A DNA stretch of 64,000 nucleotides, taken from the NCBI GenBank assembly GCA_903921205.1, contig CAIXPF010000051.1, positions 1 through 64,000 on the forward strand, read 5' to 3'. The stretch is from an uncultured Acidimicrobiia bacterium. Its GTDB lineage: Bacteria; Actinomycetota; Acidimicrobiia; Acidimicrobiales; CAIXPF01. The notes beneath the pieces are model-generated. The model had not been told where the DNA came from and made no database searches. It saw only the letters and a program-made list of their open reading frames with translations. Positions 1 to 64,000 of the stretch are shown here, piece after piece. A program made the translations under genes and the position numbers. Numbering within the stretch: position 1 is the first letter of the stretch; every line of letters starts with the position of its first letter.

Positions 1-78
1 GACCGACTGACCGACTGACCGCAGCGTCCGGCGACGCACCCGTGCCGGACGGGCGAACGGCCGCCGGGCCGCCGCCGC

Positions 79-1299
79 TCAGCGCGACGGCGTCGGGGCG
101 AGCAGGTCGCGGTCGAGTTCCTTCACCGACGTCACCCCGCTGAGGGCCATGGTCCGGCGCATGCCCTCGGCCAGCAGCCGCAGTGCCTGGTCGACGCCGC
201 GCTCGCCGCCGGCACCCAACGCGTACAGGTAGGACCGGCCGATCATGCAGGCGTCGGCCCCGAGAGCGACGGCCTTGACGATGTCGCTGCCCCGGCGCAC
301 CCCGCCGTCGCACAGGATCGCCACCCGGCCGCCGACCGCATCGGCCACCGGTGCCACGAGGTCGATCGGTGCCGGTGCCCCGTCGAGCTGACGACCGCCA
401 TGGTTGGACAGGGCGATGGCATCGACCCCGTGATCGACCGCGATACGGGCGTCAGCCACCGACTGGATGCCCTTGATGACCACCTTGCCGGGCCACTGGG
501 CACGGAACCAGTCGATGTCCGCCCACGACAGCGACGGATCGAACTGGCTGTTGATGTACTCCGACAGGTTGACCGCAGTGTTCGCACCGTCCTCGGCACC
601 CCTGCCGCTCATGTTGGCGAAGCGGATGGGCTCCGAACGCATGAACGCCGCGGTCCACGCCGGCTTGCGGATGCCTTCGATGATCGTGTCGAGACCGATC
701 TTCGGCGGCAAAGAGAACCCGCGGCGCACGTCACGCTCGCGGCGACCCAACACGGCGGTGTCCACGGTGATGGCGATGGTCGAGTACCCGGCGGCGGCGG
801 CACGGGCCAGCATGTCGCGCACCAGTCCACGATCACGCCACACGTACACCTGGAACCACAGGTCCCCCTCGGACACCGCCCGCACCTCCTCGATGGAGCG
901 GGTGGCCATCGTCGAGAGGGTGTAGGGCAGACCGGCCCGCCGAGCGGCCCGGGCCACGGCCAACTCGCCCTGCGGGTCGGCGATGCGGCTGAAGCCGGTC
1001 GGGGACAGCACCAGCGGCAACGGCAACGGCTTGCCGAACAACGAGGTGGAGGTGTCGACCTCGCTGACGTCGCGCAGCACGCGCGGCACGAAGGAGTAGC
1101 GGGCGAAGGCCTCGGTGTTGTCGGCGAGGGTCCGCTCGTCCTCGGCAGCGCCGTCGATGTAGTCGAACACCCCCGCAGGCAGCCGTCGCTTTGCCAGTCG
1201 CCGCAGATCCTCGATGTTGGCGGCGCGGCTGAGCCGGCGAACCGTTCCGTCGAGCTCGACGGGCCGGAACCGGATGACGGAACGCAACGTCTCGATCAT
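79..1299 (-). CDS. FMN-dependent alpha-hydroxy-acid oxidase/dehydrogenase (L-lactate dehydrogenase family)
   Basis: A 406-residue cytosolic flavoprotein of the family that oxidises 2-hydroxy acids such as L-lactate or glycolate to the 2-oxo acid. The N-terminal RRLPAGVFDYIDGAAEDE stretch, LSPTGFSRIADPQGE near residue 100 and the catalytic-histidine signature SNHGGRQLDG (about residues 298-307) are all present. They are followed by the phosphate-binding DGGVRRGSDI and GRSYLYAL motifs. Length is normal. I start at the ATG at 1299 rather than 1320 because a CAGAAT hexamer (1306-1311, minus strand) lies 6 nt upstream, like other leaderless starts here. Substrate cannot be read from sequence; MftD-like and lactate-specific roles are alternatives. 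Confidence 0.9.
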   Translation of the reverse strand: MIETLRSVIRFRPVELDGTVRRLSRAANIEDLRRLAKRRLPAGVFDYIDGAAEDERTLADNTEAFARYSFVPRVLRDVSEVDTSTSLFGKPLPLPLVLSPTGFSRIADPQGELAVARAARRAGLPYTLSTMATRSIEEVRAVSEGDLWFQVYVWRDRGLVRDMLARAAAAGYSTIAITVDTAVLGRRERDVRRGFSLPPKIGLDTIIEGIRKPAWTAAFMRSEPIRFANMSGRGAEDGANTAVNLSEYINSQFDPSLSWADIDWFRAQWPGKVVIKGIQSVADARIAVDHGVDAIALSNHGGRQLDGAPAPIDLVAPVADAVGGRVAILCDGGVRRGSDIVKAVALGADACMIGRSYLYALGAGGERGVDQALRLLAEGMRRTMALSGVTSVKELDRDLLAPTPSR

Positions 1300-1493
1300 G
1301 GGCTCATTCTGGCACGGCATCGTTCCGGCACCGGCTCCCGATCGGGACCACGTCGACCGGCAGCCCAGCTGGGGCGAAGGACATATGGCGGTCAGACCGG
1401 GGGCGTCCTACGTTCACGGCGGCGGGCGGACCAGTCAATCGGCGTCGGCGAGCGCCTGCTCCGGCGGGCCACCCAGAACGACCAGGAGCTCGG

Positions 1494-2309
1494 TTGACCC
1501 TCATCACCGTCGTGTCGGCCAAACATGCTCCCGGCGCCACCACCTCCGCCCTGGTGCTGGCGGCTGCGGCCGATCCGCTCACGGCACCGATCGTGCTCGA
1601 AGGCGACCCCGCCGGTGGCGACCTCGCTGCCCGTGCCGGCACGCTGTTCGATCCAGGCATGGCGACCCTGTTCGAACACGCCCGCAACGGGGGCGCCGCC
1701 GAGGAGCTCGGCCTGCACGCCCACGTCCTGCCGACCGGAGTGCGTCTGGTGGTCGGGTTGGTCGACCCCGAGAAGGTCAGCCGCTATGCCGATGATGCTG
1801 CGGCGGTGCTGGCCCCGTTGCTACAGCGGGCCGGGATGCTGGCCGTCGTCGACGGAGGGCGCTGGGGCAGCGCCGCCGGCGCCGCCTGGGCCGCCCGTTC
1901 CGACCTGGTGGTGGTGGCCATGCGACCGACGGTGGACGGCGCCGAGCATGTCGCGGCGCGCCTGCCGTCGCTGCGCCGGATCGCGCGGGCAGTCCGACCG
2001 CTGGCGATCGGGGACAACCCGCTGCGCCCCGCCGACGTCGCCGACATCCTCGGCTGCCCGGTGTCGTTCCTCCCATCCGAACCGGCCACGGCGCGAGCCG
2101 TCGGAGAAGGCCGCATCGGGCTCGACGCCCTGCGCGTCACCAGGTTGTTCGCCGCCGCCGAGCGCGTGCTCAGCGAGATCTCCGTCACCGGCCACGGCCC
2201 GGCCTGCACCGGACCCGGCACCGGACCCGGCACCGGCACCGGCACCGGCACCGACCGGCATCCGGCCCGCAGGCAACCGCCGGCGTTGTCGCGCCGTCTC
2301 ACGGCCTGA
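1494..2309 (+). CDS. MinD/ParA-like protein with a degenerate P-loop
   Basis: A 271-residue protein beginning at a TTG preceded by AGGAG with a 5-nt spacer. The fold looks like the deviant Walker-A MinD/ParA ATPases: beta strand plus SAKHAPGATTS at residues 8-18, then VLEGDPAGGDLAARAG resembling the switch I region, and a central VVVDGGRWGS-like strand. The lysines expected in a KGGxGKT P-loop are absent (APGATTS), so ATP hydrolysis is doubtful. The C-terminus is a low-complexity Gly/Pro/Thr tail (about residues 237-252) encoded by CCGGCA-type repeats, then a basic end. It could be a TadZ-like partner of the pilus genes 12 kb away, but nothing in the context proves that. Confidence 0.7.
   Translation: MTLITVVSAKHAPGATTSALVLAAAADPLTAPIVLEGDPAGGDLAARAGTLFDPGMATLFEHARNGGAAEELGLHAHVLPTGVRLVVGLVDPEKVSRYADDAAAVLAPLLQRAGMLAVVDGGRWGSAAGAAWAARSDLVVVAMRPTVDGAEHVAARLPSLRRIARAVRPLAIGDNPLRPADVADILGCPVSFLPSEPATARAVGEGRIGLDALRVTRLFAAAERVLSEISVTGHGPACTGPGTGPGTGTGTGTDRHPARRQPPALSRRLTA
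2208..2255 (+). repeat. Short tandem repeats encoding a Gly/Thr/Pro tail
   Basis: Two 12-bp copies of the type ACCGGACCCGGC followed by several 6-bp GGCACC copies lie inside the end of the MinD-like gene and encode GP/GT dipeptides. They are in frame, so copy-number change would only alter tail length. Confidence 0.7.
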
Positions 2310-2354
2310 TTGCGGCACCGACCCCGATACGGGCCGGCTGCGACCGGGCCTGGT

Positions 2355-3398
2355 TCAGCCCAACGCGGCACGGACCCGGGGGAGCACCTCACGGCCGAGC
2401 AGATCGAGACAGGCCAGGGTGTCCGCCTGATCGCTGCCGGGCCAGGCCACCCGCATTGCCAGGTGGGTGACCCCGACCTCGCGGTACTGGGCAACGAGCC
2501 CGGCTGCCACCTCGTCGGGGTTCCCGATGACGAACCGGTTCGCTGCGAGCGCCTCGAACCCGTCCTCGTCGGCGGCGCCGCCGGCACTGCTGGCCGCCTC
2601 GCCGGCACTGCCGGTCAGCCCCCACGACGCATAGGCCGCGTACTTGCGCAGCAGGTGCGGCCGGGCCAGATTGCGGGCCGTGGGGCCGTCGTCGTGGCAG
2701 AACACCTCGAGCATCCGGCCGGTCTCCGCCGCAGGCGGCAACCCGGCAGCGGCACGCGCCGTGGCGAACAGCTCCAGCTGACGCCGCACGCCGTTGTTGT
2801 CGTCGTTGGGGGTGGCCATGAACGCGTCACCGATGCGCCCGGCCCGCTTGATGGCCCGGTCGCTGGTCGCCCCGATCCAGATCGGCGGGCCGCCGGGCCG
2901 GCGCGGTCCCGGCCGGACCGTGGCGCCGCGCAGGCGGAACCAGCCCCCGTCGTGATCGACGCCGGACTCGCTCCACAGCCGCCGGATCACCTCGATACCG
3001 TCCACCATCCGGGCCAGACGCTCCTCGAAGGGAACCCCGAAGGCGTCGAACTCCTCGGGCCGGTACCCCTGCCCGACGGTGAGGATGAACCGCCCGCCGC
3101 ACGCCAGGTCGATCAACGCCACCTGCTCGGCGATGTCCACCGGCCGGTGCAACGGCAGCAGCACCAGGTTCGTGCCGATGGCCATCTCGCCGCTGAACGC
3201 CGCGAGATGCGACAGCAGGGCCAGCTGTGGGAAGAAGTGGAAGCCGGGCGTCAGATGGTGCTCACCGGCCCAGATGCTGTCGAAGCCGAGCTCCTCGGCC
3301 AACTTCACCTGGACGACGAGGTCGGCCAGGCACTGTCCGGCGTCCTGGTCCTCGGGGTACTGCGAGTTCAGGTAGATGCCGAGCTGCAACGGCGACAT
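2355..3398 (-). CDS. LLM-class (luciferase-like) probable F420-dependent oxidoreductase
   Basis: A 347-residue TIM-barrel oxidoreductase of the bacterial luciferase-like monooxygenase superfamily. The N-terminus QLGIYLNSQ, the AEELGFDSIWAGEHHL segment (about residues 34-50) and the later ATSDRAIKRAGRIGDAF motif are typical of the F420-using or flavin-using branch. I choose the ATG at 3398 because GGAGGAGGAC stands just upstream; an upstream ORF extension of 60 residues is low complexity and lacks an RBS. It converges on the MinD-like gene 45 bp away and is divergent from the hydrolase. Cofactor (F420 or FMN) and substrate are not determinable. Confidence 0.88.
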   Translation of the reverse strand: MSPLQLGIYLNSQYPEDQDAGQCLADLVVQVKLAEELGFDSIWAGEHHLTPGFHFFPQLALLSHLAAFSGEMAIGTNLVLLPLHRPVDIAEQVALIDLACGGRFILTVGQGYRPEEFDAFGVPFEERLARMVDGIEVIRRLWSESGVDHDGGWFRLRGATVRPGPRRPGGPPIWIGATSDRAIKRAGRIGDAFMATPNDDNNGVRRQLELFATARAAAGLPPAAETGRMLEVFCHDDGPTARNLARPHLLRKYAAYASWGLTGSAGEAASSAGGAADEDGFEALAANRFVIGNPDEVAAGLVAQYREVGVTHLAMRVAWPGSDQADTLACLDLLGREVLPRVRAALG

Positions 3399-3540
3399 AC
3401 GCCGGTCCTCCTCCGTCAGGGCCTGTACCGACCGGTTCGTCGGGCGGGCGGAAGTGTAGGCAGCGGCAGCGCCGGGCGTGCGGCTCGGGTCTAACCTCTC
3501 ACCCGGACCGGTGTCGGGCGCCGGCCGGAGAGGCACGATC

Positions 3541-4356
3541 GTGAGCGCAGACACCGACAGCGCCGGGCAGGACGTCACCTGGCACGACGTCGTCTGGCAC
3601 GACGAGTTGGCCGCCCGGATCTACGTGCCGCCCGTGGCGACCCGGACCGGGGCCGCAGTGATCGATGTGCACGGCGGGGCGTGGACCTCGCAGGACCGGA
3701 CCCTCGGCGCCAACTACGGGCTGGTGCTCGCCGCCGCCGGGATCTGCGTGGTGGCCATCGACTTCCGCGACGGGCGCGTCGCGCGCCACCCGGCGGCCTC
3801 CGACGACGTGATCGCCGCAGTGGCATGGGTACGTGCGCACGCGCCGCGGCTCGGTATCGACCCAGCCCGGGTCGGCCTGATCGGCAGCTCGAGCGGCGGT
3901 CACCTCGCCCTGTACGCCGCGCTGACCGGCGTCGACGTGCCCTTCGTCGGGGCGTTCTGGCCGCCGGTCGACCCGCTGGCCCGGGCCCGGTATGCCGCGA
4001 CCATGGTGGGCAAGCCGGTGCCGGAGGGCCAACGCTTCGACGCTGCCAACTTGGTCCGTTCCGCCGAGACCTACTTCGGCACCGAGACGGTGATGGCCGA
4101 GGCGTCCATCACCGCGGTGCTGCGCCGCGAACGCACCGCTGCGTTGCCGGCAGTGTGGTTGGTCCGCGCCGGCGAGGACCTCAACGTGCCGGCGGTACTG
4201 CTCGACGAGCTGACCAACGCCTACCGCGACGCGGGCGGCTCCATCGAGCTGAGCGACTACCCGGGCCAGAAGCACGGGTTCGGCCATGGAACCGGGCCGG
4301 TCGCCCGGCGGTTCCAGAGCGACCTGGTGATGCGGGTCCGAGCTGCGCTGACCTGA
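3541..4356 (+). CDS. alpha/beta hydrolase (HSL/acetyl-esterase type)
   Basis: A 271-residue serine hydrolase. The oxyanion motif HGGAW sits about residue 44, the nucleophile elbow GSSSGGH about residue 119, and the catalytic His probably lies in GQKHGFGHG near the end, with an acid in the preceding RAGEDLNV strand. This arrangement is that of the hormone-sensitive-lipase/alpha-beta hydrolase-3 group, which cleaves small esters. Start GTG at 3541 is preceded by GGAGAGG; the open frame extends to 3478 but without an RBS. Neighbours give no pathway clue. Confidence 0.85.
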   Translation: MSADTDSAGQDVTWHDVVWHDELAARIYVPPVATRTGAAVIDVHGGAWTSQDRTLGANYGLVLAAAGICVVAIDFRDGRVARHPAASDDVIAAVAWVRAHAPRLGIDPARVGLIGSSSGGHLALYAALTGVDVPFVGAFWPPVDPLARARYAATMVGKPVPEGQRFDAANLVRSAETYFGTETVMAEASITAVLRRERTAALPAVWLVRAGEDLNVPAVLLDELTNAYRDAGGSIELSDYPGQKHGFGHGTGPVARRFQSDLVMRVRAALT

Positions 4357-4382
4357 GCGGCACCGGACCGGCCTGCCGGATG

Positions 4383-4466
4383 TGCCCGGAGCGGGATTCG
4401 AACCCGCACGGCCTTGCGGCCAGAGGGGTTTAAGCCCTCCACGTCTGCCGATTCCGTCATCCGGGC
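4383..4466 (-). tRNA. tRNA-Leu (anticodon UAA)
   Basis: On the minus strand an 84-nt cloverleaf can be drawn. The acceptor stem pairs GCCCGGA with TCCGGGC, the anticodon loop is CTTAAAC (anticodon TAA) closed by GAGGG/CCCTC, a long class-II variable arm (TGGCCGCAAGGCCG) follows, and the T-arm GCGGGTTCGAATCCCGC ends it. The long variable arm and UAA anticodon identify leucine. CCA is not encoded. Confidence 0.97.
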
Positions 4467-4609
4467 CGTCGCTCACCGTAGCCGCCGAACGCCCCGCTCT
4501 CGCCGCCGGGCCCGGAGACGGTTCCACGACGCACGGCCGGCCGCTGCGACCGGCGGTGGGCACACCACGATCGGAACAGCCACGGCAGTCCGCAGCGAGC
4601 AGGCGACCA

Positions 4610-5035
4610 TCAGGCGGCAATCGGAGCGGCCACCACGATCGGGGCAGCTGCCGGGCCCACGAACGGCATGGGGTGATCGTCGGAAACCGTGCGCCACAGC
4701 AGCGATCGGCAACGCTCGGCCTCAGCGGCGACGAGCCCGTTGGCGACGACGACGCCCTCGATCATGTCGGCCAGGACCGCGGGCCAGGGCCGGTCGCGTA
4801 GCGCCACCGCCACCACCACCGAACCGTCGGGCCTGCGACGCATCGTCCGCGACACCCCCGCTACGCCGGGCGGACTGCGGAAGCTCGGCACGACCCAACC
4901 CGTCCGACGGCCCACTGCGGCGATCCGGCGGACGGTCTCGGCAAAGCGGAGCGACAGGGCTTCAGGCACCCGAGCATCATCCACGCGGTGTAGGACAGTC
5001 TCGAACGGCCGCGGGGCGACCGGCCCCGCCGACAC
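4610..5035 (-). CDS. hypothetical protein
   Basis: A 141-residue open frame with even codon use and no competing real gene on the other strand. It starts at GTG 5035 with a weak GGTGG upstream. The sequence is mixed alpha/beta in character, with a VSRTMRRRPDGSVVVAVALRD beta-hairpin-like stretch and a helix around ADMIEGVVVANGLVAAEAER, ending in a small hydrophobic APIVVAAPIAA tail. No family is recognised. It is divergent from the Fe-S nuclease with 42 bp between starts. Confidence 0.6.
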   Translation of the reverse strand: MSAGPVAPRPFETVLHRVDDARVPEALSLRFAETVRRIAAVGRRTGWVVPSFRSPPGVAGVSRTMRRRPDGSVVVAVALRDRPWPAVLADMIEGVVVANGLVAAEAERCRSLLWRTVSDDHPMPFVGPAAAPIVVAAPIAA

Positions 5036-5077
5036 CGTCCACCCGTGCCCGACCCGTCGTTGCCTAGGGTTCCGCTC

Positions 5078-6031
5078 GTGACGGCGGACGGCACCGACCT
5101 CAACCCCACGTCCCGGCTGAACCCGGCGCAGCTCGACACCCTGGCCCTGCTGCGCGAGCCCCGCGACGAACGGCCTCTGCACCGTCGGGAGCTGAAGGAG
5201 GAACTCCGCCTCCTGCTGCACGACGACCTCGCCGAGATCGCCGCGTGGATCGAGCGACCGATCCGGCTGTCGAAACACGACCTGGCCTCGGTGCACGGGT
5301 GCGAGGAACGTTTCATGCACGAGCGCAGCGAGCCGTTCACCGCCAACGCCGCCACCGTGCGCGGGACCATCGCCCACAAGGCCATCGAGTTGTCCGTCCA
5401 GACGTCCACGGCCTCGCCCGGCCGTCTCGTCGACCGCGCCCTGAGCCGCCTTGCCGACAGCGACAACTGGACCGCCCAGTGGCTCGGGGAGGCCGACGAT
5501 CTCGACCTCGCCGAGGTCCGCGGACTGGCCTGCGAGCGCGTCACCAAGTTCGTCGAATGCTTCCCCCCGTTGCCCACCGGCTGGCGGCCGGTCACCGAGA
5601 GCCGTCTGTCCTGCGACCTGCACGACGGCCTGATCCGGCTCAGCGGCAAGATCGACCTGGCCATCGGCGGACCCGACGGGCTGCAGGCGGGCAAGGTCAT
5701 CGTCGATCTCAAGACCGGCAACCGGTCCTCGACCCACATCGAGGACCTGCGCTTCTACGCCCTGCTCGAGACGCTCCGCCTCGGGGTACCGCCGTGGAAG
5801 GTGGCCAGCTACTACCTCGACAGCGGGACCTTCGTGTTCGAGACGGTCACCGAGGGTCTGCTCGAGGCCGCAGCCCGACGGGTGGTGGACGGCGCGATCA
5901 AGCTCGCCGAGCTGCTCGAGGGTGAGCGGCCGCCGATTCGCCGGGCGGGGCCGACCTGCGCCTGGTGCCCGCTGCTCGACGGGTGCGAGGACGGCCGGCG
6001 GGCCCGCGCCGCCTGGGAGGAGTTCGGCTGA
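5078..6031 (+). CDS. PD-(D/E)XK nuclease, RecB/AddB/Cas4-like with Fe-S cysteines
   Basis: A 317-residue standalone nuclease-domain protein. The helix with RGTIAHKAIEL (about residues 95-105) supplies a metal-binding His, the core strand VIVDLKTGN carries the Asp and Lys of the catalytic motif, and a following QxxxY-like helix EDLRFYALLE is present. Four cysteines, one in HGCEERF near residue 75 and three in CAWCPLLDGC (about 294, 297, 303), match the Fe-S clasp of AddB/Cas4-type nucleases. Start GTG 5078 has TAGGGT (5065-5070) 7 nt upstream and no Shine-Dalgarno, suggesting leaderless expression. No CRISPR array or helicase is nearby, so a repair role is more likely than Cas4 function. Confidence 0.85.
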   Translation: MTADGTDLNPTSRLNPAQLDTLALLREPRDERPLHRRELKEELRLLLHDDLAEIAAWIERPIRLSKHDLASVHGCEERFMHERSEPFTANAATVRGTIAHKAIELSVQTSTASPGRLVDRALSRLADSDNWTAQWLGEADDLDLAEVRGLACERVTKFVECFPPLPTGWRPVTESRLSCDLHDGLIRLSGKIDLAIGGPDGLQAGKVIVDLKTGNRSSTHIEDLRFYALLETLRLGVPPWKVASYYLDSGTFVFETVTEGLLEAAARRVVDGAIKLAELLEGERPPIRRAGPTCAWCPLLDGCEDGRRARAAWEEFG

Positions 6032-6038
6032 ACGCCGG

Positions 6039-6887
6039 CTACAGGTCGAGGCCGACGTCGAGGTTCGGCGCCGAGTGGGTGAGCCAACCCATCGAGATCA
6101 GATCGACCCCGGTCTCCGCCACCGCCCGGACGTGCGCACCCGTGATGCCGCCAGAGGCCTCGGTGATCAGCCGACCGCCGACCCGCTGCACCGCGGTCCG
6201 CAGGTCCTCGAGCGAGAAGTTGTCGAGCAGCACGGCATCGACCCGGGTGAGGCCCAGCACCACGTCGAGCTGCTCGAGCGAGTCGACCTCGACCTCGACC
6301 TTGACCAGGTGGCCGACGCGTTCCTCAACCCCGCGTACGGCTTCGGCGACCCCACCGGCCACGGCCACGTGGTTGTCCTTGATCAGCACCGCGTCGTACA
6401 GGCCGAACCGGTGGTTGGACCCTCCGCCCATGCGCACCGCGTACTTCTCCAACGCCCGCAGCCCCGGGGTGGTCTTACGGGTACAGACGATCCGCGCCCC
6501 GGTCCCGCGCACTGCGTCGACCATCGAGGCGGTGGCGGTGGCGATCCCCGACAGCCGGCCGACCAGGTTCAGCGCCGTCCGCTCGGCGGTCAGCAGGCTG
6601 CGGGCCGGACCGTGCACCGTGGCCAGCGACGTGCCCGCGACGACGCGGTCGCCGTCGGCCACCAGGCTGGTGAAGACAACGCCCGGGTCGTACAACCGGA
6701 ACGCCGCCTCGGCCACTGCCAGGCCGGCGATGACGCCGTCGCGGCGCACCCCGATCGATGCCGTGGCGAGGACCCCGTCGGGGACCGTGGCCTGGGTGGT
6801 CAGATCCCCGGCCGCGCCGAGGTCTTCCGCAAAGGCCGCTCGGAGCAGCGGCTCGAGGGCCAGGGGGTGCAGGGCGGCGTCGCTCAT
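6039..6887 (-). CDS. nadC: nicotinate-nucleotide pyrophosphorylase (quinolinate phosphoribosyltransferase)
   Basis: A 282-residue enzyme converting quinolinate and PRPP to nicotinate mononucleotide, third step of de novo NAD synthesis. Diagnostic segments are AERTALNLVGRLSGIAT, CTRKTTPGLRALEKYAV, GGGSNHRFGLYDAVLIKDNH, VEVEVDSLEQL, DAVLLDNF and EASGGI near the end. Its ATG overlaps the nadB stop by 4 bp (ATGA), so it is the last gene of nadABC and probably translationally coupled. It meets the nuclease gene tail to tail 7 bp away. Confidence 0.98.
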   Translation of the reverse strand: MSDAALHPLALEPLLRAAFAEDLGAAGDLTTQATVPDGVLATASIGVRRDGVIAGLAVAEAAFRLYDPGVVFTSLVADGDRVVAGTSLATVHGPARSLLTAERTALNLVGRLSGIATATASMVDAVRGTGARIVCTRKTTPGLRALEKYAVRMGGGSNHRFGLYDAVLIKDNHVAVAGGVAEAVRGVEERVGHLVKVEVEVDSLEQLDVVLGLTRVDAVLLDNFSLEDLRTAVQRVGGRLITEASGGITGAHVRAVAETGVDLISMGWLTHSAPNLDVGLDL

Positions 6888-8599
6888 GCCGCCATGATTG
6901 CCTGCATCGCGGCGCGGTCACGAACGCCGACCTCGTCGGTGGCCGACTCGCCGATGCGCTCCGTGGCCGGCTCCACGATCAGCTCCACCGACTCCGCCGG
7001 CTGCGGGCGCACGATCCGCCGGGCGGCCTGGGCGGGATCGGCCTCCGGATGGTCGGCACGGAAGTGGGCGCCACGGCTCTCGGTGCGCTCGAGCGCCGAG
7101 TGCAGCACCAGGCCGGCGACGACCAGCGCGTTGCGCACGGTGTTGCCCGCCGAACCGTCGGCTCCGGCCGCGTGCCGCGCCAGCTCGGCGAGGCCCGACC
7201 GCAACCCGGTCTCGTCGCGTACCACCCCGGCGTGTTCCCACAGCAGGGTGCGGATCGCCGCCAGCTCGGCCGCATCGTCGGCAGGGATCGCCGACCATGC
7301 GCTGCGGGCCACCCGGACCCGTTGCGGCACGGTGGCCGTGGGCCCGTGCCGGTCGTCGGTCGCCGTGGCGGTCCGCCACCCGGCACGGATGGCCTGTGCC
7401 GCGGCGCGGCCCATCACCACCCCTTCGAGCAACGAGTTCGAGGCCAGCCGGTTGGCGCCGTGCACACCGGTCGAAGCCGCTTCGCCCACGACCCACAGAC
7501 CCGCTCGGGCAGTGCGGCCCCCGGCGTCGGTGGCCACGCCACCCATGCAGTAGTGCGCCGCCGGCGACACCGGCAGCAGCTCATGACGCGGATCGATCCC
7601 GGCCCCCATGGCGAGGGCGAACACCGTGGGAAAGCGTTCGGGGAACCCGTCACCCACCGCGGCGCGGGCGTCGAGGCAGGGATGCCGTCCGGCCAGGAGC
7701 TCGGCGTAGTTGCCGCGAGCGACGACGTCACGCGGGGCCAGCTCGGCATCGGGGTGCAGCGCCGTCATGAACCGTTCCCCGCAGTCGTTGACCAGCACTG
7801 CGCCCTCACCGCGCAGCGCCTCGGTCAACAACGGCAGCGGATCGGCCCCCGTCACCGCCAACGCCGTGGGATGGAACTGGACGAACTCGGCGTCGGCCAC
7901 CTCGATACCGGCCCGTGCCGCCATCGCCATCGCCGCACCGGCCACCTGGGCCGGGTTCGTCGTCGCTGCGAACAGGTGCCCATACCCACCGGTACCGAGC
8001 ACCACCGCATCGGCGAGATGCAACGTGAGGTCGCCTCCGGCCCCTTGTGCCACCACGCCCACCACCCGCTCGTCGTGCTCGTCCCGCACGAGGTCGAGCA
8101 CGGTGACGCCTTCCTGCACCCGCAGGCGGGGGTTGTGTCGCACGGCCTCGACGAGGCTTCGCATGATCTCTGCGCCCGTGGCATCGCCACGGGCGTGCAC
8201 GATGCGGCGGGCCCGATGGCCGGCCTCGCGCCCCAGGACCAGAGCACCATACCTATCGGTATCGAACCTGGCGCCGGCCGCCCGCAGCCAGGCGATCACC
8301 TCGGGGGCCGCGCCGGTTACCGACTCGGCCACCGCCGCGTCACCGATGCCACCGGCCACCGCAACGGTGTCCTCGGCATGAGCGTGCGGGGTGTCGTCGG
8401 GACCCAAGGCCGCGGCCATGCCACCCTGAGCCCAGGGGCTGGACCCGCTGCCGAGCCCGGCATCGACCAGCACGGTGGCCTCGCCGAGCTCGAGCGCGGC
8501 GGACAGCGCCGCCACCCCGGCACCGACGACGACGACCCGGTGGCGCTCGACGGCGACCATGGGCGAGCGATCGCCCGCCGTCGCCGGATCGGCGCTCAC
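6884..8599 (-). CDS. nadB: L-aspartate oxidase
   Basis: A 571-residue flavoprotein oxidising L-aspartate to iminoaspartate. FAD-binding [16 protein letters not shown] begins near residue 22. The [14 protein letters not shown] segment, [28 protein letters not shown] and the C-terminal helical domain are characteristic. I start at GTG 8599, which overlaps the nadA stop as GTGA; an ATG at 8560 is the alternative and would give a 558-residue form beginning just before the FAD strand. The open frame continues upstream through nadA in another frame, which is a shadow. The 4-bp overlaps on both sides indicate one transcript. Confidence 0.97.
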
Positions 8600-9627
8600 C
8601 GGGTCCCGCCGGCGGTGGGGCCACCACCGATGGCCAGCATCCGATCGACCGATCGACGGGCCCGCTCGGCGATGTCGGGGTCGACGTGCACCTCGGTGGT
8701 CATGGTCTGCAGCGAGTGCAGGATCTTGTCGAGGGTGATCCGCTTCATGTGCGGGCACAGGTTGCAGGGGCGCACGAACTCGACGCCGGGCGCCTCCATG
8801 GCCACGTTGTCGGCCATCGAGCACTCGGTCACCATGACCACCCGACCGCCGGCCGGCACGTGCTTGACGAAGCCGACCATGCCGGCGGTGGAACCGACGT
8901 AGTCGGCCTCGGCCAGCACGTCGGGCGGGCACTCGGGGTGGGCCAGGATCTGCACGCCCGGGGTCTGGGCCCGGTAGGAACGCAGCTCGGCCCCGGTGAA
9001 GCGCTCGTGCACCATGCACGCGCCCTCCCACAGGATGACCTTCACCTCGGGCAACTGCGAGGCCACCCAGCGGGCGAGGTACTGGTCGGGCAGGAAGATG
9101 ACCTCGTCGACGCCCAACGATCGCACGACCTCGACGGCGTTGCCGCTGGTGCAGCAGATGTCGACCTCGGCCTTCACCTCTGCCGAGGTGTTGACGTAGG
9201 CGACGATCGGCACCCCGGGATGGCGCTCGCGCAGCAGCCGGACGTCCGCACCGGTGATCGACTCGGCCAGCGAGCAGCCCGCCTTCGGGTCGGGGATCAG
9301 CACGGTCTTGTCGGGGCAGGTGATCTTGGCCGTCTCGGCCATGAAGTGGACCCCGGCGAACACGATGACCTCGGCGTCGGTGCGCGCCGCCTCGCGGGCC
9401 AGGCCCAGCGAGTCGCCCACGATGTCGGCGACCCCGTGGTAGATGTCCGGCGTCATGTAGTTGTGGGCCAGCACGATGGCGTTGCGCTGCTTCTTGAGGA
9501 CGTTGATGGCGTCGATGGTCTCGGCGATGGACGCCCACTCGATGTCGGGCAACGTGTGCTGCGCCCGCTGCAACGGCGTGGCGCCGTCCTCGGCCCGCAC
9601 CAACAGGTTCGTTCTCATATGGGTCAT
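8596..9627 (-). CDS. nadA: quinolinate synthase
   Basis: A 343-residue [4Fe-4S] enzyme condensing iminoaspartate with DHAP to quinolinate. Three internal repeats are visible: [20 protein letters not shown], then PDQYLARWV, then the HPECPPDV region. Candidate cluster cysteines are in AGCSLAE (about residue 118), [10 protein letters not shown] and RPCNLCPHM near residue 300. Start ATG 9627 was preferred over the upstream open frame (to 9681) because the family begins near here; ATG 9618 is an alternative. It is first in the nadABC operon and lies downstream of a promoter with an overlapping dyad. Confidence 0.97.
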
Positions 9628-9711
9628 GACCGCTACCGATCCGGGACGGACGTGACGATCGCCCGGAGCCCACTCCGCCACGGCATCGGGATGCCAGGCT
9701 TCCTACCCACC

Positions 9712-9752
9712 ACTAATACTCAGATCGAGCATTAGTTGTGCTCGACGTGAGT
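9712..9752 (-). promoter_or_regulatory. Inverted repeats upstream of nadA, candidate NrtR operator
   Basis: Two interleaved dyads are seen. ACTAAT (9712-9717) pairs with ATTAGT (9731-9736). ACTCA-nn-TCGAGCA (9718-9731) mirrors TGCTCGA-nn-TGAGT (9739-9752) around a 7-nt centre. The A+T-rich composition stands out against the surroundings. The dyad starts at the nadA -10 box and extends over the expected transcription start, where a repressor would block initiation. An NrtR-type gene lies 2.5 kb away. Confidence 0.6.
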
Positions 9753-9780
9753 ATATGCAGGGTCGGTCACCCTGGGGCAA
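9750..9780 (-). promoter_or_regulatory. Probable nadABC promoter
   Basis: On the minus strand TATACT (9755-9750) is a near-perfect -10 hexamer. TTGCCC (9780-9775) could be the -35 with a 19-nt spacer, which is somewhat long. The predicted start near 9743 gives a leader of about 115 nt before the nadA ATG. Confidence 0.55.
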
Positions 9781-9821
9781 GAAAAACATCAACAGCTCCC
9801 GGCCCACCGGCCACCGGGCAG

Positions 9822-12203
9822 CTAGTCGAGGGCACCCGCTGCGGCGACCTCGGCCACCTCGTCGTCGGACATGCCGAGCAGCCCGGTGAGGACCTCGTAG
9901 GTGTGCTCCCCCAGGCACGGCGCCGCCGACCGCGGGCCGTGGTCGTAGCCGGCGATGCGGTACTGGTGGCCGGCATAGGGGATGACCCCGACCTCCGTGT
10001 GCTCGAGGTAGGCGTAGAACCGGCGATGGGCGAACTGGGCGTCGGCCAGCAGGTCGCTGCTGCGCAGCAGCGCACCGGCCGGCACACCGGCGGCGCACAG
10101 CACCCGCTCGAGCTCGGTGGCCTCGAACCCGGCGCTCCACCGCGCCAGCTCCCGGTCGATCAGGTCATGGTCCCGGCGACGGCCCTCGAGCGTGGCCAGG
10201 TCCTCGGTGGCCCACCCGGGATGGCCCAACACCGATAGCAGCCGCTGCCAGGCCTGGTCGTCGGGCACCGTGAGCGCACACCACTCGTTGTCACCCCTGC
10301 AGGGATAGACGCCCTGGGGGGCCAGGTCGGCCCGACGGTTGCCGGCCCGGCTCGGCACCGTGCCGTCGACCTGGTAGGCGATCAGCTCCGGCACCTGGAA
10401 CTGCAACGCCACCTCGAGCTGCGCCGCCTCGAGGTGCACCCCGCGACCGGTCAGGCGCCGCTGCTCGAGGGCCGCGAGCAGCAACGGCGTGATGAACCGG
10501 GGGCCGATCGTGTCGGTGTAGGCCAGCCACGGGCCGTCCGGGGGCAGATCGGGCCAGCCCACCACCCCGAAGTACCCGGCCAACGCCGCGGCGTGATAGC
10601 CGTACCCGGCCATCGAGGAGAACGGGCCGCCGGGGCCCAGCAGCGAGGTGTTGAGGGTGATCACCCCGGGGTTGACCGCGCGCAGGTCCTCGGGACCGAG
10701 GCCGAGCCGTTCCATCACCCCGGGTGTGAAGCTGTCGATCACCACGTCCGCCCAGCCGGCGAGCCGCCGGGCGACCGAACGGCCGGCGGCGGTCTTCAGG
10801 TCGAGGGCCAGGCCGAGCTTGGAGGTGTTGAAGGCCCCGTAGAAGTTCGACCGGTTGATGCCGAACACCCCGTCCTTCATCGGCGGCTGCACCCGCAGGC
10901 CATCGAGCCGGTTGTGCGACTCGACCCGCACGACGGTGGCCCCGTGGTCGGCGAGACACTTCGAGGTGATCGGACCCACCCCGATCCAGCTGAAGTCGGC
11001 GACCTTGAGCCCGCTGAAGGGCAGATCGGCGTCGTGCTCGGACGCCACCGGTCGGCGACGACGCCCCATCGGTGAGCCCTCGGACACGACAGCCGCCACT
11101 GCGCCGGACCCGCCGTCATCGCCGGCCAGTACCCGGGTCGCTGCCGGCCGCACCCCGTCCACCCGGTAGGGCACGCCCGGCACCTGCACCGGCGTGTCGC
11201 CCAGCAGGGCCGGCACCCAGAAGGCCCGGTGCAGCAGGTGTTCGAAGTCCAACAGGTCGTCGACGGCGTTGACCGGGGCGAGCGTGGCCCCCAGCTCGAG
11301 GCCGCGGCGCAACAGCAGATCGCGCGGATGTCGCGAGCACAGCGTCCGGACGGCCTCGGTGAGCTCGTCCATCGACACCGCCGTGGGTTGGCCGGTGATG
11401 CAGCGGTGGTCGAAGCTCGACCAGTCCTCCCCCACCCAGGCCTCGCCCACGATGCCTTCCTCGAGCAGCCACGGCAGCAGCCGTTCCGCGGTCTGCGCCC
11501 GCGGTACGGCCACGACATAGCCGTCGGCGGCGGGATGGCACAACGAGAGGTCGGTGGCCAGCTTGAGCACCGACCCGGTGCGTTCGAAGTCACGACCGGC
11601 GATCGCCGCCGCCTCCATGGCGTTGAGCATCGTCCAGGTCATCGCGGCCTGGGCCGACACGTCCACGAACTGGGACCGGCCGGTCCGCCGCGCCCGCGCC
11701 TGCGCCACCATGGCTGCCACAGCGGCCTCGGCTCCGGCATGACGCCACACCTGCGACACCGAGATCTGCACCGGTGGCCGCTCCGGGGTGCCCTGCAACC
11801 GCAACGGTCCGCCGAGCGCCGCAACGGTCAGCTCGCTGCAGGGCTGCTGCGCCCGGGGGCCGTCCAGACCGAACGGGGTGACGACCACGGTCACCAACGT
11901 CGGGTTCAGCGCATCGAGCGCAGCCCGGTCGAAGCCCGCCGTCGCCAAGATCCCCGGCGGGCCGCTGTCGAGGACGACGTCGGCCTCGGCCAGCAGCGCC
12001 GCGAGCGCCTCGCGACCCACGGCCGTGGACAGGTCGAGCTCGACCCGGGCCTTGTTGGCGTCGTAGGCGCCGAACGGCGACCGGTCCGCTGCCGGGCCGG
12101 GCAGCGCGATCCGGGTCACCGCAGCGCCCAGCTCGGCGAGGACGAACCCGGCCACCTCACCGCGACGGTCGGTCAGATCGAGCACCTTCCAGTGGCTGAG
12201 CAC
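9822..12203 (-). CDS. Tandem CaiB/BaiF (family III) CoA-transferase, two domains fused
   Basis: A 793-residue protein made of two family III CoA-transferase-like halves. The first half opens with WKVLDLTDRRGEVAGFVLAELGA, followed by DANKARVELDLSTAVGR. The second opens near residue 395 with GLKVADFSWIGVGPITSKCLADHGATVVRVES, then FNTSKLGLALDLKTAAGR, VVIDSFTPGVMERLGL and GVHLEAAQLEVALQF. Family members are usually about 400 residues, so this is a head-to-tail duplication. The second half is the better match and probably catalytic; the first has ADVVLDSGPPG in place of the usual ENF/SFTPG region. It starts at GTG 12203. It may transfer CoA between carboxylic acids in acyl-CoA metabolism; substrate unknown. 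Confidence 0.9.
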   Translation of the reverse strand: MLSHWKVLDLTDRRGEVAGFVLAELGAAVTRIALPGPAADRSPFGAYDANKARVELDLSTAVGREALAALLAEADVVLDSGPPGILATAGFDRAALDALNPTLVTVVVTPFGLDGPRAQQPCSELTVAALGGPLRLQGTPERPPVQISVSQVWRHAGAEAAVAAMVAQARARRTGRSQFVDVSAQAAMTWTMLNAMEAAAIAGRDFERTGSVLKLATDLSLCHPAADGYVVAVPRAQTAERLLPWLLEEGIVGEAWVGEDWSSFDHRCITGQPTAVSMDELTEAVRTLCSRHPRDLLLRRGLELGATLAPVNAVDDLLDFEHLLHRAFWVPALLGDTPVQVPGVPYRVDGVRPAATRVLAGDDGGSGAVAAVVSEGSPMGRRRRPVASEHDADLPFSGLKVADFSWIGVGPITSKCLADHGATVVRVESHNRLDGLRVQPPMKDGVFGINRSNFYGAFNTSKLGLALDLKTAAGRSVARRLAGWADVVIDSFTPGVMERLGLGPEDLRAVNPGVITLNTSLLGPGGPFSSMAGYGYHAAALAGYFGVVGWPDLPPDGPWLAYTDTIGPRFITPLLLAALEQRRLTGRGVHLEAAQLEVALQFQVPELIAYQVDGTVPSRAGNRRADLAPQGVYPCRGDNEWCALTVPDDQAWQRLLSVLGHPGWATEDLATLEGRRRDHDLIDRELARWSAGFEATELERVLCAAGVPAGALLRSSDLLADAQFAHRRFYAYLEHTEVGVIPYAGHQYRIAGYDHGPRSAAPCLGEHTYEVLTGLLGMSDDEVAEVAAAGALD

Positions 12204-12245
12204 CGCCCTTGGCTAGCACGCCGCACCGCGCCGTGCCCGGGTGGG

Positions 12246-13187
12246 TCAGGAGCTGCGGGTCCAGGGCATGCCGACGCCGGGCCGCGGCCGCTCCCGCAGC
12301 ACGTCCCGACGGAACCGGAACAGCTCGGCCGGCCGGCCGCCGCTCGGTGCGAGCAGGCCGGTTCCCTCGACCAGGCCTGCGCCCTCGACGAGGCGACGGA
12401 AGTTCTGCTTGTGCAGGCGCACCCCCGACAGCGCCTCCACCAGACGCTGCAGGGCCAGCAGCGTGAACGCCGCCGGCAGCAGCTCGAAGACCACCGGCCG
12501 GTAGGTGAGCTTGCCCCGCAGGCGGCCCAGGGCGGTGGCGACGATGCGGCGGTGGTCGCCCTCGAGCGCCACCGACTCGGCCAGCGGCCCCGGCCCGTGG
12601 GGCGATTCCGCCAGCAGCCCGATCTCGTAGAGCAGCTCGTAGCGCTCGAGGACCCGAACGCCGTCCCAGGGAACCCCGCCGAGGCCAAACACCACCTGGG
12701 CCCGTTCCTCGCGCAGCTCGGCCTCGGCCGCGTTCGGCGAAGCGGCGACCCAGCCGTCGAGCGCCGGTTCGATCACCTCGTCGATCACCGCCGGACGCCC
12801 CTCGCGGTGATCCTCCCAGGGGTACAGGTCGTACCAGTCGACCCAGGCCGCTGAGGCCTGCGGCGGCGGCAGCTCGCGCACCAGCGCCAGGTAGGCGATG
12901 GACAGGACCTGGGCGTCGCCGGCGTCGAAGCCCGACGGCACGGCCCGCCCGGCATCGCCGAAGGTGTAGAGCTGCTCGGCGTAGCCGACCTCGAGGCCGG
13001 TCTCCTGGCGCACGAACCGGCGTAACGACAGCTCGAGCGTACGGTCGTCGAGCTCGAGCAGGCCCGACGGCAACCGCGACCGCTCGCCGGGCAGGCCCAC
13101 GGTGAGGACCTTCGGGCGTTCGTCGGTGACCGCCACGATCACCGCGTCGAGACCGACCCGGAACTCGGGACCGCGACGATCGGACAC
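12246..13187 (-). CDS. nrtR: NrtR-type transcriptional regulator (Nudix-like sensor plus winged helix)
   Basis: A 313-residue protein with a Nudix fold at the N-terminus and a C-terminal winged helix. The Nudix region shows RLPSGLLELDDRTLELSLRR and FVRQETGLEVGYAEQLYTFGD but lacks several glutamates of the GX5EX7REUXEE box, as expected for the sensory NrtR group that binds ADP-ribose-type ligands. The end, with LRGKLTYRPVVFELLP, FTLLALQRLVEAL, HKQNFRRLVEGAGL and RPAELFRFRRD, is the family's DNA-binding part. NrtR represses NAD biosynthesis genes in several phyla and nadABC is next door. TAGCCT (13199-13194) lies 6 nt before the GTG start, indicating leaderless transcription. Confidence 0.85.
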   Translation of the reverse strand: MSDRRGPEFRVGLDAVIVAVTDERPKVLTVGLPGERSRLPSGLLELDDRTLELSLRRFVRQETGLEVGYAEQLYTFGDAGRAVPSGFDAGDAQVLSIAYLALVRELPPPQASAAWVDWYDLYPWEDHREGRPAVIDEVIEPALDGWVAASPNAAEAELREERAQVVFGLGGVPWDGVRVLERYELLYEIGLLAESPHGPGPLAESVALEGDHRRIVATALGRLRGKLTYRPVVFELLPAAFTLLALQRLVEALSGVRLHKQNFRRLVEGAGLVEGTGLLAPSGGRPAELFRFRRDVLRERPRPGVGMPWTRSS

Positions 13188-13286
13188 AGGCCCAGGCTAG
13201 GGCCTGACCGTCCCGCCCACCGCCTCGGCCCTCACCGGAGGCGGTCCGGCTGTGCCCGCCTGCGGCGGGTGACTACGCTGCGCCCC

Positions 13287-14039
13287 GTGTCGAGACTGCT
13301 GGTAGACATCACCGATCGGGTGGCTACGGTCACCATCAACGACCCCAAGCGGCGCAACGCGTTCGACCTCGCCATGTGCGACGAGGTCAAGGAGGCCTTC
13401 GACGGCCTCGACGCCAACCCGGACGTGGGGGCCATCGTCATCACCGGAGCAGCGCCTGCGTTCTGCGCCGGCGCCGAGCTGACCCACCTCGGGACCTCGT
13501 CACGTGACGGCCTGCTGGCCATCTACGAGGGGTTCCTGCGGGTCGGTCGCAGCCCCAAGCCCACCATCGCCGCCGTCAACGGCGCCGCGGTCGGGGCCGG
13601 TATGAACCTGGCGCTGATCACCGACCTGCGCATAGCCGGCACCAGCGCGTCGTTCGACTCGCGGTTCCTGCAGCTCGGCATCCACTCCGGTGGCGGCCAC
13701 ACCTGGATGCTGCGCCGCCTGGCCGGTCCCGAGGTCGCCTTCGCCATGGACCTGTTCGGCGAGATCCTCGACGGCCGCGCCGCCGAGCGCGTCGGCCTGG
13801 TCTGGCGCTGCGTCGAGGACGACCAGCTGCTGCCGACCGCCCAGGAGCTCGCCGCCCGGGCCGCGGCCGGGCCGCCGGAGCTGGTCCGCCGGTTCAAGCA
13901 ATCGCTGCGGATGGTGGCCTCGATCGACAACCAGATCGACGCCATGTACTTCGAGCTCGAGCACCAGGCCTGGTCGACCGACCAGCCGGAGTTCCAGGCC
14001 AACCTGGCCAAGCTCCGGGCCCGGATCTCCTCCCGCTGA
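13287..14039 (+). CDS. enoyl-CoA hydratase/isomerase family protein
   Basis: A 250-residue crotonase-fold enzyme. ITGAAPAFCAGAELTHLG provides the first oxyanion-hole segment, and VNGAAVGAGMNLALITDLRIA the second with the family's substrate-binding turn. Length is standard. Residues at the two catalytic-glutamate positions of hydratases are not obvious, so isomerase or another crotonase activity is possible. TACGCT (13274-13279) sits 7 nt before GTG 13287 and no Shine-Dalgarno is present. It is divergent from nrtR with 99 bp between starts. Confidence 0.88.
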   Translation: MSRLLVDITDRVATVTINDPKRRNAFDLAMCDEVKEAFDGLDANPDVGAIVITGAAPAFCAGAELTHLGTSSRDGLLAIYEGFLRVGRSPKPTIAAVNGAAVGAGMNLALITDLRIAGTSASFDSRFLQLGIHSGGGHTWMLRRLAGPEVAFAMDLFGEILDGRAAERVGLVWRCVEDDQLLPTAQELAARAAAGPPELVRRFKQSLRMVASIDNQIDAMYFELEHQAWSTDQPEFQANLAKLRARISSR

Positions 14040-14047
14040 CCGCATCG

Positions 14048-14076
14048 GGTGAGGTTCGACCCGTCCGGACCTCACC
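14048..14076 (+). terminator. Candidate intrinsic terminator after the enoyl-CoA hydratase
   Basis: GGTGAGGT (14048-14055) is mirrored perfectly by ACCTCACC (14069-14076) with a 13-nt loop, 9 bp after the stop. There is no U-run, which is common for high-GC actinobacterial hairpins, so termination is inferred only from position. Confidence 0.45.
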
Positions 14077-14137
14077 TGGATTCGGTAGAAATCGCGAACC
14101 ATTGAGGTAGCGCCCGGCTCGCGCCGATAGAGCGTCC

Positions 14138-14956
14138 ATGGGAGTCAGACGGAAGCTCATCGGCGTGGTGCTTGCGGTGGTCTTCGCCGTCGGTGGAACC
14201 TTCCTGGTTCTCGGTGCCGGCAAGTCCGACGACAAGGCCGCAACGAACCGCCAGCAGGTCCCGATGCTGGTGGTCACCAAGTCCGTGCCGGCGGGCACGT
14301 CGGTGTCCACGCTGAGCGAGACCAGCGGACTGGTTGCGGTTCGGCTCGTCGATGTCGAGTCCAAGAACGTGGACTCACTCGTCGCAGTAGCCGATCTGCA
14401 GGCCTACAAGGGGCTGGTCCTCAAGGCCGACCTCACCACCAACGACCCGCTGCTCAGCTCGTCGTTCATCGACCGCGGCAGCTTGTCGCTGGCAGCCGGG
14501 GGGGTCGAGGTCCCGCCGGACCTGCTGCAGCTCAGCTTCTCGCTCGAGCCCCAGCGGGTTCTCGGCGGCTCGCTACGTCCCGGTGACCGGGTCGCCGTCG
14601 TGGCCTCCTTCGCCGCCGGTGCCACGGCCGCACCGGCCGGTTCGCAGGCCAAGTCCTCGCCGCAGACCCACATCGTGTTGCAGAAGGCGCTCGTCGCCAA
14701 CGTACAGCTGTCGAACCTCGCTCAGGTCAACGACAAGACCGCATCCGCCGAGGGTGCTCCCGCCGTGGTGGGCAACTACACGGTGACCCTGGCGTTGTCC
14801 GCCGCCGACACCGAGCGGCTCACCTTCGCCCTCGAGAACGGCTCGTTGTGGCTCGCCAAACAGCCGGCGACCGCCGACGGCGCCGACTCGAGGATCTGGG
14901 AGGCCGAGGACGTGCTCGCCGACCCGGTCACCGACTACGCCCCCCAGGTGTCGTGA
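14138..14956 (+). CDS. cpaB: Flp pilus assembly protein CpaB/RcpC family (SAF domain)
   Basis: A 272-residue membrane-anchored protein. Residues 7-27 form a single hydrophobic anchor ([20 protein letters not shown]). [15 protein letters not shown] marks the start of the SAF domain, and [12 protein letters not shown] is the typical RcpC segment near residue 146. In Gram-negatives CpaB acts in the periplasm with the secretin; in this apparently monoderm organism it more likely supports the pilus at the membrane or wall. It is first of cpaB-cpaF-tadB-tadC-prepilin peptidase, with the cpaF ATG overlapping its stop as TGATG. Confidence 0.9.
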
Positions 14957-17046
14957 TGGCCGGCGCTCCGCTCCCCGATGACGACGCCGCGGCTCTCGCC
15001 GCGGCGCTCGGCGGTCTGGACGGCCCGGCGGCCGAGCCGTTCGATCACCCCGCACCCCGCCGTCCCGCCCTGTCGCGCCTGTGGGCAACGGAACCGGCGA
15101 TCCCGACCGCCGCCGTCGTCCCGCCCGGACCGCCTGCGCCGGCGTTTCCGACCGGGCACGCCATGCCTGCACTGCCTGCACTGCCTGCACTGCCTGCACT
15201 GCCTGCACTGCCGGGCACCCCCCCGGGCCCCGCCCGTCCGGCCATGCCCGGCGCTGCGGTCGTACCCGGCGTCCCTGCCATGCCGGTCGGCCCGACCGGC
15301 CAGGGACCGGGTGTGCCACGCGCTGCGACGGTCGGCGGCCCGTACCCGGGTGCACCGGTTCCGGCAACCGGCCAGTGGGCCTCTCCCCCGTCCGCGATGC
15401 GCCCCGATCCGGCCCCGGCCACGGCGCCAGACCCTGCCCACCGGCCCGACCTGCCCCCGCCGCCGACCCGTTTCGCGCCGCCTGCACCCCGGCCCGGTCC
15501 GGCTCGGGGTGCCACCCCGCCGCCCCCGCCGCCGTTCCGTACCGGCCCGAATGCTCCGCCGCCGCCCTTCCGGCCGGGCACCGCCTCCGGACCCGGCGCC
15601 GTGCCCGTCGCCGGTGGACCGACGGGCCCGGTACCGATGCCCGTGGCAGGGTTGCGCGCACCGGGCGAGTTGCTCGGTCCGGACCCCTCGCCGACGGGCG
15701 CCTACACGAGCGGGGACATCGAGGACGCCGAGGCGGTCAAGGACCGGGGCCGCGCCTCGCTGATCGACGGCCTCGGTGCCCGCCTGTACGACCCGTCACT
15801 CACCGAGGAGGCGATGACGGAGCTGGTGGCGGCGCACCTGGCGACCTTCTTCGCCATGGAGGCGAGCATCCTGCTCCCCGAGGAGCAGGCGCGCATCACC
15901 CAGGAGATCACCGACGACCTCCTCCGTCACGGCCCCATCGAACCGTTCCTGGCCGATCCCAGCATCGGCGAGATCATGGTCAACGGCGCCAAGCACATCT
16001 ACGTCGAACGCCGCGGCAAGCTGGTGCTGACCAGGGCACAGTTCCGTGACGACGCCCAGCTGCGCCGGGTCATCGAGCGAATCGTCGGCCGGGTCGGCCG
16101 CCGGATCGACGAGTCCTCACCGATGGTCGATGCCCGCCTGCCCGACGGGTCGCGGGTCAACGCCATCATCCCGCCGCTCGCCGTGGACGGCCCGACGCTG
16201 ACCATCCGGAAGTTCACCGCCGACGGCTTCACCATCGACGACCTGATCCGCACCCGCAGCGTCAGCCCCGAGGTGGCGGTGCTGCTCGAGATCTGCGTCC
16301 GGGGCCGGCTCAACATCCTGGTGTCGGGCGGCACCGGTTCCGGCAAGACCACGCTGCTGAACATCCTGTCGTCGTTCATCCCCTCCGACGAGCGCATCGT
16401 GACCATCGAGGATGCCGTCGAACTGCGCCTGCGCCAGCCCCACGTGATCCGCCTCGAGAGCCGACCGGCAAACATCGAGGGCAAGGGTGCGGTCCACATC
16501 CGTGACCTGGTCCGTAACTCGCTGCGGATGCGGCCCGACCGCGTCGTGGTCGGCGAGTGCCGCGGCGGGGAAACCCTCGACATGCTCCAGGCCATGAACA
16601 CCGGCCACGACGGATCGTTGTCGACGTTGCATGCCAACAGCCCACGCGACGCCCTGTCCCGCATCGAGACCATGGTGTTGATGGCCGGCATGGAGTTGCC
16701 GATCCGGGCGATCCGCGAGCAGGTGGCCTCCGCGGTCGACCTGATCGTGCACACCTCACGCCTGCGCGACGGGTCCCGCCGGGTCACCCACGTCTCGGAG
16801 GTGGTGGGCATGGAGGGCGACACCATCACGATGAACGACGTGTTCCTGATGCAGGAGTACGGCGAGGTCGACCAGTACGGGCTGTTCACCGGCACACTGA
16901 AGCCCACCGGGATCCGGCCGGTGTTCACCGAGCGGCTCGCCGAGCACGGCATCCACGTACCCGCCGAGGTCTTCGGTGACACCTACGGCGCCCCTCGGCG
17001 CGGCACCCCGCAGCGCGGCACCCACCAGGCGGGCGGCCGGTCGTGA
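14956..17046 (+). CDS. cpaF: Flp pilus assembly ATPase CpaF/TadA with long proline-rich N-terminus
   Basis: A 696-residue type II/IV secretion ATPase. Residues 1 to about 255 are Pro/Ala-rich low complexity, unlike the short N-terminus usual for CpaF (total about 400-500). From about 256 follow the helical N-terminal domain, then [20 protein letters not shown], Walker [10 protein letters not shown] (458-466), [18 protein letters not shown], the Walker B/GECRGGE region and the His-box [19 protein letters not shown]. It powers pilus polymerisation on the cytoplasmic face. It overlaps cpaB by 1 bp and tadB by 4 bp (GTGA). Confidence 0.97.
15164..15212 (+). repeat. 9-bp tandem repeat (about 5.4 copies) inside cpaF
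   Basis: TGCCTGCAC occurs five times without a mismatch from 15164 to 15208, then a partial TGCC. In frame it encodes repeated PAL tripeptides in the proline-rich N-terminal extension. Perfect identity suggests recent slippage expansion, and any unit change keeps the frame. Confidence 0.9.
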
Positions 17047-17999
17047 CCGTGCTCGTCGGCGGTGGCCTGCTGGTCGTCGCGGCCCTTGCGCTCGTGTTCG
17101 CCTTCCGGGGCGACGATCGCGGCGAACACGCGGCCTACGGCTTCGGGGGTGCCGACGGCACCGCCGGACGGCAGCGGCCGCACCGGCTCAGCTCGGCTTC
17201 GGCCCGCGACGTGCACCGACTGCTCTCCGACGCGCTCGAGAACCGCATCGACACCAACCGGCGTCAGGGTCTGGCCCTGAGGCTGGAACGGGCCGGCAGC
17301 AACATGAAGCCGGGCGAATGGTTGGTGCTCACGCTGGCCTTCGGGGTAGCCGCGTTCCTTGCCGTGACCGCTCTCGCCGGACCGTCGCTGGGCTTCGTCG
17401 CCGGCGGGTTCGGCATGCTCGCCAACCATCTCCGGTTGTCGAGGCAGATCCAGCAGCGGGAGGCGGCCTTCAACGCCCAGTTGAGCGAGTCCCTGCAGCT
17501 GATGTCCGGCAGCCTGCGGGCGGGGTTGAGCCTGGCTCAGACCCTGCACAACCTCGTCACCGACTCGCCCCCGCCCTCCTCGGAGGAGTTCCGCCGGGTG
17601 ATGACCGAGACCCGGCTCGGACGCGACATCACCGAGGCGCTCTACGCCCTCGCCGATCGGATGAACAGCGAGGACTTCGCCTGGGTCGTCGGTGCCGTCG
17701 ACATCAACCGCACCACCGGCGGTGACCTCGCGGTGATCCTCGACCGGGTGTCGGACACCATTCGCCAGCGCGAACGTCTGCGGGGCCAGGTCCGGGCACT
17801 CTCGGCGGAGGGACGGTTGTCGGGCGTGGTGGTCGGCATGCTGCCGCCCGCGGTGTTCGGCTTCGTGTATCTGACCAACCGCCCCTACCTCACCCCGTTC
17901 TTCGACACCGCACGCGGGCGCCTGCTGTTGGGCATGGCCGTGGCGCTGCTGGTGACCGGTGCTCTGTGGCTACGCAAGTTGTCCAGGCCCACGTTCTGA
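17043..17999 (+). CDS. tadB: Tad pilus inner-membrane protein TadB (T2SSF domain)
   Basis: A 318-residue platform protein of the Tad system. An N-terminal hydrophobic segment (residues 3-20) is followed by paired helices near 95-135, the T2SSF core with [18 protein letters not shown] and [43 protein letters not shown], and two C-terminal membrane spans ([16 protein letters not shown] and [17 protein letters not shown]). It pairs with TadC as the membrane base driven by CpaF. The GTG start overlaps the cpaF stop by 4 bp. Confidence 0.93.
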
Positions 18000-18012
18000 T
18001 GGAGGAGGCGTC

Positions 18013-18942
18013 ATGAACCAGTTGCTCGGACTGCTCGTGCTCGGCAGCTCGCTCCCCCTGCTGTGGCTGGCGCTGCGCAGCAACCACCGTGACAACGGCG
18101 AGGTGAGCTTCGCCGAGTTCGGCGAACGCACCGACGATCCCGACGGCACGGTCGATCTGCATGAGGTCATGTTGCGGGCGCGCACCGTGCCCCGCCTGAT
18201 GCGACCGCTGATCGAGTCGCTCGGCCAGACGCTGCAGCGGGTGGCACCGAGCGGCATCGCCGCAGGCATCGAGCGGTCGATCTACCTGTGCGGTCTGCAG
18301 GGCCGGGTGTCGGTCACCACGCTGCTGGTCGCCAAGTTCGCCTCGACCGTCGCCGGCATCGGCATCGGCCTGCTCTGCCTGGTGTCCTTCGACGGGATCC
18401 TCCAACCGGTCCTCGCGGTGGGGTCGGTGGTGGTCGGTTTCGTCGCGGTCAACGTGGTGCTCAACGGCCGCGCCGCTCGCCGCCAGATCGAGATCCGCAA
18501 CAGCCTGCCCGACGTCCTGGATCAGATGTCGGTGTGCGTCGAGGCCGGCCTCGGCTTCGACGCGGCCATGCTGCGCGCCGCCAAGACCGCCGGCGGCCCG
18601 TTGGCCGAGGAACTCGGCCGGACCATCCAGGACATCCGCCTCGGTGCCTCCCGCTCCGCTGCGCTCACGGCCATGATGGACCGGTCCGACGTTCCGGAGA
18701 TCCGCTTCTTCGCCCGCGCGCTGATGCAGGCCGAGAAGACCGGCGTCCCCATCGCCCGGGTGCTGCGAATCCAGTCCGAGGACGCCCGCGAGCGGCGACG
18801 GCAGCAGGCCGAGGAACAGGCCATGAAGCTGCCGGTGAAGATGCTGGGTCCGTTGATGCTGTGCATCCTGCCCGCTCTGTTCATCGTCGTGCTCGGGCCG
18901 GCGATCATGAGCCTGATCGACACCGGCCTCACCGGCGGCTGA
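18013..18942 (+). CDS. tadC: Tad pilus inner-membrane protein TadC (T2SSF domain)
   Basis: A 309-residue homologue of TadB. It has an N-terminal helix (LLGLLVLGSSLPLLWLAL), a central pair of membrane spans around residues 115-155, the T2SSF signature LPDVLDQMSVCVEAGLGFDAAM and the long helix ending in ARERRRQQAEEQAMKLPVKM, and a last span LGPLMLCILPALFIVVLGPAI. GGAGGAGG 4 nt before the ATG is the strongest Shine-Dalgarno in the pilus operon, consistent with it being the only member not overlapping its predecessor. Confidence 0.93.
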   Translation: MNQLLGLLVLGSSLPLLWLALRSNHRDNGEVSFAEFGERTDDPDGTVDLHEVMLRARTVPRLMRPLIESLGQTLQRVAPSGIAAGIERSIYLCGLQGRVSVTTLLVAKFASTVAGIGIGLLCLVSFDGILQPVLAVGSVVVGFVAVNVVLNGRAARRQIEIRNSLPDVLDQMSVCVEAGLGFDAAMLRAAKTAGGPLAEELGRTIQDIRLGASRSAALTAMMDRSDVPEIRFFARALMQAEKTGVPIARVLRIQSEDARERRRQQAEEQAMKLPVKMLGPLMLCILPALFIVVLGPAIMSLIDTGLTGG

Positions 18943-18945
18943 GCG

Positions 18946-19542
18946 ATGCCGGCCATCCGCACCGATGGCGACCAGCGCCGGCTCGAGGCCTTCCTGCCCC
19001 GTCGGGACCGCCCCTATCTCGCCGTCACGGCCGCCGTGGCGTTCGTCGGCGGCGCCGTGCTGCTCGCTGCTGCGCCCTCACCGTGGCTGTGGCCGTCTCT
19101 GGCCGGTTTCGCCCTCTGCTCCGCGCTGATCAGCGCTGGAGACGCCGTCACCCAGCGCATCCCGAACCTGCTGAACCTCAGCGCCCTGGGCAGTGCGGTG
19201 CCCTTGCTGGCCCTGGCCGCCGTCGGGGGTGCCGGCTCGCCGGTGGGTGCCGCGACGGGCGCCGCCGCGGCCTTCGCCGTGTACTTCGGGCTCTGGCTGG
19301 TGGCGCCCTCCGGCATGGGCATGGGCGACGTGAAATTGGCGCCCTACCTCGGCGCCCATCTCGGCTTGTTCGGCCTGTCCTGCTGGTGGCACGGGCTGTT
19401 CTACGGGGTGGCCGTGCAAGGGGTCGTCGTCGCGGTCGGCCTGGCCACCGGACGACTGCGGCGGGGCGACCGGCTGGCGCACGGGCCGGCGATGTGTCTC
19501 GGTGCCGCGATCGCCGTGCTCGAGGCCCTGCTCACCCGCTGA
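18946..19542 (+). CDS. Prepilin peptidase, A24 family (CpaA/TadV type)
   Basis: A 198-residue integral membrane aspartyl peptidase, five to six predicted spans. The two catalytic Asp motifs are visible: GDAVTQRIPN (about residues 65-74) and GMGMGDVKLA (about 122-131). It lacks the N-methyltransferase part of PilD, as in Tad systems. It starts 3 bp after tadC and would process the Flp pilin encoded 1.7 kb away on the other strand. Confidence 0.9.
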   Translation: MPAIRTDGDQRRLEAFLPRRDRPYLAVTAAVAFVGGAVLLAAAPSPWLWPSLAGFALCSALISAGDAVTQRIPNLLNLSALGSAVPLLALAAVGGAGSPVGAATGAAAAFAVYFGLWLVAPSGMGMGDVKLAPYLGAHLGLFGLSCWWHGLFYGVAVQGVVVAVGLATGRLRRGDRLAHGPAMCLGAAIAVLEALLTR

Positions 19543-19600
19543 TCGGGCCTCGGCCCATCTGGTGAACGAGCCCGGCCGGGCAACCGAATCGGACCGACGG

Positions 19601-19670
19601 GTACGCGCAGGTACGGACAGGTACGGACAGGTACGGACAGGTACCGACCGGTACGGATCGGCACGGCGAG
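19601..19670. repeat. 10-bp tandem repeat array between convergent genes
   Basis: Seven 10-bp units lie end to end. Three are exact GTACGGACAG (19611-19640), flanked by diverged copies GTACGCGCAG, GTACCGACCG, GTACGGATCG and GCACGGCGAG. The period is close to one helical turn, so the GTAC cores face one side of the DNA. The array lies between the prepilin peptidase stop and the stop of the GT87-type gene. Confidence 0.9.
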
Positions 19671-19674
19671 GCGA

Positions 19675-21039
19675 CTAACTCCCTACGCCCGAACGCACGG
19701 CATCCGCCACACCGTCCGACGCCCCGGACTGCACCGGTACACGGTCTTCCGACAGACTGGCCGGCACCCGACCGGCCGGTATCGGACCGGCCGGTATGGG
19801 ACGGACTGCTGTCATGGGAACGGCCGTCGTGGTGTCGGACGGCGACGATGCTGCAGAAACGGCACGGCAACGGGCACGCACCCCGGCGATCACGTCCACG
19901 GCCTCGAAGGCCAACCACGCGCCGGCCAGAGGCCCGAAGGCGGTGCTGACCGCAGGCCACGGGAAGAACAACGCCGTGACGACCCCGATCCCGAACAGGC
20001 AGAGCCCCTCGAGCCGGCGGATCGAGGGCAGGGTGTAGCCGTCGCGACGCAGGTACCACGACGCCGCCGGCACGGCCACGATCAGCCCGTCGTAGAAGTA
20101 CAGACGCGGGCTGAGCGCCACCATCGCCAACGCCGCCATACCGATCAGCCGCAGGGCCGGCGTGGCGTCGTCGGCCCGGCGCCAGGCCTGCAGGGTCAGC
20201 GCTGCCAGAGCGATTCCGAGCACGCACCACAGCACCCAGGTCACCGTGGATCCGTCGAAATGGCCGGCGACCACCCGCAGGAAGGACAGCAGGGTGATCT
20301 GCTTCTCCATCGGGGCATCGCCCTGTTCCTGCACTGCGGCCACCGTCCGTACGGCGTCCACGAAGCGGGGCCAGGCCCCGATCGACACCGGCATGGTGAC
20401 GACCACGGCCGCCAGCAGCGCCGCAGCGCCGTGACGAGCCATGCCCCGGCAACGGCGCACCACCAGCAACGGCAGGACCAATGCCGCCAGGTTGGGTTTG
20501 ACCGCCAACAGCGCCAGACACCACCCCGCCCGTCGGTCGTCGCCCTTTTCCCAGTACGCCGCCCCGCCGACCAGCGCCACCAGGTACAGCCAGCTGTACT
20601 GCCCGGTGATGAGCACCTGCAGGGTCGTCGGGGCGCACAGCAGCGCCGAGCAGAACACCAGGAACCGCCCGTCGCCGGTATCGACGATCGCCGCCAGCCG
20701 GCGGCACGACCACACCACAGCTAGCACAGCCATGACCACGGTCAACGCGTAGGAGGCGTAGTACGGAACCAGACCCAGCGGCACCACCAGCGGCAGCGCG
20801 TACGGCGGATAGAGGTACGCCCACTTCTCCCCGGCGGAGGCCGTGTAGACCGAGGCCCAATCTCCACCGAGGGCGCGCCAGCCGGCGTTGTCGAACGCCA
20901 CCCAATCGCGATCGAGAAGCTCCGGGCGACCGAAGGCCGAGATCAGCCACAGGACCACGACGGAGAGGAACAACCCCAGCCCGACCAGGTGGCCGATCCG
21001 CCGCCGACGGGTAACCGCTGCGCTGGTCGAGGGGTGCAC
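19675..21039 (-). CDS. GT87-like (DUF2029) polytopic membrane glycosyltransferase
   Basis: A 454-residue protein with about ten hydrophobic spans, starting with HLVGLGLFLSVVVLWLISAF. LYPPYALPLVVPLGLVPYYAS, LAVKPNLAALVLPLL and SPRLYFYDGLIVAVPA match the polyprenyl-phosphate-mannose mannosyltransferase (GT87/DUF2029) pattern. The C-terminal 70 residues are a Pro/Ala/Ser-rich cytoplasmic or external tail. I start at GTG 21039, after AAGGTGG. The frame is open to an ATG at 21123, but that extension reads TRTRR repeats from a 15-bp tandem repeat. Wedged between the Flp pilin and the prepilin peptidase, it may glycosylate pilus or cell-wall polymers; that is only a guess. Confidence 0.75.
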   Translation of the reverse strand: MHPSTSAAVTRRRRIGHLVGLGLFLSVVVLWLISAFGRPELLDRDWVAFDNAGWRALGGDWASVYTASAGEKWAYLYPPYALPLVVPLGLVPYYASYALTVVMAVLAVVWSCRRLAAIVDTGDGRFLVFCSALLCAPTTLQVLITGQYSWLYLVALVGGAAYWEKGDDRRAGWCLALLAVKPNLAALVLPLLVVRRCRGMARHGAAALLAAVVVTMPVSIGAWPRFVDAVRTVAAVQEQGDAPMEKQITLLSFLRVVAGHFDGSTVTWVLWCVLGIALAALTLQAWRRADDATPALRLIGMAALAMVALSPRLYFYDGLIVAVPAASWYLRRDGYTLPSIRRLEGLCLFGIGVVTALFFPWPAVSTAFGPLAGAWLAFEAVDVIAGVRARCRAVSAASSPSDTTTAVPMTAVRPIPAGPIPAGRVPASLSEDRVPVQSGASDGVADAVRSGVGS

Positions 21040-21077
21040 ACCACCTTGTCGGCAGATCTCACCGCCCTCCTGACCAC

Positions 21078-21122
21078 TGCGCGTTCGTGTCCTGCGCGTT
21101 CGTGTCCTGCGCGTTCGTGTCA
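21078..21122. repeat. 15-bp tandem repeat, three copies
   Basis: TGCGCGTTCGTGTCC is present twice exactly and once with a final A (21078-21092, 21093-21107, 21108-21122). It lies just upstream of the chosen start of the GT87-like gene and, if the longer frame were used, would encode a run of Thr-Arg. Confidence 0.9.
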
Positions 21123-21215
21123 TGCGCGTGCCCGTCAGCCGGCCCGACCCGGGAAAACGTCAGCGGACCGTCCGGGGCCACATGCCCCGGACGGCCCGCT
21201 GGTCGTCTGCAACGC

Positions 21216-21434
21216 TCAGCCGCCGGCGGCGGTGGCCGAGCTGAGGGTGGTGCTGGTCTTGTCGAACACGTCGGCGATCGTGGATCCCAACGTGCGGACC
21301 GCCACGATGATGGCAACGGCGATCAACGCCACCAGCAGCGCATACTCGGCGGCGGTCGCACCTTCATCACGGTTGCGCAGTGCCACAGCCCAGGCTTGGA
21401 CCGTGGCAGCGGTACGCATACTCAGTTCTTTCAT
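21216..21434 (-). CDS. flp: Flp-type pilin
   Basis: A 72-residue prepilin. After a short leader with positively charged residues comes GATAAEYALLVALIAVAI, giving the conserved Gly...Glu-Tyr cleavage/assembly motif followed by a hydrophobic helix. The mature C-terminus is small and polar (TSTTLSSATAAGG). ATG 21434 has AGGAGGAAA 7 nt upstream, so the start is secure. It is the major subunit candidate for the Tad genes at 14-19.5 kb although it lies on the opposite strand. Confidence 0.93.
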   Translation of the reverse strand: MKELSMRTAATVQAWAVALRNRDEGATAAEYALLVALIAVAIIVAVRTLGSTIADVFDKTSTTLSSATAAGG

Positions 21435-21669
21435 CGGATCGTTTCCTCCTGGACACTCGGGCACCGGACCACCTCCAACGTGAGGCGTCAGGCCGATCGA
21501 GACAACTCCACGCCGGACGATCCGAGACAGACCGTGCCGGAAACGCCATCCGAAAAACCCCAGTTCACGGCCCTGACGCGGCCACAGCGACCAGATTCGG
21601 GGGGTCCTGGGCTAAATGTCCCACCCAAGGAAAGTGAAGGTCGGCCCCGGACGCGCCGATACCTAGCAC

Positions 21670-22413
21670 GTGGCATTGACAAACTTCGCACCTCAGATGG
21701 TCCGGGACTTCCAGCCGGCCAACATCGCCGGCGCCGCCATCGGCGGGCGGGTCGTGATCGTCGACCAGCACGCGTTGGTCGCCGAGAGCATCGCCCTGGT
21801 GTTGCACACCGCAGAAGTGGCGACCTCCATCACCCGTGATCCCTCCATCGAAGCGGTGGTGCGTCATGTCCGCGCCTTCGATCCGGACCTGGTGCTCGTC
21901 GGGGCGACCAACAGCGACGCCATCGACACCGTACGCACCCTGACCCGCGCCGGGATCAAGGTCGTCGTCGTGACCGACGGCACCGACCGCATCAAGGTCG
22001 CCGGGTGCATCGAGGCCGGGGCCACCGGCGCCGTTGCCACCACCGATGCCGTCGACGTGCTGCTCAACGCGGTGCGCGAGACGGTGGCCGGCCGCCGCTT
22101 GCTGTCGCCGACCACCGAGCGCGACCTGCTCGGCGAGCTGCAGCTGCACCGCCGTGACCATGCGATGCGCCTCGCCAAGTTCCAGAACCTCTCCAACCGG
22201 GAGTCCGAGGTGCTGTGGGCGCTGATGATGGGCAAGTCGGCCGGCGAGATCGCCGACGAGTCCTACGTCTCGATCGCCACGATCCGCAGCCAGATCAAGG
22301 CCATCCTGCGCAAGCTCGAGGTCAACTCGCAGCTCGCCGCCGTGGCCCTCGCCTATCAGGCCGGCTGGACCCGCGAAGCGTTCCGGTCCTCCGGCAACAT
22401 CCGGAACTTCTGA
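21670..22413 (+). CDS. NarL/LuxR-type regulator with a degenerate receiver domain
   Basis: A 247-residue DNA-binding protein. Residues about 27-145 fold like a receiver (VVIVDQHALVAESIALVL, then DPDLVLVGATN), but the phospho-acceptor Asp is replaced by Gly at about residue 78. Only one of the usual acidic pair (Asp32) remains, so phosphorylation is unlikely. Residues about 174-228 form a LuxR helix-turn-helix (LSNRESEVLWALMMGKS, then SIATIRSQIKAILRKL). GTG 21670 is used; ATG 21697 is an alternative. It is divergent from the Flp pilin (235 bp between starts), suggesting it controls pilin expression. Confidence 0.85.
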   Translation: MALTNFAPQMVRDFQPANIAGAAIGGRVVIVDQHALVAESIALVLHTAEVATSITRDPSIEAVVRHVRAFDPDLVLVGATNSDAIDTVRTLTRAGIKVVVVTDGTDRIKVAGCIEAGATGAVATTDAVDVLLNAVRETVAGRRLLSPTTERDLLGELQLHRRDHAMRLAKFQNLSNRESEVLWALMMGKSAGEIADESYVSIATIRSQIKAILRKLEVNSQLAAVALAYQAGWTREAFRSSGNIRNF

Positions 22414-22438
22414 CCGCCGGGCCCGACACGGGCCGCGT

Positions 22439-23029
22439 TCAGAGCACCCAGGTCCGGAGCAACTCGGGTCCGCGGACTGCCCAGTCCTCGGCGACGACGG
22501 CGAACTGCATGTGGTCCTCCCACTCGCCGTTGATCTGCAGCAGGCCCACCGCCACACCTTCGCAACGGAACTGCAGTTTCTCCATGACCCGTCGACTCGG
22601 CTGGTTCCGGGGAACGATCGAGATCAGCAACCGGTGCAGTACCAGGTCCTCGAACGCGAAGCGGGCGAGCACCACCACCGCCTCCGGGCAGTAGCTGTTC
22701 CCGGCCTGCTCGACATCGACCCAGTAGCCCACGTTGCCGGCCTGCATCGGCCCTCGCTGCACGGCCGAGAGGTTGATCTCACCGCTGAAACGGCCGTCGA
22801 CGAAGATGCCGAAGCCGTACCCGGTACCGAGCTGCCGCTCCCGCTGGCGGGCGGAGCACCGGGCGGCGAACGCGTCGAAGCTCTCCGCAGCATCGGGCTG
22901 ACCCGGCATCCGTCGGGGTTCCCAGCGGGTGAGCCAGTCGACGTTGCGCCGGCGTACCGTCTGGAACGCCCCGAAATCGGAAACGGTCAACGGACGCAGG
23001 ACGACCCGCCGGCCGGTCAACGTCGACAT
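22439..23029 (-). CDS. GNAT acetyltransferase, RimJ/RimL type
   Basis: A 196-residue N-acetyltransferase. RRVVLRPLTVSDFGAF opens the domain, FSGEINLSAVQRG and GNVGYWVDVEQAGN build the central sheet, and LLISIVPRNQPSRRVMEKLQFRCEG is the acetyl-CoA/C-terminal signature of the RimJ group, which acetylates protein N-termini or ribosomal proteins. It follows the aminotransferase by 7 bp and is probably co-transcribed. Confidence 0.87.
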   Translation of the reverse strand: MSTLTGRRVVLRPLTVSDFGAFQTVRRRNVDWLTRWEPRRMPGQPDAAESFDAFAARCSARQRERQLGTGYGFGIFVDGRFSGEINLSAVQRGPMQAGNVGYWVDVEQAGNSYCPEAVVVLARFAFEDLVLHRLLISIVPRNQPSRRVMEKLQFRCEGVAVGLLQINGEWEDHMQFAVVAEDWAVRGPELLRTWVL

Positions 23030-23036
23030 GGGGCAC

Positions 23037-24131
23037 TCAGCGATCGAGCAGCTCGGCGAGGGCGCCGAGCAGCAGGGTCACGTTGCGGCTGCGCGCCGTG
23101 TGGCCCATGAGCCCGATCCGCCACAGCTTTCCGGCGTAGGCACCGAGACCACCACCGATCTCGATGCCGTGTTGGACCAGCAACTGCTTGCGCAGCGCCG
23201 CCTCCTCGGAGCGCAGCGCCTCGGGCACCCACACCGTGGTCAGCTCCGGCAACCGGTTGCCCTCGGCGGCAAAGAGCTCGAGGCCGAGCTCGGCGAGCCC
23301 CTCGTGCAGCTGCGCACCGACCGCGGCGTGGCGGGCCCAGGAGTTCTCCAGCCCTTCCTCGAGCACCGCACCGAGCGCAGCGTGGATGGCGAAAACCATC
23401 GAGATCGGCGCCGTGTGGTGGTACGCCCGGGCACCCTCGCCGGTCACGTACTTGGCGATCATGTTGAGGTCGAGATACCACGACGACGGGCGCTCGAGCA
23501 TCCGCTCCCGGGCCCGTTCCGACACGGTGAGCGGGGCCAGCCCCGGCGGGCAGCCAAGACACTTCTGCGTGCCGGAGTAGGCGATGTCGATACCCCAGCC
23601 GTCGATCTCGAGGGGGATGCCGGCCAGCGAGGTCACACAGTCGACGAGCAGCAGGGCATCGCCCTTCAGTTCGCCCAACGGCACGACGTCGTTGCGCACC
23701 CCGGTGGAGGTCTCGGCGTGCACCACGGCGATCATCGCCGGGGACGGGTGGGCCTCGGCGAGCTGCTGCGGGTCGATGGGCCGACCCCATGGCACGTCGA
23801 CACGGACGACCTCGGCGCCGCAGCGGGAGGCCACGTCACACATCCGCTCGCCGAACACGCCGTTCACCCCGATGACCACCACGTCACCGGGCCGCACGAA
23901 GTTGACGAAGGAGGCCTCCATGCCGGCCGAGCCGGTTGCGCTGACCGGGAAGGTCAGCGGGTTCGCGGTGCGGAACACCTGACGCAACCGCTCGGAGGTC
24001 TCGTCGAGCACGGCGATGAACTCGGGATCGAGGTGGCCGAGCATCGGCCGCCCGAGGGCGAGGGTCACCTCCGGGTAGGGGTTGCACGGTCCGGGACCCA
24101 TGAGAACGCGATCGGTCAGCACGAGGGGCAT
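23037..24131 (-). CDS. Class V aminotransferase, alanine-glyoxylate/serine-pyruvate type
   Basis: A 364-residue PLP enzyme. LMGPGPCNPYPEV, FPVSATGSAGMEASFVN, HAETSTGVRND, LLVDCVTSLAGIPLEIDGW and the Schiff-base lysine segment YSGTQKCLGCPPGL (about residue 200) define the alanine:glyoxylate aminotransferase family. PLP contacts and length (about 360-390 expected) fit. ATG 24131 is the only plausible start near the family N-terminus; the longer open frame is a shadow of the next gene. Substrate may be serine, alanine or another amino acid with glyoxylate or pyruvate. Confidence 0.92.
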   Translation of the reverse strand: MPLVLTDRVLMGPGPCNPYPEVTLALGRPMLGHLDPEFIAVLDETSERLRQVFRTANPLTFPVSATGSAGMEASFVNFVRPGDVVVIGVNGVFGERMCDVASRCGAEVVRVDVPWGRPIDPQQLAEAHPSPAMIAVVHAETSTGVRNDVVPLGELKGDALLLVDCVTSLAGIPLEIDGWGIDIAYSGTQKCLGCPPGLAPLTVSERARERMLERPSSWYLDLNMIAKYVTGEGARAYHHTAPISMVFAIHAALGAVLEEGLENSWARHAAVGAQLHEGLAELGLELFAAEGNRLPELTTVWVPEALRSEEAALRKQLLVQHGIEIGGGLGAYAGKLWRIGLMGHTARSRNVTLLLGALAELLDR

Positions 24132-24165
24132 CGTAGTGACCGACGGCGGGCGCCGCAGCCGGGGG

Positions 24166-25098
24166 TCAGCGCGTCGAGCCGCGGAGCAGTTCCCCGACAA
24201 TGCCGTCGAGCAGGTCGCGCTCGGACACCCGGACCTCGTCGAGGCCGAAATAGCGCATGATCGCCACCACCGCGCAGCTTCCGCCGACGATGGTGTGGCC
24301 CCGGGCCGGGTCGAGGCCGGGGTTGTGCAGGCGATCGGCGTGGGACTCGGTGACCAGCGTGCGGAACACGTCCTCGGCGGCGGCGCGGGTGAGCACGAAG
24401 CCGTGCACCTGGTTCGGGTCGTACTCGACGAGACCGATCTCCACCGCCGCCATGGTGGTGAAGGTGCCACCGAGGCCGACGAAGGTGCCGGCCTCGCGCA
24501 GCTCCGGGATGGTCCGGGCCACCTCATCGACGTGGGCCTCCACGATCGACAGCGCCGCGATCAGCTCCTCGGGTCGCGGCGGGTCGCGCTCGATGTAGGA
24601 CTCGGTGAGCACCGACGCCCCGAAGGCGGCGGAGAAGACGCGTTCGCAGCGCTGAGACCCCAGGGCGAACTCGCAGGAGCCTCCGCCCAGATCCACGGTC
24701 ACGAACGGGCCATCGGCCGGGTCGAGCCCGGCGGTGGCCCCGGCGAAGGCCAGCGCACCCTCCTCCTCGCCGCTCACCAGCTCGAGCTCGAATCCGAGCA
24801 CCTCCGATGCCGGACCCAGGAACGCCGAGGGGTCGCCGGCCAGCCGAACGACCTCGGTCGAGATGCCGCGCGCCCGGACAACCCCCAGCTCGTCCATCTG
24901 TCGACGGAAGTCCCGCAGGGTGTCGAGGGTGTCCGCCAGACGGTCCTGCTCGAACGTGCGTCGTTCGCGCACCCCACGGCCGAGATGAGTGATCGCCGAG
25001 CGTCGCAGCAGCTCGCCGGCACCGTCACCGACCAGCAGGCGAGCGGACTGCGTACCCACGTCGACCGCAGCGACGACGGCAGCACCGGGACCGCTCAT
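24166..25098 (-). CDS. ppx: Exopolyphosphatase/GppA-family phosphatase
   Basis: A 310-residue ASKHA-fold hydrolase acting on polyphosphate or pppGpp. AAVDVGTQSARLLVGD (phosphate 1), STEVVRLAGDP, VSGEEEGALAFAGA, TVDLGGGSCEF (phosphate 2) and VGLGGTFTTMAAVE are in family order. It matches the short actinobacterial Ppx1/2 form without the C-terminal HD-like domain. ATG 25098 overlaps the DUF501 stop by 4 bp. The eno-ftsB-DUF501-ppx cluster seen in many actinobacteria is split here, eno and ftsB being 12 kb away. Confidence 0.92.
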   Translation of the reverse strand: MSGPGAAVVAAVDVGTQSARLLVGDGAGELLRRSAITHLGRGVRERRTFEQDRLADTLDTLRDFRRQMDELGVVRARGISTEVVRLAGDPSAFLGPASEVLGFELELVSGEEEGALAFAGATAGLDPADGPFVTVDLGGGSCEFALGSQRCERVFSAAFGASVLTESYIERDPPRPEELIAALSIVEAHVDEVARTIPELREAGTFVGLGGTFTTMAAVEIGLVEYDPNQVHGFVLTRAAAEDVFRTLVTESHADRLHNPGLDPARGHTIVGGSCAVVAIMRYFGLDEVRVSERDLLDGIVGELLRGSTR

Positions 25099-25589
25099 CG
25101 GGCAGACCCGGACAGCTCGCCGTCGCAGTGCTCTGCCTCGGCGAGACGATCGGCGACCCAACGGCCCACCGGGTCGTCGACCCCGGCGAGATACGCCGCG
25201 TAGTGGGCATGGAGGCACTTCACGCCCCGACGGGTACCACCGACCCCGCCCGTCGGACGGGGTCCCTGATGACCGGCGGGCAGCAAGACATCGCGTTCGG
25301 CCTGGTGGCGGGCGTGCAGCGCGTCGAGCGCGTCCAGCCCGACCTCCGCTTCGGCGCGGTCGACGCCGCCGTCGGCCTCGAGCCGCCCGACGAGCAGCTT
25401 GGCCCGCGGTCCGACCAGCCAGTACCGGGTCGGCATCGGGGTGCCGTCGTCGAGCAACGGGGCGTTCTCGATGACCAGCGGGCTCCCGTCGACGTCACGG
25501 GCCGCCACCCGGAACGCAGCGCGGGGCTGACGGCCGAGCAGCTCGGCCACCGCCGCACGCTCGGCATCCGACGCGATGAGATCAGCCAC
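25095..25589 (-). CDS. DUF501 family protein
   Basis: A 164-residue protein starting at GTG 25589, inside the last 8 bp of the coxG-like gene. The C-terminal signature GGTRRGVKCLHAHYAAYLAG-DDPVG is the DUF501 hallmark with conserved Cys/His residues; RYWLVGPRAKLLVGRLEADGGVDRAE is also typical. Function is unknown, but it is a regular neighbour of ppx in actinobacteria, as here. The His-rich motif might bind metal. Confidence 0.9.
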   Translation of the reverse strand: MADLIASDAERAAVAELLGRQPRAAFRVAARDVDGSPLVIENAPLLDDGTPMPTRYWLVGPRAKLLVGRLEADGGVDRAEAEVGLDALDALHARHQAERDVLLPAGHQGPRPTGGVGGTRRGVKCLHAHYAAYLAGVDDPVGRWVADRLAEAEHCDGELSGSAR

Positions 25590-26292
25590 GACGGCGCCGC
25601 AGCCACCGGGTGGCGAGCAGCAGCACCAGCACGGCGACCGCCACGGGGGCCAGTCGCTTGAGCATCGGGGCCCCGGTGGCACCGAGCAGATCGACCGGCT
25701 CGACCGGCTCGGTCGGGGTGATCCGGCGGACCACCGGCTCAGCCGGCGCAACAGGTGTGGCCACGTCGGCCGGGGCGGCGGCAGAGGGCTCGGCCGGCAC
25801 CGCGTGGGCGGGCTCGGCGGCGGCGGGCTCGGCCGGCGCAGGAGCCGAACCCTCGGCGAGCACCTTGGCCTCGAGGTTCACGACGAACTGCTTGAGCAGC
25901 TTCTCGCTCACCTCGGCCATCACGCCGCGCCCGAACTGGGCGACCTTGCCGGTGACGGCCAGATCGGTGCTGACGGTCACCTTGGTGCCCGTACCGACCG
26001 GCACCAGCGTGGCGGTGATCGTGGCGTTGGCGTTGCCCTGACGGGCGTCGCGGCCCTCGGCCTTGAGCACGGCCTTGTGGTTCGCGTCGTCCTTCTCGAT
26101 GAAGGTCGCCTTGCCCTTGTAGTTCGCGGTGATCGGGCCGACCTTCACCTTCACCGACCCGCGGAACTCCTCGCCCTCGATCTCCTCGAGCTGCGCGCCG
26201 GGCAGGCAGGGGGCGATGCGCTCGACGTCGGTGAGCAGCGCCCAGGCCTCTGCGATGGGGCGGTCGACTTCGAACTCGTTGTTCAGTTCCAT
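25582..26292 (-). CDS. coxG: CoxG-family SRPBCC protein with C-terminal membrane anchor
   Basis: A 236-residue protein. Residues 1-150 are a CoxG-type START/SRPBCC fold (FEVDRPIAEAWALLTDVERI, CLPGAQLEEIEG, GPITANYKGKATF, GRGVMAEVSEKLLKQFVVNLE). Then comes an Ala/Pro/Glu-rich linker of about 60 residues and a C-terminal span (LAPVAVAVLVLLLATRW) followed by RRRRG. CoxG tethers CO dehydrogenase to the membrane in Afipia carboxidovorans. It lies 6 kb from the other cox genes here. The Shine-Dalgarno is AGAGG. Confidence 0.85.
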   Translation of the reverse strand: MELNNEFEVDRPIAEAWALLTDVERIAPCLPGAQLEEIEGEEFRGSVKVKVGPITANYKGKATFIEKDDANHKAVLKAEGRDARQGNANATITATLVPVGTGTKVTVSTDLAVTGKVAQFGRGVMAEVSEKLLKQFVVNLEAKVLAEGSAPAPAEPAAAEPAHAVPAEPSAAAPADVATPVAPAEPVVRRITPTEPVEPVDLLGATGAPMLKRLAPVAVAVLVLLLATRWLRRRRG

Positions 26293-26407
26293 GGTGCCTC
26301 TGTGCCTCCGTCGGTTGCACCGGGGTGCCCGATGCCTGCTTCGCCGCCGACCAGCGTAGACAACCGGCCGACCTCCAACGGACGGGCGACCGGCGCCCGG
26401 CCCCCGG

Positions 26408-26968
26408 TCACCGTCGGAGGCGCTGCAGGTCCTCGACGGTGTCGACGTCGAGCGGGTCGCCCTCGCACGCCACCTCGACCACCAGGTCGGGCCGCGCGCG
26501 CATCACCGTGCGGGCCCCTTCATCCCCATCGGACGGCAGCAGCGGCCACACCTCCCGGCCCAGACGAACCGGGTTGCGCCGCTTCGTGCCGTAGCAGGCC
26601 ACCGCGATCGGGCTCGGACAACCCGCCACCCGACGCCAGGCCTCGGTGGTGACCCGGGGTTGGTCGCCCAAGCCGACGACGATCGCATCGTGGCCCGCGG
26701 CAGCCGCGGCCGCCACCGCCAGCCGGAGCGAGCCGGCCTGGCCCTGCGCCCACTCGGGGTTGTGCACCAACGTCACGCCGACGGGTACGAGTGCGGACAA
26801 CTCGACCGCCCCTTCGACGACGATCACCTCGTCGAACCCCGCTGCCAGCACCGCGTCGAGGGCATGACAGAGCACTGGCCGACCATCGAGGTCGGCCAGC
26901 AGCTTGTGGGTGGTGCCGGAGAACCGACTTCCCGCCCCGGCGGCGAGCAGCACCGCAGCCACCGTCAT
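26408..26968 (-). CDS. MobA/MocA-like nucleotidyltransferase (molybdenum cofactor)
   Basis: A 186-residue NTP-transferase. The signature LLAAGAGSRFSGTTHKLLADLDGRP binds the nucleotide, NPEWAQGQAGSLRLA matches the MocA/CoxI-type group, and GLGDQPRVT carries the metal-binding Asp. MocA makes molybdopterin cytosine dinucleotide, the cofactor of CO-dehydrogenase/xanthine-oxidase-family enzymes, which fits the cox genes in the window. It starts 12 bp after the acyl-CoA dehydrogenase stop. A 115-bp gap without recognisable content separates it from coxG. Confidence 0.87.
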   Translation of the reverse strand: MTVAAVLLAAGAGSRFSGTTHKLLADLDGRPVLCHALDAVLAAGFDEVIVVEGAVELSALVPVGVTLVHNPEWAQGQAGSLRLAVAAAAAAGHDAIVVGLGDQPRVTTEAWRRVAGCPSPIAVACYGTKRRNPVRLGREVWPLLPSDGDEGARTVMRARPDLVVEVACEGDPLDVDTVEDLQRLRR

Positions 26969-26980
26969 GTCGTATCCCGA

Positions 26981-28162
26981 TCAGTACGAGCGGGGCAGGC
27001 CCAGGACGTGCTCGCTCACGAAGTTGAGCACCATTTCCTGGCTGATCGGGGCGATCCGCATGAGGCGGGCCTCCCGCCAGTAGCGCTCGACGTTGTACTC
27101 CTTGGCGTAGCCCATGCCGCCCAGGGTCTGCATGGCCTGGTCCGCGGCCTGGAAGCCGGCGTCGGCGCACAGCCACTTGGCGATGTTGGCACCCTGGCCG
27201 ACCATGGCGGTGGGGTACCCCTCGTCGTACTGCCAGGCGGCCTCACGCAGCACCAGCTCGGCGGCCTTGAGCCGGTTGTAGGCCTCGGCCAGCGGGAACG
27301 CCAGACCCTGGTTCTTGCCGATCGGCCGTCCGAACACCACCCGCTCGTTGGCGTAGGCCACCGCCCGCTCGAGCGCGACCTTGCCGCAGCCGAGCGCCTC
27401 GGAGGCGATCATCAGGCGCTCGGGGTTGAGTCCGTCGAGGATGTAGGTGAACCCCATCCCCTCCTCGCCGATGCGGTCCTCGACGGGGACCACCAGATCG
27501 TCGTAGACGACCTCACAGCTGACCACGGCGTTGCGTCCCGCCTTGGGGATGGGCGTGATGGTGACCGCAGGGTTCTGCAGGTCGGCGAGGAACAGGGTCA
27601 TGCCGTCGGTGCGGCGCTTGACCTGGTCGCGGGGGGTGGTGCGGGTGAGCAGCAGCACCTTGTCGCAATAGGGCGCCTTCGTCGTCCACACCTTGCGGCC
27701 GCGGATCTTGTAGTGGGTGCCGTCCTCGGAGAGCGTCGCCCGGGTGGTGATGGAGCTGGTGTCGGTACCGGCGTCCGGTTCGGTCACGCCGAAGGCGACG
27801 TGCAGCTTGCCCTCGGCGACGGGCGGCAGGTACTTGCGACGCTGCTCCTCGCTGCCGAACTTGACCACCGGGTTCATACCGAAGATCGACAGGTGGATCG
27901 CCGAACAGCCGTTCATCCCGGCGCCCGAGCGGGCCACCTCCTCGAGGATGATGGTGGCCTCGGTGATGCCCTGACCGGCGCCGCCGTACTCGGTGGGGAT
28001 GCACACACCGATCCAGCCGCCCTCGGCCATGGCGTTGTAGAACTCCCACGGGAACTCGTGGTTCTCGTCCTTGTCCTGCCAGTACGTGTCGGGGAAGTCG
28101 GAGCAGACCTTGCGAACGCCCTCGCGGATGTCCTCATGGTCGGGATTCGCTGCGAAGTTCAC
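26981..28162 (-). CDS. acyl-CoA dehydrogenase
   Basis: A 393-residue flavoenzyme. EYGGAGQGITEATIILEE, FGVTEPDAGTDTSSI (FAD/substrate loop), KVWTTKAPYCDKVLL, RIGEEGMGFTYILDGLNPERLMIA and NERVVFGRPIGKNQGLAFPLAEA are standard, as is QTLGGMGYAKEYNVERYWREARLMRI. The usual GTxEI after that point reads APISQEM, so the catalytic base is probably not at the medium-chain position. Start GTG 28162 has GGGGAGG 6 nt upstream; the longer frame is not supported. GATAAT near 28210 could be its -10. Confidence 0.92.
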   Translation of the reverse strand: MNFAANPDHEDIREGVRKVCSDFPDTYWQDKDENHEFPWEFYNAMAEGGWIGVCIPTEYGGAGQGITEATIILEEVARSGAGMNGCSAIHLSIFGMNPVVKFGSEEQRRKYLPPVAEGKLHVAFGVTEPDAGTDTSSITTRATLSEDGTHYKIRGRKVWTTKAPYCDKVLLLTRTTPRDQVKRRTDGMTLFLADLQNPAVTITPIPKAGRNAVVSCEVVYDDLVVPVEDRIGEEGMGFTYILDGLNPERLMIASEALGCGKVALERAVAYANERVVFGRPIGKNQGLAFPLAEAYNRLKAAELVLREAAWQYDEGYPTAMVGQGANIAKWLCADAGFQAADQAMQTLGGMGYAKEYNVERYWREARLMRIAPISQEMVLNFVSEHVLGLPRSY

Positions 28163-28466
28163 CGTGACGCCTCCCCGAACGGCCGCACCGTGCAGCCATC
28201 TCCCCTGATTATCGTCACCTTCCGGCCCTTCGACCAAGCCGTGCCGGCTCCGGACCCGACCGGCGTGTGACGGAATTCGCGCTCATCTCGAGCCGCCGGA
28301 TGGTCGATGGAACCAAGGTGACCGTTCTGCTCGGCCTCGGCGTCCCCTCCTCGAGGGCCGGCGTCGGCCTCCCCCACCCCACCAGCCGACGGACCGCGCC
28401 GGAGCAGGCTGCGTGGCACACCGAGGGCGAGCGCGCCGGCGGCGGCCCACGACCCGTGGAGGCAGC
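28163..28466. other. Intergenic region with no convincing gene
   Basis: About 300 bp between the divergent acyl-CoA dehydrogenase and the sensor kinase. A GATAAT hexamer on the minus strand near 28210 may promote the former, and GGAGG near 28458 is the ribosome site of the latter. A 71-codon frame at 28267 has no family resemblance or RBS and is not called. Confidence 0.5.
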
Positions 28467-30770
28467 ATGTTCCGCCGCCTGACCATCCAGCGCCGCCTCA
28501 ACGTCCTGATCGCCGTCCCGCTCGTGCTCGGTGCCCTGCTGACCGTCGTCGCCGCGCGTTCGCTCACCCAGGTACGCGTCGGTGGAGCCGTCTACCAGGA
28601 GGTCGTCGGCCACAAGGACCTCGTCGCCGACCTGCAACCGTCCTCGCTGCGGCTCACCGACGCCGATCTGCTGGCCCACCAGATCGCCTCCAGCGTGAGC
28701 AACGGTGCCTCGCCCGCCGCCCTCATCGCAGCCGAGGACCGCCTGATCGAGCTCGAGAGCGCCTACAACGAGCGCCTGCTCACGTGGCAGCAGCGATTCG
28801 AGAACACCGACCCGTTGAACAGCCGGAACTTCGCCGAGCTCGGGGTCATGGGTCAGGACTTCTGGCGCTACTACCACGACGACTTCCAGACGGCGGTCGA
28901 CGCGGTGATGGGCGCGACCGGCGGCAACGGTGCGCAGATCCCGACCGATCGCCGCAGGACGCTGCTCGCCCCGCTCACCGAGGCCCTGGAGCGGCTCGAT
29001 GCCATCAGCGTCAACCACGACCAGATGCTCGGGACCATGCTCGACACCGCCCTGACCGACCTCGACGCTGCGGAGACCGTCGCAGCGGCCCAGGCCGGCT
29101 CGGCTCTGCGGCGCACCGCCCTGTTGGGCCTCGTCGTCGTGGTGCTGACCGGGGGCATCGGCCTGCTCGTTGCCCGGTCGGTGACGCGCCCGATCCAGTC
29201 CCTCGGCGAAGCCGCCGCCGGCATCCCCGATCTCGTCGAGGCGGTGCGCAACCTCCCCGCCGGTGCCGATCTGCCCGAGCTCGAACCGCTCACGGTGACC
29301 GGCAGCCCCGAACTCGAGCAGCTCGCCACGGCGTTCGACACCCTGCGACGCAACGCGCTGGGGATCGCCGCGGAGGAAGCCGGCCTACGCGAGAACCTGT
29401 CGGTCGTCTTCGGCAACCTCGGCCACCGGAACCAGAACCAGCTGAACCGGGCGCTGCAGCTCATCACGGCGCTCGAACAGTCGAGCGCCGACCCGGCTCT
29501 GCTCGGTGATCTCTACCGCCTCGATCATCTGCTGACCCGTATGCGCCGCAACGCCGAGTCGCTGCTGGTCCTCGCCGGCGCCGAGCCCAGCCGCAGCTGG
29601 AGCCAACCCGTGGACGTGCACGACGTGATCCGGGGCTCGCTCTCCGAGATCGAGCCCTACGACCGGGTCGGGCTGACCGGGTTCGAACGGGTGCACATCC
29701 AGGGCCACGCCGCGGCCGACCTCTCCCACCTCGTCGCGGAGTTGGTGGAGAACGCCGCCACGTTCTCGCCGCCGTCCTCCCCCGTCGAGCTCAGCGGCCG
29801 CTACGTGCACGACGGCTACCTGATCACCGTCGTCGACCGAGGGATCGGCATGACCCCGGCCGAGCTCGATGTCGCGAACCGCCTGCTCAGCCACCCCGTC
29901 GAGTTCGAGGTCGGTCCCGTCCTGGTCCTCGGTCTGCTGGTGGCCAGCCGCATCGGCCTGCGCCAGGGCATCGACATCCGCCTCGACACCGCCACCGAGG
30001 GCGGGGTCATCGCGCTGGTGAAGCTGCCCCTCGACCTGCTGGTCGCCACCGGGCAACACCGGGACGTGGCACCCCCGGCATCGTTCCCGCCGGCCGTCGC
30101 CCCACCCGCGGGCACCGGCGTCGCCGATCCGTTGTACGCGCCCCACGCAGCGGTCCCGGTAGCACCGGTCGCTCCCTACCCGGGGGTCCCCGTCGCCCAG
30201 CACTACCCCGCGGCTCCCGTCCAGGCGGTCCCTGACCAGCACTACCCGGCCGCGGCGGCCGATCCGACGACGATGCGCCCGCCGTTCGTCGCCCCCTCGG
30301 CGATCGCCCCTCCGGCGCACCTCGTCGAGGTTCGCCAGGCCGCGCCGGTGACACCGTTGCCGCCCCTCGCCGCAACCGGCCCAGCCCAGCCCGCCCTGCA
30401 CCGGTCGGCGCAGGGACCCGCCCGCTGGCCGTACCTCGCCGCCGGCACGTCGGCCCCGTCGACGGCTCGGCCCCCGCTGCCGCCGATGGCTGTGGCTCCG
30501 GTCCTGCCCACTGCAGGCCCGGGTGCGACCGTGGGTGTCGCACCGGCTCCGGCTCCGCTCGCACCGGCGGGTCCGCTCCACCAGCGGGTCCCCGGCGCGC
30601 ATCTTGCCGCCACCACCCCGCCGCCCCTGGGGGACCATCGCGCCGAGCTGCGCTCCGCCGAGGACGTGCGGTCCTCGCTCGACGCCTACCAGCAGGCCCA
30701 GTTCCAGGCCATCCGGGACTCGGCGTTCTCCGGAGACGGAGATGCCGGCAAGGGCCCGTTGCCGTCATGA
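28467..30770 (+). CDS. Conservon-type (CvnA-like) membrane sensor histidine kinase
   Basis: A 767-residue protein. Span 1 is at about 11-30, an external helical sensor at 31-215 (NIT-like in character), span 2 at 217-236, and a HAMP-like linker from RPIQSLGEAAAGIPD. The DHp-like segment GNLGHRNQNQLNRALQLITALEQ-LLGDLYRLDHLLTRMRRNAESLLVLAG is the conservon/nitrate-sensor type rather than a classical HisKA. The HATPase domain shows HLVAELVENAATFSPP (421-436) and DRGIGM (457-462). Residues after about 530 are a Pro/Ala-rich tail of roughly 230 residues. ATG 28467 has GTGGAGG upstream. Its stop overlaps the roadblock gene by 4 bp. Confidence 0.88.
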   Translation: MFRRLTIQRRLNVLIAVPLVLGALLTVVAARSLTQVRVGGAVYQEVVGHKDLVADLQPSSLRLTDADLLAHQIASSVSNGASPAALIAAEDRLIELESAYNERLLTWQQRFENTDPLNSRNFAELGVMGQDFWRYYHDDFQTAVDAVMGATGGNGAQIPTDRRRTLLAPLTEALERLDAISVNHDQMLGTMLDTALTDLDAAETVAAAQAGSALRRTALLGLVVVVLTGGIGLLVARSVTRPIQSLGEAAAGIPDLVEAVRNLPAGADLPELEPLTVTGSPELEQLATAFDTLRRNALGIAAEEAGLRENLSVVFGNLGHRNQNQLNRALQLITALEQSSADPALLGDLYRLDHLLTRMRRNAESLLVLAGAEPSRSWSQPVDVHDVIRGSLSEIEPYDRVGLTGFERVHIQGHAAADLSHLVAELVENAATFSPPSSPVELSGRYVHDGYLITVVDRGIGMTPAELDVANRLLSHPVEFEVGPVLVLGLLVASRIGLRQGIDIRLDTATEGGVIALVKLPLDLLVATGQHRDVAPPASFPPAVAPPAGTGVADPLYAPHAAVPVAPVAPYPGVPVAQHYPAAPVQAVPDQHYPAAAADPTTMRPPFVAPSAIAPPAHLVEVRQAAPVTPLPPLAATGPAQPALHRSAQGPARWPYLAAGTSAPSTARPPLPPMAVAPVLPTAGPGATVGVAPAPAPLAPAGPLHQRVPGAHLAATTPPPLGDHRAELRSAEDVRSSLDAYQQAQFQAIRDSAFSGDGDAGKGPLPS

Positions 30771-31195
30771 CGATCAGCCCGCCCGAATCCCGCGTCCATG
30801 ACTTCGTGCGGTCGTTGTGCGGCTTCGCCGAGGCCACCAACGGGGTCGCCCACGCCGTCTGTGTGTCCGCCGACGGCCTGCTCCTGGCGCATTCCGCCCG
30901 GCTCGCGCGCAGCGAGGCCGACGCCCTCGCCGCCATCGTCTCGGGATTGCGCACGCTGGCCGACGGCGGCGCCCGTCTGCTGGGCCGCGGCGGCGCCAGC
31001 CAGGTGATCGTCGAGATGTTCGACGGCTATCTCTTCGCCGGGTCCATCGGCCCTGGGGCCTCGATCGGGGTGCTCACGACGGCTACCGCCGAACTCGGGA
31101 CCGTCGGGTACGCGCTCACCGTGTTCGCCCAACAGACCGGCAGCCGGCTGACCCCGGACCTCATCGCCGAACTTCGGTTCCTCCTCGACCGATGA
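30767..31195 (+). CDS. Roadblock/LC7-domain protein (CvnB-like)
   Basis: A 142-residue single-domain roadblock/LC7 protein, the usual partner of the CvnA kinase and CvnD GTPase and a likely GTPase regulator. ATNGVAHAVCVSADGLLLAHS and FDGYLFAGSIGPGASIGVLTTATAELGTVGYAL form the central sheet and the long helix, ending in LTPDLIAELRFLLDR. It overlaps the kinase gene by ATGA and the GTPase remnant by ATGA, so all three were built as one operon. The DUF742 member (CvnC), usually between them, is absent. Confidence 0.9.
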   Translation: MTISPPESRVHDFVRSLCGFAEATNGVAHAVCVSADGLLLAHSARLARSEADALAAIVSGLRTLADGGARLLGRGGASQVIVEMFDGYLFAGSIGPGASIGVLTTATAELGTVGYALTVFAQQTGSRLTPDLIAELRFLLDR

Positions 31196-31723
31196 CGCCG
31201 GCAGTGCGCCGCCCCGCCTCGGTGAAGGTCATCGTCGCCGGAGGGTCCGGGGCCGGCAGGAGCACCTTCATCCGCGCCGCATCGGACACCGACGCGCGTC
31301 CCGGGTCGGACGGGGGGTGACCGCTCTGCCCGCGCCCTGGTCACCGACTTCGGCCGGGTGAGCGCCGGCGGAGCGATCACGCTCCACCTCGTCGGCATGC
31401 CCGACCTGGAACGCTTCGGGTTCCTGTGGGACGACCTGACCCGCGGCGCACTTGGCGGGATCGTCGTGGTGGACACCGCGCAGCTGGAATGCTCCTTCGG
31501 CGCCATCGATTACTTCGAGGATCGACGGCTGCCCTTCATCGTGGCGGTCAACGCCTTCGACGGCCGGATCACCCACGAGGCACCTCGGGTGCACGATGCG
31601 CTCGCGTTGGCACCGACGGTTCCCGTGGTCGCCCTCGACGGGCGCGACGGCCGGCTCGCCCGCCAGGCGCTCGCCGGGCTGATCAATCGGGTGTCGGCCG
31701 TTCGAACCGCCGCTGCCGCCTGA
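31192..31723 (+). pseudogene. Conservon small GTPase (CvnD-like), frameshifted at a G6 run
   Basis: Two frames together make a CvnD-like GTPase. The first (31192-31320, 42 codons) carries SVKVIVAGGSGAGRSTFIRAA, a P-loop with Arg instead of Lys. The second, to 31723, reads VTDFGRVSAGGAITLHLVGMPDLERFGFLWDDL, then GGIVVVDTAQLE and PFIVAVNAFDG. Removing one G from the six at 31312-31317 joins them into about 176 residues, a little short for the family (about 190-200). Overlapping ATGA with the roadblock gene shows normal operon placement. It may be a real inactivation, a sequencing error, or programmed slippage; the altered P-loop favours decay. Confidence 0.75.
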
Positions 31724-31751
31724 ACGCCCCCGCCGCCGGGCGACCCGTTCG

Positions 31752-32540
31752 TCAGTGGATGGGACCTGCGGCGTCGCGGAGGTTCGGGGCGGCACGACCG
31801 GTTCGCAGGGCGATGATCTCGGCGGTGATCGACACCGCCGTCTCCTCCGGGGTCCGCGCCCCGATGTCGAGGCCGATCGGGGACATGACCCGGGCCAGTT
31901 CGGCGTCGCCCACCCCCTGCTCACGCAAGCGGTGGGTCCGGTCGTCGTGGGTACGCCGGCTGCCCATCGCACCGATGTAGCCGGCGTCGGTCTTGAGCGC
32001 CTCGATGACCGCCGGCACGTCGAACTTCGGGTCATGGGTCAGCACGCAGATGGCGTCTCGCGGGCCCAGCCCGGCGCCCACCCGTTCCAGGAGACGGTGC
32101 GGCCAGTCGACCACGACCTCGTCCGCAGCCGGGAACCGGGCCGGCGTGGCGAACACCGGACGGGCGTCGCACACCGTCACCCGGTAGCCGAGCACCTTGC
32201 CCACCCGGGCCAGGGCCGCGGTGAAGTCCACCGCGCCGAAGATCAGCATCTGCGGCGGCGGGGCGAAGCTCTCGATGAAGACGCTCAGCGTCTCCTCCCG
32301 GGCCTGGCCCTCGGCCCCGTAGTGACGGACCAGGGTCTGGCCGGCGGCGAGCTCACCGAGCATGTCGCGCTGCACCACCCGGTCGAGGTCGTCGTGGCCG
32401 AGCGAGCCCAACGGATCGTGGCCCGGCCGGACCAGCAGCTTGCGGCCCATCCGGTCGTCGGGACCGTCGATCACCGTGGCGAGGGCCACCGGACGCTCGG
32501 CGCGGATCTGCTCGTCGAGCACGTCGTAGAGCACGGTCAC
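31752..32540 (-). CDS. XdhC/CoxF-type protein, C-terminal Rossmann domain
   Basis: A 262-residue protein. PPPQMLIFGAVDFTAALARVGKVLGYRVTVCDARPVFATPARFP is the XdhC Rossmann region, followed by AICVLTHDPKFDVPAVIEALKT, YIGAMGSRRTH and PIGLDIGARTPEETAVSITAEIIALR. XdhC-like proteins insert or sulfurate the molybdenum cofactor of xanthine-oxidase-family enzymes and CoxF serves CO dehydrogenase. GTG 32540 overlaps the upstream N-domain gene by GTGA, so the family's usual single chain is split in two here. Confidence 0.9.
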   Translation of the reverse strand: MTVLYDVLDEQIRAERPVALATVIDGPDDRMGRKLLVRPGHDPLGSLGHDDLDRVVQRDMLGELAAGQTLVRHYGAEGQAREETLSVFIESFAPPPQMLIFGAVDFTAALARVGKVLGYRVTVCDARPVFATPARFPAADEVVVDWPHRLLERVGAGLGPRDAICVLTHDPKFDVPAVIEALKTDAGYIGAMGSRRTHDDRTHRLREQGVGDAELARVMSPIGLDIGARTPEETAVSITAEIIALRTGRAAPNLRDAAGPIH

Positions 32541-32851
32541 CAGTCCAGGGGCTCGATGTACAGGTGGATGGTGCCACCGCAGGTGAGACCGACGGCGAAC
32601 GCCTCGTCATCGGAGAAGCCGTAGGTCACCCGACGCCGCTGACCGGTCTCGAGGATGTCGAGGGCCTCGGTCACCACCGCGCCCTCGACGCAGCCGCCGG
32701 ACACCGACCCCGCGACCTCGCCGTCCTCGTTGACCGCCATCGCCGAGCCCGGAAGCCGCGGCCCAGATCCCTGCACGTTGATCACCCGGGCCACCGCGAC
32801 CTTCTTGCCGGCAGCCCGCCACCGGTCGATGTCGTCGAGAATCTCACGCAT
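32537..32851 (-). CDS. XdhC/CoxI N-terminal domain protein
   Basis: A 104-residue protein that is the XdhC_CoxI domain alone. ARVINVQGSGPRLPGSAMAVNEDGEVAGSVSGGCVEGAVVTEAL is the typical segment, with the SGGCVE motif, and LTCGGTIHLYIE closes the domain. It is encoded directly before the Rossmann-domain partner with a 4-bp overlap and follows coxE by 63 bp. It works presumably as a subunit with that partner in cofactor maturation. Confidence 0.9.
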   Translation of the reverse strand: MREILDDIDRWRAAGKKVAVARVINVQGSGPRLPGSAMAVNEDGEVAGSVSGGCVEGAVVTEALDILETGQRRRVTYGFSDDEAFAVGLTCGGTIHLYIEPLDW

Positions 32852-32914
32852 AGTCGGTCCTGTCGTCGCCGGGCCCGGACCCCGATTCGGGGAACGGCCC
32901 CCGTCCCGGGCAGA

Positions 32915-34051
32915 TCATGCCGCGATCACCCGGGCCAATTCTTCCAAGGATGCCAGCGAGTGGCCCTCGATGAACTCGTCAACGTAGGGCAGGGCAGCAG
33001 CCATTCCCTGTGCCAGCGGGGCGTAACCGGGGCTCGCCTTGAGCGGGTTGACCCAGATCACCCGGAAAGCCACCCGGTGCAACCGCTGCATCTCGGCCCC
33101 CATCACAGCCGGCTCGCCACGGTCCCAGCCGTCGGAGAGGATGACCACGATGGCCCCGCGGGCCATGCCCCGGACGCCCCAGGAGTCGTTGAAGGTTCCG
33201 ATGGTCTCGCCCAGCCGGGTACCCCCGGAGAAGTCCACCACCGCTGCGGCCGCCCGGCCCAGGGCGGCGTCGGGGTCGTGGGTCTGCAGCTCCCGGGTCA
33301 TCCGGGTGAGGCGGGTACCCAGGGCGAAGGCCTCGACCTTGGTCCTGCCGACCACCGCAGCGTGTACGAAACGCAGGAACGCCCGCGAGTACGGCTCCAT
33401 CGAGCCGCTCACGTCGAGCAGCAGCACCAACCGTCGCGGTCGCTCACCATGGGTCACGTAGGACCGGCGCATCGGCTCGCCGGAGGCCCGCAGGGCGTCG
33501 CGGACCGTACGCCGCAGATCGAGACGCCTCCGGTCGGAGCCCTTGGCCTTCTTCCAACGCCGGGAACGGCGGCGGGAGCCGAACAGGCGCAGCTCGCTCA
33601 TCAGCCGGCGGGCCTCGTCGAGCTCCGCAGCGCTGCACAGGGCGAAGTCCTTCTCGCGCAGCGTCTCCACCCCCGAGTAGCGGACCTCGAGCACGATCCC
33701 GTCGCGTTGCTCCGGCTCCTCCTCCGACGGCGGGGGCTCCTCGCCATCGGGGTCGTCGAACGCCAGGCTGATCTCCACCGGCGGTGTGGGCACGACCAGG
33801 TCGACCAGCCCCGGACCGGAGAAGAACGTCCGGAACACCCGGTCGTAGGTCGCGATGTCCTCCGGCTTGCGAATGAGGGTCACCCGACCCGCCCAGTACA
33901 GCCCCGACGATCGCGTCAGGTCGAGCTCGCCCAGGGCCTGCAGGTAGCTGATGGCGCTGCCCAGCGCCACGGTCACGCCGGCCTGGCGCAGGGCCCGCAC
34001 GAAGGACACGGCCACCCCTTCAGGAGGGGTCGACACCTCGGCCACGACCAC
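32915..34051 (-). CDS. coxE: CoxE-like von Willebrand factor A domain protein
   Basis: A 378-residue cytosolic VWA protein. The N-terminal part (FVRALRQAGVTVALGSAISYLQAL, YDRVFRTFF) is the CoxE region, a basic linker (RRRSRRWKKAKGSDRRR) follows, and the VWA domain begins at RRLVLLLDVSGSMEPYSRAFLRF with the MIDAS DxSxS. Later MIDAS residues are near FSGGTRLGET and ILSDGWDRGE. With the MoxR ATPase CoxD it forms the complex that matures the CO dehydrogenase active site. GTG 34051 is 4 bp past the coxD stop. Confidence 0.92.
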   Translation of the reverse strand: MVVAEVSTPPEGVAVSFVRALRQAGVTVALGSAISYLQALGELDLTRSSGLYWAGRVTLIRKPEDIATYDRVFRTFFSGPGLVDLVVPTPPVEISLAFDDPDGEEPPPSEEEPEQRDGIVLEVRYSGVETLREKDFALCSAAELDEARRLMSELRLFGSRRRSRRWKKAKGSDRRRLDLRRTVRDALRASGEPMRRSYVTHGERPRRLVLLLDVSGSMEPYSRAFLRFVHAAVVGRTKVEAFALGTRLTRMTRELQTHDPDAALGRAAAAVVDFSGGTRLGETIGTFNDSWGVRGMARGAIVVILSDGWDRGEPAVMGAEMQRLHRVAFRVIWVNPLKASPGYAPLAQGMAAALPYVDEFIEGHSLASLEELARVIAA

Positions 34052-34055
34052 CGGA

Positions 34056-35006
34056 TCAGCCCTCGCGCCGGGTCGCTTGCTCCACCAGCGCCTCCAGCCC
34101 GTTGGCCCGGACCCGGTCCTGATCCTCGCGGTACTTCAACACCGTGCCCAGGGTGACGTCGACCGTTGCTGCGTCGATCCCGGTGGCACCCATCAGGGTG
34201 AGCGCCTGGGCCCAGTCCAACGTCTCGGCGATGCCGGGCGGCTTGTAGAGGCCCATGGCGCGCATCGCCTCGGTCGCGGCCGCGACCTCGCGGGCCAGCT
34301 TGGGAGGCACTCCGGGCGCCTTGAGGGTCACGATGGCGACCTCGCGCTCGTAGTCGGGGTGTTCGACCCAGTGGTAGAGGCACCGCCGCTTGAGTGCATC
34401 GTGCACGTCGCGGGTCCGGTTCGAGGTCACCAGACAGATCGGTGGGACCGTCGAGCGGAAGGTTCCGAGCTCGGGCACCGTGACGGAGTAGTCCGACAAG
34501 ATCTCGAGCAGGAACGCCTCGAACTCGTCGTCGGCGCGGTCGACCTCGTCGATGAGCAGGATCGGCGGTGGGCCGTCGCCGTGGTCGACCGCCTGCAGCA
34601 GCGGGCGCCGGACCAGGAACTTCTCGGAGTACAGCTCGTCCTCGAGCTGATCGGCGTCGAGCGCACCCGCCCGGCCGACCGCTTCCGCCGTGCGCAGGTG
34701 CAGCAACTGACGGGAGTAGTCCCACTCGTAGACCGCCTGGGCCACGTCGATGCCCTCATAGCACTGCAGCCGGATGAGGCGGCCACCGGTCCAGCGGGCG
34801 AGGGCCTTGGCCACCTCGGTCTTGCCCACGCCGGCCTCGCCCTCGAGCAGCAAGGGCCGCTGGAGCCGTAACGCCAGGAATACCGCAGTGCACAGCCCCT
34901 CGTCGGGGAGATAGCCGTTGGCCTCCAGCCCGGCGCGGACATCCTCGACACCGGCGGGCTGAACGGCGGGCTGCGAGCCCAGGACCTGCGACGTTGGTTC
35001 CTGCAC
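34056..35006 (-). CDS. coxD: CoxD-like MoxR-family AAA+ ATPase
   Basis: A 316-residue ATPase. Walker A GEAGVGKTEVAKALA (about residues 56-70), Walker B PPILLIDEVDRADDEFEAFLLE, sensor 1 ICLVTSNRTRDVHDALKRRCLYHW and the C-terminal lid are clear. CoxD unfolds or remodels apo-CO dehydrogenase for Cu/S insertion. TACGCT (35020-35015) lies 8 nt before GTG 35006, and a strong hairpin separates it from coxM, so coxD-coxE-xdhC is probably a separate, leaderless transcription unit. Confidence 0.93.
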   Translation of the reverse strand: MQEPTSQVLGSQPAVQPAGVEDVRAGLEANGYLPDEGLCTAVFLALRLQRPLLLEGEAGVGKTEVAKALARWTGGRLIRLQCYEGIDVAQAVYEWDYSRQLLHLRTAEAVGRAGALDADQLEDELYSEKFLVRRPLLQAVDHGDGPPPILLIDEVDRADDEFEAFLLEILSDYSVTVPELGTFRSTVPPICLVTSNRTRDVHDALKRRCLYHWVEHPDYEREVAIVTLKAPGVPPKLAREVAAATEAMRAMGLYKPPGIAETLDWAQALTLMGATGIDAATVDVTLGTVLKYREDQDRVRANGLEALVEQATRREG

Positions 35007-35090
35007 GGCAGCTCAGCGTAGGTGATCGTCCGGGCCAATCCCCGATCCCCGCGGCTCGTGGGCGGCGGGGCACCGTGGCCGGGCGCGCAC

Positions 35091-35116
35091 GGGGACCGGG
35101 TCGGAACCCGGTCCCC
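35091..35116 (-). terminator. Perfect 11-bp hairpin between coxM and coxD
   Basis: GGGGACCGGGT (35091-35101), loop CGGA, and ACCCGGTCCCC (35106-35116) form a perfect inverted repeat 31 bp after the coxM stop. No U-run follows on either strand. A terminator or transcript-end stabiliser for coxSM is likely. Confidence 0.6.
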
Positions 35117-35146
35117 GGCTCGGAATCGGTGCTGCGTCGGTGACGC

Positions 35147-35964
35147 TCAGACGCCGGCAGCCTCGAGGGCCCGGCGCACCAGCACCTTGGCCAGGTGACG
35201 GCGGTAGTCGGGGCTGGCGTTGAGATCGCTCGGCGGCTCGGTGCCGTCGGCGGCGAGCTCGGCAGCGTCCTTGGCCGAAGCACCCTGGGCGATCGCCTGC
35301 TCGACCGCAGTTGCCCGCAGCGGCGTCGAACCCATGTTGACCAGTGCCACGCCGGTGGTCCCGTTGCGGATGACCGAGCAGCCGACGATGGCCCAGTCCT
35401 GGGCCCGGCGGTTGAACTTCTGGTAGCCCCAGCCGGCACCGGGGGTCTTGGGCACCCGGATCTCGGTCAGCAGCTCGTCGGCGGCGAGGGCGCTCTCGAG
35501 AAACCCCTGGAAGAAGTCGGTGGCGGCAATGGTGCGCTCGCCGCCGGGGCCCTTGGCCACGAAGGTGGCACCGAGGGCCAGCAGCGTTGCGGGGAGATCC
35601 GACGCCGGATCGGCGTGGGCCACCGAACCACCGATGGTGCCGCGGTGACGGACCTGGTTGTCACCGACGTTGCCGGCGGTGTGGGCCAGCAACGGCGACT
35701 GTGCGGCCAGCAGCTCGCTGGTCTCCACGTCACGATGTCGGGTCAGCGCACCGATGGCCAGGTGGTCACCGGCATCGGTGATGTAGGAGAGGTCGTTCAG
35801 ACGCCCGACGTCCACCAGCACCGAGGGGGTGGCCAGCCGGAGCTTCATCAGCGGCAGCAGGGAGTGCCCACCGGCGAGCAGCTTCGCCTCGTCGCCGTAC
35901 TCGGCGAGCAGGGCGATGGCCTCCTCCGCAGAGCCGGCACGCTTGTAGTCGAACGCGACGGGGA

Positions 35965-35968
<4 letters not shown>
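35147..35968 (-). CDS. coxM: CO dehydrogenase-type FAD-binding medium subunit
   Basis: A 273-residue FAD protein of the xanthine-oxidase-family medium subunit. [26 protein letters not shown] is the pyrophosphate loop, [32 protein letters not shown] the second FAD motif, and [12 protein letters not shown] the third. It transfers electrons from the Fe-S subunit to FAD and on to the respiratory chain. It overlaps coxS by 4 bp, but no large subunit follows. Form II or another hydroxylase partner is possible. Confidence 0.92.
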
Positions 35969-36435
<467 letters not shown>

Positions 36436-36592
36436 GCGGGTCTCCCTACCTGAGTTCCTGTATCGGATCCGCCGGACTCCGAGTGGGGCCGCGGACTGCG
36501 CAGACCTTAGCTGACGTTTTCGTCACATGTCAGGGGCGAGACGCCGGGATCCGAACGCAACCGCGCCGGCCGGGCCGGCATGCAGCCAGCCA

Positions 36593-36650
36593 GACGGAAT
36601 CGCCGGGATCACCGGGATCGCCGGGATCGCCGGGATCGCCGGGAAGTGCC
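36593..36650. repeat. 9-bp tandem repeat upstream of the DUF1232-like gene
   Basis: CGGGATCGC occurs three times exactly (36613-36639), preceded by CGGGATCAC and followed by a diverged CGGGAAGTG. It lies in the 275-bp region between the divergent coxS and DUF1232-like starts, which otherwise shows no gene. Confidence 0.85.
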
Positions 36651-36710
36651 CCATCCCTCGGACGCCGACCCGGCGTGCACCGCGACCCGAGGACCAAGCA
36701 GACTCCGCAC

Positions 36711-37127
36711 ATGTCAGTCGACGCCGCAGCCCGTGCCCGCCTGCTCGTCCAGGAGATCCTGCACCCTGACGAGATGAACGCCTTCGCCGCAGCGTGCACC
36801 CCGACCGATGCGACCGAGTTCGCCGGGTTGCGTCTGCGGACACAGGCCTACGTCGCCTGGGCCCGGACCGAGGCCCAGCGTCGCGGCACCGTCGACCTCG
36901 ACACCGCCGTGGCGATCGGCAAGACGCTCACCATGCTGCTCGACGAACCGGACCAGTACGACGCCGAGGAACGCGCCCTGCTGCGCGGGGCGGTCGTCTA
37001 CTTCATCGAGGCGGACGACACCGCCAACGACCTGACCGATGTCATCGGCTTCGACGACGACGTCCGGGTGCTCAACGCCGTCCTCGACGCCCTCGGCCGC
37101 CAGGACCTGCTGATCGCCCCGGCCTGA
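36711..37127 (+). CDS. DUF1232/YkvA-like small helical protein
   Basis: A 138-residue protein. The segment ALLRGAVVYFIEADDTANDLTDVIGFDDDVRVLNAVLDAL has the pattern of the YkvA/DUF1232 domain (hydrophobic helix, acidic DxxxD turn, IGFDDD). No clear Shine-Dalgarno precedes ATG 36711; a CAGACT hexamer 6 nt upstream could serve a leaderless start. The larger open frame upstream runs through low-complexity repeats and is not used. Function unknown. Confidence 0.65.
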   Translation: MSVDAAARARLLVQEILHPDEMNAFAAACTPTDATEFAGLRLRTQAYVAWARTEAQRRGTVDLDTAVAIGKTLTMLLDEPDQYDAEERALLRGAVVYFIEADDTANDLTDVIGFDDDVRVLNAVLDALGRQDLLIAPA

Positions 37128-37142
37128 GCACCCAGCCGGATC

Positions 37143-37204
37143 CACTCCGTTCCGGACCCGCCGACGTCACTCCGTTCCGGACCCGCCGACGTCACTCCGT
37201 TCCG
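37143..37204. repeat. 25-bp tandem repeat, about 2.5 copies, overlapping the ftsB stop
   Basis: CACTCCGTTCCGGACCCGCC-GACGT units occupy 37143-37167 and 37168-37192, with a third partial copy to 37204. The ftsB stop codon (37192-37194) lies at the junction between copies. Confidence 0.9.
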
Positions 37205-37530
37205 AGCAGGAACGGCCAGCCGTCGGGCAGACGGACATCATCGATCTCCGGCGTGACCAGGTGGTAGGACTCCCAGCCCGGCGGCACGTAGCCGTACTTC
37301 TCCCGTGACAGCCGGGCGATCTCGTCGGGGTCCTGCAGGAGGGTGAGCCGGGCATCGAGGCGGACGATCTCGGTCTCGACCCGTTCGAGCTGCGCCTGAC
37401 GCGCCGCCGTTTCCCGGCGTTGCTGCAGGATCGCCCGGGCGGGAAACGAGCTCAGCAGCGCCCCGCCCAGCAGCACCACGGTCAGCGATGCCACCAGCAC
37501 CAGTCGGCGGCGGCTGATTCGGGGTGCCAC
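37192..37530 (-). CDS. ftsB: Septum formation initiator FtsB/DivIC-like
   Basis: A 112-residue bitopic division protein. Basic RISRRRLV, one span (LVASLTVVLLGGALLSSF), a coiled coil (QQRRETAARQAQLERVETEIVRLDARL) and the conserved DPDEIARLSREKYGYVPPGWE motif fit the FtsB/DivIC group of the divisome subcomplex with FtsL and FtsQ. GTG 37530 follows the eno stop by 8 bp; the eno-ftsB pair is conserved in actinobacteria. Confidence 0.9.
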   Translation of the reverse strand: MAPRISRRRLVLVASLTVVLLGGALLSSFPARAILQQRRETAARQAQLERVETEIVRLDARLTLLQDPDEIARLSREKYGYVPPGWESYHLVTPEIDDVRLPDGWPFLLGTE

Positions 37531-37538
37531 GACGACGC

Positions 37539-40187
<2,649 letters not shown>

Positions 40188-40191
<4 letters not shown>

Positions 40192-41276
40192 TTGCTCGTC
40201 GGAGCGGGACCCGAGCCGACGGTCACCCCGTCGTCCTTCATCCCGAGGGGAACCACCCTGCCGCTGTCACGATCCCAGGTGCCGTAGCGGGGATCGACCG
40301 TGACGGGGGTGTCGGCCCACTGTTTGGTCAACCACTCCTGCAGAGCGGCGAACGGCTCGGGGGCCAAGGAGTCGGCGATGTCCTGGCGGGCGTCCTCGAA
40401 GGACCGGGAGCGACGATCGGTGACCAGGATGACGTGATAGCCGAACTGCGACTGCACCGGCCCCTGCACCACCCCGACCGGGCCGTCCCACACGGCGGTC
40501 TCGAACTCGGGGACATAGATCCCACGGGCTGAACATCCGAGATCTCCGCCGTTGGCGCCCGACCCGGTATCGATCGATCGTGACTTGGCCAGGGCGGCGA
40601 AGTCGCCGCCGGCACTCAACTCGGTCAGGATCGCCTTGGCCTCGTCAGCGGTCTTGACCAGGATGTGCTTGGAGCACGCCAGGTCGAACGCCTTCGGGTC
40701 GCGGTCGTACTCGGCCCGCAGGGTCGCGTCGCTCGGGGGCGGCCCGGTGAGGGCCTGATCGAGCGTCACGTAGCCCGCGTAACGGTCGGCCAGCACCTGC
40801 TTGTAGGCCGGCTGACCGTCGAGCGAGTCGCCGAAGAAGGCGTCGACCTGGGTGGTCGCCAGGGCCTTGGCGTTGTCCGTCACCTGCAGGCCCCTTCGGG
40901 CGAGCTCGTCCTCGATCAGCCGCACGGCGATCTCGGTGGACAACACGTCGGCGACGATCAACGGATCCGGCTGGTCGGTGCCCGGCTGGTGCAGCTCGGC
41001 CGTGCCGAAGGCCTGCTCGAGCGCGCCCGGAGCCGCCTCGAACACCGCAAGGGTGTCGGCGATGACCGAGGCCTTCAACGGCTTGCCCCCGACGGTGGCG
41101 GCGTCGCCGCTGAAGTCGAAGCTGATCGTGGCGGTGGTGGTGGCCGTCGCCGCCTTGCCACCGTCACCGCTGGAACACCCGACCAGCAACGCCCCGGCGG
41201 CCAGCACGACGGACGCCAGCCGTGAGATCCCGCTGGGTGATCGGTGATGCCCTCGACGCGACCTTGCGCGGGTCAC
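40188..41276 (-). CDS. Lipoprotein peptidyl-prolyl isomerase (SurA/PpiC type)
   Basis: A 362-residue exported protein. A signal with lipobox LLVGCSS (Cys at about residue 34) is followed by a Ser/Thr/Gly linker, a SurA-N-like helical part, and a parvulin domain: LACSKHILVKTADEAKAIL, GGDFAALAKSRSIDTGSGANGGDLGC, VQGPVQSQFGYHVILVTD. It should fold secreted proteins outside the membrane. The end carries VTVDPRYGTWDRDSG, shared with the next gene. It starts 4 bp inside that gene's end (ATGA). Confidence 0.9.
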
Positions 41277-41875
41277 TCTTCGACCAACAGCTCGGACGAG
41301 GTGCCGCCGACGCCCGGCGGGGCGTCGGGCACGACCTCGAAGTTGGCCGGGTCCCAGGTGCCGTAGCGCGGATCGACCGTCACCTCGAAGCCGCCGAACA
41401 GGTCGGTCACGACGGCGGCGAAGTCCTCGTCCGGCACGTCGGACAGCAGCGCGTTGGAGTGGACGAACCGGTCGGTCAACCGGGTCAGGAACCCCTGGGG
41501 GATCTTGGCGACCAGCGCCTCGGAGCCGAGTGCCGCGGTCAGGTCCTGCAGCACCGCCGTGCGCTGCTGCTGTTCCTCGGCGGCGGCGAGCTTCTTGTCG
41601 GAGTCGCGGTAGCTCTGGCCCAGGATCGCCTCGGCGATGCGCAAGGTCAGCAGGTTCGCGGTGACCTCGGAGGGGACCGGCTCGCCCTCGGGCGGAACCG
41701 CGAGCTGGAACGCAGCCGCCAGTTCGGGGTTCTCACGCATCAGCGTGAGGTCGGCCTGGAGGTCGGCCGTCGTGATCTCCGCCCCGTTCACCGTGGCCGC
41801 CGGCGGCCGCCAGCCGCAGCCGGCCAGGCCGGCAACCAACAGCAACGACAGGACGGCGCTGAGGATTCTGCGCAC
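41273..41875 (-). CDS. SurA-N-like lipoprotein, paralogue of the downstream PPIase
   Basis: A 200-residue exported lipoprotein. Signal LSAVLSLLLVAGLAGCGW has a lipobox with Cys about residue 20. PAATVNGAEITTADLQADL is a SurA/PpiC N-terminal opening, but no parvulin domain follows. The C-terminus contains VTVDPRYGTWDPANFEVVP, matching the downstream PPIase. GTG 41875 has AAGGAG 7 nt upstream. Probably a chaperone without isomerase activity. Confidence 0.8.
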   Translation of the reverse strand: MRRILSAVLSLLLVAGLAGCGWRPPAATVNGAEITTADLQADLTLMRENPELAAAFQLAVPPEGEPVPSEVTANLLTLRIAEAILGQSYRDSDKKLAAAEEQQQRTAVLQDLTAALGSEALVAKIPQGFLTRLTDRFVHSNALLSDVPDEDFAAVVTDLFGGFEVTVDPRYGTWDPANFEVVPDAPPGVGGTSSELLVEE

Positions 41876-41907
41876 CGGGGCTCCTTGCACGATCACCTGA
41901 TTCCGAT

Positions 41908-44900
41908 TCACTTGACCCGGCGGGATGCCGGGTCCGACTCGCTCGGACCCGTGCGTTCCGGGGCCGTTTCGCTGGTAGGCACGATAGTGCCCAAGGCCTC
42001 CACGAGGACCGCGGCCGCCGTCGACGCCTTCGCCAACGGCAGTTGCACCTGCTCGATGTCGGCCTTGACCACCGCGCCCTTGAACAGCCGCTGCACCTTC
42101 ATTGCCTGCGACGTCTTGAGCGGCAGCGGGCTGAGCCGGGCCACATAGGCCGACTTCGAGAACGCCGGGCTCTTGACCACGGTGACCTCGCGCACCCCGG
42201 TGCGGTGACATTCCGCCCGCAACATGGCGACATCGAGCAGCGCCTCCGCGGGTGCCGGGACCGGGCCGTAGCGGTCGACCCATTCGGTGCGGATGTCCTG
42301 CACGGTCTGAGGGTCCTCGACTGCGGCGAGCCGTCGGTAGGCCTCGATGCGCAGGTCCTCCCGCCCGATGTAGTCGGCCGGCAGGTGGGCATCGACGGGC
42401 AGCTCGACCTTGATCTCCGCCGGCACCTTGACCGGCTCGCCGTTGAGTTCGGCAACCGCCTCGTTGACCATCTGGCAGTAGAGGTCGTAGCCGACCGCCG
42501 ACACGTGGCCGCTCTGGCCCGTACCGAGCAGGTTGCCCGCGCCGCGGATCTCGAGGTCGCGCATGGCGATCTTGAAGCCCGACCCGAGCTCGGTGGCCTC
42601 GGCGATCGTCTTGAGCCGCTCGTAGGCCTCCTCGGAGAGCTCGCGGTCCTGGGGGAAGAACAGATAGGCGTAGGCCCGCATGCCGGCGCGGCCCACCCGG
42701 CCGCGCAGCTGGTGCAACTGACCGAGACCCATCAGATCGGCGCGGTCCACGACCAGGGTGTTGACCGTGGGCATGTCGATGCCGGACTCGATGATGGTCG
42801 TGCACACCAGCACGTCGTAGTGGCCCTCCCAGAAATCCAGGACGACCTTCTCCAGCGAGCCCTCGTCCATCTGGCCGTGTGCGGTGGCGATACGCGCCTC
42901 GGGCACCAGTTCGCGCAGGCGATCGGCGTGCTGTTCGAGGTCCATCACCCGGTTGTGGACGTAGAAGACCTGTCCCTCGCGCAGCAACTCCCGGCGGATG
43001 GCCTCGGCCACCGCCCGCTCCTCGTACTCACCGACGTAGGTGAGGATGGGCTGACGGTCCGCGGGCGGGGTGTGCAACACCGACAGATCGCGGATACCGA
43101 CCAGCGACATCTCGAGCGTGCGGGGGATCGGCGTGGCGGTGAGGGTCAGCACATCCACGTTGGTCCGCAGCTTCTTCATCGTCTCCTTGTGGTGCACCCC
43201 GAAGCGCTGCTCCTCATCGACGACCAGCAGCCCGAGGTTCTTGAACTGCAGGTCCTCCGACAGCAGCCGGTGGGTGCCGACCACCAGGTCGACCTCGCCT
43301 GAAGCCACCCCTTTGATCACCTCGCGGGCCTGGGCGTTGGTGAGGAATCGCGACAGCATCTCGACCCGGATGGGGTAGGCCGCGTACCGGTCGGAGAAGG
43401 TCTGGAAGTGCTGCGACGCCAGCAGGGTCGTGGGGACCAGCACCGCCACCTGCTTGCCGTCCTGGATCGCCTTGAACGCCGCCCGGATGGCGATCTCGGT
43501 CTTGCCGAACCCGACGTCGCCACACACCAGGCGATCCATCGGCGAGGCCGACTCCATGTCGGACTTGACCTCTTCCACCGTGCGGGCCTGGTCCGGGGTG
43601 AGGGCGTAGGGGAAGGAGTCCTCCATCTCCTTCTGCCACGGCGAGTCCTCGGGGAAGGCGTGTCCGGAGCTGTTGACCCGCTTCTGGTAGAGCACCACCA
43701 GTTCCTGGGCGATCTCCGCGACCGCGGAGCGCACCTTGGCCTTGGTCCGGGCGAAGTCGGTCCCACCGAGACGATGCAGGCTCGGCGCGTCACCACCGGT
43801 GTAGTGACGGACCGCGTCGATCTGGTCGGACGGGACGTAGAGCTTGTCGCCGCCCTTGTACTCGAGCAGCAGGTAGTCGCGTTCGGTTCCCCCGATGGCC
43901 CGGGTGACCATGCCGCCGTAGCGCCCGACGCCGTGCTGGTGGTGCACCACGTAATCGCCGGGCTTGAGGTTGTCGAAGAAGCCCTGGGACTGGCGCTTGG
44001 CACGCGGCCGGGCCCGGCGGTGGGCCCGACGACGGCCGGTGACGTCGGCCTCGGCGAGGATGGCCAGCTTGATGCGCGGCAGGATCGTGCCCGCCGACAG
44101 CGGCGCCACCACGATCGACCCGCCCGGCTTGGTGGGGTCGTGGCCCTCCTCGAAGTGCAGCCCGACCTTCGACAGCAGATCACGGACGCGACCGGCTGAG
44201 GCAACGCTGTCCGCACCGACCACGACCCGGTAGCCCTCGCCGATCAGCCCGGTGAGTTGACCCACCAACGGTGCCCCGTCGCCGGAAACCGGGTTCCAGC
44301 CCGCGGCGAGCACCGTGGCGATGTCAGGGCTTTCCGGCACGGTGGTCACCGACCACGCCGGCGCATCGGTACGGGCCAGGAGCCGGTCGAAGGGCACGTG
44401 CAGCGCCGGGAGCTCCCGGTCCTCGGGAACCTGCCAGGCCTTGGCCAGCGCCCGGGCAAGGTCCAGCTCCTCGGCGGCCACGTCACGGGCACGATCACGG
44501 ATGCGCCGGGGCTCGATCAGGATGATCTGGGCGGTCGGCGGCAGCAGGTCGAGCAGTACCGTCTCGTCACTGGTCAGCCACGGCAGCCACGACTCCATGC
44601 CGTCGAACAGCTGCCCCTCGGCGATGCGGTCCCACTGGTCGCGCCCCCAGGGCTCGGCGCGGGCCAGCGACATCGCCCGTTCCTGCACGTCGGGGGTGGG
44701 CAGCAGCTCGCGGCAACCGAAGATCTCGACCTCGGCCCGATCGATGGTGGAGCGCTGGTCGGCCACCGCGAACTCGGTGAGCCGGTCGACCTCGTCGCCC
44801 CACAGGTCGATGCGCACCGGCACGTCCGCCGTCGAGGGGAACACGTCGACGATGGAACCGCGCACCGCGACCTCGCCGCGGTTCTCGACCTGGTACTCGC

Positions 44901-45384
44901 GCCGGTAGCCCAGGTGCACCAGCCGCTCGACCAGCTCGGTGGGATCGACCCGGTCACCGGGGCCGATGATGATCGGGTCGCTCTCACTCACGTGAGGTCC
45001 GAGCCGCTGCACGACCGCCCGGACCGGGGCCACGAGCACCCGGGGCGCCCGCTGCGGATCCGACAGGTGCCACATGGTGCGCAACCGCCGGCCCATCGTT
45101 TCCACCGACGGGCTGACCCGCTCGAAGGGCAGGGTCTCCCATGCCGGGAACGTGTCCACCTCGTCGGGGCCGAGGAAGGCGCTGAGATCGCCGGCCAACC
45201 GATCGGCATCGGCGCCGGTGGGCGTGATGATCAGGAACGGGTGGCGCGAGGACGCCTCGGCGATCCCGGCCAGGGTCACGGCCCGGGCGGGCTCGGGAAC
45301 GGACAGGGTGGCCGAGGCGCGTCCCAACACCTCGACGAGTGCGGGTTCGTGTTTCAGCAGCGGAGGTAAGGCGGTGAGCAGCAC
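41908..45384 (-). CDS. mfd: Transcription-repair coupling factor
   Basis: An 1158-residue SF2 translocase that removes stalled RNA polymerase and recruits UvrA. The UvrB-like N-terminal module (ITPTGADADRLAGDLSAFLG, PVRAVVQRLGP), the RNAP-interaction domain (LKPGDYVVHHQHGVGRYGGM, YLLLEYKGGDKLYVPSDQ), the helicase with GDVGFGKTEIAIRAAFKA and VVDEEQRFGV, motif VI HQLRGRVGRAGM and the TRCF C-terminal domain are present. TAGATT (45399-45394) lies 9 nt before GTG 45384, suggesting a leaderless start. Confidence 0.97.
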   Translation of the reverse strand: MLLTALPPLLKHEPALVEVLGRASATLSVPEPARAVTLAGIAEASSRHPFLIITPTGADADRLAGDLSAFLGPDEVDTFPAWETLPFERVSPSVETMGRRLRTMWHLSDPQRAPRVLVAPVRAVVQRLGPHVSESDPIIIGPGDRVDPTELVERLVHLGYRREYQVENRGEVAVRGSIVDVFPSTADVPVRIDLWGDEVDRLTEFAVADQRSTIDRAEVEIFGCRELLPTPDVQERAMSLARAEPWGRDQWDRIAEGQLFDGMESWLPWLTSDETVLLDLLPPTAQIILIEPRRIRDRARDVAAEELDLARALAKAWQVPEDRELPALHVPFDRLLARTDAPAWSVTTVPESPDIATVLAAGWNPVSGDGAPLVGQLTGLIGEGYRVVVGADSVASAGRVRDLLSKVGLHFEEGHDPTKPGGSIVVAPLSAGTILPRIKLAILAEADVTGRRRAHRRARPRAKRQSQGFFDNLKPGDYVVHHQHGVGRYGGMVTRAIGGTERDYLLLEYKGGDKLYVPSDQIDAVRHYTGGDAPSLHRLGGTDFARTKAKVRSAVAEIAQELVVLYQKRVNSSGHAFPEDSPWQKEMEDSFPYALTPDQARTVEEVKSDMESASPMDRLVCGDVGFGKTEIAIRAAFKAIQDGKQVAVLVPTTLLASQHFQTFSDRYAAYPIRVEMLSRFLTNAQAREVIKGVASGEVDLVVGTHRLLSEDLQFKNLGLLVVDEEQRFGVHHKETMKKLRTNVDVLTLTATPIPRTLEMSLVGIRDLSVLHTPPADRQPILTYVGEYEERAVAEAIRRELLREGQVFYVHNRVMDLEQHADRLRELVPEARIATAHGQMDEGSLEKVVLDFWEGHYDVLVCTTIIESGIDMPTVNTLVVDRADLMGLGQLHQLRGRVGRAGMRAYAYLFFPQDRELSEEAYERLKTIAEATELGSGFKIAMRDLEIRGAGNLLGTGQSGHVSAVGYDLYCQMVNEAVAELNGEPVKVPAEIKVELPVDAHLPADYIGREDLRIEAYRRLAAVEDPQTVQDIRTEWVDRYGPVPAPAEALLDVAMLRAECHRTGVREVTVVKSPAFSKSAYVARLSPLPLKTSQAMKVQRLFKGAVVKADIEQVQLPLAKASTAAAVLVEALGTIVPTSETAPERTGPSESDPASRRVK

Positions 45385-45467
45385 CGTCGGACGAATCTAC
45401 CGGGGCGGCCGACGGCGACCTCATCCGTCGCCCCACCGGCGCTGCAACCGCGCCTAGGGTTCGGCCC

Positions 45468-46337
45468 ATGACCTCCTTCGCTGTCGTCGGTGCCGGTTCC
45501 GTCGGCGTGTACTTCGCGGCGCAGCTCGCCGCTGCGGGCCACGACGTCCTGGCCTGTGTCCGCCGCCCGTTCGATCGCTACCTCGTGGAGTCGCGCGAGG
45601 CCCCCTACGAGGGCCCGGCCCGGGTGCTCAGCGACCCGGCCGACGTCGCAGGGCCGGTTCCGTGGGTGCTGCTCACGGTCAAGGCCCATCAGACCGCCGG
45701 TGCCGCCGGTTGGTTGGAGCGGCTCTGCGGGCCCGATACGACGGTGATCGTGGTCCAGAACGGCGTCGAAGGCGCCGAGCGCACGGCGCCGTTCGCCGGC
45801 CCTGCGACCGTGGTGCCCGGCGTCGTCTACTGCGGCGCCGAGCTGCTCGAACCCGGCCACATCCGCCACTACGCCCGACACACGATCTTCACGCCGGACC
45901 TGCCTGTCGCCCACGAGCTGGCCGCGCTGTTCCCGTCGGGGACCACGGAGCTGGTGCCCACCACCAGCTACCTCGACGAGGCCTGGCGCAAACTGGCGAC
46001 CAACACCGTGGTCAACGGCATCACCGCGCTCACCCTGCGTGACATGTCGGTCATGGGCGAGGCCGGGATGACGGATCTGGCCATCGCCATCGGCGAGGAG
46101 GCGTTCGCCGTGGCGCGGGCGGAGGGCGCAACGCTCGACCCTGCGTCGCTACCGGCGCTGGCCACCATGCTCGCCCAGGCACGCACCGGCGGCACCTCGA
46201 TGTACTACGACCGTCGCGACGGCCGGCCCCTCGAGCACGACGCCCTGTACGGCGCCGTGCTGCGCGCCGCGGCCCGCCATGGCATCGACGTGCCGCTGCA
46301 CCGGACCCTGAACACGCTCCTGGCCGCCTGCGGCTGA
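45468..46337 (+). CDS. panE: 2-dehydropantoate 2-reductase (ketopantoate reductase family)
   Basis: A 289-residue NADP-dependent reductase of the PanE/ApbA family. FAVVGAGSVGVYFAAQLAAAGHDV is the Rossmann motif, VLLTVKAHQT the family's KxxQ region, VIVVQNGVEG the loop over the cofactor, and AWRKLATNTVVNGITALT the catalytic Lys helix. It may act in pantothenate synthesis or on another 2-oxo acid. TAGGGT (45455-45460) stands 7 nt before ATG 45468 without a Shine-Dalgarno. Confidence 0.87.
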   Translation: MTSFAVVGAGSVGVYFAAQLAAAGHDVLACVRRPFDRYLVESREAPYEGPARVLSDPADVAGPVPWVLLTVKAHQTAGAAGWLERLCGPDTTVIVVQNGVEGAERTAPFAGPATVVPGVVYCGAELLEPGHIRHYARHTIFTPDLPVAHELAALFPSGTTELVPTTSYLDEAWRKLATNTVVNGITALTLRDMSVMGEAGMTDLAIAIGEEAFAVARAEGATLDPASLPALATMLAQARTGGTSMYYDRRDGRPLEHDALYGAVLRAAARHGIDVPLHRTLNTLLAACG

Positions 46338-46362
46338 ACCGGCGGCTTCCGTCGCCCTGCGG

Positions 46363-46983
46363 TCAGAGATCGTCGCGGTTGTAGACCTGCATGGCGGCGT
46401 CGATGCCGTCGGCAAGGATCTTCTCGACTGCGTCCGCAGCCCGCTGCACCGCGACGTCGAGCTCCACCCGGTCGGCCTTCGACGGGCGTCCCAGCACCCA
46501 GTCCACCCCGCGGCCGGGCGGCTTGCCGATCCCCACCCGCACACGCAGGAACTCCGCATGGTGCAGATGGGCCTGGATCGACTTCAGCCCGTTGTTGCCC
46601 GCGAGACCGCCCCCGCGCTTGAGCCGTATCTTCCCCGGTGGAAGGTCCAACTCGTCGTGCACCACGACCAACGCCTCGGGTGCGTCGATGCCGTGGCGAC
46701 GGCACAGCTGCCGCACCGACGCCCCGGCGTCGTTGTAGTACGTGGTCGGAAAGGCCAGGGTCAGCCGTTTGAGGCCGAGGCGGGCCTCGGACGCCAGCGC
46801 CAGTTCCTTCGCCTTGCGCAGAGGTGCCTGGTGACGACGGGCCAGCACCTCGACGACCTCGAGGCCGACGTTGTGCCGGGTCCCGGCATACTGCTCGCCC
46901 GGGTTGCCCAGCCCCACGACCAGCAGGTCGGCGGGCGTACCCCGGCGGACTTCGTCAGCTCTCGCCGGAGCCTTCCTCAGCAT
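46363..46983 (-). CDS. pth: Peptidyl-tRNA hydrolase
   Basis: A 206-residue enzyme that cleaves peptidyl-tRNA released from stalled ribosomes. VVGLGNPGEQYAGTRHNVGLEVVE holds the catalytic His, FPTTYYNDAGASV and VVVHDELDLPPGKIRLKRGGGLAGNNGLKSI are the other signatures, and RVRVGIGKPPG-VDWVLGRP follows. I start at ATG 46983, which overlaps rplY by 29 bp; an ATG at 47010 is the alternative. The rplY-pth pair is conserved. FPTTYYND replaces the usual KPxTYMN with modest divergence. Confidence 0.95.
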   Translation of the reverse strand: MLRKAPARADEVRRGTPADLLVVGLGNPGEQYAGTRHNVGLEVVEVLARRHQAPLRKAKELALASEARLGLKRLTLAFPTTYYNDAGASVRQLCRRHGIDAPEALVVVHDELDLPPGKIRLKRGGGLAGNNGLKSIQAHLHHAEFLRVRVGIGKPPGRGVDWVLGRPSKADRVELDVAVQRAADAVEKILADGIDAAMQVYNRDDL

Positions 46984-47578
46984 CGGCCTCGCCGGCCCCT
47001 TCCGCTGCATGTGCCCCGGCGTGACCCACCGGGGTGCCGCACACCGCGACCACGGTCTGCGGGTCGCCGTGCACCGTGACGCCTGCGGGAAGCTTCAGGT
47101 CGCTGATCCACAGTTCCTGACCCTCGGTGATGTGGGACACATCGACGGGCAACTCGGTCGGGATGGCACCGGGCTTGGCGGTGATCTGCAGATGGTGGAC
47201 CAGCAGCACGACCTTGTCGACCACCGAGGCACCGAGCTCGTCCATGCCGGCGAGGGCCAGCTGGACCTCGACGGTGACTTCCTCGTCGGGATCGACGGCG
47301 AGGAAGTCGACGTGCAGCACGTCACGGCGGACCGGGTGGCGCTGCAGCTCCTTGACCAGGGTCAGGTGCTCCTTGCCCGCCACACGCAGCCGGATCGGAG
47401 CGGACAGACCGCCCTCGGCGTTGAGCGCACGACGCAGCTCGGGCCACTGCACCGACAGCACGATCGGCTCCATGCCCATGCCGTAGAGCACGCCGGGGAT
47501 GCTGCCCTCGGCGCGCAGGCGGCCCGACGGGCGCGAGCCCTTCTGGCGACCGGTCTGTGCTTCCAGCACCTGAGACAT
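46955..47578 (-). CDS. rplY: Ribosomal protein bL25 (CTC/TL5 form)
   Basis: A 207-residue 50S protein binding 5S rRNA. LRAEGSIPGVLYGMGMEP and VKELQRHPVRRDVLHVDFLAVDPDE are the L25 core, followed by the CTC-type C-terminal domain and an acidic Ala/Glu-rich tail. GGAGAG is 6 nt before the ATG, and TAGAGT (47622-47617, minus) is a plausible -10 giving a leader of about 35 nt. Confidence 0.96.
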   Translation of the reverse strand: MSQVLEAQTGRQKGSRPSGRLRAEGSIPGVLYGMGMEPIVLSVQWPELRRALNAEGGLSAPIRLRVAGKEHLTLVKELQRHPVRRDVLHVDFLAVDPDEEVTVEVQLALAGMDELGASVVDKVVLLVHHLQITAKPGAIPTELPVDVSHITEGQELWISDLKLPAGVTVHGDPQTVVAVCGTPVGHAGAHAAEGAGEADAEEGSGES

Positions 47579-47621
47579 GGCGTGCTCTCCTCATCGGGTC
47601 CGATAAACGGCGCTCTACTCT

Positions 47622-47657
47622 AGCCGGCCCGTCGCGCTCGGAGCCAGCGGGCCGGCT
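47622..47657 (-). terminator. Hairpin between prs and rplY
   Basis: AGCCGGCCCG (47622-47631) and CGGGCCGGCT (47648-47657) form a perfect 10-bp stem with a 16-nt loop in the 100-bp prs-rplY gap. A -10-like TAGAGT for rplY begins at its far foot, so the prs transcript may end where the rplY transcript begins. Confidence 0.5.
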
Positions 47658-47678
47658 GCGAGCCGGCGACAGGGATGG

Positions 47679-48671
47679 TCAGCTCTGGTTCTGACCGTCG
47701 AAGATCTCCGACACCGAGCTGTCCTCGAAGACCGCCCGGATGGCGTCGGCGATGATGCCGGCCACCGAGAGCTGCTCGATCTTGTCGATCTGCTTGTCCG
47801 GGGTCAGCGGCAGCGTGTCGGTGACCACGACCTTCTCGATGACCGAGTTCTTCAGCCGCTCGATGGCCGGGCCGGACAGCACGGCGTGGGTCGCCGCGGC
47901 CAGCACCCGCGCAGCCCCGGCGCGGGTCAGCTGCTCGGCGGCGGCCACCATCGTCCCGGCGGTGTCGATCATGTCGTCGATCAGCACGCACGTCTTGCCC
48001 TCGACCTCGCCCACCAGGGCGAGCGCCTCGACGGAGTTCATCTCCTCCTTGCGGCGCTGCTTGTAGACGAAGGCCAGGCCGGCGTGCAGGGCGTTGGCAT
48101 AGCGGGCCGCGACCTTCACCCGGCCGGTGTCGGGCGACACGATGACCAGGTCGTCACCGAACTGCCGGAGGTAGTCCACCAGCACCGGCATGGCGGTGAG
48201 GTGGTCGACCGGACCGTTGAAGAAACCTTGGATCTGCCCCGAGTGCAGGTCCACCGACAGCAGCCGCTTGGCGCCGGCCGTCTCGAACAGGTTCGCCACC
48301 AGTCGGGCCGTGATGGGCTCACGGCCCGAGGACTTCCGGTCCTGGCGGGCATACCCGTAGAACGGCATCACCACCGTGATCCGCTTGGCCGAGGCGCGCT
48401 TGGCGGCGTCGACCATGATCATCTGCTCCATCAACGCGTCGTTGAGCGAGCCCGCGTCACTGTTGCAGTGCGTCTGGATGATGAACAGGTCCCCACCGCG
48501 GATCGACTCCTCGAACCGGCAATGGATCTCGCCGTTGGCGAAGTTCGCCGTGTTGGGGTCGAGCAACTCGACGCCGAGATGCCCGGCGATGCGCTCCGCG
48601 AGCGGGCGGTTGAACCGCCCCGAGGCGAGCTGCAGTCGTTTGTTCGCCGGTAAGGTGGCCATGCGGCTCAT
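47679..48671 (-). CDS. prs: Ribose-phosphate pyrophosphokinase (PRPP synthetase)
   Basis: A 330-residue enzyme making PRPP from ribose 5-phosphate and ATP for nucleotide, His and NAD synthesis. NFANGEIHCRFEESIRG, QTHCNSDAGSLNDALMEQM, MPFYGYARQDRKSSGREPITARLVA, DLHSGQIQGFF, VIVSPDTGRVKVA and the PRPP loop VLIDDMIDTAGTM are complete. ATG 48671 (GGGAG, 9 nt upstream) is preferred over 48662 and 48686. It supplies PRPP to NadC in principle. Confidence 0.97.
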   Translation of the reverse strand: MSRMATLPANKRLQLASGRFNRPLAERIAGHLGVELLDPNTANFANGEIHCRFEESIRGGDLFIIQTHCNSDAGSLNDALMEQMIMVDAAKRASAKRITVVMPFYGYARQDRKSSGREPITARLVANLFETAGAKRLLSVDLHSGQIQGFFNGPVDHLTAMPVLVDYLRQFGDDLVIVSPDTGRVKVAARYANALHAGLAFVYKQRRKEEMNSVEALALVGEVEGKTCVLIDDMIDTAGTMVAAAEQLTRAGAARVLAAATHAVLSGPAIERLKNSVIEKVVVTDTLPLTPDKQIDKIEQLSVAGIIADAIRAVFEDSSVSEIFDGQNQS

Positions 48672-48769
48672 GCCCGAGACTCCCATCTGCGTCCGTCCAC
48701 GGCGACAGCTTGGCAGATGAGGCGTCGCGGATCAGCAGCCGGATGCGCGAGTTGGCTTTGCGGGCCCGC

Positions 48770-49885
48770 TCAGTCGGCCATCGCGACCGTCGTGAACGGC
48801 GCGATCCGCGCCGAGGCCTCCACCTGTGCACCGGGCTCGAGGCTGACGAACGGGCCGACCTCGGCGGCCGGGCCGACCTCCGCGTCACGACCGACCGTCT
48901 TCTCCACCCTGGCGCCCGCACCGACCATGCAGTCCACCAGGCGGGTGTCGGGGCCGACCTCGGCACCCTCGCCGATCACCGTGCGACCCTGCAGCAACGT
49001 GTTGGGGAACAGGGTCACATCGCGGCCCAGCGACACCGTGGCGTCGATGTAGCAGGTAGCCGGATCGACCATGGTGACGCCCGATGCCAGCCAGCGATCG
49101 TTGATGCGACGGCGCAACTCGGCCTCGACGAGCGCGAGATGCAGGCGGTCGTCGACCTCGGCGAGCTCGCTGAGATCGGACACCTCGACGGAACCGACCC
49201 GGTAACCGGCCCGGTGCAGCACCTCGACCACATCGGGCAGCCGGTACTCGTGGTCGTCGTTGTCGGGGGTGAGACGACGCAGGGCCGCACCGAGCACGCC
49301 ACGACGGAAGCAGTAGACGGAGGCCGACACCTCGGCGGCGCCGTCGGGGTCCTCCGCGCCCGGCTCACCGGCGTCGAGGTCGTCGGAGAACGGCACGATC
49401 CTCGCCACCGTGCCGTCCTTGGCCCGTACGACCCTGCCACGCCCGGCGCGATCGGCCGGCCGGGCCACCAGCACCGTGCACGCCGCGTCCGCCTCACGGT
49501 GGGCCTGCACCAACGCGGCCACCGACGCCGGGGCCAGCAACGGCATGTCGGCGGGCAGGACGACCACGTCGTCGTCACCGAGGTCGTCGTCGCCGAGCGC
49601 GGCGAGGGCGACGGCGAGCGCGTCACCGGTCCCGCGCGGTGTGCCCTGCTCCACGAACTCGATCGGTAGGTGGGCGACGTCGTCCTGCACCCGCTTGGTG
49701 ACCCGCTCCGCCGAGGACCCGACGACGACCACGGCGCGGTCCACGTCGGAGCCGGCGAGCGCGTCGATCACGTAGAGCAACATCGGACGACCGCACAGCA
49801 GATGGAGGGGCTTGGGCCGTTCGGAACGCATCCTCGCCCCCTGGCCCGCAGCGAGCACCACCGCCGACAACGAACGCCGCATCAT
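48770..49885 (-). CDS. glmU: GlmU-type UDP-GlcNAc pyrophosphorylase lacking the acetyltransferase active site
   Basis: A 371-residue protein. The uridyltransferase domain is intact: VVLAAGQGARMRSERPKPL, EQGTPRGTGDAL, LPADMPLLAP, VSASVYCFRR, EYRLPDVVE and EVDDRLHLALVEAELRRRIN. The left-handed beta-helix begins (VDPATCYIDATVSLGRDVTLFPNT) but stops after EVGPFVSLEPG-FTTVAMAD. The regions with the catalytic His, Lys and the acetyl-CoA site are missing, and the conserved RLRPG reads SLEPG. Normal GlmU is about 450-490 residues. Only 98 bp separate its stop from prs and hold no remnant. ATG 49885 follows CAGG; the longer frame runs into tRNA-Gln. Confidence 0.92.
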   Translation of the reverse strand: MMRRSLSAVVLAAGQGARMRSERPKPLHLLCGRPMLLYVIDALAGSDVDRAVVVVGSSAERVTKRVQDDVAHLPIEFVEQGTPRGTGDALAVALAALGDDDLGDDDVVVLPADMPLLAPASVAALVQAHREADAACTVLVARPADRAGRGRVVRAKDGTVARIVPFSDDLDAGEPGAEDPDGAAEVSASVYCFRRGVLGAALRRLTPDNDDHEYRLPDVVEVLHRAGYRVGSVEVSDLSELAEVDDRLHLALVEAELRRRINDRWLASGVTMVDPATCYIDATVSLGRDVTLFPNTLLQGRTVIGEGAEVGPDTRLVDCMVGAGARVEKTVGRDAEVGPAAEVGPFVSLEPGAQVEASARIAPFTTVAMAD

Positions 49886-49910
49886 GTCTGGGACCTGCAT
49901 GGATGGCTCA

Positions 49911-49986
49911 TGGCTGGCGGGGCAGGAATCGAACCTGCAACTTCCTGATCCAAAGTCAGGCGTTCTGCCAATTGAACTACCCGCCA
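49911..49986 (-). tRNA. tRNA-Gln (anticodon UUG)
   Basis: A 76-nt cloverleaf on the minus strand, with acceptor TGGCGGG/CCCGCCA, D-arm GTTCAATTGGCAGAAC, anticodon stem-loop CCTGA-CTTTGGA-TCAGG (TTG), and T-arm GCAGGTTCGATTCCTGC. Discriminator G and an encoded CCA complete it. It lies 25 bp upstream of glmU on the same strand. Confidence 0.97.
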
Positions 49987-50098
49987 ACGGTTAGCAGGAG
50001 GCCCACGGTAGTGCCTCGACCGGCCCGGCGGGCAGATCGGCGGGGCCATCGGGGCTCTGTTCGCAGCCCTGCCCGCACGTCGCGCGCCGGCCGGGGGT

Positions 50099-50143
50099 GC
50101 GGCACCCACCGACCTGAGTTCGCAGTCGGCCGGTGGGTGCCGC
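50099..50143 (+). promoter_or_regulatory. 13-bp perfect dyad immediately upstream of the bS22 -10 box
   Basis: GCGGCACCCACCG (50099-50111) is mirrored exactly by CGGTGGGTGCCGC (50131-50143) across a 19-nt spacer. The right arm ends one base before TACCGT (50144-50149), so it covers the -35 region. It may be an operator or a hairpin ending antisense transcription from ispE. Confidence 0.6.
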
Positions 50144-50159
50144 TACCGTGACATCCCTC

Positions 50160-50261
50160 ATGGGATCGCTCATCAAGAAGCGCCGTAAGCGCATGCGCAA
50201 GAAGAAGCACAAGAAGATGCTGAAGCGGACTCGCTTCCAGCGTCGCGCCAAGGGCAAGTAG
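50160..50261 (+). CDS. Small ribosomal protein bS22 (AURKAIP1/COX24 domain)
   Basis: A 33-residue, extremely basic peptide, MGSLIKKRRKRMRKKKHKKM followed by LKRTRFQRRAKGK. It closely matches the actinobacterial bS22 pattern (GSxIKKRRKRMxKKKHxK-LxRTRxQRR), found near the decoding centre of the 30S subunit. TACCGT (50144-50149) lies 10 nt before the ATG, with no Shine-Dalgarno. The 230 bp after its stop, up to the converging ispE, contain only weak GC-rich hairpins. Confidence 0.93.
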   Translation: MGSLIKKRRKRMRKKKHKKMLKRTRFQRRAKGK

Positions 50262-50494
50262 AGCCGGTCGCACCCGCCCCGGTAGGGATCCGGCCGTGCC
50301 GGACACCCGGCCCCGACGGGGCCCGGTCGGCCGAGCGCAGCCGCTTGCACCGGCGGGGCGGAGTCCTGCACAGCTTCATCGTCGGCGTCGGTCCGCGTTC
50401 GCGCACGTGCGGTCGGCGTACGAGTCGCTGCACTGGATCGCGGTCCGGTGGCCCGGTCCGCGGACCCGGCCGTCCGGTGCCGCAGGCCAGGTGC

Positions 50495-51298
50495 TCAGCG
50501 CGGCGCTGTCGAGATCACCAGCCGGCCGTCCCCGGGGAACGCCCCTTCGACGAACCACGACGAACCGCTGCCGGCCAACCTCGGCCGCAGACCGGTTGCG
50601 GCGTGCAGGGCGTCACGCCACTCGGCCAATCTCGGTTCCACCTCGAGCGCAGCCGGCTCGAGGTCGTTGCCGTTGTCACCCCGCGGCCCACCGAGTCGGT
50701 CCCAGGCCCGGTACACCGCCACCGTCGAACAGCCGAACGGCGGGATCACCAGGGTGAAGGTTCGTTCGAGCGGGGGCAACGGCGTGACCTCCTCGCCGAT
50801 CCCCCCCACCCTCGCCCGGCCGTTCACCAGGCAGAAGGCGACGTCGGCACCCAGCGCGGCAGCACCGACGAGGTCGCTGTAGCCGGCCCAACGCAGCACC
50901 GCGGCAGCGTCGGCCGAGCCCCCGCCGAGGCCGGCACCAGCCGGGATCCGCTTGATCAGCTGCACCGATGCCTGCCTCCCGACCAGGCGCAGGGCCTTGG
51001 CCACCAGGTTGTCGGCATCGGCCCCGACCGACAGGCCGCTCTGCCCGCTCGCCGGTGGTTCGAAGGACAACGTCATGCCCTCCCCCGGCCCCAGCACCAC
51101 GGTGTCGGCCAGGTCGAGGCTGACCATCTCGGCGTCGATCAGGTGGTACCCGTCGGGGCGCACACCGACGATGCGCAGCGACACGGTCAGTTTGGCGGGG
51201 GCCGACAACACGGTCGGACCGGCCGGGTGCCGCCCTGCGACGACGATGGACTCGGCCCCGACGACGGAGTCGGACGGACCGTTGCCGGGCTCGTTCAT
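50495..51298 (-). CDS. ispE: 4-diphosphocytidyl-2-C-methyl-D-erythritol kinase
   Basis: A 267-residue GHMP kinase of the MEP isoprenoid pathway. APAKLTVSLRIVGVRPDGYHLID near residue 33, the ATP loop RIPAGAGLGGGSADAAAVLRW (about 115-135), ADVAFCLVNGRARVGGIGEEV and the C-terminal ATGLRPRLAGSGSSWFVEG motif are present. It is preceded by TAGCCT (51313-51308), 9 nt from ATG, whose TAG is the ksgA stop. The N-terminus is about 25 residues longer than usual. Confidence 0.94.
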   Translation of the reverse strand: MNEPGNGPSDSVVGAESIVVAGRHPAGPTVLSAPAKLTVSLRIVGVRPDGYHLIDAEMVSLDLADTVVLGPGEGMTLSFEPPASGQSGLSVGADADNLVAKALRLVGRQASVQLIKRIPAGAGLGGGSADAAAVLRWAGYSDLVGAAALGADVAFCLVNGRARVGGIGEEVTPLPPLERTFTLVIPPFGCSTVAVYRAWDRLGGPRGDNGNDLEPAALEVEPRLAEWRDALHAATGLRPRLAGSGSSWFVEGAFPGDGRLVISTAPR

Positions 51299-51307
51299 CG
51301 AACGCGC

Positions 51308-51313
51308 AGGCTA
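51308..51313 (-). promoter_or_regulatory. -10 hexamer TAGCCT for ispE, overlapping the ksgA stop
   Basis: On the minus strand the ksgA TAG stop (51313-51311) is the first half of TAGCCT, 9 nt upstream of the ispE ATG. No Shine-Dalgarno lies between. Confidence 0.5.
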
Positions 51314-52150
51314 GCGGTCGGCCGGGTCGAGCCTGTGCAGCGCCTCGGCGAGGGCCACCCACTGGGCCAGGGACAGCTCCTCGGGGCGCGCCTCGGGCCG
51401 CACCCCGGCCACCGCCGCCCGCTCCTCGAACCCGGCGTGCGACGCCAGCGACCGCCGCAGCATCTTGCGACGCTGGCCGAAGGCCTGCTCGATGACCGCG
51501 AACACGTCCCGGTGCTCCAGTGCCGTCGCCGGCACGGCGTGACGGGTCACGCGCAGCAGGACCGACTCCACCCGGGGGGCGGGGACGAACACCGATGCGG
51601 GCACCCGGCCCACGACAGCGGCGTCGGCCCACCACGCTCGCTTCACGCTGGGGATCCCGTAGGTCTTCGACCCCGGACCCGCTGCCAGGCGCTCACCCAC
51701 CTCGCGCTGCACCATCACCAGCATCGACCCCACGGCGGGCACCTTCTCCAGCACGTCGAGGATCAGCGTGGTGGCGATGTTGTAGGGCAGGTTCGCCACC
51801 AGCGACCAGGTGCTCTGCGGCGGCTGAAGGGCCGGCACCCACGTCAGCTGGAGCGCATCTGCCTCCAACACCGTGACCGGCAGCCCCTCGACCACGGTGC
51901 GCAGGACCGGCACGACATACCGATCGGTCTCCACCGCCAGGATCTGCGCGCCGGTCTCGGCCAGTGCCAGGGTGAGCGACCCGATGCCGGCACCGATTTC
52001 CACCACCCGGTCGCCCGGAGACAGCCCGGCCAGCCGGGCGATGCGACGCACCGTGTTGGGATCGGCCACATAGTTCTGGCCCAGCGCCCGGCTCAGGGTG
52101 ATGCCGGCCCCGTCGAGCAGCTCGATCAACTGTCGGCGGCTATGGGTCAC
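51311..52150 (-). CDS. ksgA: 16S rRNA (adenine1518/1519-N6)-dimethyltransferase
   Basis: A 279-residue SAM-dependent enzyme dimethylating two adjacent adenines in helix 45. ALGQNYVADPNTVRRIARLAG, VVEIGAGIGSLTLALAETGAQILAVETD, VANLPYNIATTLIL (the NLPY motif), MVQREVGERLAA and the C-terminal AFGQRRKMLRRSL are diagnostic. GTG 52150 overlaps tatD by 4 bp. It is third in metG-tatD-ksgA-ispE. Confidence 0.97.
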   Translation of the reverse strand: MTHSRRQLIELLDGAGITLSRALGQNYVADPNTVRRIARLAGLSPGDRVVEIGAGIGSLTLALAETGAQILAVETDRYVVPVLRTVVEGLPVTVLEADALQLTWVPALQPPQSTWSLVANLPYNIATTLILDVLEKVPAVGSMLVMVQREVGERLAAGPGSKTYGIPSVKRAWWADAAVVGRVPASVFVPAPRVESVLLRVTRHAVPATALEHRDVFAVIEQAFGQRRKMLRRSLASHAGFEERAAVAGVRPEARPEELSLAQWVALAEALHRLDPADR

Positions 52151-52923
52151 TCGGGCAGCCCGTAGAAGCGGTTCGTCGTGGTCCACACGCACGCCGAGAG
52201 ATCCTCGACGGCGACGCCCTTGAGTGCGGCCACCGCTGCCGCGGTGTGCACCACGTGGGCCGGTTCGTTGCGCTTTCCCCGGAACGGCACCGGCGCCAGA
52301 TACGGCGCGTCGGTCTCCAGCAGCAGCCGCGCCAGCGGGCACGCGACGACTGCCGCCCGCACCGGGTCGGCGTTCTTGAACGTCACGATCCCCGAGAAGG
52401 ACAGCACCGCGCCGATGTCGAGGCAGCGAACGGCCTCGTCGGGTCCGCCGGTGAAGCAGTGGAACACCACCCGGTCGGGAACACCGACGTCACGCAGCAC
52501 CGCGAACGTGTCGTCCCAAGCATCACGGGTGTGGATCACCAGCGGACGACCGAGCCGGTTGGCGAGGGCCACCTGGGCGGCGAACACCTCCTGCTGGATC
52601 GAACGGGGTGAGTGGTCGTAGTAGTAGTCGAGCCCGCACTCCCCCACGGCGAGGACCGTCTCGTCGGCCTGCAGGGCCTCGATCACCTCGAGACCACCCT
52701 CGGCCGCGTCGTGCGGATGGATCCCGGCCGTCGCCCAGACCACACCGGGGTGGGCGCGGGCCACCTCGACCGCCTCGAGCGATCGGGCCGGATCGGTACC
52801 GACCGTCAACAGCCGGATGACCCCGGCCCGCGCGGCGGCCTCCACGACCGGGCCGGCAGCGCCGCCGGGCTCGAGATGGCAGTGATGGTCGAACCAGCGC
52901 AGCGCGTCGGCCGACCGGCTCAC
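52147..52923 (-). CDS. tatD: TatD-family metal-dependent deoxyribonuclease
   Basis: A 258-residue TIM-barrel hydrolase. Metal ligands are visible in WFDHHCHLE, AVGECGLDYYYDHS, PLVIHTRDAWDD, VFHCFTGG and LLLETDAPYLAP. Length and motif order are normal. TatD proteins are 3'-5' exonucleases or esterases. GTG 52923 overlaps metG by 4 bp (GTGA) and its own stop overlaps ksgA, so translation is coupled. Confidence 0.95.
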   Translation of the reverse strand: MSRSADALRWFDHHCHLEPGGAAGPVVEAAARAGVIRLLTVGTDPARSLEAVEVARAHPGVVWATAGIHPHDAAEGGLEVIEALQADETVLAVGECGLDYYYDHSPRSIQQEVFAAQVALANRLGRPLVIHTRDAWDDTFAVLRDVGVPDRVVFHCFTGGPDEAVRCLDIGAVLSFSGIVTFKNADPVRAAVVACPLARLLLETDAPYLAPVPFRGKRNEPAHVVHTAAAVAALKGVAVEDLSACVWTTTNRFYGLPE

Positions 52924-54425
52924 GCCTGGACCCTGGGGAAGAGCGCATCGCCCTTCACCACAGGCAGGCCGCCGGGGTAGCCACCCCAGACCGCCGCCTC
53001 GGGCAGGCGCTGATCGGCGACCGCGCCGGACATGCCGATCCGTTCCCATACCGCCTGGGATGTCGCAGGGATGGCCGGTGAGGCCAACACCGCGACGAGC
53101 CGCAACGCCTCGAGCGCATCGCCCATGACCGCGTCGAGGGCGGGACCCGGCTCGGCCTTCCACGGTTCGTTGGCCTCGAGGTGGGCGTTGGTCTCGCGCA
53201 CGATGCGCCAGGTCGCCTCGAGCGCCACGTTCGGCTGCACGTCGGCCCACGCCCGGCTCGCCGTCTCGAACGCGGTCGCGGCCACTGCGGCCAACGGCGA
53301 GGTGGCCGACGGGGCCGGCCCGACGCCACCGCACTTCTTGGCCACCACCGTCGCCACCCGGGACAACAGGTTGCCCAGGTTGTTGGCAAGGTCGGTGTTG
53401 TACCGGACGACCATGCCCTCGTAGGAGAAGTCGCTGTCCGGACCGAAGCTGGGGTCGCGCAAGAAGTGGTAGCGGTACCCGTCGACCCCGAAGGTTTCCA
53501 CCAGGTCGGCCGGGGCGATCTGGTTGAGCCGGGTCTTGGACATCTTCTCACCACCGACCAGCAGCCAGCCGTGGACGTGCCAGTTGGCGGGAGGCTCCAG
53601 CCCGGCCGACAGCAGCATGGCGGGCCAGTACACGCAGTGGAACCGGATGATGTCCTTGCCGATCAGGTGCCGGCAGGCCGACCACCACGTGGCGAAGCGC
53701 TCGTCGTCGTCGGCATAGCCGATGGCAGTGATGTAGTTGGTCAGCGCGTCGAACCACACATACGTGACATGCGCAGGGTCCCACGGCAGCGGCACCCCCC
53801 AGCTCAACGAGGTACGCGAGATCGAGAAGTCCTGCAGACCCTGTTTGATGAAGCCGAGCACCTCGTTGCGACGAGTCTCCGGCGTGATGGCCTCGGGGTG
53901 GGCCTCGTACCAGTCGAGCAGGCGCTGTTCGAACCGCGACAGCTTGAAGAAGTAGTTCTCCTCGGTGACGGTGTCGACCGGCCGATCGTGGATCGGGCAG
54001 TTGCCGTCGTTCAACTCGGCGTCGGTGTAGTACGCCTCACACGCCACGCAGTACAGACCCTCGTAGACACCAAGCTCGATGTCGCCGGCGTCACGGCAGG
54101 CCTGCAGCAGCTTCTCGACCGCGGCGTAGTGCCGCGGCTCGGTGGTGCGGATGAAGTCGTCGTTGGAGATGTCGAGCAGCTTCCAGGCGTCCTTGAACCG
54201 CTCGACGGTGCGGTCCGCCCACTCGCGGGGGGTCACCCCGTTCTTCTCGGCTGCCTGTGCCACCTTCAGGCCGTGCTCGTCGGTACCGGTGAGGAACCAG
54301 ACGTCCTCGCCGTGCAGACGGTGCCAGCGCGCCAACGCATCGGCCGTCACCGTGGTGTAGGCGTGACCGATGTGCGGTGCGTCGTTGACGTAGTAGATGG
54401 GGGTGGTTACGTAGAACCGAGCCAC
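52920..54425 (-). CDS. metG: Methionyl-tRNA synthetase
   Basis: A 501-residue class Ia synthetase. TPIYYVNDAPHIGHAYTTVTAD contains HIGH, FLTGTDEHG follows, and GGEKMSKTRLN contains KMSK. A Cys pair in YCVACEAYY and an NCPIHDRP site suggest one zinc knuckle. The anticodon-binding helix bundle completes it, without the C-terminal dimer domain. TAGTGT (54437-54432) lies 6 nt before GTG 54425 with no Shine-Dalgarno: a leaderless start for the metG-tatD-ksgA unit. Confidence 0.97.
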   Translation of the reverse strand: MARFYVTTPIYYVNDAPHIGHAYTTVTADALARWHRLHGEDVWFLTGTDEHGLKVAQAAEKNGVTPREWADRTVERFKDAWKLLDISNDDFIRTTEPRHYAAVEKLLQACRDAGDIELGVYEGLYCVACEAYYTDAELNDGNCPIHDRPVDTVTEENYFFKLSRFEQRLLDWYEAHPEAITPETRRNEVLGFIKQGLQDFSISRTSLSWGVPLPWDPAHVTYVWFDALTNYITAIGYADDDERFATWWSACRHLIGKDIIRFHCVYWPAMLLSAGLEPPANWHVHGWLLVGGEKMSKTRLNQIAPADLVETFGVDGYRYHFLRDPSFGPDSDFSYEGMVVRYNTDLANNLGNLLSRVATVVAKKCGGVGPAPSATSPLAAVAATAFETASRAWADVQPNVALEATWRIVRETNAHLEANEPWKAEPGPALDAVMGDALEALRLVAVLASPAIPATSQAVWERIGMSGAVADQRLPEAAVWGGYPGGLPVVKGDALFPRVQA

Positions 54426-54478
54426 TCCCGAACACTACCGGCTGGGCCGCGGATCGCCCATCACGGGCGCCGACGGCG

Positions 54479-55663
54479 TCAGTCGCCGACGGCACGTAGA
54501 GCCGGGGCGAGCTCTCCGTCGCTGTCGAGGCCGGCACGGCTGCGCAGGTCGTCGACCTTGTCCAGGCTGCGCTGCAGTTGCCGCCGACGCGGCCCGGCGA
54601 GTTCCTCGTAGGCCTTGGACGTGGTCTCGAGCTTCTTGCCCAACCCGTCGACTGCGTCGGAGAACTTCTCCCATTGCTGGCTGAAACCGGACAGGACCGT
54701 GAGGATCTCGTCGGAGGTGCGCTCGAGGGCGACGTACTCGACGGACTGGCGGATCACCGCCAGGACGGCGAACAGCGTGAACGGCGAGCACAGCACCACC
54801 TTCTGGCGCAGGGCATCGTCCACCAGCGCAGGGTCCTGCTCGTGCACGAAGCTGTAGACGGCCTCGTTCGGGATGAAGGCCAGGACGTAGTCGAGCGTCT
54901 CGCCCCGCTCGATGTAGCCGCGGGTGCCGAGTTCCTTGATACGGGCCCGCACGTCGCGCCCGAACTGGGTGGCGTACGCCGAGCGCTCACCGTCGACGGT
55001 CGTGTTCAACATGCGCAGGTAGTTGTCGATCGGGAACTTCACGTCCATGTGCAGCTTCCACCCGTTGGGGAGCAGGAACGTGAAATCGGGGATCGTGCCC
55101 GCCGAGATGGCGACCTGCTTGCGGTAGTTGACGCCCTCGACGAGGCCGGCGAGCCGCAGGACGTCCTCCGCCATGCGCTCACCCCACTGGCCGCGGGCCT
55201 TGGGGCTGGACAGCGCATCACGCAGGGACTGGGCGCTGACCGCCAGCTCGGCGGACTGCCTGGCGTGTTCTGCCAGCCCGGTGACCAGCTGGCCGTGCTG
55301 CTCGGCCCGCTCCTTCTGGAGGTTCACGACGAGGTCGTTCACGCGCCGCAACTCCTCGGTCATCCCGGTGAGCTGGCCCTCGATGGCGGAGTTGCGCAAA
55401 TCGACATGTTGGGTTCCGAGCTGCAACTGGCTGCCGAGCTTGTCGGCGGCGACGGCCACGACCGCGTCGACGGTGGCGGCCATCTGCCGCTCGCGATCGA
55501 CCTGGGCGGAACGAACCGCCAGCTCTGCGGCCTCGCGCTGAACGGCCGCCAGGTCCTGTTGCCAGCGGTGCATCCATCGCTGCAGGGCCAGCACGCCGAC
55601 AACGAGGCCGACGGCCGCCAGCAGCACCACGAGCAGGAGAACGAGCGGGAGCGAGGACGTCAT
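54479..55663 (-). CDS. rmuC: DNA recombination protein RmuC
   Basis: A 394-residue protein. One N-terminal span (LPLVLLLVVLLAAVGLVVGVLAL), a coiled coil to about 130, then the RmuC nuclease-like domain: KARGQWGERMAEDVLRLAGLVEGVNY, PDFTFLLPNGWKLHMDVKFPIDNY, DYVLAFIPNEAVYSFV, VLCSPFTLFAVLAVI and VDGLGKKLETTSKAYEEL. RmuC limits recombination at inverted repeats in E. coli. It is separated by 53 bp from metG. Confidence 0.95.
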   Translation of the reverse strand: MTSSLPLVLLLVVLLAAVGLVVGVLALQRWMHRWQQDLAAVQREAAELAVRSAQVDRERQMAATVDAVVAVAADKLGSQLQLGTQHVDLRNSAIEGQLTGMTEELRRVNDLVVNLQKERAEQHGQLVTGLAEHARQSAELAVSAQSLRDALSSPKARGQWGERMAEDVLRLAGLVEGVNYRKQVAISAGTIPDFTFLLPNGWKLHMDVKFPIDNYLRMLNTTVDGERSAYATQFGRDVRARIKELGTRGYIERGETLDYVLAFIPNEAVYSFVHEQDPALVDDALRQKVVLCSPFTLFAVLAVIRQSVEYVALERTSDEILTVLSGFSQQWEKFSDAVDGLGKKLETTSKAYEELAGPRRRQLQRSLDKVDDLRSRAGLDSDGELAPALRAVGD

Positions 55664-55723
55664 GGCGTCATCATCCGCACCGGGTGTGACAGTTTCGCCC
55701 GGACGTCGTCACGCGGACGACGA

Positions 55724-56980
55724 TCAGTTGTCGGCGCCCCGCCGCAGATCGGCCAGCACCATCTCGCCGGTGCGACGGCCCGAGTACAGCGCCCCCTGGA
55801 TCGACGCGGTGTCCCGATGGTCGCCGCACACATACCGGCCACCACCGAGACGGACCCGGCGCTTCATGGGACTGTGCGGCGCCTGCACCGGCTGACCGTG
55901 CACGATGGTGTCCACCCGGACCGTACGCCAGCGGGCGACCGACGCGCCGAACCACCAGGCGAGCTGGTCACGAACCGCAGTCTCCACCTCGGCATCGGCT
56001 CGGCCGGGCACCGCTGCGGCGATCAGCGACGAGCCGGCCGGCGCATACCCCGGTGCCACGTTCGACAGCACCGCCACGTTGCAGGCGGGGCCGCGGCCGG
56101 TGCCGTCGAGCAACAGGGCCCGGTGGTCGACCGGGGCGTCCTCCGCGGCCAGCCACACACAGGTCGCAGCCTTGGACCCGACCGGCGCCAGGCCGAGCAG
56201 GCCACCGGCGCTCGGCCCGTCCGTGGCCACCACCACGACCCGGGCCCGGATCGGCGCGCCCCCGGCCACGTGCACGACTCGACCCTCGATCCGTTCCACC
56301 CGCGCCCCGAGCTGCACGGCACCATCGGGCAACCGGGCTGCGAGCTGGGCGGGCACCGCGCCCATACCGTCGCCGGGCACCGCTGCGTCGCCCATCGACA
56401 GCGAGCGGAAGATCAGCTCGAACATCCGGCTGGTGGTCCCGAGGTCGGGATCGAGCTGGATCCCGGCCACCAACGGCCGGAAGAACTGCTCGATCATGCC
56501 GGCCGAGAACCCCCTCCGGATCAGCGCATCCGCCGTCGTGCTGTCGGGCCGGCGAGCCAGCGCGGCGGCCGACGTCGCGGTCACGTCATGGCGCAACCGG
56601 GCGACGCGCGCCTTGTCGGCCACGGTACCTATGGGTGAGGTCGCCGTGGCCAACAACGTCGTCGGCTGGCGAAACGGGTCGGTCAGGCGTGCGAACCCGT
56701 CACCGCGCCACACCCGGGCGCCCGGTTCGAACCGGCCGAGGCGCAATGCCTCGAGATCGAGTTGGGCCGCCACCTCCGGGTAGGCGGTCAGCAGGATCTG
56801 GAAGCCCCGATCGAGCCGGAAGCCGTCGACCTGGTCGGTGCGCACCCGACCGCCGACCCCGTCGGACGCCTCGAGCACCACGGTGTGCAGGCCCGCCGCG
56901 GCGGTGACCCGCGCCGCCGCCAGACCGGCCAGGCCGGCACCGACCACCACCACATCGACGTCGTCCGCGCGGTCGCTCAT
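55724..56980 (-). CDS. FAD-dependent amine oxidase/phytoene-desaturase-like oxidoreductase
   Basis: A 418-residue flavoprotein. VDVVVVGAGLAGLAAARVTAAAGLHTVVLEASDGVGGRVRTDQVDG is the Rossmann FAD region with GG doublet motif. FRLDRGFQILLTAYPEV, FFRPLVAGIQLDPDLGT and the C-terminal YVCGDHRDTASIQGALYSGRRTGEMVL FAD strand follow. It belongs to the flavin amine oxidase/carotenoid-desaturase-like group found in chloroplast-like and actinobacterial genomes. The substrate is unknown. The enoyl-CoA hydratase diverges 44 bp away. Confidence 0.9.
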   Translation of the reverse strand: MSDRADDVDVVVVGAGLAGLAAARVTAAAGLHTVVLEASDGVGGRVRTDQVDGFRLDRGFQILLTAYPEVAAQLDLEALRLGRFEPGARVWRGDGFARLTDPFRQPTTLLATATSPIGTVADKARVARLRHDVTATSAAALARRPDSTTADALIRRGFSAGMIEQFFRPLVAGIQLDPDLGTTSRMFELIFRSLSMGDAAVPGDGMGAVPAQLAARLPDGAVQLGARVERIEGRVVHVAGGAPIRARVVVVATDGPSAGGLLGLAPVGSKAATCVWLAAEDAPVDHRALLLDGTGRGPACNVAVLSNVAPGYAPAGSSLIAAAVPGRADAEVETAVRDQLAWWFGASVARWRTVRVDTIVHGQPVQAPHSPMKRRVRLGGGRYVCGDHRDTASIQGALYSGRRTGEMVLADLRRGADN

Positions 56981-57024
56981 GCAGCCAGCCTGATCCGCCC
57001 GGCGTCGCCGGGCAAACTCCGGGC

Positions 57025-57801
57025 ATGGGATCAACCGTGCTGTACGACTGCCAGGACCACATCGCCACCATCACCTACAACCGCCCCGAGGCCCGCAACG
57101 CCATCAACACCGAGTTGCGGCGCGACCTCAACGCAGCGTGGGTGCGCTTCCGGGACGACGACGACGCCTGGGTCGGCATCGTCACCGGGGCGGGCTCGGC
57201 CTTCTGCGCCGGGGCCGACCTGAAGGACCCGGCAGGCGCGGTCGGGGCCGGCGAGCACAGCTTCTGGGAGATCCCCTCGGCGCAGTCGCTCGAATCCGGG
57301 CTCGAGATCTGGAAGCCCGTCATCGCCGCCGTGAACGGTCCCGCCATCGGGTTCGGCCTCACCATGGTGGCCTCGTGCGATTTCGTGATCGCCTCGGAGC
57401 AGGCGTCGTTCTCCTTCCCCGAGGTCCGGCTCGGGGTCCCCACGGTGCAGGGCTCGGTGCGCATGCCGCGACTCATCGGCTGGCAGCACGCCATGGAGCT
57501 GCTGCTCATCGGCGACCGGGTCTCGGCCGAACGGGCCAAGGAGATGGGCCTGGTGTGGAAGATCGTGCCCCACGACGAGCTGATGGCCGAGGCACGCACA
57601 CTGGCCGGACGGCTGCTCGAGGCGGCGCCGTTGGCGGCCCGAGCCACCAAGGAGATCGCCCGGCGCGGGCTCGACCTGCCGCTCGTCGACGCCGTCCGCT
57701 TCGGCGAGACGATGCGCCGTGTCGCGGCGCAGACCGAGGACGCCAAGTCGTTCCGTCCGGCGACCGCCAAGGGCGAGCGGCCCGCCTGGCAGGCCCGCTG
57801 A
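57025..57801 (+). CDS. enoyl-CoA hydratase/isomerase family protein
   Basis: A 258-residue crotonase. ITYNRPEARNAINTELRRDL, VTGAGSAFCAGADLKD, VIAAVNGPAIGFGLTMVASCDFVIASEQASFSFPEVRLG and the C-terminal ATKEIARRGLDLPL are standard. At the second oxyanion position GPAIGFGLTM replaces the usual GxAxGGGxE, so the hydratase glutamate appears missing and the exact reaction is open. It is convergent with the desaturase 27 bp away. Confidence 0.9.
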   Translation: MGSTVLYDCQDHIATITYNRPEARNAINTELRRDLNAAWVRFRDDDDAWVGIVTGAGSAFCAGADLKDPAGAVGAGEHSFWEIPSAQSLESGLEIWKPVIAAVNGPAIGFGLTMVASCDFVIASEQASFSFPEVRLGVPTVQGSVRMPRLIGWQHAMELLLIGDRVSAERAKEMGLVWKIVPHDELMAEARTLAGRLLEAAPLAARATKEIARRGLDLPLVDAVRFGETMRRVAAQTEDAKSFRPATAKGERPAWQAR

Positions 57802-57828
57802 GGGTGCCGCGACCCGGCCGAGGGTGGG

Positions 57829-58581
57829 TCAGCCGCCCACCGGCACCGGGTCGTTGTCCCGGCTGTAGCGGGTCGACTCGTGCATCACCGCAAGGTGGAA
57901 ACGGGCGAACATCCGCCCGAGACGCCCACCGAGGTCCCACCACGACGAGCCGAAGTACGGCGAGCGCGGGTACTCGTGGTGTTCGTTGTGCATCCCCTCG
58001 CCGCACGTCAGCAACGCCAGCCAGCGCTGGTTCGTCGCCTTGTTGTCGTGGGCGCGGCGACCGAACCAGTGGCCGAGGCCGTTCACGCAGCCGCTGAGGA
58101 AGATGTAGAGCACGGTGTGGACCACCGCGATGACCGCCGCGGTCAACGGGCCGAAGAGCACCACCAGCAGTGCGATCCCCAGTCCCACGCCCACCATCCC
58201 GTGGGAGAACACCATCCGCTCCCAGCGATCAGGCTCGAGATCGCGGGCGTAGGTCGCAAGCGTCTCGGGCTTGTCGGCCTCGCGCCGGTAGTACAGCACG
58301 TTGCCGAAGGTGACGTGCCACACGCCCTTCTGGATCGGCGAGTGCGGGTCCTGCGGTTCGTCGGAGAAGACGTGGTGCTTGCGGTGCACGGCGACCCACT
58401 CGCGACGGTCGATCCCGATGGTGAGCCACAGCACGGTCCGCATGACGAACTCGAGCGGGGCCGACAGAGACATCGCCCGGTGCGACAGCGTGCGGTGCAG
58501 GTACAGGGTGGTGACGACGTTGGCGAGCTGCGTGACGGCGAAGGCGATCAGCAGCGCAACGGGGAGGGAGACGCTGAGCAC
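57829..58581 (-). CDS. Membrane fatty-acid (acyl-CoA delta-9 type) desaturase
   Basis: A 250-residue di-iron membrane desaturase. The three His boxes are YLHRTLSHRAM (HxxxxH), AVHRKHHVFSDEPQDPHSP (HxxHH) and EGMHNEHHEYP (HNxHH); a further GLGHWFG His fits the acyl-CoA subgroup. Four spans surround them. The chain is short for the family (often about 280-380), lacking the usual N-terminal extension. TAGGTT (58593-58588) lies 6 nt before GTG 58581; its TAG is the rsmI stop. Confidence 0.93.
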   Translation of the reverse strand: MLSVSLPVALLIAFAVTQLANVVTTLYLHRTLSHRAMSLSAPLEFVMRTVLWLTIGIDRREWVAVHRKHHVFSDEPQDPHSPIQKGVWHVTFGNVLYYRREADKPETLATYARDLEPDRWERMVFSHGMVGVGLGIALLVVLFGPLTAAVIAVVHTVLYIFLSGCVNGLGHWFGRRAHDNKATNQRWLALLTCGEGMHNEHHEYPRSPYFGSSWWDLGGRLGRMFARFHLAVMHESTRYSRDNDPVPVGG

Positions 58582-58587
58582 GGCGCC

Positions 58588-58593
58588 AACCTA
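58588..58593 (-). promoter_or_regulatory. -10 hexamer TAGGTT for the desaturase, overlapping the rsmI stop
   Basis: The rsmI TAG stop (58593-58591) forms the first half of TAGGTT, 6 nt upstream of the desaturase GTG, with no room for a Shine-Dalgarno. Confidence 0.5.
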
Positions 58594-59496
58594 GTGGTGC
58601 CCGTCGTCACGACCGCCCTCGACCGGCACCCCGCCCGGTCGGCGTGACGCCCCTGCCAGGCGCACGGCGAGGGCGTACACCTCACGTCGGCTGACCCCGT
58701 GGCCGGCGGCCACCTCGGTCGCCACCTCCTTGACGGACCCGCCCCGGGCCAGAGCGGCGACCACCATCGCCTCGAGATCACCGGCGGTGGGCTGCGGTGC
58801 GGGCGGCGCACCCTCGACCACGATCACCAATTCCCCGCGCGGGGACTCCTCACTCGCCCACGTTGCCGCAGCCGCAGCAGGGCCGCGCCACCACTGCTCG
58901 TGGAGCTTGGTCAGCTCGCGGGCCACCACCACCGGCCGGTCGACCCCGAACGCCGTGGCGAGGTCGGCCAGGGTGGCGGCGAGGCGGTGCGGTGACTCGT
59001 AGAACACCATGGTCCGCGCCTCGTCGGCGAGCACCGCCAGACGGCTCGCCCGTTCGCCCGGGCGACGGGGCAGGAACCCCTCGAAACAGAATCGCTGGGT
59101 CGGCAACCCGCTGCCCGCCAACGCCGTCACCACTGCGGAGGGGCCCGGCACCACCTCGATGGTCAACCCGGCCGCAGCCACGGCATGCACGAGCCGCTCA
59201 CCGGGGTCGGAGATGGCGGGCATCCCGGCGTCGGAGACCAGCACGACCCGCTCGCCCCGCTCGATCCGGGTCACCACCTCCGCCGCACGGGCCGTCTCGG
59301 TGTGATCGTCCAACCGCAGCAGCGGCCGCCGGCCGATACCGGCCAGGCTCAGCAACCGCCCGGTGCGACGGGTGTCCTCGCAGGCGATGATGTCGGCGGT
59401 CGACAGTTCCTGCGACGCACGGGCCGACAGGTCGCCGAGGTTCCCGATGGGCGTGGCCACCAGCACCAGGGCCCCCGGTCCGGAGGGATTCACCAC
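58591..59496 (-). CDS. rsmI: 16S rRNA (cytidine1402-2'-O)-methyltransferase
   Basis: A 301-residue tetrapyrrole-methylase-fold enzyme. LVLVATPIGNLGDLSARA, IIACEDTRRTGRLLSLAGI, LLRLDDHTE, VVLVSDAGMPAISDPGERLV, VPGPSAVVTALAGSGLPTQRFCFEGFLPRR and TMVFYESPHRLAATLADL are the family blocks, with a C-terminal helical domain. It starts at GTG 59496. It methylates C1402 in the ribosomal P site. Confidence 0.97.
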   Translation of the reverse strand: MVNPSGPGALVLVATPIGNLGDLSARASQELSTADIIACEDTRRTGRLLSLAGIGRRPLLRLDDHTETARAAEVVTRIERGERVVLVSDAGMPAISDPGERLVHAVAAAGLTIEVVPGPSAVVTALAGSGLPTQRFCFEGFLPRRPGERASRLAVLADEARTMVFYESPHRLAATLADLATAFGVDRPVVVARELTKLHEQWWRGPAAAAATWASEESPRGELVIVVEGAPPAPQPTAGDLEAMVVAALARGGSVKEVATEVAAGHGVSRREVYALAVRLAGASRRPGGVPVEGGRDDGHH

Positions 59497-59545
59497 CGGA
59501 CCGTCGCCGACCGGCCCGGCACAGCGCGGTTGCGTCGGTCGCCCG

Positions 59546-60043
59546 TCACGCCGGCGCCGTCGGCCGGACCGCCCGCCGGACCAGCGGCCGGCTGACGGTG
59601 GCCCCGCGGACCCCTCGTCGTGCGCCGGGCACGCGGGTCAGCCGATGACGGGCCTCCTGCCAACGCCGGCCACCCGACCGCGGCGCACCCGGTGACGGCG
59701 GGGGCGACGGGGCCTCGCCGTGGACCGCCAGCTCGTCGCCGACCGCGAGCCCCCACCGTTCGAACGCACCACGCTCGGCCTCGATCACCACGCAGCCATT
59801 CCGCACCGGGCGCACCACCCGGTTGGGGACGAGGCTGCTGATGCGAAGGACCCGCAGGTCGCTGTCGCAGAACGCCACGTCGATGGCGAAGCGCATGCCG
59901 ATCGTGTGCACCGAGCGGGCAGGCCGCAACAGCAGCGCCCCGTCGAGCCGGTCGCGACCGAGCAGGCCGCGCAACCGGTCGCGGAAGGTGTCTGCCACCT
60001 CCAGCGATGCCAGCACTGTTGTGTCCCGCACCAGCCAGGCCAT
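59546..60043 (-). CDS. DUF192 family protein with basic C-terminal tail
   Basis: A 165-residue protein. FRDRLRGLLGRD, GALLLRPARSVHTIGMRFAIDVAFCD, VVRPVRNGCVVIEAERGAFERWGLAVGDEL are the DUF192 core (about 110 residues), normally secreted or cytoplasmic and of unknown function. The last 50 residues are Arg/Pro-rich, an atypical extension. TAGGCT (60057-60052) lies 8 nt before the ATG (or 5 before an overlapping GTG 60046), so translation looks leaderless. Confidence 0.85.
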   Translation of the reverse strand: MAWLVRDTTVLASLEVADTFRDRLRGLLGRDRLDGALLLRPARSVHTIGMRFAIDVAFCDSDLRVLRISSLVPNRVVRPVRNGCVVIEAERGAFERWGLAVGDELAVHGEAPSPPPSPGAPRSGGRRWQEARHRLTRVPGARRGVRGATVSRPLVRRAVRPTAPA

Positions 60044-60051
60044 CACCGCAC

Positions 60052-60061
60052 AGCCTACCGT
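60052..60061. promoter_or_regulatory. Overlapping divergent leaderless -10 boxes
   Basis: AGCCTACCGT contains TAGGCT on the minus strand (60057-60052) for DUF192 and TACCGT on the plus strand (60056-60061) for the PHP gene, sharing the central TA. The two start codons are only 24 bp apart. Confidence 0.6.
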
Positions 60062-60067
60062 AGAGCC

Positions 60068-61102
60068 GTGGAGCCTCTGGAAGCCCTCGAACGGGTCGTC
60101 TACCTCCTCGATCGGGCGCTGGCGCCGGCGCCGAAGGTGAAGGCCTTCGCCCGCGCCGCCGAGATCGTGGCCGCGCTCGACCCACTCGAGCTCGCCCAAC
60201 GGGCCGAGGCCGGCACGCTGGGCGAGCTCACCGGGATCGGCCCCTCGACCGGTGGGGTCATCGTCGATGCCTGCCGGGGTCGGGTGCCCGACTACCTCGC
60301 CCGGCTCGAGGCCGAGACCGTCGTACCGCTCGGGCCCGGAGCAGAGCTGCGTCGGGCGCTGCAGGGCGACTGCCACAGCCACAGCACCTGGTCCGACGGC
60401 GGTGCCTCGATCGAGGCCATGGGACGGGCCGCCCGGGCGCTCGGCCACCGCTACCTGGTGATCACCGACCACTCCCCCCGCATGGCGGTCTCCCGCGGCC
60501 TGCACGCCGAGCGGCTCGCCCAGCAGCGCGTCGAACTCGACGCCGTCAACATCGTCTTCGCCGCCGAGCACGCAGCCGGCGGACCGGCGTTCCGGCTGCT
60601 GCACGGCCTCGAGGTCGACATCAACGAGGACGGCAGCCTCGACATGGACGACGACACCCTCGCCGGACTCGACCTCGTCGTTGCCAGCCCGCACATCAAG
60701 CTGAGGATGGACCCGCGGGCCATGACCCGCCGGCTGGCGCTCGCCGCTCTGCATCCCCATGTCGACGTCCTGGGCCATTGCACGGGGCGCAAGGTGCCGC
60801 CCCACGGCAACCGCGCCGGCGCCGAGTTCGACGCGGACCTGGTGTTCGCCGCCTGCGCCGAACACGGCACTGCGGTCGAGATCAACACCCGCCCCGAACG
60901 GCAGGACCCCCCGGAGGAACTGTTGCACCTGGCGCTGGAGTGGAGATGCAAGCTGGTCATCGACAGCGACGCCCACGCCCCCGGACAGCTGGAATGGGTC
61001 AACTACGGCTGCGACAAGGTGGCGCTCGCCGGCGCCGAGCACGACGACGTGATCAACACCTGGGACGTCGACCGCTTGGTCACCTGGGGCCGGCCCCGGT
61101 AG
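60068..61102 (+). CDS. HhH-PHP protein (DNA polymerase X-like without the polymerase core)
   Basis: A 344-residue protein. Residues 1-95 resemble the N-terminal helix-hairpin-helix part of PolX (LAPAPKVKAFARAAEIVAALDP, LGELTGIGPSTGGVIVDACRG). Residues about 100-344 are a PHP phosphoesterase with metal motifs DCHSHSTWSDG, VITDHSP, LHGLEVDINEDG, VVASPH, DVLGHCTGR, VEINTRPER and VIDSDAHAP. The nucleotidyltransferase palm between these parts in PolX is absent. GTG 60068 has TACCGT 6 nt upstream. A repair phosphodiesterase or exonuclease is likely. Confidence 0.85.
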   Translation: MEPLEALERVVYLLDRALAPAPKVKAFARAAEIVAALDPLELAQRAEAGTLGELTGIGPSTGGVIVDACRGRVPDYLARLEAETVVPLGPGAELRRALQGDCHSHSTWSDGGASIEAMGRAARALGHRYLVITDHSPRMAVSRGLHAERLAQQRVELDAVNIVFAAEHAAGGPAFRLLHGLEVDINEDGSLDMDDDTLAGLDLVVASPHIKLRMDPRAMTRRLALAALHPHVDVLGHCTGRKVPPHGNRAGAEFDADLVFAACAEHGTAVEINTRPERQDPPEELLHLALEWRCKLVIDSDAHAPGQLEWVNYGCDKVALAGAEHDDVINTWDVDRLVTWGRPR

Positions 61103-61105
61103 CAT
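61100..61105 (+). promoter_or_regulatory. -10 hexamer TAGCAT for the bL37-like gene, overlapping the PHP stop
   Basis: The PHP gene's TAG stop (61100-61102) begins TAGCAT, 10 nt upstream of the bL37-like ATG. Confidence 0.45.
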
Positions 61106-61115
61106 TGCCGGTCCT

Positions 61116-61199
61116 ATGTCGAAGCGAACCACCAAGCGGAAGACCAACGCACGCCGGAAGAAGGCCAACCACGGCGTCAAGCCCAACGCCGGACGCTGA
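61116..61199 (+). CDS. Micro-ribosomal protein, bL37-like
   Basis: A 27-residue basic peptide, MSKRTTKRKTNARRKKANHG then VKPNAGR. The RRKKANHGxxPN ending resembles actinobacterial bL37, a 50S peptide of about 24 residues in mycobacteria. The start follows TAGCAT by 10 nt; no Shine-Dalgarno is seen. Too short for confident alignment, but composition, start signal and stop make a real gene likely. The 20 bp beyond it hold nothing before the converging ABC gene. Confidence 0.8.
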   Translation: MSKRTTKRKTNARRKKANHGVKPNAGR

Positions 61200-61219
61200 T
61201 CGGCGTCGCCACGGGCACC

Positions 61220-62776
61220 TCAGTGGCCCGTGGCACCACCCATGACCAGCCCGATCGCCTCGGGGGTCGCTGAAGCGCCCGCGAAGGTCGCGGCGATTCG
61301 ACCGTCGCGCATGACGGCGATGCGGTCCGACACGGCGAGGAGTTCCTCGAGCTCTGCCGAGATCACCAGGACCGCCGCGCCGCGATCACGGGCGGCGACG
61401 AGCTGTCGGTGGATGAACTCGATCGAGCCGACGTCGACGCCACGCGTCGGCTGCGCGGCGACGACGAGCACCGATGCCCGGCTGAGCTCGCGGGCCACGA
61501 TCAGCTTCTGCTTGTTGCCCCCCGACAGCGAGTCCGCCGGCGCGTGGACGTCGGGGGTCCGCACGTCGAACTCGGCGATCAGCTGTTCCGCCCAGCGTTG
61601 CACCGCAGCACGATCGCGACGGCCCCAACGGGCGAAGCCCGGCTCGTCGAACCGGTTCAGCACGAGATCGTCGGCCACGGAGTAGCTGCCCACCAGACCG
61701 TGCTTGTCGCGGTCCTCGGGTATGTGGGCCACCCCCAGATCGTGGATCGCCCGGGCGCCGAGGCCGGTGATGTCCCGGTCCTGCAGCAGCACGCAGCCGC
61801 CGATTCGGGGCCGCATGCCGCAGATGGCCTCGGCCAACTCGCGCTGGCCGTTGCCCTGCACGCCCGCCACCCCGACGATCTCCCCCGCCCGCACCTCGAG
61901 GTCGAGGCCCGTCACGGCCCGACGCCCCCGGTCGTCATCGACCTCGAGTCCCTGGATCCCGAGCACGGGCTCGCCCGGGCTCGCCGGCTGCTTGTCGATG
62001 CGCAACACCACCGACCGGCCCACCATCAACGCAGCCAGGCCCGCCTCATCGGTGTCGGCGGGTGCCACCTCGCCCACCACCCGGCCGTCGCGCAGCACCA
62101 CCACCCGATCCGCGGCCTCCATCACCTCGCGCAGCTTGTGGGTGATGAGCACGATGCCGACACCCCGTGCGGCGAGCTCGGCCACGACGCCCAGCAGCTC
62201 GTCGGTCTCTTCCGGGGTGAGCACCGCGGAGGGTTCGTCGAGGATCAGGATCTCGGCGCCGCGGTAGAGGGCCTTGATGATCTCGACGCGCTGCTGGGCC
62301 CCGATCGGCAGATCCTCGACCACGGCATCGGGGTCGACGGCAAGGCCGAAACGTTCCGACAACTCCCGCACCTCGGCGGCGGCCCGACGACGGTCGACGA
62401 AACGGCGGCGGGTCGGCTCGGCCCCCAGCACGACGTTCTCGGCCACGGTCATCACCGGCACCAGCTGAAAGTGCTGGTGCACCATGCCGATGCCACGGGC
62501 GATGGCGTCCCGCGGCGACCGCAGCCGCACCGCCTCGCCAGCGAGGCGGATCTCCCCGCCATCCGGACGGTGCAGACCGAAGAGCATCTTCACCAGGGTG
62601 GTCTTGCCGGCCCCGTTCTCGCCGAGCAGGGCCAGGACCTCACCGCGTCGCAGCTGCAGCGACACGTCCTCGTTCGCCACCACCGACCCGAACCGCTTGG
62701 TCAGCCCCCGGACCTCGAGCAACACGCCCCGGGCCTGCGGCACAGCCCCGGCCTCGCCGGGACGGCTCTCGCTCAT
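61220..62776 (-). CDS. ABC importer ATPase, nucleoside/BmpA type (two ABC domains)
   Basis: A 518-residue double ATPase. Domain 1 has Walker A LLGENGAGKTTLVKMLFGLH (about residues 49-68), Q-loop MVHQHFQLVPVMTVAENVV, the LPIGAQQRVEIIKAL signature and ILILDEPSAVLTPEE. Domain 2 has a deviant Walker A (VAGVQGNGQRELAEAI) and a good signature SLSGGNKQKLIVARELS, as in YufO/RbsA-like ATPases for simple sugars and nucleosides. ATG 62776 follows the permease by 10 bp. With the two permeases it forms a nucleoside-type importer. Confidence 0.93.
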   Translation of the reverse strand: MSESRPGEAGAVPQARGVLLEVRGLTKRFGSVVANEDVSLQLRRGEVLALLGENGAGKTTLVKMLFGLHRPDGGEIRLAGEAVRLRSPRDAIARGIGMVHQHFQLVPVMTVAENVVLGAEPTRRRFVDRRRAAAEVRELSERFGLAVDPDAVVEDLPIGAQQRVEIIKALYRGAEILILDEPSAVLTPEETDELLGVVAELAARGVGIVLITHKLREVMEAADRVVVLRDGRVVGEVAPADTDEAGLAALMVGRSVVLRIDKQPASPGEPVLGIQGLEVDDDRGRRAVTGLDLEVRAGEIVGVAGVQGNGQRELAEAICGMRPRIGGCVLLQDRDITGLGARAIHDLGVAHIPEDRDKHGLVGSYSVADDLVLNRFDEPGFARWGRRDRAAVQRWAEQLIAEFDVRTPDVHAPADSLSGGNKQKLIVARELSRASVLVVAAQPTRGVDVGSIEFIHRQLVAARDRGAAVLVISAELEELLAVSDRIAVMRDGRIAATFAGASATPEAIGLVMGGATGH

Positions 62777-62786
62777 CGCGCCATCC

Positions 62787-63776
62787 TCATGGGTACGGCC
62801 GGCCCGCCGCTGCAGGTGGCCGCACCCGGGTGCCGAAGATCGCCAGCACCACGATGGTGGTCGCATAGGGCAACATCGCCACGAACTGAGGCGGGATGTC
62901 GATGACCTGACCGAAGTTCAACTGGTTGACCAAACCGGTCAGAACGCCGAAGAACAGCGCCGCGGCCCAGGCCGCGACCGGCTTCCAGCGACCCATGATG
63001 ACGATGGCCAGTGCCAGGAACCCGCGCCCCGCGGTCATGCCACGATCGAACGAGCCGGTGATCTCGACCGACAGCAGCGCCCCGGCCAGGCCCGCCAGCG
63101 CACCGCCTGCCACGACGTTGCCGTAGCGATACCGGGCCACGTCGATCCCCACCGTGTCGGCGGCGCCGGGATGCTCACCGACCGCCGTGGTGCGCCGGCC
63201 CCACGGGGTACGGACCAGCGTCACCTGCAGGCCGATCACCACGACGACGGTCAGATACGTCAACGGCTGGGCACGGAACAACACCGGGCCCAGCAGGGGC
63301 AGGTCGCCGAGCAGCGGGATCCTCCAGGCCGGCAACGAACCGATGACCCGGCCCGGCCGGTACAGGAACGAGGTGAACCCCGCCGCAGCGATGTTGATCA
63401 CGGCACCGGCGATGATCTGGTCGACCCGCCACGTCACCGCGCACAGTGCCAGGAACGCCCCGACCAGGGCTCCGACGGCCACCGCGGCGAACACCCCGGC
63501 GACCACCCCGAACGCGGCGGCACCGAAGAACCCGGCGAAGGCACCGAGCAGCATCTGGCCTTCGATGCCGATGTCGATCACGCCGGTCCGCTCGCACAGG
63601 ATGCCGCACATCGCCGCCAGCGCCAGCGGGGTGGACGAACGCACGGCGAAGCCCAGCACCGCCGTCGCCCGGAAGCCCCAGATCCCGTACGCAGCGAACG
63701 CAGCCACCAACGAGCCCGCCACCAGCACCGCCGACGCCGTTGGGCGAGCCGTCCACGACGGCTTCACGAACCCCAC
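62787..63776 (-). CDS. ABC importer permease, BPD_transp_2 family (nucleoside type, second subunit)
   Basis: A 329-residue polytopic permease with about eight to ten spans. The family signature CERTGVIDIGIEGQMLLGAFAGFFGA lies near residue 60, and GGALAGLAGALLSVEI with RGFLALAIVIMGRWKP near 220-260. It belongs to the YufQ-like subunit. Its start overlaps the upstream permease by 13 bp. Confidence 0.93.
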   Translation of the reverse strand: MGFVKPSWTARPTASAVLVAGSLVAAFAAYGIWGFRATAVLGFAVRSSTPLALAAMCGILCERTGVIDIGIEGQMLLGAFAGFFGAAAFGVVAGVFAAVAVGALVGAFLALCAVTWRVDQIIAGAVINIAAAGFTSFLYRPGRVIGSLPAWRIPLLGDLPLLGPVLFRAQPLTYLTVVVVIGLQVTLVRTPWGRRTTAVGEHPGAADTVGIDVARYRYGNVVAGGALAGLAGALLSVEITGSFDRGMTAGRGFLALAIVIMGRWKPVAAWAAALFFGVLTGLVNQLNFGQVIDIPPQFVAMLPYATTIVVLAIFGTRVRPPAAAGRPYP

Positions 63777-64000
63777 CCCCGGGTCAGGTGCACCTCGGTC
63801 GGGGACGATCCCGGGCGCAACCGCAACAACCAGCGCAGGATGATCGGTGCGGCGACGAGCAACAGGGCGAGGGCCAGCACCACGTCGACGATCTCCGGGG
63901 CGAGCCGGGCCCGGGCCTGCAGCTGTGTCGACGAGGCGCGCAACGCGCCGATGAGCACGGCCGCCGGGATGACCGCGCGGGGCGAGACCCTGGCGAGCAG
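63764..64000 (-). CDS. ABC importer permease, first subunit (partial, cut by window edge)
   Basis: The last 78 residues of the upstream permease, read from the window edge: LARVSPRAVIPAAVLIGALR, then a span EIVDVVLALALLLVAAPIIL and a basic tail. The frame is open at the right edge, so the gene continues outside. It resembles the end of the YufP-like subunit; a BmpA-type lipoprotein gene may lie further upstream. Confidence 0.85.
   Translation of the reverse strand: MLARVSPRAVIPAAVLIGALRASSTQLQARARLAPEIVDVVLALALLLVAAPIILRWLLRLRPGSSPTEVHLTRGWGS

Follow-up and report, generated by a model that had tools for sequence, protein, structure and literature searches.

An order-wide GlmU truncation in Acidimicrobiales and a candidate GNAT acetyltransferase that may replace the lost half

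We focused on a glmU homologue in a 64,000-nucleotide stretch of DNA from an uncultured Acidimicrobiia bacterium (contig CAIXPF010000051.1; hereafter, the window). The gene, whose product is referred to as P0001, is encoded on the minus strand next to prs, rplY and pth. The features of the locus are as follows.

46363..47578, minus strand: rplY (bL25) and pth, from ORFs, assigned by sequence resemblance
47679..48686, minus strand: prs (ribose-phosphate diphosphokinase), the next gene downstream of glmU, assigned by sequence resemblance
48770..49885 including the stop codon, minus strand: truncated glmU homologue P0001, 371 aa (translation, TIGR01173, dN/dS)
48773..49081, minus strand: left-handed beta-helix stub of P0001, residues 269-371 (Hexapep PF00132, alignment)
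48836-48838, minus strand: Glu350 of P0001, at the E. coli Arg333 position (alignment)
49151..49885, minus strand: nucleotidyltransferase (uridyltransferase) domain of P0001, residues 1-245 (E. coli GlmU alignment; PF12804, 83.6 bits)
49911..49986, minus strand: tRNA-Gln(TTG) (ARAGORN), directly upstream of glmU and bounding its 5' end

The tRNA-Gln(TTG) lies 25 bases from the P0001 start, and a 405-aa ORF with a TTG start was rejected as an artefact that reads through this tRNA. In the profile search, P0001 matched positions 2-348 of the 452 in TIGR01173 with 278.5-279.5 bits, which is below the family cut-off of 366.85 bits and does not qualify it as a bifunctional GlmU. It aligned with the M. 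tuberculosis GlmU over residues 7-367 (~218 bits), and its beta-helix stub is about half of the usual GlmU helix. Residues were compared with the sequence that we take to be that of E. coli GlmU, for which the length (456) and the residue identities at known positions agreed. Based on this alignment, E. coli Arg333, the second R of RLRPG, is replaced by Glu350 in P0001 (SLEPG), Lys351 is aligned to Ala, and His363, Tyr366, Asn377, Asn386 and Lys392 fall past the P0001 stop. None of the residues by which the acetyltransferase centre was judged (R333, K351, H363, Y366, N377 and K392) is retained. The initial annotation had described a GlmU with a helix ending where this centre begins and an arginine lost from the RLRPG segment; the profile match and the alignment bear out both points.

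No acetyltransferase remnant was found between the P0001 stop and prs, as had also been claimed; the gap of ~83 bases is too short for the missing ~100 aa, and a remnant therefore cannot fit there. The P0001 end point is similar in four close relatives (L030-L033), and the pairwise dN/dS of the window's glmU is 0.07-0.2 (0.06-0.16 for the helix stub alone). Because the relatives share the end point and purifying selection acts on this gene, the truncation is neither a decaying pseudogene nor an assembly error, the latter being ruled out by the end point in L030-L033 together with the low dN/dS. The glmU-prs-rplY-pth block is conserved, with an identical order at locus L105 (see below), and the order ispE-glmU-prs recurs in genomes of family f57, which belongs to another order.

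The window's genome measures 4.36 Mb and is listed as 100% complete with 2.2% contamination. A TIGR01173 search of this genome detected no second GlmU, leaving P0001 as the sole GlmU homologue and not the specialised paralogue of a full-length copy, a reservation that had accompanied the initial annotation. In the next-best match (67 bits), a mannose-1-P-type enzyme is joined to a mutase; ManC-like and RmlA-like proteins come next, and the remaining nucleotidyltransferases, read by eye, are GalU-, RfbF-, IspD-, MobA- and CMP-sugar-synthetase-like. A 451-aa frame considered as a second GlmU (L001) is MobA-like instead, and the candidates for an archaeal-type bifunctional enzyme (on C22, C78 and C184) are ManC-, RmlA- and ManC/ManB-like proteins without an acetyltransferase part. 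The eukaryote-type UAP (PF01704) is absent from the window's genome and from 58 of the 59 genomes searched, and the window's genome showed no further recognisable UDP-GlcNAc pyrophosphorylase. An unfamiliar sugar-phosphate nucleotidyltransferase-like protein (AAGLGSRFGGTKQL) is encoded at G000:C95:30790-31170 (L008) and is a possible alternative pyrophosphorylase.

Relatives of P0001 were present in 48 of 59 related genomes. The GlmUs of the same order (Acidimicrobiales), read from DNA, are 363-382 aa long (n = 30), and R333, K351 and all later residues of the centre are lost in all 30 of those aligned. GlmUs from the rest of the phylum measure 455-491 aa and keep every acetyltransferase residue examined (n = 30). 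Among 149 genomes of the class, the 84 with full-length GlmU all belong to other orders and none to Acidimicrobiales, and every Acidimicrobiales genome with a detectable GlmU has the truncated form. The other orders of the class retain the full-length form, except for two f57 genomes (G281 and G314), in which GlmUs of 246 and 249 aa have lost the entire helix. A third lineage, truncated independently, belongs to another class of the phylum (genus g83; G076:C6:53311-54354 and G098:C21:9816-10823; L105 and L106). In an N-terminal-domain tree, full-length relatives surround the f57 and g83 stubs, and as the f57 stubs lie inside the f57 full-length GlmUs, the loss in f57 is independent. This tree, built on a short domain, also places some full-length GlmUs from another order within the same-order stubs, so the half may have been lost once or several times in the order.

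With the centre lost and no second GlmU found, the view of the initial annotation that acetylation must be done by another enzyme is supported, and the search that it proposed for a separate acetyltransferase yielded a candidate, the predicted GNAT P0002.

G000:C43:2536-2964, minus strand: P0002, a 143-aa GNAT acetyltransferase, in the window's genome but outside the window

At an ortholog threshold of E <= 1e-30 across the 149 genomes of the class, P0002 was detected in 46 of 48 genomes with truncated GlmU, in 9 of 9 same-order genomes without a recognisable GlmU, in 3 of 84 with full-length GlmU, and in none of the eight remaining genomes of other orders, to which no GlmU status was assigned; the overall Fisher value for this co-occurrence ignores kinship. 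By order, P0002 occurs in 53/55 same-order genomes versus 5/94 others, and it is still present in the same-order genomes that lack a recognisable GlmU at 95-98% completeness (G039, G040, G058, G178, G309, G316 and G318). Within f57, both truncated-GlmU genomes carry P0002, versus none of the 10 with full-length GlmU (Fisher p = 0.015). The co-occurrence is near-perfect in these two lineages; inside the order it is one inherited trait, and the independent contrast is provided by the two f57 genomes. Their P0002 copies lie apart from each other in the P0002 tree, and contamination is unlikely for the G314 contig, with a GC of 0.61 for both contigs, a tetranucleotide correlation of ~0.95, and neighbours common with G281. 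The truncated-GlmU genomes without a P0002 match are G282 and G292, possibly due to assembly gaps. The three genomes with both P0002 and full-length GlmU belong to family f110 and may represent a redundant intermediate; given these genomes, P0002 may have another role.

P0002 belongs to the GNAT superfamily based on its PF00583 match (58.1 bits, cut-off 20.7). QLS and IEDVxV are among the motifs invariant in 16 P0002 orthologs, and the IEDVVV of P0002 aligns with VEDVVV/IEDIAV in what we take to be the human and yeast GNA1 sequences. The ortholog profile matched 3fb3, presumably the T. brucei GNA1 structure, at 9.7e-11 and C. elegans GNA1 (4ag7) at 4.8e-7, with uncharacterised GNATs scoring higher, and the AlphaFold model of ortholog L228 (pLDDT 95.7) matched many GNATs including the T. 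brucei and C. parvum GNA1s. GNA1 is near P0002 in both profile and fold searches, is not the single best match, and shows 23-24% identity in the case of the GNA1 structures. Fold comparison was set aside as a way of naming the substrate, as it yields GNAT only. This fold does not reveal the substrate, and GlcN-phosphate is compatible with P0002 and not proven. P0002 is not adjacent to pathway genes, and no GNAT or hexapeptide gene was evident beside glmM/glmS or glmU in the loci examined. In several genomes (L112/L220, L138, L186, L190, L197 and L155), P0002 lies beside or near genes for a NUDIX hydrolase, whose N-terminal extension (ALSRWAETLSAIARTGL...) is conserved, and for a PAC2-family protein.

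Based on these sequence comparisons, we consider it fairly probable that the acetyltransferase half of GlmU was lost in the ancestor of Acidimicrobiales and replaced by P0002. GlcN-phosphate would then be N-acetylated by a separate, non-homologous GNAT, and acetylation and uridylation would be split over two proteins, with a nucleotidyltransferase of the GlmU type. We infer that P0002 acetylates GlcN-6-P or GlcN-1-P. As the canonical glmM is kept, acetylation of GlcN-1-P would fit without further change, and the GlcN-6-P route would need a mutase accepting GlcNAc-6-P.

The other half of P0001 keeps the uridyltransferase catalytic core, i.e., R18, K25, Q80 (E. coli Q76) and D113 (E. coli D105), and G81 and T82 (E. 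coli numbering) are also kept in f1, the family of the window's genome. K25, Q76 and D105 are essential in the uridyltransferase (PMC10128056). The GlcNAc-pocket and metal residues (Y139, E154, N169, Y197 and N227) are not retained in P0001, in which the swaps are Y139 to R149, E154 to P165, N169 to S187, Y197 to R215, G225 to E243 and N227 to D245. All six of these positions are replaced in 6/6 f1 genomes, and comparable pocket losses were found in families f13, f18, f32, f42 and f43, with f42 also lacking K25 and D105; most other families of the order have an intact uridyltransferase site. The initial picture was of a loss in one gene with an intact uridyltransferase; the trait is order-wide instead, and the sugar pocket is altered in f1. 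From its residues, the remaining domain in f1 still looks like a working nucleotidyltransferase, which may have changed its substrate or may still make UDP-GlcNAc, perhaps with weaker specificity, and the stub appears to have become free to diverge once acetylation was done elsewhere. A GlmU homologue at G046:C306:7685-8785 (L331) has K25, D105 and the sugar pocket replaced with the open frame kept, and is probably no ordinary nucleotidyltransferase any more.

It is a real possibility, if somewhat short of an even one, that the f1 remnant has switched to another sugar-1-phosphate and that UDP-GlcNAc uridylation is performed by, for example, a GlmR/YvcK-type accessory uridyltransferase. Such a switch would affect the half that remains and could hold alongside the P0002 explanation. 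It is favoured by the replacement of E154, N169, Y197, G225 and N227 throughout f1, the like losses in f13, f18, f32, f42 and f43, the lack of a recognisable GlmU in several well-complete same-order genomes, and the low dN/dS, which argues for a retained function; however, f1 still has R18, K25, Q76, G81, T82 and D105, the window's genome has neither PF01704 nor another recognised UDP-GlcNAc pyrophosphorylase, and, judging by RmlA-type enzymes, N227D could still bind metal. GlmR forms UDP-GlcNAc from GlcNAc-1-P and is an accessory uridyltransferase of other bacteria (PMC10128056). We entertain only tentatively, and lean against, a broader scenario of order-wide GNAT replacement with parallel replacements elsewhere, in which the freed remnant turned to another sugar nucleotide in f1 and was lost in other families.

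It seems unlikely that a different acetyltransferase (a stand-alone hexapeptide protein or another GNAT) acts, with P0002 being merely a lineage marker. Several hexapeptide acetyltransferases (NeuD-like, CysE-like, CapG-like and gamma-carbonic-anhydrase-like) and 17 PF00583 GNATs are indeed encoded in the window's genome, and P0002 coexists with full-length GlmU in three genomes. However, of the GlmU acetyltransferase block the hexapeptide proteins show no more than a short generic match (profile 369-446, <=25.5 bits), and the f57 contrast favours P0002 over other acetyltransferases. We also compared the PF00583 members of six small same-order genomes and the window's genome, with the G027 matches read in part. 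The small genomes have few GNATs, and the acetyltransferase groups common to 7/7 genomes are RimI, an MshD-like protein and P0002. The window itself encodes a RimJ/RimL-like GNAT (22439-23029, minus strand), relatives of which occur in several small genomes of the order.

That no de novo GlcNAc is needed, owing to uptake or recycling, is very improbable: host-associated bacteria without pathway steps are thought to get GlcNAc from their surroundings (PMC7725333), but the canonical glmM and a GlmS homologue are retained in the window's genome and across the order. Acetylation by a giant GlmS, which adjoins glmM in most same-order genomes and has an extension without a Pfam match, is hardly credible and largely refuted by its distribution, as it also occurs alongside full-length GlmU in other orders (G074) and an ordinary GlmS is found in several truncated-GlmU genomes (G008, G013, G037, G237 and others).

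In bacteria, the bifunctional GlmU is held to be essential, and both of its domains are pursued as drug targets. P0001 shares the N-terminal nucleotidyltransferase, the first helix half and the neighbour prs with the bifunctional GlmUs of E. coli and M. tuberculosis, but it lacks the second helix half and the acetyltransferase centre, has Glu in place of R333, and has a replaced GlcNAc pocket. The 331-residue E. coli GlmU chain (PDB 1fwy and 1fxj), which keeps uridyltransferase activity, likewise comprises the pyrophosphorylase domain and part of the helix without the acetyltransferase, whereas the P0001 truncation is natural, inherited order-wide, and leaves a somewhat longer stub. Eukaryotic GNA1, which acts on GlcN-6-P, is likewise a separate GNAT for acetylation, as proposed for P0002, with an IEDVVV-type motif and nearby profile and fold matches, although P0002 is distant from it (23-24% to the GNA1 structures) and would have a GlmU-type partner. 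The split over two proteins would also resemble that of eukaryotic GNA1 and UAP, with a UAP-type nucleotidyltransferase in eukaryotes and a GlmU-type one in Acidimicrobiales. Apicomplexa GNA1 evolved independently and is non-orthologous (PMC5838249). A natural loss of the C-terminal acetyltransferase domain is likewise recorded for the GlmU of Chlorobaculum limnaeum, of another phylum, in a single mention in passages of PMC7725333 that propose no replacement and also describe GlmU loss in FCB-group bacteria and Chlamydia.

A literature search without most subscription journals returned no report of truncated GlmU in Acidimicrobiales. What is new here is the order-wide scope, the naming of a candidate backed by an independent contrast, and the change in the uridyltransferase pocket of f1. 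If the replacement by P0002 is true, a free-living order would lack the GlmU acetyltransferase half and use a GNAT substitute, suggesting that this cell-wall precursor step is replaceable, and a testable function would follow for the unannotated GNATs of this order and possibly for those of Anaerolineae. Genes labelled glmU in Acidimicrobiales may perform neither textbook reaction. Homologues 63-70% identical to P0002 were found in Anaerolineae (L254, L274 and L280; Chloroflexi, Anaerolineaceae and Longilinea arvoryzae), the L. arvoryzae protein (L280) being the one at 63%.

The giant GlmS of the window's genome (G000:C24:2537-5986, L097:2537-5986) has 1150 aa and adjoins glmM outside the window. 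About 250 aa are inserted in its glutaminase domain and ~300 aa follow the SIS domains, both additions being highly conserved without a Pfam match. This form is patchy across the class, and in some families an ordinary GlmS takes its place at the locus. In G040 (same order, 1.8 Mb, 98% complete), the giant GlmS query had no match; this genome possibly has no GlmS and might depend on external amino sugars.
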